Shown here piece by piece: positions 1 through 39,658 of a stretch of DNA of 39,658 bases; position 1 is the stretch's first letter; every line of letters starts with the position of its first letter. This stretch comes from Deltaproteobacteria bacterium (GTDB lineage: Bacteria > Desulfobacterota > Binatia > UTPRO1): contig JADLHM010000143.1 in assembly GCA_020848745.1 (NCBI GenBank), forward strand, positions 1 to 39,658, written 5' to 3'. A program made the position numbers and the translations under genes. Below the pieces are notes generated by a model that was given only the letters and a program-made list of their open reading frames with translations, made no database searches and was not told the origin of the DNA.

Positions 1-1
1 C

Positions 2-790
2 CACAAGCACCCGATCGAGGAGCGGCTCGGCTACGAGTTTCGCAACCACGACCTCCTCGACACCGCGCTCACCCATCGCTCCTTCTCGGCGACCCGCGGC
101 GCCCGCAACAACGAGAAGCTCGAGTTCCTCGGCGACGCGGTCCTGGAGCTCGCCGTCAGCGACCTCCTCATGAAGCACTCGCCGCAGCACCACGAAGGCG
201 AGCTCTCGAAGCTCCGCGCCTCGCTGGTGAACGCGCGCATCCTCGCCCAGAAAGCCGCCGCCCTCGGGCTCGGCGAGTTGCTCAAGCTCGGCAAGGGCGA
301 GGAGAAGTCGGGCGGCCGCAGCAAGGAGTCGATCCTCGCCGCCGCCTTCGAAGCCCTGATCGGCGCCATCTACCTCGACCGCGGGTTCGTCACCACGAGG
401 CGCATCCTCGCGCGGCAGTTCGCAAGCGACATCCGGTCGCGCAGCCCGAGCGCCGTCGAGGACTGCAAGACCCGGCTCCAGGAAATCACCCAGAAGCTCT
501 TCAAAGCGACGCCGACCTACACGCTCGTCATGGAGACGGGGCCGGATCACGCGAAGCATTTCGTCAGTCAGATCTCGGTCGGCACCCGCACCTTCGGCCG
601 CGGCGAAGGCCGCACCAAGAAGAGCGCGGAGCAAGCGGCTGCCATGGAGGCCTTGGAGGCGCTGCGCGCGGAAGCGCAGACGGTCGTGCCCCGGCGGGCG
701 AACGTAAGCGAGACGGGAGGACGCGCGGGCGATGACGGCGCCGGCACGTCACGAGCGGCATCGTCCTCCGGAACGAGAGGTCAGCGATGA
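2..790 (+). CDS. rnc: Ribonuclease III, 5' end missing
   Basis: RNase III cleaves double-stranded RNA, chiefly rRNA precursors, as a cytoplasmic homodimer. The frame is open from base 2 with no start, so perhaps 6-15 N-terminal residues lie outside the window. The family signature NEKLEFLGDAVLEL is complete and carries the Glu and Asp of the catalytic site. A second acidic cluster follows in AAAFEALIGAIYLDRGF. The C-terminal half is a double-stranded RNA-binding domain (DCKTRLQEITQK ... RTKKSAEQAAAMEAL). About 35 extra low-complexity residues rich in Arg, Gly, Ser and Ala follow the dsRBD. The TGA at 788-790 overlaps the ATG of the next gene (ATGA), and era and der follow, a common rnc-era arrangement. 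Identification is very secure. Confidence 0.96.
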   Translation, partial: HKHPIEERLGYEFRNHDLLDTALTHRSFSATRGARNNEKLEFLGDAVLELAVSDLLMKHSPQHHEGELSKLRASLVNARILAQKAAALGLGELLKLGKGEEKSGGRSKESILAAAFEALIGAIYLDRGFVTTRRILARQFASDIRSRSPSAVEDCKTRLQEITQKLFKATPTYTLVMETGPDHAKHFVSQISVGTRTFGRGEGRTKKSAEQAAAMEALEALRAEAQTVVPRRANVSETGGRAGDDGAGTSRAASSSGTRGQR

Positions 791-1926
791 TTCCTGTTCC
801 CGCGATCCGTGTCCGGCAGTTCGGCGTCGACTTCTACCAGGCCGTCCTCACCGGCACCGACGTGCAGAAGCTCGTCCGCTTCGAGGTGCTCTCCTACGAC
901 GCCGGCGTCGTCGACGCCGGGATGTCCCAGGGGAAAGGCAAGAAGAAGCGAGCCGCCGCCATCAATTGGGAGCTGCTCGAGAAGCGCATCGCGCGGAGCG
1001 CCGAGGCCTACCAGCGCCCCGTCATCCGGAAGAAGATCGTCGAGCTGATCGAGTACTACAACCAGTGCGCCGAAGCGGGGAACCTGCCCGCCATCCCCGG
1101 CGCCGTGCTCCTCGTCTCCGAGAAACGGCTCGATTTCAACGCGCTCGGCGGGAACCGCGCCCTCGGCATCCTCCACGTCCCGACCGAGGCGGGCATGCTG
1201 CGCGCCCTCGACGGCCAGCACCGCCTGCTCGCGCTGCACCAGCTCGCCGAGACGCGGCCGATCGGCGACGTCCAGGTGCCGGCGGTCATCTTCGACCGGC
1301 TCGCGCCCGACCAGGCCGTCGAGATGTTCGTCACCATCAACGCCAAGCATACGAAGCTGAACCCGTCGCACCTGATCAGCCTCGCGGGTCGGCGGCTCTA
1401 TCCCGACAAGACCCTCGCGACCAGCCACGACATCATCCGCGCGCTCTCCGAGGACGCGGGCTCGCCGCTCCACGGCGAGATCAAGCTCTTCGGGGTCGGC
1501 AAAGGCCGGGTCGCACAGGCGCCGCTCGCCGAGGAGCTCAAGAACATCTTCACCTCGGTGCAGGCGCTCGGCGGCCGCGACGCCGACCGCTTCCTCGATC
1601 ACGCCAAGCGCTTCTTCCTGAACTACTTCAAGCAGATCTCGCACGTCTTCGCGGCGGCGTGGCACGGCCGCAAGTACTCGATCAAGACCGGTATGGCGCT
1701 GCGGGCCTTCCTGCGTGTCGTGCCGGACGTGATCGCGGCCGTGAAGGCGAATCGCCGTGACCCGGCCGACGCCAACGCGATCCGCGAGGTCATCGCGCCC
1801 TGGGGCGAGACGATCGGCGACTCGCGCTTCGAGACCGAAGCCGAGTGGCGCCAGAAGCTCGCCGGCGGGACGAGCAGCACCGTCGACCAGCTCGCGCGCG
1901 AGCTGCGAGGAGCCTTGCGGCGTTGA
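787..1926 (+). CDS. DGQHR-domain (DndB-like) protein
   Basis: A 379-residue protein with the exact motif DGQHR at residues 142-146. This is followed by FVTIN (181-185) and a KLNPSHL stretch, the pattern of the DGQHR family, which includes DndB of DNA phosphorothioation systems and many stand-alone proteins with a ParB/sulfiredoxin-like fold. DndB is known as a regulator of dnd genes, but the biochemical role of most family members is unknown. The ATG overlaps the rnc stop (ATGA), and its own TGA overlaps the TTG start of era (TTGA), so translation is probably coupled on both sides. No dndA, C, D or E homologue occurs in the window. A Lys-rich patch (residues 50-55) precedes a helical N-terminal region. 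No signal peptide or membrane segment is seen. Family membership is well supported; the function is unknown. Confidence 0.85.
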   Translation: MIPVPAIRVRQFGVDFYQAVLTGTDVQKLVRFEVLSYDAGVVDAGMSQGKGKKKRAAAINWELLEKRIARSAEAYQRPVIRKKIVELIEYYNQCAEAGNLPAIPGAVLLVSEKRLDFNALGGNRALGILHVPTEAGMLRALDGQHRLLALHQLAETRPIGDVQVPAVIFDRLAPDQAVEMFVTINAKHTKLNPSHLISLAGRRLYPDKTLATSHDIIRALSEDAGSPLHGEIKLFGVGKGRVAQAPLAEELKNIFTSVQALGGRDADRFLDHAKRFFLNYFKQISHVFAAAWHGRKYSIKTGMALRAFLRVVPDVIAAVKANRRDPADANAIREVIAPWGETIGDSRFETEAEWRQKLAGGTSSTVDQLARELRGALRR

Positions 1927-2822
1927 GCGACCCTGCACCACGGGACCACCGGGCGGGCTTCATCGCGCTCGTCGGACGTCCGAACGTCGGGAAGTCCACG
2001 TTGTTGAACCAGGTCGTCGGCACGACGCTCGCCGCCGTCGCCAACAAGCCGCAGACGACCCGGAACCGGATCGTCGGCATCCTGAACCGCCCGCGGGCGC
2101 AGCTCGTCTTCGTGGACACGCCCGGCATCCACCACGCGAAGACGCCGATGAACGCCCGCCTCGTCACCACCGCGCGCCAGGCGCTCGGCGATGCCGACGT
2201 GGTCGTGCTCGTCCTCGATGCCTCGGCCGGAATCACCGGGGCCGACCGCCACGTCGCCGGCGACGTCCAGGGACGGCCCCACACGGTGATCGCGCTCACC
2301 AAGATCGATCTCGTCTCCAAGAGCGCGCTCCTCCCGGCGTGCACGGACGCTCAGGCCCTCCTGTCGAACGCCGAGCTCGTCCCGGTGAGCGGCAAGACCG
2401 GCGACAACGTGGAGCGCCTGTGCGAGGTGCTGACGGCGAAGCTCCCCGTCGGGCCGCCGCTCTACCCGCCGGATCAGGTCACCGAGCAGAGCGAGCGCTT
2501 CCTCGCCGCCGAAATCGTCCGCGAGAAGGTCATCGCCCAGACGCGCGACGAGGTGCCTTACACGACGGCCGTCGTCGTCGAGGCGTTCCGGGAAGAGCCC
2601 GGCCGCAACCTCGTCGTCGTCACCGCCAGCATCATCGTCGAACGCGACAGCCAGAAGGGGATCATCATCGGCGAGCGCGGCCAGCGCGTCCGCGACATCG
2701 GCAGAGCCGCGCGCCTCTCGCTGGAGCAGTGCTTCGGCTGCCGGATCTACCTCGAGCTGCACGTGAAGGTGGTACCGGAGTGGAGCAAGAACCCGAGGAT
2801 GCTCGGTGAGCTCGGGATCTGA
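1923..2822 (+). CDS. era: GTPase Era
   Basis: Era is an essential GTPase that binds the 3' end of 16S rRNA and helps mature the 30S subunit. The protein has G1 GRPNVGKST near residue 19, G3 DTPG (FVDTPGIHH) and G4 TKID (ALTKIDLV). The C-terminal KH RNA-binding domain contains the typical KGIIIGERGQRVRDIG stretch and the Era-like ending LHVKVVPEWSKN. I chose the TTG at 1923 because it gives 299 residues, the normal Era length, and begins just before the G domain. The frame is open further upstream, but that part lies inside the previous gene. The TTG shares bases with the preceding TGA. The rnc-DGQHR-era order suggests one transcript. Confidence 0.95.
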   Translation: MSDPAPRDHRAGFIALVGRPNVGKSTLLNQVVGTTLAAVANKPQTTRNRIVGILNRPRAQLVFVDTPGIHHAKTPMNARLVTTARQALGDADVVVLVLDASAGITGADRHVAGDVQGRPHTVIALTKIDLVSKSALLPACTDAQALLSNAELVPVSGKTGDNVERLCEVLTAKLPVGPPLYPPDQVTEQSERFLAAEIVREKVIAQTRDEVPYTTAVVVEAFREEPGRNLVVVTASIIVERDSQKGIIIGERGQRVRDIGRAARLSLEQCFGCRIYLELHVKVVPEWSKNPRMLGELGI

Positions 2823-2843
2823 CGCGCGCGCAGAGGGTCCGCG

Positions 2844-4472
2844 ATGAAGGGACGGGGACGCCTCGATTCCGCGAAGCACGCGACCGAGCGGAAGCGCGAG
2901 CGGCGCCGAGGCGGGAAGCCACGGGCCGCGACGCCTCGGCCGCCGAAGGCTCCGCGCTCGCCCGGGGCATCCGTGCCGCGGCCGCGGCGCGACGCCGACG
3001 GCGCGCCACGGAATGGCCGCGCCGCGCGGACGGCGCCCGGCGGGGCGGGGTCGGAACAGCGGCCGCCGCGCGCTCCGCGTCCCGAGCGCGCTCCGCGGCG
3101 CGAGATCGCGCCCGGCAGCGTCGAGGCGCAGGCGCTCCCGCGGGTCGTGCTCGCGGGCCGCCCCAACGCCGGGAAGTCGTCGCTCTTCAATCGTCTCCTC
3201 CGCCGCAGGAAGGCCGTCGTCGACCCGACGCCGGGGGTCACGCGCGACGTCGTCGAGGCCGTCGCCACTTTCGGCGACCGCGCCGTGCTGCTCGTCGACA
3301 CCGGAGGCTTCGAGGGCGACCACCGCACCGCCGCCGTCGCCACGCCGAGCGCGGATCGCCTCGACCGGGCCGTCCGCGACACGAGCCTCTCCGCGGTCGA
3401 GCACGCGGCCCTCGTCGTCTACGTACTCGACGGCAAGTCCGGGCTTTCCGCCGCCGACGAGGCGGCCGCCGCCGAGCTCCGCCGGCGGAGCGTTCCGGTG
3501 CTCTTCGTCGTCAACAAGCTCGACTCGCCGGGCCGGCTCGCGCAGGGCTCGGAGTTCTACCGGCTCGGGGCCGACGAGCTGATCCCCGTCTCCGCCGCGC
3601 ACGGCCACGGCATCCCGGAGCTCGTCGATCGCATCCTCGCGGCGACCCCGGTCGCGTCCGTGGACGGAGAGACGGGCGCCGCCGTCGACGCCATCCGCGT
3701 CGCGATCATCGGCCGGCCGAACGCGGGCAAGTCGTCGCTCGTGAACCGCCTCCTCGGCTACGAGCGCGCCATCGTCGACGCCACCGCCGGGACCACGCGC
3801 GACGCGCTCGACACGTTGCTCGACGTGGGCGGCACGCGCTACGTGCTCGTCGACACCGCGGGCATCCGCCGCCGCAGCAAGGTCCACGACCCGCTCGAGC
3901 GCTCGTCGGTCGGGAGCGCCATCAAGGCGCTCGGCCGCGCCGACGTGGCCGTGTTGGTGATCGATGCCGTCGAAGGGCTCACCACCCAGGACCAGAGGCT
4001 CGCCGCGCTGGCGTGGAACGAGGGCCGGGGGCTCGTCCTCGTCGTCAACAAGTGGGACCTCCGCCGCGACGAGAAGCCCAAAGCCTACCTCGAGAACCTC
4101 GCGCGCCTCATGCCGACGCTCGAGGGCTTCCCGATGCTGACGATCTCCGCCAGGACCGGCGCCGGCGTCGAGACGGTGCTGCCGGCAGTGAAGCGCGTCG
4201 CCGCGGCGCACGCGGCCGAGCTCCAGACCGCGCGCCTCAACCAGGTGCTGATGGAGGCGTTCCGGGCGAAAGAGGCGCCGGCGGTGCGGGGACGCCGCCC
4301 ACGCATCTACTATGCGACCCAGGTGGGACGCCGACCCCCGACGGTCGTCGTCTTTTCCAGTATCCCCGCAAGCATCCATCCGAGCTACCATCGCTACCTT
4401 TCGAACCAGATCGCGAGCGCGTTCCGTTTGAAGGGCACCCCCCTCCGCGTGAGCTTCCGGGCTCGGCACTGA
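2844..4472 (+). CDS. der: GTPase Der (EngA), with long basic N-terminal extension
   Basis: Der is a double-GTPase needed for 50S subunit assembly. Two G domains are visible. The first has GRPNAGKSS near residue 107, DTGGF and NKLD. The second has GRPNAGKSS near residue 290, DTAGI and NKWD. A C-terminal KH-like domain ends in GTPLRVSFRARH. Both P-loops have NAGKS where NVGKS is usual, an accepted variation. At 542 residues the protein is roughly 90-100 longer than most Der proteins. The excess is an Arg/Pro/Ala/Gly-rich, apparently disordered N-terminus. An AGAGGG-like Shine-Dalgarno site six bases before the ATG at 2844 supports the long form. A GTG at 2973 would remove about 43 residues of the extension. 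It lies 21 bases after era. Confidence 0.95.
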   Translation: MKGRGRLDSAKHATERKRERRRGGKPRAATPRPPKAPRSPGASVPRPRRDADGAPRNGRAARTAPGGAGSEQRPPRAPRPERAPRREIAPGSVEAQALPRVVLAGRPNAGKSSLFNRLLRRRKAVVDPTPGVTRDVVEAVATFGDRAVLLVDTGGFEGDHRTAAVATPSADRLDRAVRDTSLSAVEHAALVVYVLDGKSGLSAADEAAAAELRRRSVPVLFVVNKLDSPGRLAQGSEFYRLGADELIPVSAAHGHGIPELVDRILAATPVASVDGETGAAVDAIRVAIIGRPNAGKSSLVNRLLGYERAIVDATAGTTRDALDTLLDVGGTRYVLVDTAGIRRRSKVHDPLERSSVGSAIKALGRADVAVLVIDAVEGLTTQDQRLAALAWNEGRGLVLVVNKWDLRRDEKPKAYLENLARLMPTLEGFPMLTISARTGAGVETVLPAVKRVAAAHAAELQTARLNQVLMEAFRAKEAPAVRGRRPRIYYATQVGRRPPTVVVFSSIPASIHPSYHRYLSNQIASAFRLKGTPLRVSFRARH

Positions 4473-4483
4473 CCTCGTCGTCC

Positions 4484-5398
4484 ATGGCGTTCCGCGACAC
4501 GCTCACCCGCGCCGACCCGTCCGACGACCGCCCGGCCGCCGCTGTCGCCGCTCGCTCGTTCGTCGCAGTCGCGCGGGCGCTCCGCACCGCGGCGACCCGC
4601 TTCTACGCCGACGGCTGCCCGACGCTCGCCGCCGCGATCTCGTTCTACGCGCTGCTCTCGCTGATCCCGGTCCTCTTTCTCGTGATCGCGGTCGCCGGGT
4701 ACGTGATCGGCTCGTCGCAGGACACGTACGGCGCCGTCCTCCGGTGGGTGCGCGAGTTCATCCCGCACCTGAGCGACGACTTCACCCGCAACCTCGAATG
4801 GGTCGTGCAGAACCGCGGCCGCCTTTCGTGGCTCGGACTCGGCGCCCTGGTCATCGCGGCGAGCCTCGTCTTCCAGGCGATCGAGTTCGCGCTCGACCGC
4901 GTCTTCACCGTCGGCCGCCGGCGCGGCTTCTGGCGCTCGCGCCTCCTCTCCCTGTGCGTCGTCGTCGGCATGGGGCTCGTCATGCTCTTCTCGTTCTACG
5001 TCGGCCTGTTGATCCACGCGCTCCGCGCCGACCCGACCCTCGCGCCGCTCGGCCACGACCTCCTCGTACCGCTCGCCAGGGGGCTGCGGGTCCAGTACCT
5101 CACGTCGGTCGCCCTCGTCGTCGGCGCTTTCACGCTCTCGCTGCGCGTCTTCCCGCACGCCTACGTCGGCTGGCGGGAGGCGTTCACCGGCGGCTGCATC
5201 GGCGCCGGACTCTGGGAGGTCGGACGGCGCATCTTCCTCTGGTACCTGGCGAATCTCGCGCAGTTCTACGTCGTGTACGGCTCGCTCGGCGCGCTCGTCG
5301 CCGTGATGGTGTGGATCTACATGTCGGCGACGATCTTCCTCTACGCGGCCGAGGTCGTCGTCGCGCTGCAACGCGCCGAGCACGCGGCCGCCGCGTGA
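4484..5398 (+). CDS. YihY/BrkB-family inner membrane protein
   Basis: A 304-residue polytopic membrane protein of the YihY/BrkB family (once mis-annotated as RNase BN). The signature region ADGCPTLAAAISFYALLSLIPVLF starts near residue 43. About six hydrophobic segments follow, and the typical YGSLGALVAVMVWIYMSA stretch lies near the C-terminus. The role of the family is unsettled; transport or envelope functions have been proposed. The ATG at 4484 lies 11 bases after der and is preferred because the longer open frame runs through der. It lacks a strong Shine-Dalgarno site, so it may depend on read-through from der. It ends 43 bases before a gene on the opposite strand. Confidence 0.88.
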   Translation: MAFRDTLTRADPSDDRPAAAVAARSFVAVARALRTAATRFYADGCPTLAAAISFYALLSLIPVLFLVIAVAGYVIGSSQDTYGAVLRWVREFIPHLSDDFTRNLEWVVQNRGRLSWLGLGALVIAASLVFQAIEFALDRVFTVGRRRGFWRSRLLSLCVVVGMGLVMLFSFYVGLLIHALRADPTLAPLGHDLLVPLARGLRVQYLTSVALVVGAFTLSLRVFPHAYVGWREAFTGGCIGAGLWEVGRRIFLWYLANLAQFYVVYGSLGALVAVMVWIYMSATIFLYAAEVVVALQRAEHAAAA

Positions 5399-5441
5399 TC
5401 GCCGTTCGCGTCGTGATCTCCGTTCGCGTGCGGCGGGACGC

Positions 5442-5960
5442 TCAAGCGATGCCCGCGGCCCGGTACTCGGCGGCATAGCCGACGTAATGCGCCGCCGACG
5501 CGCGGAGCGACGCGCGCTCGTCCGCGCGGAGCTCGCGCACGACGCGCGCCGGGTTGCCGAGCACGAGCCGTCCGGGCGGCACCTTCGTCCCCGGCGTCAC
5601 GAGCGCCCCCGCGCCGACCAGGCAGTCGGCCCCGATCTCGACCCCGTCGAGCACGATCGCCCCCATCCCGACGAGGACGCGGTGGCCGAGCACGCAGCCG
5701 TGGACGATCGCGCGATGGCCGACCGTGACGTCGTCGCCGATCGTCACGTCGTGCGCGCCGCCGACGACGTGCACCGTCACGTGGTCCTGGAGATTCGTCC
5801 GCGAGCCGATCCGGATCGGCCCGATGTCGCCGCGCACCACCGTGTGGAACCAGAGGCTCGACTCGGGCCCGACGATCACGTCGCCGATCACGACGGCGCT
5901 CGCGGCGACGAAGGCCGTCGGGTCGATGCGGGGGGACACGTCGCGGAACGTGGTGATCAT
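5442..5960 (-). CDS. Gamma-carbonic-anhydrase-family hexapeptide protein
   Basis: A left-handed beta-helix protein of the gamma-CA / YrdA / PaaY family. Hexapeptide turns (IGDVIVGPESSLW, IGSRTNLQDHV, IGDDVTVGHRAIVHG, VLVGMGAIVLDGVEIG) cover most of its length. The three metal-ligand histidines expected in the family are present as H64, H82 and H87, with the 5-residue spacing of the last pair kept. Carbonic anhydrase activity is proven for only some members; others bind metal without known activity. The ATG at 5960 gives 172 residues starting MITTFRDVSPRID, close to the usual start. An in-frame ATG at 5999 would add 13 residues unlike the family. It converges with the YihY gene. Confidence 0.88.
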   Translation of the reverse strand: MITTFRDVSPRIDPTAFVAASAVVIGDVIVGPESSLWFHTVVRGDIGPIRIGSRTNLQDHVTVHVVGGAHDVTIGDDVTVGHRAIVHGCVLGHRVLVGMGAIVLDGVEIGADCLVGAGALVTPGTKVPPGRLVLGNPARVVRELRADERASLRASAAHYVGYAAEYRAAGIA

Positions 5961-6102
5961 GCTGCCGCGCTGCGTATCACGAGCCGCGGGCCGTCCCAAT
6001 GTTCGCGCCGGCGCTCGGCGCGGCCCGCGCGCTTGTCAGTGCGGGAGACCCTTGTTAGGAAGGGACATGGAAGTCCTCTCCGCCGTTCCCCCACCGCCTC
6101 GA

Positions 6103-6134
6103 AGCCCCGAACGCCCTCGCACGCGCCCGGGGCT
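6103..6134 (+). terminator. Hairpin before guaB (terminator or attenuator candidate)
   Basis: AGCCCCG (6103-6109) and CGGGGCT (6128-6134) pair perfectly around an 18-base loop. They are followed by TTTCGTGTTTCTC, a loose T-rich tract. The hairpin lies 56 bases before the guaB ATG, on the coding side, and no + strand gene ends just upstream. That position fits a leader attenuator better than a plain terminator. The long loop and broken T tract keep this uncertain. Confidence 0.35.
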
Positions 6135-6190
6135 TTCGTGTTTCTCGGGTCTCGGCTCGGCCGCGTTGCCCCCCGCCCACGGAGGTCGCC

Positions 6191-7651
6191 ATGGATTGGC
6201 GTGAGCTCGAGGAGGGCCTCACCTTCGACGACGTGCTCTTGGTGCCCGCCGAGAGCGAGATCATCCCGAAGGACGCGATCGTCACGACCAAGCTCTCGCG
6301 CCACATCACGCTGAACATCCCGCTCGCGTCGGCCGCCATGGACACGGTCACCGAGTCGCGGATGGCGATCAGCATGGCGCAGGAGGGCGGCATCGGCTTC
6401 GTCCACCGCAACATGCCGGTCGAAGTACAGGCACGCGAGGTCGAGAAGGTGAAGAAGTCGGAGAGCGGCATGATCGCCGACCCCGTCACCGTCCACCCCG
6501 ACCAGCGCATCGCCGACGCCCTCGAGGTAATGAAGCAGTTCTCGATTTCCGGCCTGCCGGTCACGCGCGACGGCCGCCTGGTCGGCATCCTCACGCACCG
6601 CGACCTTCGCTTCGAGAAGCGGCTCGACCGTCCCGTCTCGGAGGTCATGACGAAAGACAACCTCGTCACCGCGAAGCCGGGTATCTCGCTCGAGCAGGCG
6701 AAGGAGATCCTGCACGCGAACCGCATCGAGAAGCTGCTCGTCGTCGACGACGAGCTCCGATTGCGCGGCCTCATCACCGTGAAGGACATCCAGAAGACGA
6801 CCGATTACCCGAACGCCTGCAAGGACGGGCGCGGCCGGCTGCGGGTCGGCGGCGCGGTCGGCGTCGGACCGGACCGGGAAGCGCGCGTCGAGGCGCTGGT
6901 CCGCGCCGGGGTCGACGTGCTGGCGGTCGACACGGCCCACGGCCACTCGAGAAACGTCCTCGACACCGTGCGTGAGGTCAAACGCCAGTGGCCCGACGTG
7001 GACGTCGTCGCCGGCAACGTCGGCACGGAAGAGGGCGCCCGCGCCCTCGTGAAGGCCGGCGCCGACGGCGTGAAGGTCGGCATGGGTGTCGGCTCGATCT
7101 GCACGACCCGCATCATCTCCGGCGTCGGCATGCCGCAGCTCACGGCCGTGCTCGGCGCCGCGCGCGCCGTCAAGGGCACCGACGTCCCCGTCATCGCCGA
7201 CGGCGGCGTGCGTTTCTCGGGCGACATCACGAAAGCGATCGCCGCCGGCGCCCACGCCATCATGATCGGCAGCCTCTTCGCCGGCACCGAGGAGAGCCCC
7301 GGCGAGACGATCCTCTTTCAGGGCCGCACCTACAAGCTCTATCGCGGCATGGGCTCGATCGAGGCGATGAAGGAGGGGAGTCGAGACCGCTACTTCCAGG
7401 GCGACGAGCCCGACATGAAGCTCGTCCCGGAAGGCATCGAGGGCCGTGTCTCCTACAAAGGGAGCCTCGCCTTCAACATCCATCAGCTCGTCGGCGGCCT
7501 GAAGGCCGGCATGGGCTACTGCGGTTGCCGCACGCTCGACGATCTCCGCACCAAGACGCGGTTCATGAAGATCAGCTCCGCGGGCATGCGCGAGAGCCAC
7601 GCCCACGACGTGGTGATCACCAAGGAAGCACCGAACTACCGACTCGAATAG
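6191..7651 (+). CDS. guaB: Inosine-5'-monophosphate dehydrogenase
   Basis: It oxidises IMP to XMP with NAD+, the committed step of GMP synthesis. The 486-residue length is standard. The N-terminus [13 protein letters not shown] starts the TIM barrel. Two CBS domains are inserted at about residues 93-205 ([20 protein letters not shown] and [13 protein letters not shown]). The catalytic loop GVGSICTTR carries Cys304. The substrate and flap region [10 protein letters not shown] is present. A GGAGG Shine-Dalgarno site lies five bases before the ATG. It is followed after 51 bases by guaA, giving the classic guaBA order that converts IMP to GMP. Confidence 0.97.
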
Positions 7652-7702
7652 GCGCGAGGATCGCGGCGCTGGCGCCGCGTCTATCACAGCGGCGGGGGGC
7701 GC

Positions 7703-9238
<1,536 letters not shown>

Positions 9239-9319
9239 CGAGTCGTTTCAGAAACGGCCGCCCGACGCGCAAACTCGGTGACGCTCTCCCTTTCGATCGT
9301 CCATCTCGCTATACGGAGC

Positions 9320-11152
9320 TCACTTACAGATCAACGTCGCTTGTGAACTGTTGAACGCGCAGTCTCCAGGCGCAAACGCCGTTTCCCCACAACGTCCTGC
9401 TGCGCCGTCGTTTGGTCCCCCGAGCACGACGATTGCACGAAGCGGCTCGTCTCCGCTGACTACCGGGTAGGTTCCTTTGCTTCCCTGAGCCTTGATCGCA
9501 ACCCGGCCAGGTGCTGTTTTGGCTTTGTCGGCGATCGCCATCTTGGCGATCCCAGCAATCGGATTGCCCGTCGCATCCTTGTACCCCCACTTCTTGCCCG
9601 AGCCGGCGAGGCCCCATCCCCGTGTCCCTTTGCCGGCGTATGATCCTCCTGGGAGTCGTACGTCAATGCGCGTCACGCCGCCCGAGTTCTGGACGAGCAG
9701 GTGAACCCCCCGAGAGGAAGGATCGAGCGTAGCAAAGAGCGGAGCGCCATCTTGAACGAACTCTCCGGCAAGGGAGAGCTTGTCGTTCAACGGCGTCGTG
9801 TCGGTGTTGATCTTGCCCACGATCAGCTTGGCGGGAGGTTTGACGGCGAAATTGCGGGCGCCCGCCACGTTGGTGCAAGGGTCGATCGCGTCACAGGGGC
9901 CATCACCATCGGAATCCGCGACGGTCGTGCAGATCGCACCGCAACACGACAAGTTGGTTCCGTTAGCCACGGCCTCGTCGCAGCTCTCGCCGCCATTGGA
10001 CACGCCGTCGCCACAACTGCCGACTGCGGCAATCGTTCGAACGACGCTGTTCCCGTTGTCGGCGATGAACACTTCGCCGGTCGCGTCGACGGCAACCGAC
10101 CCCGGACTACAGAGCTGGGCAGCAGTGGCTGGGCCCGCATCGCCGGTGTAGCCGCACGTTCCAATCCCTGCGATCGTCGTGATCAGCCCCGATCCGCCAT
10201 GCACCAGGAAGACGCGATTCCCCGCTGAGCTTGCGAACACCAAGTTCCCTGCTCCGTCAATCGCGACCCCGAGGGGAACCAACCCACCGGCTGCCGTTGC
10301 CGGGATGCCATCACCCACGTAGAGCGTGTCGCCGTTGCCGACGATGGTCGTGATGAGCCCGCTCACCGCGTCGACGCGCCGCACGCGACCGTTGAAAGTA
10401 TCGGCGATGAACAGGTTTTCGGAGGAATCGAACGCGAGGAACGTCGGGTTGTTTAGCTGTGCCGACGCGGCTGGGCCTCCATCGCCCGAGAAGCCTCCAG
10501 GCGCGACGCCAGCGACCATGGTGATGATGCCGGTCACAGCGTCGACCCTCCGCACGCGATTGTTGAACGCGTCCGCGATGAATAGATTGCCTGCGGCATC
10601 GACCACGACGCCGCGTGGCCGATTCAGTTGCGCCGCCGTCGCCAACCCCCCGTCGCCGGAAGAGCCCGAAGTGCCGTTGCCAGCGACAGTCGTGATGATG
10701 CCCGTTCCGGCGTCCACGCGCCGCACGCGATGATTACCCGTATCGCCAATGAAGATGTTCCCGGTACCGTCCACCGCGACACCGAGGGGTTCGGCGAGCT
10801 GAGCTGCGGTGGCGAGGCCGCCGTCGCCACCGAAGCCCAGAACACCGTCGCCCGCAACGGTGGTGATGGTGTTCGACGGATCGACCTTCCGAACACGGTT
10901 GTTGGACATGTCGGCAATGAACACGTTGTCCGCCGTGTCCGCAGCGACGGCAAGCGGGCCCGATAGTTGCGCCGCCGTTGCCGGACCGCCGTCACCCGAC
11001 GTTCCTGACGTGCCAGTTCCGGCGAAGGTGCCGATGTCGTCAGGTCCGGCGCTGACAGTGGCGACGTCGAAGGTGAGCACACTGGCCAGCGCCGCCAACA
11101 TCACGATGGTGCAGCGCTTCGCCCAGTACGTTGGATGAGGAAATGTCGGCAT
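9320..11152 (-). CDS. Secreted six-repeat NHL beta-propeller protein with CGDG motif and unassigned C-terminal domain
   Basis: A 610-residue protein starting at the ATG at 11152, with GGAGG eight bases upstream. Residues 1-36 form a signal peptide (basic start, hydrophobic core TIVMLAALASVLTF, then a Ser-Ala-Gly cleavage-type site). Six NHL repeats of about 55 residues follow, each with the theme GDGGxATAAQL..P.GVAVD..GN.FIAD..NNRVRRVD..TGIITTVAG, enough for a six-bladed propeller. Next come a CGDGVSNGGESCDEA cysteine motif, a Ca-binding-like DSDGDGPCDAIDPC, and about 150 residues I cannot assign, with the last Cys-containing part CGETAF..CAFNSSQATLICK. NHL propellers usually bind proteins or ligands; no enzyme motif is seen. 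Base composition is lower in G+C than the neighbours. An outer-surface or extracellular location is inferred. Confidence 0.85.
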   Translation of the reverse strand: MPTFPHPTYWAKRCTIVMLAALASVLTFDVATVSAGPDDIGTFAGTGTSGTSGDGGPATAAQLSGPLAVAADTADNVFIADMSNNRVRKVDPSNTITTVAGDGVLGFGGDGGLATAAQLAEPLGVAVDGTGNIFIGDTGNHRVRRVDAGTGIITTVAGNGTSGSSGDGGLATAAQLNRPRGVVVDAAGNLFIADAFNNRVRRVDAVTGIITMVAGVAPGGFSGDGGPAASAQLNNPTFLAFDSSENLFIADTFNGRVRRVDAVSGLITTIVGNGDTLYVGDGIPATAAGGLVPLGVAIDGAGNLVFASSAGNRVFLVHGGSGLITTIAGIGTCGYTGDAGPATAAQLCSPGSVAVDATGEVFIADNGNSVVRTIAAVGSCGDGVSNGGESCDEAVANGTNLSCCGAICTTVADSDGDGPCDAIDPCTNVAGARNFAVKPPAKLIVGKINTDTTPLNDKLSLAGEFVQDGAPLFATLDPSSRGVHLLVQNSGGVTRIDVRLPGGSYAGKGTRGWGLAGSGKKWGYKDATGNPIAGIAKMAIADKAKTAPGRVAIKAQGSKGTYPVVSGDEPLRAIVVLGGPNDGAAGRCGETAFAPGDCAFNSSQATLICK

Positions 11153-11270
11153 GGGGAACCTCCGTCTCGGGCAGGAAGGGCTCGGTTGATTCGAGAGGCA
11201 CAGCGAGATCCTGTCGGCACGCCGTAAACAAGCACCAGAGGCGCGATGCTGAAGATCGGTATCTGTTCGG

Positions 11271-11340
11271 TGAATCTTTTTTCCACTGCAGCCCTGTAGC
11301 GTTGTCGGTGACGGTCCCCTCGCCGTTGTCGACGAAGCGC
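11271..11340 (-). pseudogene. Fragment of a DUF1566 (Lcl C-terminal-like) protein gene
   Basis: Read on the minus strand, this segment encodes FVDNGEGTVTDNATGLQWKK. It matches the opening motif of DUF1566 domains (F.DNGDGTVTD..TGLMWEK), which are common in secreted proteins of deltaproteobacterial lineages. The frame continues upstream and downstream without further similarity that I recognise. There is no credible start with signal peptide, and the roughly 100 residues expected after the motif are missing. The same-strand NHL gene begins about 120 bases downstream. I read it as the remnant of a decayed or rearranged gene. Confidence 0.5.
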
Positions 11341-11448
11341 GGCTGCGCTGGCACAGCCGGGCAGGATCGCGCACACGAACCAGATGTGTCGCTGACAGAA
11401 CGGGTTCCTAGCACGACCGATCGAGGCGGTGGAAGGAAAATCCTCACT

Positions 11449-11486
11449 GTGACGAACAGCGATGTCCGACGTCGGACGTTGGTCAC
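11449..11486. repeat. Compound inverted repeat with 14-bp palindrome
   Basis: GTCCGACGTCGGAC at 11464-11477 is a perfect 14-base palindrome. It lies between GTGACGAAC (11449-11457) and GTTGGTCAC (11478-11486), which are inverted copies of each other at eight of nine positions. The two symmetries are offset by about 3 bases. A regulator operator between the divergent NHL and 11728 genes, or a cruciform/hairpin, would both fit. Confidence 0.5.
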
Positions 11487-11727
11487 GCAGAGAGCGAGCA
11501 GACGGCGCAACTGCGCAAATGATCGCCCAAGTAGGGAGGAGCGGCGCCTCCTACCGCCGAAGCGTTCCCCCGCTGCGAGGCGCTGTCGACCTCTTCGAAG
11601 GTCGCAGATCACCGGAGTTCGAGGTATCACCGTAACGCAGGCTGGAATCACGAACACGAAGGGGCGCACGCCCAGACCGTTCGTCGGCGCAAACCCGCCG
11701 GCGCTCCGGCAGAAGGGTCCCGAGCAA

Positions 11728-12120
11728 GTGAAAACAATCGTCTTCCTCGTTCTCGTCTACGTCGCCATCGTCGCGGCCTTCGAGTCCCTGATCGGCTTCA
11801 TCCAGCCGGCCGGCGACGCGACGCTCATCCTCACGACCTTCGAGCCCGACGGTACGGCGCACGACCGCGTGCTCGCGCGCCTCGACACCGACGGGAAGGT
11901 GTACGCCTCCGCGAACCACTGGCCGCGCGCCTGGTACCGGCGCGCGCTCGCGAACCCGGACGTGCAGGCGACGCTGGACGGTCGGACGGGGCCCTACCAC
12001 GTCGTCTCCGTCGCAGGCGCGGAAGCCGAGCGCGTGGAGCGTGAGCATCCGCACAGCATGTGGTTCCGTATCGTGACCGGGTTCCCGCCGCGGCATTTCG
12101 TCCGGCTGGATCCGCGTTGA
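11728..12120 (+). CDS. Nitroreductase/DUF385-like small membrane-anchored protein
   Basis: A 130-residue protein from the GTG at 11728, with a GAAGG-like site about ten bases upstream. One N-terminal hydrophobic segment (TIVFLVLVYVAIVAAF) anchors it. The remainder (LILTTFEPDGTAHDRVLARLDT, ANHWPRAWYRRALANPDVQ) resembles the deazaflavin-dependent nitroreductase / DUF385 fold, in which the NHWPR.WY.R...NP.V pattern is typical. Well-known relatives use F420 or flavin cofactors, but activity for this membrane-anchored subgroup is not established. The open frame extends upstream to about 11131, but that part has no resemblance to protein and was left out. It converges with the gene ending at 12150. 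Confidence 0.7.
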   Translation: MKTIVFLVLVYVAIVAAFESLIGFIQPAGDATLILTTFEPDGTAHDRVLARLDTDGKVYASANHWPRAWYRRALANPDVQATLDGRTGPYHVVSVAGAEAERVEREHPHSMWFRIVTGFPPRHFVRLDPR

Positions 12121-12149
12121 CCTCCATCGAACGACGACCGTGGCGCCGC

Positions 12150-12608
12150 TCAGCACTCCCGGTAGCGCTTGCTCCGCGCCTTGACCGGTGCCAGTAGCGA
12201 GAGGTCGTTCTCCGCCACCAGGTATCCCTTCGGGTGCGGCGGCCGCGGCTCCATGCCGATCGCCTGCAGCACAGCGTCCTGCTGGTAGTAGCCGACGTAC
12301 GTGTGCGGAACGAGCGCGTAACCGAAGCCCTGCGTCGCGACGAGCGCGGCGCGCTCGGCCTCGGTGCACTCGACGAACGGCCGCCCGTGCTGCACGCCCG
12401 CCTGCGCGTCGAGATCGCGGAGGCCCTCGACGACCATGGCGCGGAGATCGGGAAGGGAGCGCAGCACGTTCTCGACGTGGGATGCGACACCGGCTGCGCC
12501 GCCGCCGGGCAGGCGGCCGTCGGCGCTCGGCGGGATCAGCGCGTCGAGCACGCACGCGAGAGCGCGATGCTGGTCGGCGTTCAGGTCGGAGGCGGTGGTG
12601 GCGGTCAC
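12150..12608 (-). CDS. Gluconate 2-dehydrogenase subunit 3-like protein
   Basis: A 152-residue protein from the GTG at 12608. The start LNADQHRALACVLDALIPPS is typical of the gluconate 2-dehydrogenase subunit 3 (small subunit) family, which partners a GMC-type flavoprotein. Family members usually carry a Tat or Sec signal that exports the complex, but none is visible here. The gene lies 11 bases downstream of the GMC oxidoreductase gene on the same strand, strongly suggesting one complex. The C-terminal part (TYVGYYQQDAVLQAIGMEPRPPHPKGY) is also family-like. The substrate is unknown. Confidence 0.75.
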   Translation of the reverse strand: MTATTASDLNADQHRALACVLDALIPPSADGRLPGGGAAGVASHVENVLRSLPDLRAMVVEGLRDLDAQAGVQHGRPFVECTEAERAALVATQGFGYALVPHTYVGYYQQDAVLQAIGMEPRPPHPKGYLVAENDLSLLAPVKARSKRYREC

Positions 12609-12619
12609 GATGCGTACCC

Positions 12620-14227
12620 TCAATCGAACAGGTTCGCGAGATTCTTCTTCATGGTGTCGGCGACGTAGAGCGCGAGCGCCTGGATGGTGTTGGTCGGATT
12701 CACGCCCGCCGACGTCGTAAAGATGCTGCCGTCGATGACGAAGAGGTTCTTCACGTCGTGAGCGCGGCCCCACGCGTTCACGACCGAGGTCTCCGGGTCG
12801 GCGCCCATGCGCACGGTCCCCATGAGGTGCCAGCCGGCGAACGGGAGCGGCGCCTGCACCATGAAGTCGGTCGCGCCGGCCGCGGCGAGCACTTCCTTGC
12901 CGCGAGCGACGGCGTGCTCGAGCATGGCCTGGCTGTTCTCGGAGAGCCGGTAGGTGATCCTCGGCGCCGGGATGCCGTCGGAGTCCATGATCTCGGAATC
13001 GAGGGTGACGGTGTTCGTCTCCTCGGGAAGGTCCTCGCAGATCGCGACCATGCCGGCGTTTCGGTCCCAGAGCTCGTCGAAGGCGCGATGGTGGCCCTCG
13101 CCGTGGGGCATACGGCCCGCCGTGAGGCCGATCATTGCGGTCGAGACCGGACCGAAGCCGCGCAGCATCTCGAACGAGTAGCCGCGCGCGAAGCCCCGCG
13201 ACCGATCGGTCTCGTAGAACTCCTGGCTGATGATGCAGCAGCCGGGAGGCCCCTTGTAGCCCTCGAGGCGCTCGGGGAAGAGGCCGGTCACCAACGCGTA
13301 CGGATGGAACATGAGCCGCTTCCCGACGAGGCCGCTCCGGTTGGCGAGGCCGTCGGGGAAGGCCTTCGAGCGCGAGTTCAGCAGCAAGCGCGGCGTGCCG
13401 ACCCCGTTGCACGCAACTACGACGACGTGCGCCCGCTGGCGGCGCTCGACACCGGTCGCGTCGAAGAAGACGACACCGTCGGCCATGCCGTGCTCGTCGA
13501 CGGTGATCTCGCGCACCCGGCAGTGGGTCTCGACACGGACGCCCTTGCGGATCGCGAGCGGCCAGTAGGTGACGTCGGTCGAGGCCTTGGCGCCCTGCGG
13601 GCAGCCCATGAGACACGTGCCGGCGTTGATGCAAGCGGCGCGGCCCTCGTACTCGGCGGTCGTGATCGCGCTGTCGGACGGCCACCAATGCCAGCCGAGG
13701 GCGTTGAAGCCGCGCGCCAGTGTTTCGCCGAGCTTCCCGAGGGGCACCGGCGGGAGCGGCACCCGCTTGCCGGGCGGATACATCGGATCGCCGCTCAGCC
13801 CCGAAACGCCCATCATGCGCGCGTTCAGGTCGTACCAGGGAGCGAGCGTCGCGTAGTCGATCGGCCAGTCGTCGCCGACGCCGTCGAGCGTCCGCACCTT
13901 GAAGTCCGACGGGTGGAAGCGCGGGAAGTGCGCGGCGTAGAGGATCGTGCTGCCGCCGACCGCGTTGAAGTTCGAGATCTGGATCGGCGAGCCCGCGTCG
14001 TTGACGGGATAATCCTCGCGCCGGCCGCGGACGTTCGGCGAGAACGCGAAGTCGCCGAACTGGCGCGCTTCCCAGTCGGCGCGCAGGCCCGGGTAGTCGT
14101 CGCTCTTCATCCAGCCGCCCTGCTCCAGGCAGAGGACGTTCATCTTGGTCTCCGCCATGCTCCATGCGAAGGCGGCGCCGGCGGCGCCGGCACCGATGAT
14201 GAGAACGTCGACGGGCTCGACCGACAT
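12620..14227 (-). CDS. GMC-family FAD-dependent oxidoreductase
   Basis: A 535-residue flavoprotein. The N-terminal FAD-binding Rossmann motif is VLIIGAGAAGAAFA, followed by LEQGG. A CINAGTCLMGCPQGAK stretch typical of gluconate- and glucose-dehydrogenase-type GMC proteins occurs mid-protein. The C-terminal GMC domain has GWHLMGTVRMG, with the likely catalytic His, and FVIDGSIFTTSAGVNPTNTIQALALYVAD, which closes the FAD site. Members oxidise alcohols, sugars or sugar acids; the substrate here cannot be told. No signal peptide precedes the Rossmann fold. It is transcribed just before the subunit 3-like gene and diverges from the HAD gene at 14414. Confidence 0.9.
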   Translation of the reverse strand: MSVEPVDVLIIGAGAAGAAFAWSMAETKMNVLCLEQGGWMKSDDYPGLRADWEARQFGDFAFSPNVRGRREDYPVNDAGSPIQISNFNAVGGSTILYAAHFPRFHPSDFKVRTLDGVGDDWPIDYATLAPWYDLNARMMGVSGLSGDPMYPPGKRVPLPPVPLGKLGETLARGFNALGWHWWPSDSAITTAEYEGRAACINAGTCLMGCPQGAKASTDVTYWPLAIRKGVRVETHCRVREITVDEHGMADGVVFFDATGVERRQRAHVVVVACNGVGTPRLLLNSRSKAFPDGLANRSGLVGKRLMFHPYALVTGLFPERLEGYKGPPGCCIISQEFYETDRSRGFARGYSFEMLRGFGPVSTAMIGLTAGRMPHGEGHHRAFDELWDRNAGMVAICEDLPEETNTVTLDSEIMDSDGIPAPRITYRLSENSQAMLEHAVARGKEVLAAAGATDFMVQAPLPFAGWHLMGTVRMGADPETSVVNAWGRAHDVKNLFVIDGSIFTTSAGVNPTNTIQALALYVADTMKKNLANLFD

Positions 14228-14413
14228 AGGGTCACGCTGCCTACCACGTGGCGCCCGCGCCCACCAACCTGGCGACGAGAGCCTGCGGCGAGAACGGCCC
14301 GATTCAGCGCCGGGCGGCCAATCCCCCCGGCCTCGACGACGCTCCCGCGCATGTCCCGGTCGAGCCCGGGGGGCTCAACTCGCGTGCGCGGCTCTGCTAG
14401 ACGCCTCCGTTCC

Positions 14414-15097
14414 GTGACCTCGACCCCGATCATCACCGCGCTCGTCTTCGACATGGACGGGCTCATGCTCGACACCGAGCCCATCTACCGCGCCTCCTGG
14501 CAGCGCGCCGCGGCCGAACTCGGTTGGGAGATCACCGACGAGGGCTACGAAGTCTTCCTCGGCCGCCGCACGGAGGATGCCGAGGCGGATCTCGTCCGCA
14601 TCTTCGGCCCGACGTTCCCGATCGACCGCTTCCACGTACGCTGGCCCGCCCTCTGGCACGAGATCGCGGCCGCGGGCCTCACGGTGAAGCCCGGCGTGCG
14701 AACGCTCCTCGCCCTCGCCGCGGAGCGCGGACTGCCGCTCGGGCTCGCGACCTCGACCGAGCGCCGGCTCGCGACGCGCACCCTCGGGTACGGCGGCCTC
14801 TCGACGGATCCCTTCCGCGTCGTCGTCACGGGCGACGAGATCGCGCACGGAAAGCCGGCACCCGACATCTACTCGGAAGCGGCGCGCCGGCTCGGCATAG
14901 CGCCCGAACGCTGCGCCGCATTCGAGGACTCCGACGCCGGCACGTTGTCGGCGAGCCGCGCCGGCATGACCACGTTCCAGGTGCCGGACATGAAGGCACC
15001 GTCGCCCGAGGCGTGCGCCGCCGCTTACCGCGTGCTGCGCTCGCTCGAAGAAGTCCCCCCGCTGCTCATCCCCCTCATCACAAGGAGAGACCCATGA
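14414..15097 (+). CDS. HAD-superfamily hydrolase, beta-phosphoglucomutase-like
   Basis: A 227-residue protein from the GTG at 14414. All four HAD motifs are present: VFDMDGLMLDTEP (nucleophile Asp13 and Asp15), LATST (motif II), the Lys of GKPAPDIY (motif III) and FEDSDAG (motif IV). A helical cap lies at about residues 20-90. This is the subfamily of beta-phosphoglucomutase, phosphoglycolate phosphatase and YniC-like sugar phosphatases; the exact substrate cannot be told. The TGA overlaps the next ATG (ATGA), coupling it to the VOC gene. Confidence 0.88.
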   Translation: MTSTPIITALVFDMDGLMLDTEPIYRASWQRAAAELGWEITDEGYEVFLGRRTEDAEADLVRIFGPTFPIDRFHVRWPALWHEIAAAGLTVKPGVRTLLALAAERGLPLGLATSTERRLATRTLGYGGLSTDPFRVVVTGDEIAHGKPAPDIYSEAARRLGIAPERCAAFEDSDAGTLSASRAGMTTFQVPDMKAPSPEACAAAYRVLRSLEEVPPLLIPLITRRDP

Positions 15098-15462
15098 TCG
15101 GCTACGTCACCCTCGGCACCAACGATCTGCAACGCGCCGCAGGCTTCTACGACGCGCTTCTCGGCGAGCTCGGCGCGAAGCGCGCCATGGAGATGGAGAG
15201 ATTCATCGCGTGGGCAACCGCCCCGAACACGCCGATGATCGCGGTCATCGAGCCCTTCGACAAGAAACCGGCCACCGTCGGCAACGGCGTCATGGTCGCC
15301 ATCATGGTGGACAGCGAGGACAAGGTGCGCGCCCTCCATGCCAAAGCCGTCGCGCTCGGCGGCAAGGACGAAGGCGCCCCCGGCTCGCGCGGCCCCGGCT
15401 TCTACGCCGGCTACTTCCGCGATCTCGACGGGAACAAGCTGAACGCGTTCGTCCTCGGCTGA
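15094..15462 (+). CDS. VOC-family (glyoxalase/bleomycin-resistance-like) protein
   Basis: A 122-residue protein with the two beta-alpha-beta-beta-beta modules of the vicinal oxygen chelate fold. It starts MIGYVTLGTNDLQRAAGFYDALLGELG and ends GYFRDLDGNKLNAFVLG, a pattern common in small VOC proteins. The metal-ligand positions are not all obvious, so activity cannot be assigned. AAGGAG six bases before the ATG is a good ribosome-binding site, and the ATG overlaps the HAD stop. A strong hairpin follows 10 bases after the stop. Confidence 0.85.
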   Translation: MIGYVTLGTNDLQRAAGFYDALLGELGAKRAMEMERFIAWATAPNTPMIAVIEPFDKKPATVGNGVMVAIMVDSEDKVRALHAKAVALGGKDEGAPGSRGPGFYAGYFRDLDGNKLNAFVLG

Positions 15463-15471
15463 CCGGGAAGC

Positions 15472-15504
15472 GGCGCAGCTCCCGCCCGCCGCGGGGGCTG
15501 CGCC
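15472..15504 (+). terminator. Strong GC hairpin between the VOC gene and dnaE
   Basis: The arms 15472-15485 and 15491-15504 pair over 14 bases with a single T-G wobble, around the 5-base loop CCGCC. It starts 10 bases after the VOC stop, the right place for a terminator. It is followed by GGGAAAAAA rather than a T tract, so it is not a textbook intrinsic terminator for the + strand. It could still slow polymerase or protect the 3' end of the upstream mRNA. Confidence 0.5.
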
Positions 15505-15600
15505 GGGAAAAAATACTTGCGCGCCGCCGCGGCGAGGCGCATGCTCCCGCTCCATCACGAAGCCCGGTGCGGCGTGACGAAGGAGGGCTAGGGGCGGTTC

Positions 15601-18600
15601 ATGAGCTTCGTTCATCTCCACCTGCACACGCAGTACAGTCTCCTCGACGGCGCCAACAAGATCGCGAACCTGATCCCGCAGGTGAAGAAGCTCGGGATGC
15701 CGGCAGTCGCGATGACCGATCACGGCAACATGTTCGGCGCGATCGAGTTCTACAAGACCTGCGTCGCGAACGCGGTGCAGCCGATCATCGGTTGCGAGGT
15801 CTATCTGGCGCCGCGCGGCCGCGCCGAGCGCGGCCCGCAGCAGCGCGCCGACGACTACGAGGCGGGCGGCAACTTCCACATGATCCTGCTCGCCATGAAC
15901 ATGCAGGGCTACAAGAACCTCTGCAAAATGGTGAGCCTCTCCTATCAGGAGGGCTTCTACTTCAAGCCGCGTATCGACAAGGAGCTGCTCCGCGAGCTGA
16001 ACGGCGGGCTGATCGCGACGAGCGGCTGCCTCTCGGGCGAGATCAACCGCGCCTTCGCGGCCGACAACTACGCGCGGGGGCGCGAGCTCGCGACCGAGTA
16101 TCTCGAGATCTTCGGTGACCGCTACTACCTCGAGATCCAGGACAATCACATCCCGGTCCAGAACACGTGCAACCAGATGCTGAAGGAGCTCGGGAGGGAT
16201 CTCGGCATCCCGCTCCTCGCCACCAACGACTGCCACTATCTGACGAAGGAGGATGCGCGCGCTCACGAGGTGCTGCTCTGCATCCAGACCGGGAAGACGC
16301 TGAACGACCCGGCGCGCTGGAAGTTCGACACGGACCAGCTCTACGTCAAAAGCCTGGACGACCTGCGCGAAGCCTTCAAGGACGTTCCGGAGGCGATCGA
16401 GAACACGCTCGAGGTCGCGAAGCGTTGCGACCTCGAGCTCAAGAGCCACGACTACGAGTTCCCGGCCTATCGCACCGACCGGGGCGAGACCCTCGATCAG
16501 CGGCTCGACAAGGCGGCGCGGACGGGCTTGGAAGAGCGCCTCGCCGCCGGCTGCGGCGTCGGCAAGGAGCCCATCACCGGCGACGCGGCGCAGCCCTATT
16601 GGGACCGGCTCGAGTTCGAGCTCCAGAGCATCAACAAGCTGCAGTTCGCCGGCTATTTTCTGATCGTCTCCGATTTCATCAATTGGGCAAAGGGAGCGGG
16701 CATACCGGTCGGACCAGGGCGAGGCTCCGCGGCGGGCTCGCTCGTCGCGTACGCGCTCCGGATCACCGACCTCGATCCGCTACCCTACAAGCTGATCTTC
16801 GAGCGCTTCCTGAACCCGGGCCGCAAGTCGATGCCCGACATCGACGTCGACTTCTGCTACGAGCGCCGCGAAGAAGTCATCCGCTACGTACGCGAGAAGT
16901 ACGGCGAGGACCGCGTCGCCGGCATCATCACGTTCGGGACCCTGAAGGGGAAAGCCGCCATCAAAGACGTCGGACGCGTCCTCGAGTTCTCGTACGGCGA
17001 GACCGACAAGATGGCGAAGCTCTACCCCGCGCCGGTCCAGGGAAAGGATTACCCGCTCGAGAAGGCGCTCAAGATCGAGCCGAGGCTCGGCGAGATGCGC
17101 GACCGCGGCACCGACCGCGAGCGCGAGCTCTTCGACTACGCGTTCCGGCTCGAAGGCCTCATGCGGCACGCCTCGCGTCATGCCGCCGGCATCGTGATCG
17201 CGAACCGGCCGCTCTCGGAGTACCTGCCGCTCTTCGTCGACAAGGAAGGCGCGGTCCTCACGCAGTACTCGATGAACGACGTCGAATGGATCGGTCTCAT
17301 CAAGTTCGACTTTCTGGGCCTGAAGACCCTGACCTTTCTCGCCGACGCCGTGGCGATCATCCGCGCCCGCCGCCCCGAGGCGCACGACCTCGATCTCGCG
17401 AAGCTGCCGCTCGACGACCCCAAGACCTACAAGCTCCTCGCGAAGGGCGACACCGTCGGCATCTTCCAGATGGAGTCCGGCGGCATGCGGAAGATGATCA
17501 CCCAGCTCCGGCCGAGCCGCTTCGAGGATCTGATCGCCGCGCTCGCGCTCTTCCGGCCCGGTCCGCTCGACAGCGGCATGGACCAGGACTTCATCAAGCG
17601 GAAGCACGGCAAGGAGAAGATCGTCTACGATCACCCGCTCCTCGAGGGCGTGCTGAACGAGACGTACGGCACGATGATCTACCAGGAGCAGGTCATGCAG
17701 ATCGCCCAGGTACTCGCCGGCTACTCGCTCCAGGACGCAGACAATCTCCGCAAGGCGATGGGCAAGAAGAGGCCGGAGGAGATGGACAAGGAACGCGACC
17801 GCTTCCAGAAGGGAGCGGTCGGGCAGGGCATCAAGGCGGAGCTCGCGGCGCGCATCTTCGAGCAGATGGAGAAGTTCGCGGCATACGGTTTCAACAAGTC
17901 CCACAGCGCGGCCTACGCGCTGATCTCCTTTCAGACCGCGTACCTCAAGGCGCACTACCCGACGGAGTTCATGGCGGCGCTCCTCTCCCTCGAGATGGGC
18001 GACACCGACAGCACCTACAAGAACATCGCCGAGTGCCGGACCCACGGCATCGCGATCCTGCCGCCCGACATCAACGAGAGCGGCGAGAGGTTCACGGTGA
18101 CGGCGCCGCACGGCGGCACGAGCAAGGGCATCCGCTTCGGCCTCGGCGCCGTGAAGGGCGTCGGGTCGAAAGCAATCGAGATCATCCAGAAGGCGCGGGA
18201 CGAGGGCGGCCCGTACAAGGACCTCTCCGACTTCTGCAACCGCGTCCGCGGCCAGCAGATCAACCGCCGCGTGCTCGAGTCGCTGATCAAGTGCGGGGCC
18301 TTCGACTCCCTGCATACGTCACGCGCAACCGTGCTTTCGGAGGGCGAGATGGGCGCAACGTCCTATCTCGACCGCGTGATGCAATGGGCCGCGACCGCCG
18401 GCGAGGCGGCCGGGCAGATCACGCTCTTCAAGCTCGACAGCGTGGCGCCGCCGAAGCCGCCTGCCAACGTGGCGGAGTGGACCGACAAGCAACGCCTCTC
18501 GGCCGAGAAGGAGACCGTCGGCTTCTACATCACGGGCCACCCGCTCGATAAGTACGACAACGACCTGCGTCGCCTCGTGAGCGCCGCCATCGCCGACCTC

Positions 18601-19110
18601 GGCGGCCGGCAGAACGGCGAGCAGATCAAGGCGGGCGGCGTCGTCCACACGCTCAAGCTCAAGAACAACAAGAAGGGCGACCGTTACGCGACCTTCAACC
18701 TCGAGGACAAGAGCGGCACGATCGAGGTGATCGTGTGGCCCGAGGCCTTTCGCAAGTACGAGCCCCGCATCGTCTCCGACGAACCGATCTACGTCGCCGG
18801 CAAGCTCGAGGTCGGCGAGGATCGCTGCCAGATCATCGCCGACGAGATCGGCGCGCTCGCCGACATGCGCTTCAAGAACGCGAAAGAGATGTGCCTGGTC
18901 TTCCAGGAAGGTCTCACTCCCGAGCGCGCCGAGGCGCTGTCGCGGACGCTTCAGGCGCACCCCGGGAACCGCGCCGTCACCCTCCAGGTGATGGACGACG
19001 ACCAGAGCATCGTCGCCAATGTGCGGCTCCCGAAGTTCAAGGTGTCGCCGAGCGAGAAGCTCGCCGACGCGGTCGAACGGCTCGGAGCCCGTATCAACTA
19101 CATCCAGTAG
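15601..19110 (+). CDS. dnaE: DNA polymerase III subunit alpha
   Basis: The replicative polymerase catalytic subunit, 1169 residues, a normal length. The N-terminal PHP domain begins FVHLHLHTQYSLLDGANK and retains the metal-site-type motifs MTDHGNMFG, LSGEI and ATNDCHYL, unlike the degenerate PHP of E. coli. The palm contains PDIDVDF near residue 412, with two of the catalytic Asp residues, after GPGRGSAAGS. The finger region includes YQEQVMQIAQ and GYSLQDADNLRKAMGKK. A tandem HhH region follows. An OB fold (KAGGVVHTLKLKNNKKGDRYATF) lies near residue 1015. The ATG at 15601 gives the usual N-terminus; AGGGG lies six bases ahead. Confidence 0.97.
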   Translation: MSFVHLHLHTQYSLLDGANKIANLIPQVKKLGMPAVAMTDHGNMFGAIEFYKTCVANAVQPIIGCEVYLAPRGRAERGPQQRADDYEAGGNFHMILLAMNMQGYKNLCKMVSLSYQEGFYFKPRIDKELLRELNGGLIATSGCLSGEINRAFAADNYARGRELATEYLEIFGDRYYLEIQDNHIPVQNTCNQMLKELGRDLGIPLLATNDCHYLTKEDARAHEVLLCIQTGKTLNDPARWKFDTDQLYVKSLDDLREAFKDVPEAIENTLEVAKRCDLELKSHDYEFPAYRTDRGETLDQRLDKAARTGLEERLAAGCGVGKEPITGDAAQPYWDRLEFELQSINKLQFAGYFLIVSDFINWAKGAGIPVGPGRGSAAGSLVAYALRITDLDPLPYKLIFERFLNPGRKSMPDIDVDFCYERREEVIRYVREKYGEDRVAGIITFGTLKGKAAIKDVGRVLEFSYGETDKMAKLYPAPVQGKDYPLEKALKIEPRLGEMRDRGTDRERELFDYAFRLEGLMRHASRHAAGIVIANRPLSEYLPLFVDKEGAVLTQYSMNDVEWIGLIKFDFLGLKTLTFLADAVAIIRARRPEAHDLDLAKLPLDDPKTYKLLAKGDTVGIFQMESGGMRKMITQLRPSRFEDLIAALALFRPGPLDSGMDQDFIKRKHGKEKIVYDHPLLEGVLNETYGTMIYQEQVMQIAQVLAGYSLQDADNLRKAMGKKRPEEMDKERDRFQKGAVGQGIKAELAARIFEQMEKFAAYGFNKSHSAAYALISFQTAYLKAHYPTEFMAALLSLEMGDTDSTYKNIAECRTHGIAILPPDINESGERFTVTAPHGGTSKGIRFGLGAVKGVGSKAIEIIQKARDEGGPYKDLSDFCNRVRGQQINRRVLESLIKCGAFDSLHTSRATVLSEGEMGATSYLDRVMQWAATAGEAAGQITLFKLDSVAPPKPPANVAEWTDKQRLSAEKETVGFYITGHPLDKYDNDLRRLVSAAIADLGGRQNGEQIKAGGVVHTLKLKNNKKGDRYATFNLEDKSGTIEVIVWPEAFRKYEPRIVSDEPIYVAGKLEVGEDRCQIIADEIGALADMRFKNAKEMCLVFQEGLTPERAEALSRTLQAHPGNRAVTLQVMDDDQSIVANVRLPKFKVSPSEKLADAVERLGARINYIQ

Positions 19111-19121
19111 ACGTATCGAGG

Positions 19122-19838
19122 ATGGCGATCGACACCGTCTTCCTCGACGCCGGCGGCGTGCTGGTCTTCCCGAACTGGCATCGCGTCGCCGAGGCGCTCG
19201 CGCGCCACGGCCTCGCGACGACCGGAGAGGCTCTGGCCGCCGTCGAGTGGCGCGCCAAGCACGAGGTCGACACCGGCGCCGCGGGGCAGTCCGACCTGGT
19301 GCGTGGCTGGCTCGTGTTCGGCCGCGTCTTCGCGCACGCGGGCGTGACCCGCGGCGGCGCGATCGATCCCGCCGTCGCCCGCGCGATCGATCGCGCGATC
19401 GGCGACCTGCAGCGGTACCACGCGGACCACAACCTCTGGGAACGCGTACCGCCGGACGTCGTCCCGGCGCTCCGGCGTCTGCGTGCCGCTGGCCGGAAGC
19501 TCGTCGTCGTCTCCAACGCCAACGGACGCATGCGAGCGGCGCTCGATCGGGTCGGCATCGGCCCGCACGTCGACCTCGTGATCGACTCGTTCGAGGAGGG
19601 GGTAGAGAAGCCGGATCCTCGGATCTTCACACGCGCTCTCGATCGCGTCGGCGCACGACCCGCCACCACCCTGCACGTCGGCGACCTCTTCCACACCGAC
19701 GTCGTCGGCGCACGCGCCGCGGGGCTCCGAGCCATCCTCCTCGACATGGCCGACCTCTACCGCGATGTCGATTGCGAGCGCGTGCGGTCCCTCGCCGAGC
19801 TCGCCGACCGGCTCGACGGCTGGCCCTCGCGTCCGTAG
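19122..19838 (+). CDS. HAD-superfamily protein with DxG nucleophile motif
   Basis: A 238-residue HAD-like protein starting 11 bases after dnaE. Motif I reads FLDAGGVLVFPNW, with Asp9 followed by Gly11 where phosphatases usually have a second Asp. The other motifs are regular: VSNANGR (motif II), VEKPDPRIF (Lys, motif III) and HVGDLFHTDVVGAR (motif IV). Loss of the second Asp, the general acid in phosphatases, is seen in dehalogenase- and epoxide-hydrolase-N-like subgroups, so phosphatase activity should not be assumed. It may be co-transcribed with dnaE. Confidence 0.82.
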   Translation: MAIDTVFLDAGGVLVFPNWHRVAEALARHGLATTGEALAAVEWRAKHEVDTGAAGQSDLVRGWLVFGRVFAHAGVTRGGAIDPAVARAIDRAIGDLQRYHADHNLWERVPPDVVPALRRLRAAGRKLVVVSNANGRMRAALDRVGIGPHVDLVIDSFEEGVEKPDPRIFTRALDRVGARPATTLHVGDLFHTDVVGARAAGLRAILLDMADLYRDVDCERVRSLAELADRLDGWPSRP

Positions 19839-19942
19839 GGAAAGGCGCCGACCGGCGGCGCGCCCGCTTCCGCGCGCGACCCGTGCGGCATCGCGAACCC
19901 GCCGGTTTCGTTTCGCACGATCCCTATGTCAGGATGCCCACG

Positions 19943-21271
19943 ATGAAGGGGGGCACGCGGGACGTCGGACGACCGATCGAGCGCGCGGTGCTGGTCGGGG
20001 TCGATACCGGCGGCCCGCGTCAGGACGGCGCGAGCATCGGCGCGGACGAATCGCTGCGGGAGCTCGAGCGCCTCGCGCGGACCGCAGGCGTCGAGCCAGC
20101 CGCGATCCTCCACCAGAACGTGCGTCAGATCAGCCCCGCAACGTACATCGGGAAGGGCAAGGTCGAGGAGCTGACCGAAACCGTCAAGGCGCTCGGCGCG
20201 TCGACCGTCCTGATCGACGAGAACCTGTCTCCGGGGCAGCAGCGCACGCTCACCGAGCGCATCGGGGTGAAGGTCCTCGACCGGAGCCAGCTCATCCTCG
20301 ACATCTTCGCGGCCCGCGCGCGGAGCCTCGAGGGCAAGCTGCAGGTGGAGCTCGCGCAGCTCGAATACATGCTGCCGCGCCTCACCCGGGCCTGGACCCA
20401 TCTCTCGCGCCTCGGCGGCGGCGGCGTCGGCACGCGCGGCCCCGGCGAGACGCAGCTCGAGGTCGATCGGCGGCGCGTGCGCGAGAAGATCGTGCGCTTG
20501 AAGCGCCGGATCGCCGAGGTGGAACGGACGCGCGAGCTCCATCGCAAAGAGCGCGCCGACGTACCCTACGTGACGATCGCGCTCGTCGGCTACACCAACG
20601 CGGGGAAGTCGACGCTCATGAACGCGCTCACCGACGCCGGCGTCCTGGTCGAGGACAAGCTCTTCGCGACGCTCGATCCGACCGTGCGCCGGCTCGATCT
20701 GCCGGGCGGCGAACGCGCCCTCCTGGTCGACACGGTCGGCTTCATCCACCGCCTGCCGCACCAGCTGATCGAGGCGTTCAAGAGCACCCTCGAGGAGGTG
20801 CGCCGCGCCGATCTGCTCCTGCACGTCGTCGACGCGACGAACCCGGAAGCGGAGCAGCAGATCGCCATCGTCGAGCGCGTCCTCGACGAGATCGGCGCCG
20901 GCACGACCCCCACGATCCTCGCCTGGAACAAGATCGATCGCGCGGGAGAGGGTGCGGCGCCGCCGCGGGACGTGGCGGCGCATCCGCAGATCGTCGGCGT
21001 CGCCGCCATCTCGGCCGCGACCGGCCGGGGCCTTCCCGACCTCCTCGCGGCGATCGAGCGCCGGCTCGACCGCGAACGGGTGCGGATCGAGGTGACGATC
21101 CCCGCGAGCCGCGGCGACCTGCTCGCGTGGGTGCACCGCGCGGCGAAGGTCGTGCACGAGCACTACGAGGACGGCGCGGCGCGGGTGACAGCGCTCGCGA
21201 GCCCGAAACTCGCGGGGCAGCTCCGGAAGGAGCTCGAGGTGACGGCGTGCTCAACGTCCCCAACGTCCTGA
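19943..21271 (+). CDS. hflX: Ribosome-associated GTPase HflX
   Basis: HflX binds 50S subunits and splits stalled or hibernating ribosomes, for example after heat stress. The N-terminal HflX domain includes ATYIGKGKVEEL and ENLSPGQQRTLTE, and then a family-specific linker with LSRLGGGGVGTRGPGETQLEVDRR. The G domain has GYTNAGKST (G1), VDTVGF (G3) and AWNKID (G4). I chose the ATG at 19943, eight bases after AGGA, giving 442 residues; an in-frame ATG at 19934 is the alternative. The last 25 bases overlap the next gene in another frame, so the two are probably translationally coupled. Confidence 0.94.
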   Translation: MKGGTRDVGRPIERAVLVGVDTGGPRQDGASIGADESLRELERLARTAGVEPAAILHQNVRQISPATYIGKGKVEELTETVKALGASTVLIDENLSPGQQRTLTERIGVKVLDRSQLILDIFAARARSLEGKLQVELAQLEYMLPRLTRAWTHLSRLGGGGVGTRGPGETQLEVDRRRVREKIVRLKRRIAEVERTRELHRKERADVPYVTIALVGYTNAGKSTLMNALTDAGVLVEDKLFATLDPTVRRLDLPGGERALLVDTVGFIHRLPHQLIEAFKSTLEEVRRADLLLHVVDATNPEAEQQIAIVERVLDEIGAGTTPTILAWNKIDRAGEGAAPPRDVAAHPQIVGVAAISAATGRGLPDLLAAIERRLDRERVRIEVTIPASRGDLLAWVHRAAKVVHEHYEDGAARVTALASPKLAGQLRKELEVTACSTSPTS

Positions 21272-21801
21272 CGCTCGTCCGCATCCTCACGATCCCCGCG
21301 TTCCTCATCCTGCTCACGAATGGGCGGCCCGGGATGGCGCTCGCGGTCTTCGTCGCCGGCGGCATTACCGACGCGCTCGACGGCGCGATCGCGCGCCTCA
21401 CGAACACCAAGACGGAACTCGGCGCGATCCTCGATCCGCTCGCCGACAAGCTCCTCTTGTTGAGCTCGTTCTGCGTGCTTGCGCTCATGGATCTCGTGCC
21501 GAACTGGCTCACGGTCCTCGTGCTCTTCCGCGACGTCTTCCTCCTCGTCGGCTACTTCTTCCTCTTCGTCTTCACCGGCGAGTGGATCGAGGTGCGCCCA
21601 AGCGTCGTCGGCAAGGTGACGACGTTCTTCCAGCTGGCCTCGGTCACGATCGTGCTCGTGAGCGTTTCCTGGCCCGAGGCGATTCCGCCGCCCGCCCGCC
21701 TCATGCTCTTCGTCGGAGCGGCGACCTTCACCGCGCTCTCGGGACTCCAGTACATGGCGCGCGGCCTCCGGTGGCTGAGCGTTCGCGACAGCGACGGCTG
21801 A
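21247..21801 (+). CDS. CDP-alcohol phosphatidyltransferase (PgsA-like)
   Basis: A 184-residue membrane enzyme of phospholipid synthesis. It has the complete CDP-alcohol phosphotransferase signature D..DG..AR........G...D...D, read here as DALDGAIARLTNTKTEL followed by GAILDPLADK (about residues 43-69). Several hydrophobic segments flank it. The start NVPNVLTLVRILTIPAFL is typical of phosphatidylglycerophosphate synthase, which makes PGP from CDP-diacylglycerol and glycerol-3-phosphate. Cardiolipin synthases of this family look similar, so I give no symbol. The start is the GTG at 21247, with GAGGTG five bases ahead, inside the end of hflX. Confidence 0.87.
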   Translation: MLNVPNVLTLVRILTIPAFLILLTNGRPGMALAVFVAGGITDALDGAIARLTNTKTELGAILDPLADKLLLLSSFCVLALMDLVPNWLTVLVLFRDVFLLVGYFFLFVFTGEWIEVRPSVVGKVTTFFQLASVTIVLVSVSWPEAIPPPARLMLFVGAATFTALSGLQYMARGLRWLSVRDSDG

Positions 21802-21857
21802 TCGCCCTTCGCGTGGCGGGGTCGCTCAGGTATGGTGCGCGTGTGCCTCGTCCCGCG

Positions 21858-22613
21858 ATGCAGACGCTGCTGCCGACCGTCATCGAAGCCGGCGAGCTCG
21901 CGCGGAGCTTCTTCCGCAACGTCACCGCCGAGCGCAAGGCCGACCAGACGCTGGTGACCGCGGCCGACCGCGCCGTCGAGGAGTTCCTGACGCCGCGGAT
22001 GTCGGCGCTCCTCCCCGGCGTTCGCGTCCTCGGCGAAGAGTTCGGCGCAACCGGCACGAGCGGCGCCGAGTACACGCTCACGCTCGATCCGATCGACGGC
22101 ACCGCGGCCTTCATCTCCGGTCTGCCGACGTGGTGCATCACCCTCGGACTCCTCCGCCACGAGATCGCGGTCGGCGGCGTCACCTACCTCCCGATGACGG
22201 GGGAGACCTACCTCGCGGACGAGGACGTCGCGGAGTGGAACGGCCGCTCGATCGTGCGACGGACCGGGGCGGCGGGGGAGGGCGACCTCTTCATGCTCAC
22301 GCACTCGGAGTACCATCGGAGTGAGGCGCGCCGCTTCCCGGGCAAGATCCGTTCGCTCGGCTCGACCGCCTACCACATGGCCCTGGTCGCACGCGGCGCC
22401 GCGGTCGCCGCGATCCTCGGCCGTCCCCGCCTCTGGGACGTCGCCGCGGGCGCCGCGATGCTGCGCGCCATCGGCGGCGAGCTGCGCTACCGGTCGGGCG
22501 CGGTCGCCGACCTCGGCGCGCTCCTCGGCGGCGAGCGGGCGCGGGATCAGCTGGTCGCGGCGGCGCCCGGCATGATCGACGAGATCCTGAAGCTGGTCGG
22601 GCCGACGCCATGA
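21858..22613 (+). CDS. Inositol-monophosphatase-family phosphatase
   Basis: A 251-residue protein of the Mg-dependent, Li-sensitive phosphatase superfamily (inositol monophosphatase, histidinol phosphatase HisN, CysQ). The metal ligands are in place: Glu60/Glu61 in LGEEFG, Asp77 and Asp80 in the signature DPIDGT, and an Asp in LWDVAAGAAML near the C-terminus. Substrate cannot be read from sequence. I chose the ATG at 21858; a GTG at 21843 would add five residues. Neither has a strong Shine-Dalgarno site. Its TGA overlaps the ATG of the next gene. Confidence 0.86.
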   Translation: MQTLLPTVIEAGELARSFFRNVTAERKADQTLVTAADRAVEEFLTPRMSALLPGVRVLGEEFGATGTSGAEYTLTLDPIDGTAAFISGLPTWCITLGLLRHEIAVGGVTYLPMTGETYLADEDVAEWNGRSIVRRTGAAGEGDLFMLTHSEYHRSEARRFPGKIRSLGSTAYHMALVARGAAVAAILGRPRLWDVAAGAAMLRAIGGELRYRSGAVADLGALLGGERARDQLVAAAPGMIDEILKLVGPTP

Positions 22614-23344
22614 ACCTCGCCGGGCGGACGGCGCTCGTGACCGGCGCCGCGCGCCGCCTCGGTCGCGCCATCGCCGAGGATCTTGCCGACGGGGGAGCGC
22701 GCGTCGCCGTCTGCCATCGGACGTCGACGTCCGAGGCCGAGGCGGTGATCGCCGGCATCCGCGCGGCCGGCGGGACCGCCGAAGGCTTCACCGCGGACCT
22801 CGCCGATCCACGGGCCGTCGAGCGCCTGGCGGCCGACGTGACCGACCGGATGGGGCCGGTCGACGTGCTCGTCAACAACGCCTCGGTGTTCTACCGGACG
22901 CCCCTCGAGACTCTCGACGTCGAAGCATGGGACGCCGTCATGGCGGTGAACCTCAAGGCGCCCTACCTGCTCTCGCTCCTCCTCGGACGCGCCATGCGCG
23001 CGCGCGGCACGGGCAAGATCGTGAACCTCGCCGACATCGCCGCCGAGCGGCCCTATCCCGGCTACCTGCCGTACAGCGTCTCGAAGGCCGGCATCGTGGC
23101 GCTGACACGCGCGCTCGCGCTCGATCTCGCGCCCGCGGTGCAGGTGAACTGCGTGGCGCCGGGCCCCGTTCTCGAAGCGATCGACGGAACGCCCGCCGCG
23201 ACCGCGGCGATCGTCCGGCGGACACCGCTCGGCCGCCTCGGCGACGCGCGCGACGTCGCCGCGGCGGTGCGCTTCCTCGTCGCGGGCAGCGACTTCGTGA
23301 CCGGCACGACGGTCGTCGTCGACGGAGGGCGGACGCTCGACTGA
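22610..23344 (+). CDS. Short-chain dehydrogenase, pteridine-reductase-like
   Basis: A 244-residue SDR. The NAD(P)-binding motif is TGAARRLGRAIA; the Arg-Arg pair and CHR after strand 2 suggest NADPH. NNAS is at 89-92. The catalytic set is Asp142, Tyr155 and Lys159, within LADIAAERPYPGYLPYSVSK. Asp replaces the usual Ser exactly 13 residues before Tyr, as in pteridine reductase PTR1 and FolM-like enzymes. Dihydrobiopterin or dihydromonapterin reduction is therefore more likely than fatty-acid ketoreduction, but this is inference. The ATG overlaps the previous stop (ATGA). Confidence 0.86.
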   Translation: MNLAGRTALVTGAARRLGRAIAEDLADGGARVAVCHRTSTSEAEAVIAGIRAAGGTAEGFTADLADPRAVERLAADVTDRMGPVDVLVNNASVFYRTPLETLDVEAWDAVMAVNLKAPYLLSLLLGRAMRARGTGKIVNLADIAAERPYPGYLPYSVSKAGIVALTRALALDLAPAVQVNCVAPGPVLEAIDGTPAATAAIVRRTPLGRLGDARDVAAAVRFLVAGSDFVTGTTVVVDGGRTLD

Positions 23345-23359
23345 GCGGCCGGACGGAGC

Positions 23360-24277
23360 GTGCGCTATCTCGTCGGCCGGCTCGCCTGGGCGCTCGTCAT
23401 CCTCCTCGGCACCACCTGGATCACCTTCGCCATCGTCTTTCTCGTCCCGGGCGACCCGGCACGTGTCGTCGCCGGACCGCGCGCCGACGCGACGACGCTC
23501 GCGACCATCCGCCACGAACTCGGGCTCGACCGCTCGCTGCCGGCGCAGTACGGCCGCTACCTCTGGCGGCTCGCGCGCGGCGACCTCGGCCGCTCCTACG
23601 CGAACCGGCAGCCGGTGGCCGCCACGCTCGCCCGCCGCCTGCCCGCGACCGCGGCGCTCGCCGCCGCCGGCCTCGCGATCGCGCTCGTCGTGGGGCTCGT
23701 CGGCGGCCTCACGACCGCGCCGTTCGCGGGCCGCTTCGTCGACCGGGCCGCCCTCGTCGGCGCGCTGGCGGTCCTCTCGGCCCCCGTCTTCTGGCTCGGC
23801 ATGATCGCGCTCTACTGGCTCGGGTTCCGCTGGCGGCTCGTGCCGCTCGGAGGCGCCGGGACCGTGCGCCACCTGCTGCTCCCGGCGCTGGTCCTCGGGG
23901 TCGGGACCGGCGCGTACTATGCGCGCCTCCTGCACACGAACCTGCAGGACGTGCTCGCGCTCGACTACGTGCGCGCCGCGCGCGCCCGCGGCGTCGGCCC
24001 GGTGCGTCTCCTCGCCGTCCACGCGCTCCGCAACGCCGCCTTGCCCCTCCTCACCATCGTCGGACTCGACTTCGCGGCGCTCATGAACGGCGTCGTGCTC
24101 ACCGAGACCGTCTTCCACTGGCCCGGGCTCGGTCGGCTGGCCTTCGACGCCGTGCTCGCGCTCGACGTTCCGGTCATCATGGGCACGGTCCTGCTGAGCG
24201 CGGCGCTCGTGGTCGCCACGAACCTCGTCGTCGATCTTCTCTACCGGATCGTCGATCCACGCATCCGCCTCGGATGA
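23360..24277 (+). CDS. Peptide ABC transporter permease, DppB/OppB type
   Basis: A 305-residue inner-membrane permease. The start VRYLVGRLAWALVILLGTTWITFAIVFLVPGDPA matches the DppB/OppB N-terminus, and the GTG at 23360 gives it directly. About six transmembrane segments are visible. The cytoplasmic EAA-type loop that contacts the ATPase is DYVRAARARGVGPVRLLAVHALRNAALPLLT, here quoted only by its ends (DYVRAARARG ... HALRNAALP). The C-terminal YRIVDPRIRLG is also family-typical. It works with the next gene as a heterodimer. Its TGA overlaps the next ATG. Confidence 0.92.
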   Translation: MRYLVGRLAWALVILLGTTWITFAIVFLVPGDPARVVAGPRADATTLATIRHELGLDRSLPAQYGRYLWRLARGDLGRSYANRQPVAATLARRLPATAALAAAGLAIALVVGLVGGLTTAPFAGRFVDRAALVGALAVLSAPVFWLGMIALYWLGFRWRLVPLGGAGTVRHLLLPALVLGVGTGAYYARLLHTNLQDVLALDYVRAARARGVGPVRLLAVHALRNAALPLLTIVGLDFAALMNGVVLTETVFHWPGLGRLAFDAVLALDVPVIMGTVLLSAALVVATNLVVDLLYRIVDPRIRLG

Positions 24278-25092
24278 GGGCAGGGATGCGACGGGGGCTC
24301 CTCGGGGTCGGGCTTGCGATGGGCGCGCTGCTCGTCGCAGTCGCCATCGCCGGGCCGCCGCTCGCTCCCTACGACCCAACGGCGCCGGTCGCGCCACAGC
24401 TCGCCGAGCCCTTGCCGCCGGGCGCGCCCTTCTGGCTCGGCACCGACGATCTCGGTCGTGACGTGCTCTCGCGCCTTCTCCACGGCGCGCGCATCTCGCT
24501 CCTGGTCGGTATCGTGGCGATGATCGTGACGATGGGGATCGGCACGGCCGTCGGGCTCGCGGCGGGCTACTTTGGAGGCGCCGCCGACGTCCTGCTGATG
24601 CGCTGCACGGACGTGATGCTGGCCTTTCCGGGTCTCCTGCTCGCGGTCGCGCTCGTCGCGGTCATGCGGCCGAGCGTGTGGACGATCTTCGTGGTGATCG
24701 GGCTCGTCAGCTGGACCGGCGTGGCGCGCGTCGTTCGGAGCGAGACGCTGTCGCTCCGCGAGCGGGACTTCGTGCTCGCGGCGCGCGCGATGGGCGCGAG
24801 CCACGGGCGCATCGTCGCTCGCCACGTCCTGCCGAACGTCGCCCCGACGCTCGTCGCGATCGCGGCGCTCAGCACCTCGGGAACGATCCTCCTCGACGCC
24901 GGCCTCAGCTTTCTCGGCATCGGCGTCCCGCCGCCGACGCCGACCTGGGGCCGGATGATCCAGGAGGCCTCGACGTACTACCGGGTCGCGCCCTGGCTCA
25001 TGGCCTTTCCCGGGCTCGCCGTGCTGTACGCGGTGCTGGCGTTCAACCTGATCGCGTACGGGATCGCGGAGCGCGGAACGCCCACGCGATGA
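24274..25092 (+). CDS. Peptide ABC transporter permease, DppC/OppC type
   Basis: A 272-residue permease of the DppC/OppC family. Characteristic elements in order are PLAPYDPTAP near residue 30, WLGTDDLGRDVLSRLLHGAR (periplasmic loop), the EAA loop with DFVLAARAMGASHGRIVARH, and LSFLGIGVPPPTPTWGRMI. About six transmembrane segments are expected. I took the ATG at 24274, which overlaps the previous stop; an ATG at 24286 would remove four residues. With the DppB-type partner it forms the channel for oligopeptides or similar solutes. No ATPase subunit gene follows. Confidence 0.92.
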   Translation: MRAGMRRGLLGVGLAMGALLVAVAIAGPPLAPYDPTAPVAPQLAEPLPPGAPFWLGTDDLGRDVLSRLLHGARISLLVGIVAMIVTMGIGTAVGLAAGYFGGAADVLLMRCTDVMLAFPGLLLAVALVAVMRPSVWTIFVVIGLVSWTGVARVVRSETLSLRERDFVLAARAMGASHGRIVARHVLPNVAPTLVAIAALSTSGTILLDAGLSFLGIGVPPPTPTWGRMIQEASTYYRVAPWLMAFPGLAVLYAVLAFNLIAYGIAERGTPTR

Positions 25093-25102
25093 CCGAGCGG
25101 CG

Positions 25103-26749
25103 ATGATCGAACGGCGGCGCCTGCGCGCCCTCGCAGCGCTTCTCGGAGTCGCCGCACTCGCCTCGTGCTACCGCGACCCGGCCCTCGAATGGCCGCCGCG
25201 GAACCCCGGGTCGCAACGCGGCGGGGTGCTGCGACTCGCCGCGCCCGACGACGTCCCGACGCTCGACCCGGCGCTCGGCTACGACTCGCGCTCGTGGACG
25301 TACGAGCTACACCTGTTCGAGACGCTCGTCACCTACGACGACGACAGCCGCCTCGTCCCCGCGCTCGCCGAGGACTGGAGCGTCACGGACGACGGCCGCA
25401 CCTACCGCTTTCGCCTGCCTGCCGGCGTCACGTTCTCCGACGGGAGCCCGCTCACCGCTGCCGACGCGGTCGGCAGCCTGGAGCGCGTCCTCGATCCCAA
25501 GACCCGCTCGCAGGGCGCCGAGTACTACCGTGGGATCCGCGGCGCGGCCGACTACGTCGAGGGCAGGGCGCCGCGCGTCGCCGGCCTCGCAGCCCCGGAC
25601 GCGACGACGCTCACCATCACGCTGGAGCAGCCGGATCCGCTTTTCCTCCACAAGATGGCGCTCCTGTTCGCGGCGGTCGTGCCGGCGGAGTACGCGCGCC
25701 GGCTCGGCGACGACTTCACCGACCAGCCGATCGGCAGCGGACCGTTCGTGCTGCGCGAATGGCGGCGCGGCGAGCGCCTCGTGCTCGCACGCAACCCCCG
25801 TTACCGGCGAGCCGACCGGCCGTTCCTCGACGGCATCGTCGAGCAGTCCGGGGTGAACAGTGAGCTCGCCTGGCTGAAGTTCCTGAGCGACGAGATCGAC
25901 GTCTCCGGAATCCCGCCCGCGGACTTTCCCTCGATCCGCCGGGCGGCCGACGCCGAGCGCCCCGGGCGCCTCGTGAGCGGCGTCACCCTGATCACGAACT
26001 ACCTGGGATTCAACTGCCAGATGCCGCCCTTCGACGATCGCCGGGTCCGCCAGGCGCTGAACTACGCCGTCGACAAGGAAGACGTGATCGCGCTCCTGAA
26101 CGGCCGCGGCACCGTGGCGAAGGGCATGGTACCCCCTGGGATGCCGGGCTACACGCGCGACGCGACCGGCTACCCGTACGACCCCGCGCGCGCGCGCGCC
26201 TTGCTCCGCGAAGCCGGGCGGGAGGCGGGCTTCGCGACCGAGCTCTGGACGCAGAGCAGCGACCTGGACCTCAAGATCGGGCAGAAGGTGCAGCACGACC
26301 TCGCCGCCGTCGGCGTGGCGATGGAGATCAAGCAGGTCGCGTGGAGCGCGTTTCTCGAGGCGGTCCGCCAGCCGAAGACGGTGCCGCTCTTCGACCTCGC
26401 ATGGTCGGCCGACTTTCCCGATCCGAGCAACTTCCTCGACGTGCTCTTCCAGTCGAGCCGCGTCGACGCGAACAACCACACGTTCTACGCCAGCCCGGCG
26501 TTCGACCGGATGCTGGCGCGCGCGCAGCGCGTCGTCGAGCCGGCGGCGCGCAATCTCGCCTATGCGGAGGCCGAGCGCCTCCTCGTCGACGACGCGCCCG
26601 TGATCTTCCTCTACCACCCGATCGCCTACGTCATGCTGCAACGCCGTGTGCAGGGGTACACGATCCATCCGCTCCTGCCCTCACGCTTCATCGACGTATG
26701 GCTCGACTCCGAGCCGACCGCTGCTCAGGGCACGAGCGCGGGCTCGTAG
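25103..26749 (+). CDS. Peptide ABC transporter substrate-binding lipoprotein (family 5)
   Basis: A 548-residue extracytoplasmic solute-binding protein. A lipoprotein signal peptide (MIERRRLRALAALLGVAALASC) places the lipidated Cys at residue 22, with lipobox LASC. The family 5 core follows: GGVLRLAAPDDVPTLDPAL, FETLVTYDDD, LAEDWSVTDDGRTYRFRLP, and the C-terminal lobe with AWSADFPDPSNFLDVLF. DppA/OppA-type proteins bind peptides or related solutes and pass them to the two permeases immediately upstream. The last 25 bases overlap the 3' end of the opposite-strand NRDE gene. Confidence 0.92.
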   Translation: MIERRRLRALAALLGVAALASCYRDPALEWPPRNPGSQRGGVLRLAAPDDVPTLDPALGYDSRSWTYELHLFETLVTYDDDSRLVPALAEDWSVTDDGRTYRFRLPAGVTFSDGSPLTAADAVGSLERVLDPKTRSQGAEYYRGIRGAADYVEGRAPRVAGLAAPDATTLTITLEQPDPLFLHKMALLFAAVVPAEYARRLGDDFTDQPIGSGPFVLREWRRGERLVLARNPRYRRADRPFLDGIVEQSGVNSELAWLKFLSDEIDVSGIPPADFPSIRRAADAERPGRLVSGVTLITNYLGFNCQMPPFDDRRVRQALNYAVDKEDVIALLNGRGTVAKGMVPPGMPGYTRDATGYPYDPARARALLREAGREAGFATELWTQSSDLDLKIGQKVQHDLAAVGVAMEIKQVAWSAFLEAVRQPKTVPLFDLAWSADFPDPSNFLDVLFQSSRVDANNHTFYASPAFDRMLARAQRVVEPAARNLAYAEAERLLVDDAPVIFLYHPIAYVMLQRRVQGYTIHPLLPSRFIDVWLDSEPTAAQGTSAGS

Positions 26750-27477
26750 CGACGCGTACAGGGCGGCCCGTCGGCGAACCAGTGCGCCCAGCGGCCGGCG
26801 TCGTCGAGAAAGAGCAGCGACGACGAGCGCGTACCGAAGGGCCCCGCGTGGACGCAGAGCGCGCCGAGCGCGTCGGGGAGGCGCGGATCGAGCGTCAGGG
26901 TGTGGTCGGCGACGATCGCGTGCAGCGCGGCGCGAAAAGCCTCGACGTCCCGGTCCCGCTTGAAGGCGTCGCCGGCGGCCGCGAAGCGAACGTGCGAGCG
27001 CGCGATCTTCGGACACGTCGGATCGTCCACGTCGAGGTTGCTGACGAGGTGGAGGCCGCGTGTGAGCGTCGTGATCCGCATCTCGTCGTCGTGGTTCTGG
27101 GCGACCCAGGCCTCGCTGCGATCGGCGACCAGGAGGTTGAAGGCATTGTAGGCGTCGCCGCGAAGCGCCCCGATCACCGCCCGCGCGCCGCCGGCGGACC
27201 CCGTTCCCAACGCGACGAGCGGAAGCTCGCCGCGCGAACGTCTGGTCGGAACGGGCGCATCGCCGGTGCGGCGATTGAGGAGCCCGGCGGTGACGCCGTC
27301 CGCGGAGATGGCGAGCCACGTGCCGCCGGCACGGAGATCCCGCCCGCCCACGGCGCGCGGCGCGGTCGCGAGCAGCGCCGGTCCGGTCGCTTCGCGCGCC
27401 AGGAACTCGTCGCGGTTGGCGGCGATCACGAGCGGGAAGCCCGGGAGCGAGCGCACGTAGATCGCGAGGGTGCACAT
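26725..27477 (-). CDS. NRDE-family (TANGO2-like) protein
   Basis: A 250-residue protein starting MCTLAIYVRS, with the name-giving motif AANRDEFLAR at about residues 19-28 and GGTWLAIS near 51. These are diagnostic of the NRDE/TANGO2 family, whose N-terminal Cys (here Cys2) resembles an Ntn-type nucleophile. The human homologue TANGO2 is linked to lipid and heme metabolism; bacterial roles are unclear. No Shine-Dalgarno site is seen. A TATACC box eight bases before the ATG could direct a leaderless transcript. The 3' end overlaps the binding-protein gene by 25 bases, tail to tail. Confidence 0.88.
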   Translation of the reverse strand: MCTLAIYVRSLPGFPLVIAANRDEFLAREATGPALLATAPRAVGGRDLRAGGTWLAISADGVTAGLLNRRTGDAPVPTRRSRGELPLVALGTGSAGGARAVIGALRGDAYNAFNLLVADRSEAWVAQNHDDEMRITTLTRGLHLVSNLDVDDPTCPKIARSHVRFAAAGDAFKRDRDVEAFRAALHAIVADHTLTLDPRLPDALGALCVHAGPFGTRSSSLLFLDDAGRWAHWFADGPPCTRRYEPALVP

Positions 27478-27533
27478 GACGAGTCGGTATACACAATTGT
27501 CCGAGCGACACCCCCATGGTAGCGTCCGCGCGC
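27478..27533. promoter_or_regulatory. Divergent promoter region between NRDE and MoxR genes
   Basis: This AT-richer spacer holds TATACA (27488-27493) reading right and TATACC (27486-27491) reading left, both -10-like and overlapping. No convincing -35 box is found on either side. The left-reading box would place a transcription start at or next to the NRDE ATG. Evidence is limited to composition and position. Confidence 0.3.
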
Positions 27534-28499
27534 ATGTTTTCGTCGATCGAGGACGTCATCGGGCGCTTCGCGGGGCGGCAGTACATCTGCAATCGCACCA
27601 TCGCGACCGTCGTCTACCTGGCGAGCCAGCTGCGCAAGCCGATCCTCGTGGAGGGTCCGGCCGGCGTCGGCAAGACCGAGCTCGCCAAGGCGCTCGCCGG
27701 CGCCCTCGGCCACGAGCTCATCCGTCTCCAGTGCTACGAAGGCCTCGACGAGTCCAAGGCGCTCTACGAGTGGGAGTACGCGAAGCAGCTCCTCTATACC
27801 CAGATCCTGAAGGACAAGATCGGCGAGGTGATCGCGGGAGCGCAGGGCTTGAAGGAAGCGGTGGACCGGGTCGCGCGGCAGGACGACGTCTTCTTCTCGG
27901 AACGCTTCATCGTGCCGCGGCCGCTCCTGCGCGCCATCACGTCGCCGACGCCGCTCGTGCTGTTGATCGACGAGATCGACAAGGCCGACACCGAGTTCGA
28001 GGCATTCCTCCTCGAGGTGCTCTCGGATTTCCAGGTGAGCGTCCCCGAGCTCGGCACGATCAAGGCGAAGCACGTGCCGCTCGTCGTGCTCACCAGCAAC
28101 AACGCCCGCGAGATGTCGGACGCCCTGAAGCGCCGCTGCCTGCACCTCTACATCGATTTTCCGGACAAGGAGCAGGAGCGCACCATCATCCTCCTGAAGG
28201 TGCCGGGCGTCGCGGAGCGACTCGCCCACGAGGTCGTCGACGCCGTGCAGGCGATCCGCAAGCTCGACCTCAAGAAGACACCGAGCATCAGCGAGACGCT
28301 CGACTGGACCCGTGCGCTCATGCTTCTGAACGTCGACACGCTCGACGCCGCCCTCGTCGACGATACGCTCAGCACCATACTCAAATACGAGGGGGATATC
28401 CGGAAGGCGCACGCGGAGCTGAAGGAGCATGTCGCGAAGGCGCGCGCCAAGATCGCAACGCCGCCGGTGGTCGCGTCCGACAAGGACGTGCTCCACTAG
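27534..28499 (+). CDS. MoxR-family AAA+ ATPase
   Basis: A 321-residue AAA+ protein. Walker A is EGPAGVGKTELAKALA near residue 34; Walker B is LLIDEIDKAD. A sensor-like LTSNNAREMSDALKRRC follows, with the arginine-finger-type RRC, and the C-terminal lid covers about residues 210-300. MoxR ATPases usually act with VWA-domain partners to insert metals or assemble complexes, as in methanol and CO dehydrogenase maturation. The next gene encodes such a partner. I chose the ATG at 27534 because MFSSIEDVIGRF matches the family start; an ATG at 27516 would add six residues. Confidence 0.9.
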   Translation: MFSSIEDVIGRFAGRQYICNRTIATVVYLASQLRKPILVEGPAGVGKTELAKALAGALGHELIRLQCYEGLDESKALYEWEYAKQLLYTQILKDKIGEVIAGAQGLKEAVDRVARQDDVFFSERFIVPRPLLRAITSPTPLVLLIDEIDKADTEFEAFLLEVLSDFQVSVPELGTIKAKHVPLVVLTSNNAREMSDALKRRCLHLYIDFPDKEQERTIILLKVPGVAERLAHEVVDAVQAIRKLDLKKTPSISETLDWTRALMLLNVDTLDAALVDDTLSTILKYEGDIRKAHAELKEHVAKARAKIATPPVVASDKDVLH

Positions 28500-28529
28500 T
28501 CGGGGCACGCGAGGGCAGGGCGCACGGCG

Positions 28530-29939
28530 GTGGACGAGACGATCATCAGCTTCGTCGGACTGCTGCGCCAGAACGGCGTCCGGGTCTCGTTCGCCGAGAG
28601 CATGGACACGTTCCGCGCCCTCGACCTGGTCGGGCTCGGGTCGCGACTCGGCGTGAAGGACGCGCTGCGCGCGACGCTCGTGAAGCGCGCCGTCGACCTC
28701 CCGACCTACGACCACCTCTTCGACCTCTACTTCTCCGGCGTCGGCGAGATCGTAAAGAGCGGCGCGTCGCGGTCGATGGAGGCCCTCGATCTCGACCCCG
28801 CCGAGTACCAGAAGCTCCTCGAGGACCTCGCACGGTTCCTGGACGAGCAGGGCTTCGAGCCGTCCGAGCTGACGCGCGCGCTCCTCGATCAGGACACGGC
28901 GCGCCTCGAACGGTTGCTCCGCGACGCCTCGCAGCGCGCCGGCGTGGCGCGCATCGAGCGCGCGTTCCAGGAGGGGCAGTTCTCGCAGGGCATGCAGCAA
29001 GCGCTCGGCGTCGGCGACGTCGCGCGCGAGCTGCAGCAGATCAGCGACGCGCTCGGGGCGGGGACGCCGGATCCCCGGCGCCAGCAAATGGGCCGCTTCG
29101 TCGACCGCCGCCTGCAGGAGCTCCAGGAGATGATCCGTCGGCTGGTGCGGGGCGAGCTCGAGCAGCGCGACGTCGGACAGCTCGATGCCGCCCGCATGCA
29201 GCAGCTCGCCGAGAAGAGCTTCTACTATCTCTCAGAAGACGAGATCCGTCGCATGAAGGAGGCGGTCACCAAGCTCGCGCAACGCCTGAAGAACGTCCTC
29301 GCGGTGAAACGCCGCAGCGCGCGCAAGGGCGCGTTCGACGTGAAGGACACGCTCCGTAGGAATCTCCAGTACGGTGGCGTGCCGTTCAAAATCCGCTTCG
29401 ACCGACGCAAGCGCGTGAAGCCGCAGGTCGTCGTGCTCTGCGATGTATCCGATTCGGTACGCAACGTCTCGCGCTTCATGCTGCAGTTCGTCTACTCGCT
29501 CCAGGACCTGTACTCGAAGGTCCGCTCTTTCATCTTCGTGAGCGACATCGGTGAGATCACGAAGCTCTTCGAAGAGAACGAGATCCACCAGGCCATCGAC
29601 CAAGCGATCCGCGGCAACGTCATCAACGTCTACGCGCACTCGGACTTCGGGCGCGCCTTCCGCATGTTTCATCGCGAGCATCTGGCGGCGATCACGCGCC
29701 ACACCACGGTGATCATCCTGGGCGACGCGCGGAACAACTACAACGTGCCGCACGAATGGGTGCTCAAAGAAATCAGGCAGCGCGCGAAACAGCTCGTCTG
29801 GCTCAACCCCGAGAACCGCATGACGTGGGGATTCGGCGACAGTGAGATGGATCGCTATCAGCCGTACTGCGACGTCGTCGAAGAGTGCCGTAACCTGAAT
29901 CAGCTCTACCGCGTCGTGGACCGCATGGTGGTCGGCTGA
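28530..29939 (+). CDS. VWA-domain (CoxE-like) protein
   Basis: A 469-residue protein from a GTG. It has an N-terminal helical CoxE-like region (ISFVGLLRQNGVRVSFAE ... LVKRAVDLPTYDHLFDLYF). The middle is rich in charge and helix. A C-terminal von Willebrand factor A domain has MIDAS motif DVSDS at residues 305-309 and later GDARNNY and LNPENR. CoxE-type proteins partner MoxR ATPases (CoxD) in maturing molybdenum hydroxylases, but none is encoded in this window, so the client is unknown. It lies 30 bases after the MoxR gene, making a clear two-gene unit. Confidence 0.88.
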   Translation: MDETIISFVGLLRQNGVRVSFAESMDTFRALDLVGLGSRLGVKDALRATLVKRAVDLPTYDHLFDLYFSGVGEIVKSGASRSMEALDLDPAEYQKLLEDLARFLDEQGFEPSELTRALLDQDTARLERLLRDASQRAGVARIERAFQEGQFSQGMQQALGVGDVARELQQISDALGAGTPDPRRQQMGRFVDRRLQELQEMIRRLVRGELEQRDVGQLDAARMQQLAEKSFYYLSEDEIRRMKEAVTKLAQRLKNVLAVKRRSARKGAFDVKDTLRRNLQYGGVPFKIRFDRRKRVKPQVVVLCDVSDSVRNVSRFMLQFVYSLQDLYSKVRSFIFVSDIGEITKLFEENEIHQAIDQAIRGNVINVYAHSDFGRAFRMFHREHLAAITRHTTVIILGDARNNYNVPHEWVLKEIRQRAKQLVWLNPENRMTWGFGDSEMDRYQPYCDVVEECRNLNQLYRVVDRMVVG

Positions 29940-29972
29940 GCGTGCGCCGCGCGCCCGCGACCGCATCGGGGA

Positions 29973-30002
29973 TTGACGTTCCGGACCCCTTTTGGCAACA
30001 AT
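29973..30002 (+). promoter_or_regulatory. Sigma70-type promoter candidate for the bifunctional-nuclease-family gene
   Basis: TTGACG (29973-29978) and AACAAT (29997-30002) are separated by 18 bases. The -35 matches consensus at five of six positions and the -10 at four of six. The box ends 22 bases before the chosen ATG at 30025, leaving a short leader. Confidence 0.4.
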
Positions 30003-30024
30003 GCCCCGGTCGTTCGAGCGAGGC

Positions 30025-30540
30025 ATGAGCCGCGAAAATTTCATCCAGATGACGGTCGGCGGCCTCACGCTCGATCCCGTCACCAAGACGCCCATCGTCA
30101 TCCTCAAAGACCCCGACAACAAGCTGAACCTGCCCATCTGGATCGGCCTGCTCGAAGCCACCGCCATGGCCACCGAGCTCGAGGGCATCAAGATGGCACG
30201 CCCGATGACCCACGATCTGCTGAAGCGGATCATCGGCGACCTCGACGCCACCGTCGAGCGCATCGAAGTCACCGACCTCAAGGACAACACCTATTTCGCG
30301 TTGATCTACCTCCACATCGGTGACCGCGAGGTCACGATCGATTCGCGCCCGAGCGACGCCATCTCGCTCGCGCTGCGCACCAAGAGCCCGATCTGGGTCG
30401 CGAAGAAGGTGCTCGAGGCCTCCAGCGTCCTGCAGCAGATGGAAGAGGGGAAGGAACAGAACCTCTCCAACGTCTCGCGGGACAAGTGGGCCGAGATCCT
30501 CGAGAAGATGGCCCCCGAAGACTTCAAATACAAAATGTAA
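30025..30540 (+). CDS. Bifunctional nuclease (BFN/DUF151) family protein
   Basis: A 171-residue protein of the BFN domain family. Typical stretches are LTLDPVTKTPIVILKD, LPIWIGLLEATAMATELEG, RPMTHDLLKRIIGDLDATV and the highly conserved IDSRPSDAISLALRTKSPIWV. Plant members were reported to have RNase and DNase activity; bacterial function is poorly known. I chose the ATG at 30025, since homologues begin just before the FIQMTVGGL region; an ATG at 30001 is in frame and would overlap the promoter candidate. The C-terminal 30 residues are charged and variable. Confidence 0.9.
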   Translation: MSRENFIQMTVGGLTLDPVTKTPIVILKDPDNKLNLPIWIGLLEATAMATELEGIKMARPMTHDLLKRIIGDLDATVERIEVTDLKDNTYFALIYLHIGDREVTIDSRPSDAISLALRTKSPIWVAKKVLEASSVLQQMEEGKEQNLSNVSRDKWAEILEKMAPEDFKYKM

Positions 30541-30603
30541 CGGCCGCGAGCGCATGGAGCGTCCGCCCGATGGACGTTCCGCCGCTTCGCCGATCGGAGA
30601 CCC

Positions 30604-31329
30604 GTGGCGCGCACCGAACAACGACTCACCCGGAAGGACCTGCGTCAACCCGACGAGTTCCAGACGCTCAGCCGTCAGGCGCTCGAGTTCGTCGAGGCCA
30701 ACCGCACGGCGGTCACGGCGGCGCTCGCCGCGCTCATCGTCTTGCTGCTCGCGATCGTCTCCTATCGCATGATCAGCCAGAGTCGCGAAGCCAGCGCCTC
30801 GGTCGCCTACACGGAAGCGCGCGCGCTCCTGACCGACAAGAAGTACGGCGACGCCGCGGTCAAGTTCGAGGACGTCGCGAGCCGCTACGGCGGCACGAGC
30901 TACGGCCCGCTCGCGATCCTCGAGCGCGGCAATGCGCTCTTGCTGGCCGATCAGGCCGCCGACGCCGTGGCCGCCTACGAGAAGTTCCTGCGCAGCGCGC
31001 CGCCGACGGACTACCTGCGCCAGCTGGCGCACACCCGGCTCGGATACGCTCAGGAGAAGCTCGGGAAGCCGGCCGACGCCGAGCGCGCCTTCGCGACCGC
31101 GGCTTCCGAGCCCGGACCGTTCGGCGCCGAGTCGCTCTTCGGCGCCGCCCGCAACGCCGAGGCCGCCGGCAGCGCCGACAAGGCGAAGGACCTGTACACA
31201 CAGCTCCTCGAAAAGCATCCGGCATCCGAGTACCGCGACGTCGCGAGCGCGCACCTGACCGCGCTCGGCGGCACCGTGCCCGCCGCGAAGGCCGCGCCCG
31301 ACGGCGCCGCGGTGGTCCGCACCGAGTAA
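30604..31329 (+). CDS. YfgM-like membrane-anchored TPR protein
   Basis: A 241-residue protein from a GTG. After a charged N-terminus it has one transmembrane helix (about residues 37-55, TAALAALIVLLLAIVSY) and then several tetratricopeptide-type repeats (KYGDAAVKFEDVASRYGG, QAADAVAAYEKFLRSAP, KPADAERAFATAA, SADKAKDLYTQLLEKHP). This single-TM plus periplasmic TPR layout matches YfgM, an accessory factor of the SecYEG translocon and periplasmic chaperone network. The role here is inferred from architecture only. It lies 63 bases after the BFN gene. Confidence 0.78.
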   Translation: MARTEQRLTRKDLRQPDEFQTLSRQALEFVEANRTAVTAALAALIVLLLAIVSYRMISQSREASASVAYTEARALLTDKKYGDAAVKFEDVASRYGGTSYGPLAILERGNALLLADQAADAVAAYEKFLRSAPPTDYLRQLAHTRLGYAQEKLGKPADAERAFATAASEPGPFGAESLFGAARNAEAAGSADKAKDLYTQLLEKHPASEYRDVASAHLTALGGTVPAAKAAPDGAAVVRTE

Positions 31330-31473
31330 CGGCTCCGCGCCGCGGAACAGACGCTTTAGGGCGTTCTGCGACCGCGATGCCCCTCCTCCGAGCCACAATC
31401 GCAACGTCCGATAAGCAGGATTATGTCAACTCGGAACCCACGGAGCTCCGCATACCGCCATTCGGATCCCCTT

Positions 31474-32295
31474 CTACGACCCCGTCGCCGCGAACAGGCC
31501 GTTGAGCTCGGCGTACGGCACCGCGCCCTCGAAGAGCCCGGCATCGCCGCCGTCGGCGAGCAGCCGTGCCGCGAGCCGCCGTGTCAGGCCGTGGACCGCC
31601 TGGGCGATCGCCGCGCCGGCGCTCACCCGGCGAACCCCGAGCGCCGCGAGGGTTGCGATCGGCGGCAGCCCGGGCATCACCATGACGTTCACCGGGAGCT
31701 CCGTACCGGCGACGAGCGCGGCGATGTCCTCCGGGTCGGAGGCCGCCGGAACGAAGAGCCCGTCGCAACCGGCATCGCGATAGCGTGCCGCGCGCGCCAA
31801 CGTCTCCGCGACCCGACGCTCGGGCGGCACGAGCCCCCGAAGGAAAACGTCCGTACGCGCGTTGACGAAGAGATCGATCCCGGAACGTACCGCGGCTTCG
31901 CGGACGGCGGTGACCTTCGCACACAGGACGTCCGGCGCACGGCTGCCGTCCTCGAGATTCACCCCGACGACCCCGACGTCGATCAGCGCGCGAACCGTCT
32001 CTGCGACGCGCGTCGGATCCTCCGCGTATCCGCCTTCGGCATCCACCGAGACCGGGATCGCGACGACGCGCACGATGCGCGTAACCGCGTCGACGAGAAC
32101 TCGCGGCGGAATGACGTCACCGTCGGGGTAGCCGTTCGCCCACGCCACGCCGGAGCTCGTGGTGGCGATCGCCGCGGCGCCCGCGCCCTCGACGAGCCGG
32201 GCGCTCGCCGCATCCCATGCGTTCGGCAGCACCAGGGTACGGCCGACCGCGTGCAGACCTCGAAACCGTTCCGCCGCATCCGCATACACGCTCAT
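31474..32295 (-). CDS. Isocitrate lyase/PEP mutase-family protein
   Basis: A 273-residue TIM-barrel protein starting MSVYADAAERFRGLH. The sequence LVLPNAWDAASARLVEGAGAAAIATTSSG is the usual N-terminal signature of the PEP mutase / isocitrate lyase superfamily. VNLEDG carries the acidic metal-site Glu-Asp. The KKCGH-type catalytic loop of isocitrate and methylisocitrate lyases is absent, and oxaloacetate-hydrolase or PEP-mutase chemistry is not evident, so the reaction is unknown. GGAGG lies upstream of the ATG at 32295, which overlaps the stop of the alkyltransferase gene (ATGA). It is the last gene of the repair operon. Confidence 0.87.
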   Translation of the reverse strand: MSVYADAAERFRGLHAVGRTLVLPNAWDAASARLVEGAGAAAIATTSSGVAWANGYPDGDVIPPRVLVDAVTRIVRVVAIPVSVDAEGGYAEDPTRVAETVRALIDVGVVGVNLEDGSRAPDVLCAKVTAVREAAVRSGIDLFVNARTDVFLRGLVPPERRVAETLARAARYRDAGCDGLFVPAASDPEDIAALVAGTELPVNVMVMPGLPPIATLAALGVRRVSAGAAIAQAVHGLTRRLAARLLADGGDAGLFEGAVPYAELNGLFAATGS

Positions 32296-32810
32296 GCCCC
32301 TGCCCTCCGTTCGTGATCGAGCAGCCACCGCTTGCGAGCGATCCCGCCTCCGTATCCGGTGAGCGTTCCGTCGACGCCGATCACACGATGACACGGCACG
32401 ACGATCGCGATCGGATTCGCGCCGTTCGCCAGCCCGACGGCGCGACTCGCGGACGGCGCGCCGATCGCCGCGGCGAGCTCGCCGTAGGTGCGAGTGCGGC
32501 CGGCCGGAATACCCCGCAAGGCCCGCCAGACGCGACGCTGGAACGCCGTACCGTTGGTTCCAACGGACAAGACGTCGATCGCGCCGATCTCCCCCGCGAA
32601 GAACGCGCCGAGCGGCTCGGCGAGCGCCGTCGGAACGGAGGCCTCCACGAGCGTGAACGCTCCGTAGTGTCGTCCGAGCAGGCGCTGGAGACGTGCTTCG
32701 TAGTCCTCGAAATCGAGCGCGCGCAACACGCACTCCCCGTCCCACACCAGGCTCAGGGCGCCGAGCGGAGACGGGAGGCGGCCTCGTCGAAACGACGTCG
32801 ATCGCATCAT
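32292..32810 (-). CDS. ogt: Methylated-DNA--[protein]-cysteine S-methyltransferase
   Basis: This suicide repair protein removes O6-alkyl groups from guanine. The 172-residue protein has the active-site motif VPCHRVIG, with Cys140, and the helix-turn-helix part FQRRVWRALRGIPAGRTRTYGELA, quoted by its ends (FQRRVWRALRG ... TRTYGELA). The N-terminal RNase-H-like part is shorter and variable, as usual. The ATG at 32810 overlaps the TGA of the AdaA-AlkA gene, and the TGA overlaps the next ATG. The genes divide the work of enterobacterial Ada: sensing and regulation upstream, methyl removal from guanine here. Confidence 0.93.
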   Translation of the reverse strand: MMRSTSFRRGRLPSPLGALSLVWDGECVLRALDFEDYEARLQRLLGRHYGAFTLVEASVPTALAEPLGAFFAGEIGAIDVLSVGTNGTAFQRRVWRALRGIPAGRTRTYGELAAAIGAPSASRAVGLANGANPIAIVVPCHRVIGVDGTLTGYGGGIARKRWLLDHERRAGA

Positions 32811-34315
32811 GCGACGGCCTCTTCCGTGGACGCCGGCTTCAGAGCGGCAGCCGACGCCCAGAGGTGCTGCGCCGCGTAGGCACGCCACGGCCGCCAGGCC
32901 TCCGCACGCTCCCCCAGGGTGCGTGCGGTCGGGCGCCGGCCGGCCGTCTCCATGGCTCGAAGCAAGCCGAGATCCGAGGCCGGGAAGGCGTCGGGCTCCC
33001 GCATGGCGCGCATGGCGACGTACTGCGCGGTCCAGTCCCCGACGCCGGGCAGCGCGCGCAGGCGCGCGATCGCCTCTTCGAGACGTGGCGCACGCTCGAA
33101 GATTCGCGGATTGGCCGCCGCGGCCGAAGCCAGCATGCCGAGCGCAGCGGCGCGGGCGCGCGGCATTCCGAGGGCCGCGAGGTCTGCGCGCGCGAGGCGC
33201 TCCGCCGACGGGAACACGCTCGTGAGACCGCCGGCCGACTCGCCCACCTCGTCCGGGAGGCGCGTGCCGTACGCCGCCACCACCTTCCCCGCGAGCCTCC
33301 GCGCCCCCGACACGGTGATCTGCTGCCCGAGCATCGCGCGGACGGCGAGCTCGAAGCCGTCCCACGCTCCCGGCACCCGCAGGCCTGGCCGTGCGCGGAC
33401 GAGAGCAGCGAGCCGCGGATCGCGCACGAGCTCCGCGTTGATCGCCGCCACGTCGGCGCCGAGATCGAACATACGGCGGACACGCGCGATGATCGTCGGC
33501 AACGCGCGGACGCTCGGAAAGCGCACGGTGACCGCGAGAGCATCGCGACCGGAAATCGGTTCGACCTCGACCGTCCCGCAGGCGCCCTCGAGCGCAATCG
33601 TTCGCCGGTAGCGCCGCGGCTCGGCCACTTCCACGCCCGCGATCGCCCGTGCCGCGAAGAAACCGATCATCGCCTCCCAATCGTAGGGTCCCGCGTACCC
33701 GAGCTTGAGCGTGATTCGGGCGATCGGCTCACGGTCGGCGGCGCTCCCGCGCGCGAGCCGGCGCAGCGCCGACGGCGCGGTGCCGTAGAGGTCGCGGAAC
33801 GTCGCGTTGAACCGCCGCAGGCTGCCGAATCCCGCCGCCTCGGCGATCGCCGTCATGCTCATGCGCGTCTCGTGGACCAGTTGTTTCGCGAACAGGATCC
33901 GTCGCGTCTGGGCGACGGCGATCGGGGAGGCACCGAGGTGGCGCGTGAAGAGCCGCCGTAGTTGCCGCTCACCGATGCCGAGCCGCCCGGCGAGCGTTCC
34001 GACGTCCGCATCATCGCCGTCGAGCGCCCCCTCGGCGATCAGCCCGAGCGCGCGAGCCACCGTGCTCGAGGTGCCATGCCACGCGGCCAGATCCGGCGAG
34101 CACTCGGGACGGCAGCGCAGACACGGACGGAAGCCCGCCGACTGGGCCGCCGCCGCGCTCGGATGGAACTCGACGTTCTCGAGCTTCGGCGTCCGCGCCG
34201 GACAGATCGGCCTGCAGTAGATGCCGGTCGTGCGGACGGCGACGAAGATGCGGCCGTCGAAGCGGGCGTCGCGCGTCCGGAGCGCCCGGTAACACACGTC
34301 GCGATGCAGCAGCAT
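32807..34315 (-). CDS. alkA: AdaA-AlkA fusion: methyl-sensing activator and 3-methyladenine glycosylase
   Basis: A 502-residue fusion protein. Residues 1-80 form an Ada zinc domain with Cys34, Cys38, Cys65 and Cys68 (GIYCRPICPAR and FRPCLRCRPE). Cys34 is the expected acceptor of methyl groups from phosphotriesters. Residues 85-190 are an AraC-type DNA-binding domain (IGERQLRRLFTRHLGASP). From about 210 an AlkA N-domain and a HhH-GPD domain follow (LRALPGVGDWTAQYVAMRAM) with the catalytic Asp in FPASDLGLL. It should sense methylation, activate its own operon and excise alkylated bases. The start is the ATG at 34315; the longer frame to 34390 adds a non-conserved 25 residues. Confidence 0.93.
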   Translation of the reverse strand: MLLHRDVCYRALRTRDARFDGRIFVAVRTTGIYCRPICPARTPKLENVEFHPSAAAAQSAGFRPCLRCRPECSPDLAAWHGTSSTVARALGLIAEGALDGDDADVGTLAGRLGIGERQLRRLFTRHLGASPIAVAQTRRILFAKQLVHETRMSMTAIAEAAGFGSLRRFNATFRDLYGTAPSALRRLARGSAADREPIARITLKLGYAGPYDWEAMIGFFAARAIAGVEVAEPRRYRRTIALEGACGTVEVEPISGRDALAVTVRFPSVRALPTIIARVRRMFDLGADVAAINAELVRDPRLAALVRARPGLRVPGAWDGFELAVRAMLGQQITVSGARRLAGKVVAAYGTRLPDEVGESAGGLTSVFPSAERLARADLAALGMPRARAAALGMLASAAAANPRIFERAPRLEEAIARLRALPGVGDWTAQYVAMRAMREPDAFPASDLGLLRAMETAGRRPTARTLGERAEAWRPWRAYAAQHLWASAAALKPASTEEAVA

Positions 34316-34432
34316 GGGCCGACTATGCCACTCGCGCGAACGGACGTCTCGCCGTTTTCGGACCCGAATGCCGTCCCCGCCCCCGCACACCCTCCGGGCC
34401 CCTGCGCCGCCTCCTGCGCGGTCGAGACGCGC

Positions 34433-35053
34433 TCAGCGCGAGCGTCGCGGCGGCGGATCCGACGGCCCCGACGATGCATCCGGCGTACGGAACTTCTGGG
34501 TCATCCGATCGCGAAGCCGCTCGAGCGCTTCCCGCGCCGCATCGTCCTTGGGGTTCGCGGCCGCGGCGCGCTCGTAATAGGCGAGCGCGCTCGGCTCACG
34601 ACCTTCGTTCAGCGCGATCGCTCCGAGCGCCTTCAACGCCTCACCGTCCTCCCGCAGCACCTCGTTGGCGCGCACGAAGAACGCCGTCGCGCCGGCGAAG
34701 TCGCCGCGGCCGTAGCAGACCCGCCCGATCCCTTTCAGTGCCGCACCGTTCAGCGGGAAGATCTTGAGCGCCTCCTCGAGCTGACCGAGCGCCGCGCCCG
34801 GCCGCGCACGCCCGGCGAGATCGCGAGCGAGCCGGACCAGATTGTCGCTCTCGGCCTGGAAATCGGGAAGCTCCACGCGCACGCGGAGCCGCTGTCCCTC
34901 GACGACGGTGGACTTCACCGTGACCTTCGCCCCGAGGTACTCGCGAAGACTGCGGCGCATCTCGCGCTCGTCCCCGGGGTCCAGGAACAGCCGGCCAAGA
35001 CCGTCGTGCTTGTGGTCTTCGAGGTGGATCAGGAGATCGAGAACCTTCTTCAT
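34433..35053 (-). CDS. Tetratricopeptide-repeat protein
   Basis: A 206-residue soluble-looking protein. The first 80 residues have no domain that I recognise (MKKVLDLLIHLEDHKHDGLG). From about residue 75 three TPR-like units follow (RPGAALGQLEEALKIFPLN, DFAGATAFFVRANEVLRED, EPSALAYYERAAAANPKDD). The C-terminus is Pro/Arg/Ser-rich. No signal peptide or membrane segment is seen. It starts 9 bases after the dgt stop on the same strand, so the two are probably co-transcribed; a functional link is not known. Confidence 0.75.
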   Translation of the reverse strand: MKKVLDLLIHLEDHKHDGLGRLFLDPGDEREMRRSLREYLGAKVTVKSTVVEGQRLRVRVELPDFQAESDNLVRLARDLAGRARPGAALGQLEEALKIFPLNGAALKGIGRVCYGRGDFAGATAFFVRANEVLREDGEALKALGAIALNEGREPSALAYYERAAAANPKDDAAREALERLRDRMTQKFRTPDASSGPSDPPPRRSR

Positions 35054-35062
35054 CGGCGACCT

Positions 35063-36226
35063 TCAGACGCGCTCGTCCGGATCGAAGAGCTTGCGATACT
35101 CGTCGAACGCGAAGCGATCGGTCATCCCGGCGATGTAGTCGGCGACGACCCGTGCTTTCGGGTCGTCGACGTCGACCCGCCGGTACACATGCGGCGGCAT
35201 CTGCTGCGGCTCCTCCATGTAGGTGTGGAAGAGCGCGGTCATCACGCGTTGCGCCTTCACGGTCATGCGGGTGATGCGGTGGTGCCGATAGAGTCGCTCG
35301 AAGAGCACGCGCTTGAGCTCACGGTTGCGCTCGGCCGTGGCCGGGCTCAAGCCCGCGAGGCGCACGGGACACGCGCGAACGTCGGCGAGCGTGCGAATGC
35401 CGTGCTCCTGGATGCGACCGAGAATCGCCGCGATCATGTCGGTGACCAGCCGGTCGATGATGCGACGCACCGTCTGATAGCGCTGGATGCTCTCGCTCGC
35501 GTCGCCGTGCTCGCGCCGGACGGTCTCGCGGGCGTCCGCCCACAGGGCGACGGGGGCGAGATCGCGCTCCTCGAGCATGCCCGACTTCAGGCCGTCGTCG
35601 ATATCGTGGGAGTTGTAGGCGATCTCGTCCGCGAAATCGACGATCTGCGCTTCCAGGACCGGCCGCACACCGGGCTCGAACCGCTGGACGAGCGGCCGAT
35701 CATACTCGGAAGAATGCTTCACGATGCCCTCGCGCACTTCCCAGCTGAGGTTCAAACCCGGAAACCCCGGGTAACGCTCCTCCAGCAGATCGACGATCCG
35801 CAGGCTCTGCGCGTTGTGCTCGAAGCCGCCGTAGGGCTCCATGAGCCTGTCGAGCACGCGCTCGCCCGCGTGCCCGAACGGGGTGTGCCCGAGGTCGTGG
35901 GAGAGCGCCACCGCCTCGCCGAGGTCCTCGTTCAGCCCCAGCACGCGGCAGAGCGTCCGGGTGATCTGCCCCGCCTCGATCGAGTGGGTGAGCCGCGTCC
36001 GGTAGTAGTCGCCCTCATGATTCACGAAGACCTGTGTCTTGTACTCGAGTCGGCGAAACGCCGTGCTGTGGATGATCCGGTCGCGGTCGCGCTGGAACGG
36101 CAGCCGGAACGGGTGTTCCGGCTCCGCGTGGACCCGCCCCTGGGTGTCGCTGCTGCGGGTCGCGTACGAAGCGAGGCTTTCGCCCTCCCGGCGCCGCAGC
36201 TCGTCGCGCAGACTGTCGAGGTTCAT
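35063..36226 (-). CDS. dgt: Deoxyguanosinetriphosphate triphosphohydrolase-like protein
   Basis: An HD-domain dNTPase of 387 residues that splits dNTPs, classically dGTP, into nucleoside and triphosphate, limiting dNTP pools. The metal site is complete: His81 in RLTHSIEA, His110-Asp111 in SHDLGHTPFGHAGE, and the later Asp in QIVDFADEIAYNSHD. DRDRIIHSTAFRRLEYKTQVF precedes it, as is typical (quoted by its core IIHSTAFRRLEYKTQVF). I chose the ATG at 36226, which begins MNLDSLRDEL; an ATG at 36319 would add 31 residues unlike the family. The short form of the family (about 380 residues) fits dGTPase-like type 2 proteins, so substrate range is uncertain. Confidence 0.9.
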   Translation of the reverse strand: MNLDSLRDELRRREGESLASYATRSSDTQGRVHAEPEHPFRLPFQRDRDRIIHSTAFRRLEYKTQVFVNHEGDYYRTRLTHSIEAGQITRTLCRVLGLNEDLGEAVALSHDLGHTPFGHAGERVLDRLMEPYGGFEHNAQSLRIVDLLEERYPGFPGLNLSWEVREGIVKHSSEYDRPLVQRFEPGVRPVLEAQIVDFADEIAYNSHDIDDGLKSGMLEERDLAPVALWADARETVRREHGDASESIQRYQTVRRIIDRLVTDMIAAILGRIQEHGIRTLADVRACPVRLAGLSPATAERNRELKRVLFERLYRHHRITRMTVKAQRVMTALFHTYMEEPQQMPPHVYRRVDVDDPKARVVADYIAGMTDRFAFDEYRKLFDPDERV

Positions 36227-36331
36227 GAGGGGCTCGGAAGGAGGGTACCCTACACCAGCCCTCCGCGCGGGTTCAACGAACGCCCCAGCGGCGGCCGACC
36301 CCCCGAAAGATCCTGACACGCCCGACGTCGT

Positions 36332-36628
36332 GTGTTACCGACGACCGTGCCTCCGGTGAATCGGCTCGCCCACGCGCTCCTTCTCGCGCTCGCATGCGTC
36401 GCTCTCGCAGGCCCGGGAGCGGCGCGCGACCGCACGGAGGTCCAGATCGAGCACCTCGACGGCAGCGGCACGAAGACGATCGTCGACATCCAGCCGAGCG
36501 TCCCCGGCGTCACCGACTTCATCCGCACGACGCCGGGACCGATCCCGGCACCGGGCGATCTGATCCTGCCGCCGAGCTCCACGCCGACTCTTTCCCCGGC
36601 GCCGACCCCCGCACACCGGCGCTACTGA
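36332..36628 (+). CDS. Small predicted secreted protein
   Basis: A short open frame of 98 codons from a GTG, with in-frame GTG starts also at 36347 and 36356. From 36356 it reads VNRLAHALLLALACVALAGPGAARD, a convincing signal peptide with Ala-x-Ala-type cleavage. About 60 residues follow, ending in a Pro/Thr/Ser-rich tail (PGPIPAPGDLILPP ... TPTLSPAPTPAHRRY). I recognise no family. No clear ribosome-binding site is seen. It lies between dgt (divergent) and bcp (convergent, 3 bases away). The signal peptide is the main reason to call it. Confidence 0.5.
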   Translation: MLPTTVPPVNRLAHALLLALACVALAGPGAARDRTEVQIEHLDGSGTKTIVDIQPSVPGVTDFIRTTPGPIPAPGDLILPPSSTPTLSPAPTPAHRRY

Positions 36629-36631
36629 CCG

Positions 36632-37189
36632 TCAGCCGGCAAGCGCGGCGAGGGCCCCTGGTACGGTGTCCTTCGGGCTCACGCCGTACCATGCCGCCTC
36701 GATCCTTCCCTGCTCGTCGATCAGGAAGGCCGACCGCACGATGCCCAGGTACTTGCGCCCGTACATGGACTTCTCGCGCCAGACGCCGAACGCCCGGGCG
36801 ACGGCGTGATCTGCATCGGCGAGGAGCGGGAATCCGAGTCGGTGCTTGATGTCGAACCTCAGCTGGGCCGGCGGCTTGTCCGGGCTGATGCCGATCACGT
36901 CGACCCCCCGCTTCCCGAGCGTTGGACGCGCGTCACGCACACTGCACGCCTGCACCGTGCATCCCGGCGTATCGGCCTTCGGATAGAAGTACACGAGCAC
37001 CTTCCGCCCCGCGTGATCGGAGAGTTTGTGCACCGCCCCGCCCTGATCGGCCAGCGCAAAGCCCGGCGCCTTGTCGCCCGCCGCGAGTGCGCCCTTGGTC
37101 ACCGCCTTGGCTTTGGACCTCTTCGCGCCGGCACGTAGCGCGCCCGCGGTCTTCTTCGCAGGACTCGTCTTCGTCGTCTTCGTCGCCAT
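36632..37189 (-). CDS. bcp: Thioredoxin-dependent peroxiredoxin (BCP/PrxQ type) with Lys/Ala-rich tail
   Basis: It reduces hydrogen and organic peroxides. The 185-residue protein has the BCP/PrxQ active site YPKADTPGCTVQACSVRD, with peroxidatic Cys77 and resolving Cys82 five residues apart. GISPDKP and FGVWREKSMYGRKYLGI are typical of the family. The first 35 residues (MATKTTKTSPAKKTAGALRA and on) are an added Lys/Ala/Thr-rich tail resembling histone H1-like tails. Its start at 37189 is backed by a strong GAGG-rich Shine-Dalgarno site. Longer in-frame starts up to 37342 lack such support. It diverges from the antiporter gene. Confidence 0.92.
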   Translation of the reverse strand: MATKTTKTSPAKKTAGALRAGAKRSKAKAVTKGALAAGDKAPGFALADQGGAVHKLSDHAGRKVLVYFYPKADTPGCTVQACSVRDARPTLGKRGVDVIGISPDKPPAQLRFDIKHRLGFPLLADADHAVARAFGVWREKSMYGRKYLGIVRSAFLIDEQGRIEAAWYGVSPKDTVPGALAALAG

Positions 37190-37328
37190 CCCCTCGCTCC
37201 TCTGCGTGTGGTATCCGTCGTCGGACGCTCCGGTCACGCCAACGTGTAGCATCGGCGTGCGGCTGGGCAAGGTAACGCCCCCGTCGACCTCCGAACCTCC
37301 GACAGGCGACGCGAGCCCAAGCGACCGA

Positions 37329-37334
37329 TAGAAT
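37329..37334 (+). promoter_or_regulatory. -10 box candidate for the antiporter gene (leaderless)
   Basis: TAGAAT matches the -10 consensus at five of six positions and ends six bases before the ATG at 37341. Transcription would then begin at about the A of the start codon, giving a leaderless mRNA. No -35 at normal distance is evident, and the gene has no Shine-Dalgarno site, which agrees with a leaderless start. Confidence 0.3.
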
Positions 37335-37340
37335 CCCGGC

Positions 37341-39401
37341 ATGCACGACGCCCACGAGTTCCTGCGGTCGCTGACGGTCGTCCTGGGCGTCGCGGCGGTG
37401 ACGACCGTCGTCTTCCAACGCTTGCGCCAGCCGGTCGTCCTCGGCTACATCGTCGCGGGCCTCATCGTCGGGCCCCACGTGTCCATTCCCCTGGTGGCGG
37501 ACCGGCCCACCGTGCAGGCACTCTCGGAAATCGGCGTCACCCTGCTGATGTTCTCGCTCGGTCTGGAGTTCAGCCTCGGCAAGCTGGCGCGCGTCGGCCC
37601 GACGGCGGGCTTCACCGCGATCCTGGAATCGCCCTTGGTGGCGTGGCTCGGCTTCCTCGTCGGACGCACTTTCGGCTGGACCGTGCTCGAAAGCATCTTC
37701 ATCGGTGCCGCGATCGCGATCTCCAGCACCACGATCATCGCCAAGGTGTTCGACGAGCGCCGCGTCGAGCGGCGGCAGCGCGAGCTGGTCCTCGGCATTC
37801 TGCTCATCGAGGATCTGGTGGCCATCGTGTTCATGACCGCCCTCACGGCTATCGCCACCGGTGCCGGTCTTTCCGCAACGGCGCTCGCGGCAACCATCGG
37901 TAAGCTGACCGCGTTCCTCATCGTCCTCCTCGTCGCCGGCATGGCGACGATCCCACGCTTCGTACGCTTGGTGGTGAGCCTCGAGCGCGAGGAGACCACG
38001 CTCGTCGCCAGCATCGGCATCTGCTTCCTCACCGCCTGGGTGGCCCACACCTTCGGATACTCCGTCGCGCTCGGCGCGTTTCTCGCCGGGTCGCTGGTCG
38101 CGGAGTCCGGCCATGCCGAGCCGATCGAGCACCTGGTCCGTCCGGTGCGAGACGTGTTCGCCGCGGTGTTCTTCGTTTCGGTGGGCATCCTGATCGACCC
38201 GGCATTGGTGCTCGAGAACTGGGGTGCCGTCGTCGTGCTCACGGCGGTCGTGATCTTCGGGAAGATCACCGGGGTCACGGTCGGCGCGTTCCTCACGGGC
38301 AGCGGCATGCGAACAGCGCTCCAGGCCGGGATGAGCCTCGCGCAGATCGGCGAGTTCTCCTTCATCATCGCCGGGCTCGGGCTGACGCTCGGCGCGACTC
38401 GCGAGTTCCTCTACCCGGTCGCCGTCGCGGTGTCCGCGATCACGACCCTTACGACCCCCTGGCTCATCGCGGCCGCCGAGCCCGCCGCCGACTGGGTCGA
38501 TCGGAAGCTGCCCGCGCCGCTCCAGACGTTCACCACCTTCTACGGTACGTGGCTGGAGCGGATGCGCGAGTCATCGGCCCGGCGCTCGGGGAGCGAGCTG
38601 CGCGGATTCCTGCGCCTGATCGCCGTCGACGCCGCGCTCCTCTGCGGCCTGATCGTCGCGACCGCGATCTGGATCGATGACGGGGCCGCACTCCTGACCC
38701 GCTGGCTCGGCCTCGACTCCGTGCACGCCCTGCTCTTCGAGATCGGGGCGGCGATCGCCGCGTCACTGCCGTTCGTGATCGGGATCGGCCGGTTGTCGCG
38801 CCGGCTCGCCGACGCCCTCGCGGAGTCGGCGCTGCCGCGTCGTCGCGGCGCCCTCGATCTCGACGCCGCGCCCCGCCGCGCCCTCATCGTGACGCTCCAG
38901 CTCGGCATCCTCCTCGGCGCGGCGGTCGTGGTCGTGGCCGTGACCCAACCATTCCTCCCGAGCTACCCGGGTCCGATCCTCCTGCTGGCGCTGCTCGGCG
39001 CCTTCGGCCTCGCCCTCTGGCAGAGCGCCACCAACCTCCAAGGCCACGTGCGCGCCGGCTCACAGGCGATCGTCGAGGTCCTCACGACGTATGCGCGCCG
39101 CAGCGGCGACGTCGCGACGGCCCCACCCGCGCTCACCAGCGTCCACGCGATGCTCGCCGGCCTCGGCGAACCGGTGGCCGTGCGCCTCGACGACGGGAGT
39201 CCTGCGATCGGCCGGACCCTCGCGGACCTGAACCTGCGCGGCCGGACCGGCGCGTCGGTCCTCGTCATCCTGCGCGCCGGCCTCCCGGTCGTGCCGACCG
39301 CGAGCGAGAAGCTCGACCGCGGCGACGTCCTCGCGGTCGCCGGCACCCGTGCCGCCATCGCGAGCGCGACCACGCTGCTGCGCGGAGACGCGACGGGCTA
39401 G
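37341..39401 (+). CDS. CPA2-family cation/proton antiporter (KefB/YbaL-like)
   Basis: A 686-residue membrane protein. The first roughly 390 residues are a Na+/H+-exchanger domain with about 12 helices. CPA2 landmarks are QPVVLGYIVAGLIVGP, EIGVTLLMFSLGLEFS, ISSTTIIAKVFDER and LGILLIEDLVAIVFM with the ion-binding Asp, then MSLAQIGEFSFIIAG. A second hydrophobic stretch (about 425-570) follows. The last 80 residues resemble a TrkA C-terminal (RCK-C) ligand-binding domain (IGRTLADLNLRGRTGASVLVILR). No TrkA-N (NAD-binding) domain lies between them. K+ or Na+ export against protons is likely. The TAG stop lies within the left arm of the repeat element at 39398. Confidence 0.9.
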   Translation: MHDAHEFLRSLTVVLGVAAVTTVVFQRLRQPVVLGYIVAGLIVGPHVSIPLVADRPTVQALSEIGVTLLMFSLGLEFSLGKLARVGPTAGFTAILESPLVAWLGFLVGRTFGWTVLESIFIGAAIAISSTTIIAKVFDERRVERRQRELVLGILLIEDLVAIVFMTALTAIATGAGLSATALAATIGKLTAFLIVLLVAGMATIPRFVRLVVSLEREETTLVASIGICFLTAWVAHTFGYSVALGAFLAGSLVAESGHAEPIEHLVRPVRDVFAAVFFVSVGILIDPALVLENWGAVVVLTAVVIFGKITGVTVGAFLTGSGMRTALQAGMSLAQIGEFSFIIAGLGLTLGATREFLYPVAVAVSAITTLTTPWLIAAAEPAADWVDRKLPAPLQTFTTFYGTWLERMRESSARRSGSELRGFLRLIAVDAALLCGLIVATAIWIDDGAALLTRWLGLDSVHALLFEIGAAIAASLPFVIGIGRLSRRLADALAESALPRRRGALDLDAAPRRALIVTLQLGILLGAAVVVVAVTQPFLPSYPGPILLLALLGAFGLALWQSATNLQGHVRAGSQAIVEVLTTYARRSGDVATAPPALTSVHAMLAGLGEPVAVRLDDGSPAIGRTLADLNLRGRTGASVLVILRAGLPVVPTASEKLDRGDVLAVAGTRAAIASATTLLRGDATG

Positions 39402-39581
39402 CCCGCATGTCTCACCAGGTCCCTGCTGCGAGCGTCCATCGCACGCCATCTCGGGCCGTACTCGCGCCTCGCTCCTCGACGGACTGTCGAGTCCGCCTGC
39501 GTCGCTCGGCGCTCCGTGCGGCCCGATCTGGCGCACGCTTGACGCTCTCGCGACGTGGACCTGGTGAGAAATGCGGGCTAG
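39398..39581. repeat. 184-bp near-palindromic element with 25-bp terminal inverted repeats (MITE/REP-like)
   Basis: The left arm (39398-39422, beginning CTAGCCCGCAT) and right arm (39557-39581, ending ATGCGGGCTAG) are inverted copies at 24 of 25 bases. Inside, further blocks pair in nearly the same register: GCGAG 39428-39432 with CTCGC 39547-39551, TCGGGCCG 39451-39458 with CGGCCCGA 39519-39526, and GGACT 39481-39485 with AGTCC 39490-39494 at the centre. Both ends finish in CTAG, possibly a duplicated target. There is no open frame of note. It supplies the antiporter TAG stop. It could be a miniature transposable element, a REP-type fold-back repeat or a large terminator. Confidence 0.75.
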
Positions 39582-39658
39582 TTCTGCCACCGGCGTGTCG
39601 CCGGATCATTTCGGGTGCGAAACTTTGCGAGGCCGCGGCCGCAGCGTATGCGTGGGGA
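39582..39658. other. Window end, no gene seen
   Basis: These 77 bases after the palindromic element contain no supported gene or obvious signal. Confidence 0.4.

Follow-up and report, generated by a model that had tools for sequence, protein, structure and literature searches.

The fold-back segment of 184 bp that follows a cation/proton antiporter gene in the window (the whole stretch of 39,658 nucleotides analysed) is, very probably, a non-autonomous element of the MITE type, moved in trans by an IS1380-family transposase and inserted at CTAG, with a maintained hairpin core as its interior. The element is short and transposase-free, exists in many dispersed copies, is flanked by a target duplication with corresponding empty sites and has ends in common with IS1380 elements. 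In the mechanism that we propose, an IS1380-family transposase would act in trans at CCCGCATTTCTCACC ends and insert the element at CTAG with a 4-bp duplication. As CTAG is depleted but present at TAG stops, copies would often land on a stop codon; the duplication would regenerate the stop, leaving the upstream protein unchanged, and the mRNA of the upstream gene would gain a 176-nt hairpin straight after the stop.

Architecture of the fold-back element

The segment 39398-39581 folds almost end to end with an energy of -120.2 kcal/mol, compared with a mean of -75.2 (sd 4.2) for 200 dinucleotide shuffles (z -10.75), which agrees with the preliminary description of the whole segment as one long hairpin. 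Its 25-base terminal inverted repeats match at 24 of 25 positions, as also described there, the sole mismatch being G/T at base 12, and the window contains the end 22-mer twice, the shuffles not once. Likewise, no transposase is encoded: the longest open reading frame overlapping the element, on the reverse strand, has no Pfam match. The CTAG described at both ends is present but does not belong to the element. It is the target-site duplication and lies outside, so that the mobile unit is 39402-39577 (176 bp) and not the 184 bp. The latter can be read as a duplication copy, an IS1380-type end of about 28 bp, the core, the second end and the other duplication copy (Table 1).

Table 1. Position of the host gene and of the parts of the element in the window
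Feature	Coordinates	Strand	Basis
Host gene: cation/proton antiporter, 686 aa, Na_H_Exchanger and TrkA_C domains; TAG stop within the target CTAG	37341-39401	+	Pfam; the G001 orthologue ends ...CGCTAG without the element
Left CTAG copy of the 4-bp target-site duplication; holds the antiporter TAG (39399-39401)	39398-39401		Single CTAG at empty sites in G001/G002, two in G000
Left terminal inverted repeat, IS1380 type A, CCCGCATGTCTCACCAGGTCC	39402-39422	+	Pairs with 39557-39577; first 15-17 bases common to IS1380 element L235
Conserved unpaired motif CTGCTGCG (family CTRCTRCG), internal loop	39423-39430	+	C26, T27, C29 and T30 invariant in 24 divergent members
Core hairpin, about 120 bp, elsewhere also without IS1380 ends	39430-39549	+	In G005, G065 and others, only model positions 33-152 match; core-only profile matches 176-bp members
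Conserved apex, family CTCGACaTA..TAtGCCTGCG, here CTCGACGGACTGTCGAGTCCGCCTGCG	39475-39501	+	Alignments; helix 5 covaries
Conserved right-arm motif, family CTCGCnACG, facing the CTRCTRCG loop	39547-39555	+	G153, A156, C157 and G158 invariant
Right terminal inverted repeat, IS1380 type A, CCCGCATTTCTCACCAGGTCC on the minus strand	39557-39577	-	End searches and comparison with IS1380 ends
Right CTAG copy of the target-site duplication	39578-39581		Empty-site comparison

The antiporter stop codon and the target duplication

The left end of the segment overlaps the antiporter TAG, and the preliminary description took the element to provide this stop codon, with either insertion there or recruitment as a 3' end as its origin. 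Comparison with relatives supports the insertion but not the supply of the stop codon. The antiporter orthologue of G001, which lacks the element, is in register up to ...CGCTAG and then diverges, and that of G002 aligns to near the same codon and differs beyond. Because the element-free G001 orthologue already ends in CTAG, the antiporter stop codon is independent of the insertion; it predates the element, which landed on it.

The comparison of empty sites, suggested earlier as a check, was carried out by joining the flanks of nine host insertions and searching sister genomes with them. Six orthologous sites in G001/G002 carry a single CTAG. At the L005, L007, L008, L012 and L017 sites, relatives have one CTAG where the host has the element between CTAG copies, some of them mutated. 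Direct CTAA/CTAA duplications at the IS1380 element L075 and at a short copy in L195 indicate that the 4 bp are a direct duplication outside the element and not an inverted extension of its ends. The outermost bases vary between TTAG and CTAG in several copies, which we read as mutation of one duplication copy.

Insertion sites at gene ends

CTAG occurs six times in the window (1-39658) against 112 occurrences expected from base composition, and two of the six are the element's own duplication. The tetranucleotide is thus about 20-fold depleted, yet it is often a stop codon in these genomes. Insertion sites in G035, a genome of another family, were classed with a simple codon-score call of open frames: of 41 sites, 25 coincide exactly with TAG stops, four of them at a CTAG where two convergent genes terminate, and no site falls within a gene. 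The 24 other CTAGs of the same flanks comprise 9 stops, 2 sites inside genes and 13 intergenic sites, and the excess of stop codons among the insertions over these other sites was not significant (25/41 versus 9/24, p 0.08). The landing on stops is mostly explained by the targeting of CTAG, itself depleted. One full copy (L131 1501-1678; G035:C2:10959-11136) occupies the TAG stop of a gene ending PCPCGSGKKYKRCHGR, presumably a typical SecA C-terminus motif, for which we call this gene secA-like. In relatives from the genus of G035, too diverged for a base-level view of the duplication, two genes, one of them the secA-like gene, lack the element and end at the same position.

Copies in the host genome and beyond

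The host assembly (G000; 4.88 Mb, 155 contigs) contains 11-12 related copies plus fragments. Besides the window copy, these include seven near-complete copies of 95-96% identity, others truncated at contig ends, a single diverged one (77%) and some ten fragments or short forms. The end 17-mer has 36 matches in this genome, compared with 4 for a reversed control pattern. These matches, together with copies in relatives, bear out the many dispersed copies predicted from end searches; no copy with a transposase between its ends was seen, which had also been considered, and the likely IS1380 helper shares only the ends. Five host loci (L014, L015, L016, L018 and L020) are one-ended remnants of about 40-50 bp, with a single end and the subterminal motif, often near gene ends. 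Short core-less copies also exist (e.g. G000:C100:3767-3827), and would be consistent with loss of the palindrome through deletion between short repeats.

Homologues were detected by BLAST in 10 of 58 genomes searched, and, within the class, a covariance model found the element or its core alone in 30 of 148 genomes. G035 carries about 122 near-identical copies, which occupy roughly a tenth of its estimated CTAG sites; 44 of them average 99.6% identity to their consensus. A scan of 84,980 genomes for CTAGCCCGCATTTCTCACC returned at least 119 loci. Among the matches listed, loci are labelled Gammaproteobacteria, Acidobacteria, Planctomycetota, Gemmatimonadetes, Nitrospira, Deltaproteobacteria, Actinomycetota and others, and since most matching records are metagenome bins, single phylum labels may be wrong. 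The spacing of end pairs among the matches listed clusters at 176-177 bp, a class homologous to the window element, with further values near 126, 159, 213, 240 and 265 bp. Gammaproteobacterial loci of these latter sizes (L146, L175, L195, L202, L205, L236, L243 and others) are CTAG-flanked and have the same ends, and their interiors form several further families. No match to the element was found in plasmid and phage records.

Ends shared with IS1380 elements

Within the class, 33 of 98 genomes encode transposases with the PF13701 domain. Four full IS1380 elements of 1.6-1.7 kb (L075, L077, L078 and L079) terminate in CCCGGATTATTCATG or a close variant of it and are flanked by CTAR; the same ends, here called type B, are found on the diverged host copy L012 and on copies in G050 and G043. 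A wide scan of genome contigs yielded L235, an IS1380 element of 1,639 bp with CTAG on both sides, the type A ends of the window element (CCCGCATTTCTCACC) and a transposase of 460 aa (PF13701, E 2e-150). IS1380 and MITE have only about 15-19 terminal bases in common, and their interiors are unrelated. The proposed link with IS1380 therefore rests on these shared ends and on the duplication, from which we infer, with good support, mobilization by an IS1380 transposase.

Helper and MITE were not found together. A search of the host genome for the IS1380 transposase (PF13701) gave no match, so that the autonomous helper expected of a MITE family is missing from this assembly, and G035 contains only a broken IS1380 remnant (C153:2559-2834). 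The helper may have been lost from the host, or may lie on unassembled sequence. Many MITEs have no resident helper, and its absence consequently lowers the assignment of the helper rather than the MITE status. Lone end matches in G035 were also considered as a possible autonomous element and discarded: the one on C29 is an ordinary copy, and the remnant region of C153 has no matching left end.

A core hairpin that occurs on its own

In a class-wide search with the covariance model, only positions 33-152 were matched in G005, G065, G040, G145, G054, G083 and G008. These core-only copies form hairpins of about 120 bp that have different outer arms and lack IS1380 ends. When a sequence-only profile was made from these copies, with no 176-bp member included, it found the interiors of 176-bp elements (E 4e-18 for L174, 8e-15 for L203), with weaker matches to L055 (2e-7), L113 (7e-7) and, at only 7e-4, the window. 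The interior of the window element shares about 80% identity with a copy in G008 (L405, also L056). Core-only copies are located a short distance past stop codons, next to tRNA genes (L390) and between the genes for 23S and 5S rRNA (L404); where orthologous sites in relatives were compared, the copies were absent. In our reading, the interior is not an IS1380 remnant; its maintained core also exists as a separate dispersed hairpin, and occurs with two types of IS1380 ends.

In the L404 case (positions 180-302; G083:C52), the hairpin stands within an rRNA operon and must hence be transcribed and tolerated there. Among seven core-only copies of G005 (L386-L392), the outer arms differ and yet remain mutually complementary, unlike those of the decaying IS1380-ended copies. 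More speculatively, and as a possibility to which we give less than even weight, the core (apex CTCGACRTA..TAYGCCTGCG and internal-loop motifs) could be an ancient selfish or functional module that swaps ends (IS1380 type A, type B or unrelated), hitching on different transposases across several phyla, its folded single strand being recognized by a putative protein.

Conservation of the fold and its possible causes

Twenty-four divergent members (183-186 bp including the duplications) were aligned without structure. Their consensus hairpin has 49 pairs, with 90% of pair cells able to pair compared with 74% after shuffling. Two-sided changes were counted at 34 pairs, in 182 cells against 65 in shuffled alignments, and none of 500 shuffles reached the observed value; shifting the partner by one column reduced pairing to about 40%. 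Some invariant positions in these 24 members are unpaired (C29, T30, A156 and C157). Within genomes the picture is opposite: 55 copies (11 from the host and 44 from G035) show 45 one-sided breaking changes versus 1 compensatory change. Resident copies decay, whereas the lineages still spreading keep the fold, whose pairing has been retained across several bacterial phyla. We infer that the hairpin is selected in propagating copies, either as an aid to mobilization or because the host tolerates, or benefits from, a hairpin at a 3' end; selection on the fold would be compatible with a DNA role in transposition as well as with an RNA role that makes insertions tolerable. Mobility and a covarying structure, opposed to each other in the preliminary description, prove to hold together, given the dispersed copies and the covariation.

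Covariation might also arise in the absence of selection. Template switching from one arm to the other during replication is a known mutational process for quasi-palindromes and could account for part of the covariation by re-perfecting the palindrome; the element would then be an ordinary decayed deletion derivative of IS1380, as its ends would suggest. The single compensatory change, against 45 breaking ones, in the 55 resident copies argues against it, as does the persistence of invariant mismatched positions such as C29/A156. The interior, unrelated to the IS1380 ends and found without them, does not fit a decayed derivative, and we consider this account improbable.

Somewhat less likely still is that hosts keep the hairpin at certain genes as a structured RNA or as a signal at the 3' end (terminator, RNase barrier or stabilizer), with dispersal as an incidental outcome. 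The strong covariation, the conserved unpaired motifs and the many copies directly after stop codons would suit such a signal, as would the position of core-only copies a short way past gene ends, next to tRNA genes and in the interval from 23S to 5S rRNA. Close relatives nevertheless differ in which sites are occupied, with empty sites precise to the CTAG, and the uncompensated decay within genomes would be unexpected if each copy were useful. The hairpin is GC-rich but is followed by TTCTGCCACC and not by a T-run, for which an intrinsic terminator was rejected. In Rfam 15, no family scored above its gathering score for the 176-bp element or the core-only copies; a match to MIR918, an animal miRNA family, was set aside as a palindrome artefact (35 bits versus 268 for gathering).

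As a non-autonomous IS1380-type element, the repeat would exemplify a nearly harmless bacterial transposon, in which CTAG targeting leads to insertion at the gene end and the duplication rebuilds the stop. More than 100 copies can therefore be reached, including those at a secA-like gene and at the stops of convergent genes. The covarying interior of the 24 members, set against the neutral decay of resident copies, offers a testable case of a fold needed in propagation, while the core-only hairpins suggest that a repeat family absent from Rfam is widespread.

Comparison with known systems

Searches of the open-access literature (sequence strings; IS1380 plus MITE), with subscription papers and ISfinder outside their scope, returned no description of the element. 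The proposal of a previously unlisted MITE or REP family is upheld for the MITE, by the copies and the CTAG duplication, and probably for its being unlisted, but not for the REP. REP/REPIN sequences, associated with RAYT transposases, are likewise dispersed hairpins near gene 3' ends; they are palindromes of 20-40 bp tagged GTAG or CGTC (PMC3733652), and an element of 176 bp with a DDE-type CTAG target duplication was not assigned to them.

The closest relation is with the IS1380 family (DDE_Tnp_1_4, PF13701), whose CCCG(C/G)ATT..TCAxx ends and CTAR flanks (L075, L077-L079 and L235) resemble those of the element, which differs by its lack of a transposase, its unrelated interior and its full-length hairpin. 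MITEPsy1 from Pseudomonas syringae, a small non-autonomous element of 100 bp that was shown to transpose, likewise generates duplications of CTAG (or YTAA), and a tentative assignment links it to the IS5-like ISPsy2 (PMC3189936); its ends GGAAGGTCTGAAAAAGCC / GTATCCTCTGAAAAAGCC differ, and the available part of that report describes no conserved full-length hairpin. By its example, and given that no IS1380 was found in the host genome, another 4-bp-duplicating family such as an IS5-like one could be the mobilizer, which is very unlikely in view of the full IS1380 elements with type A or type B ends and CTAR flanks and of the distinct GGAAGGTCTGAAAAAGCC ends of MITEPsy1.

The piggyBac transposons, which are eukaryotic, share a tetranucleotide target with the element, in their case TTAA, and excise without a footprint (PMC7351741). 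IS1380 serves as an outgroup in piggyBac trees (PMC10813416), and by analogy these two points suggest that IS1380 may excise from CTAG in the same scarless manner.

In form, the element recalls the enterobacterial ERIC/IRU (127 bp) and YPAL/RU-2 (168 bp) repeats, MITE-like dispersed hairpins transcribed with neighbouring genes; ERIC is classed with TA-motif-ended elements, while YPAL has duplications of 3-26 bp and internal inverted repeats (PMC2229807). Its length and CTAG duplication distinguish the element from ERIC, and its fixed 4-bp CTAG and terminal inverted repeats set it apart from YPAL as described. Unlike both, it has IS1380 ends and is found in several phyla. We file the element as an IS1380-type MITE of a new variety, ERIC/YPAL-like in form.
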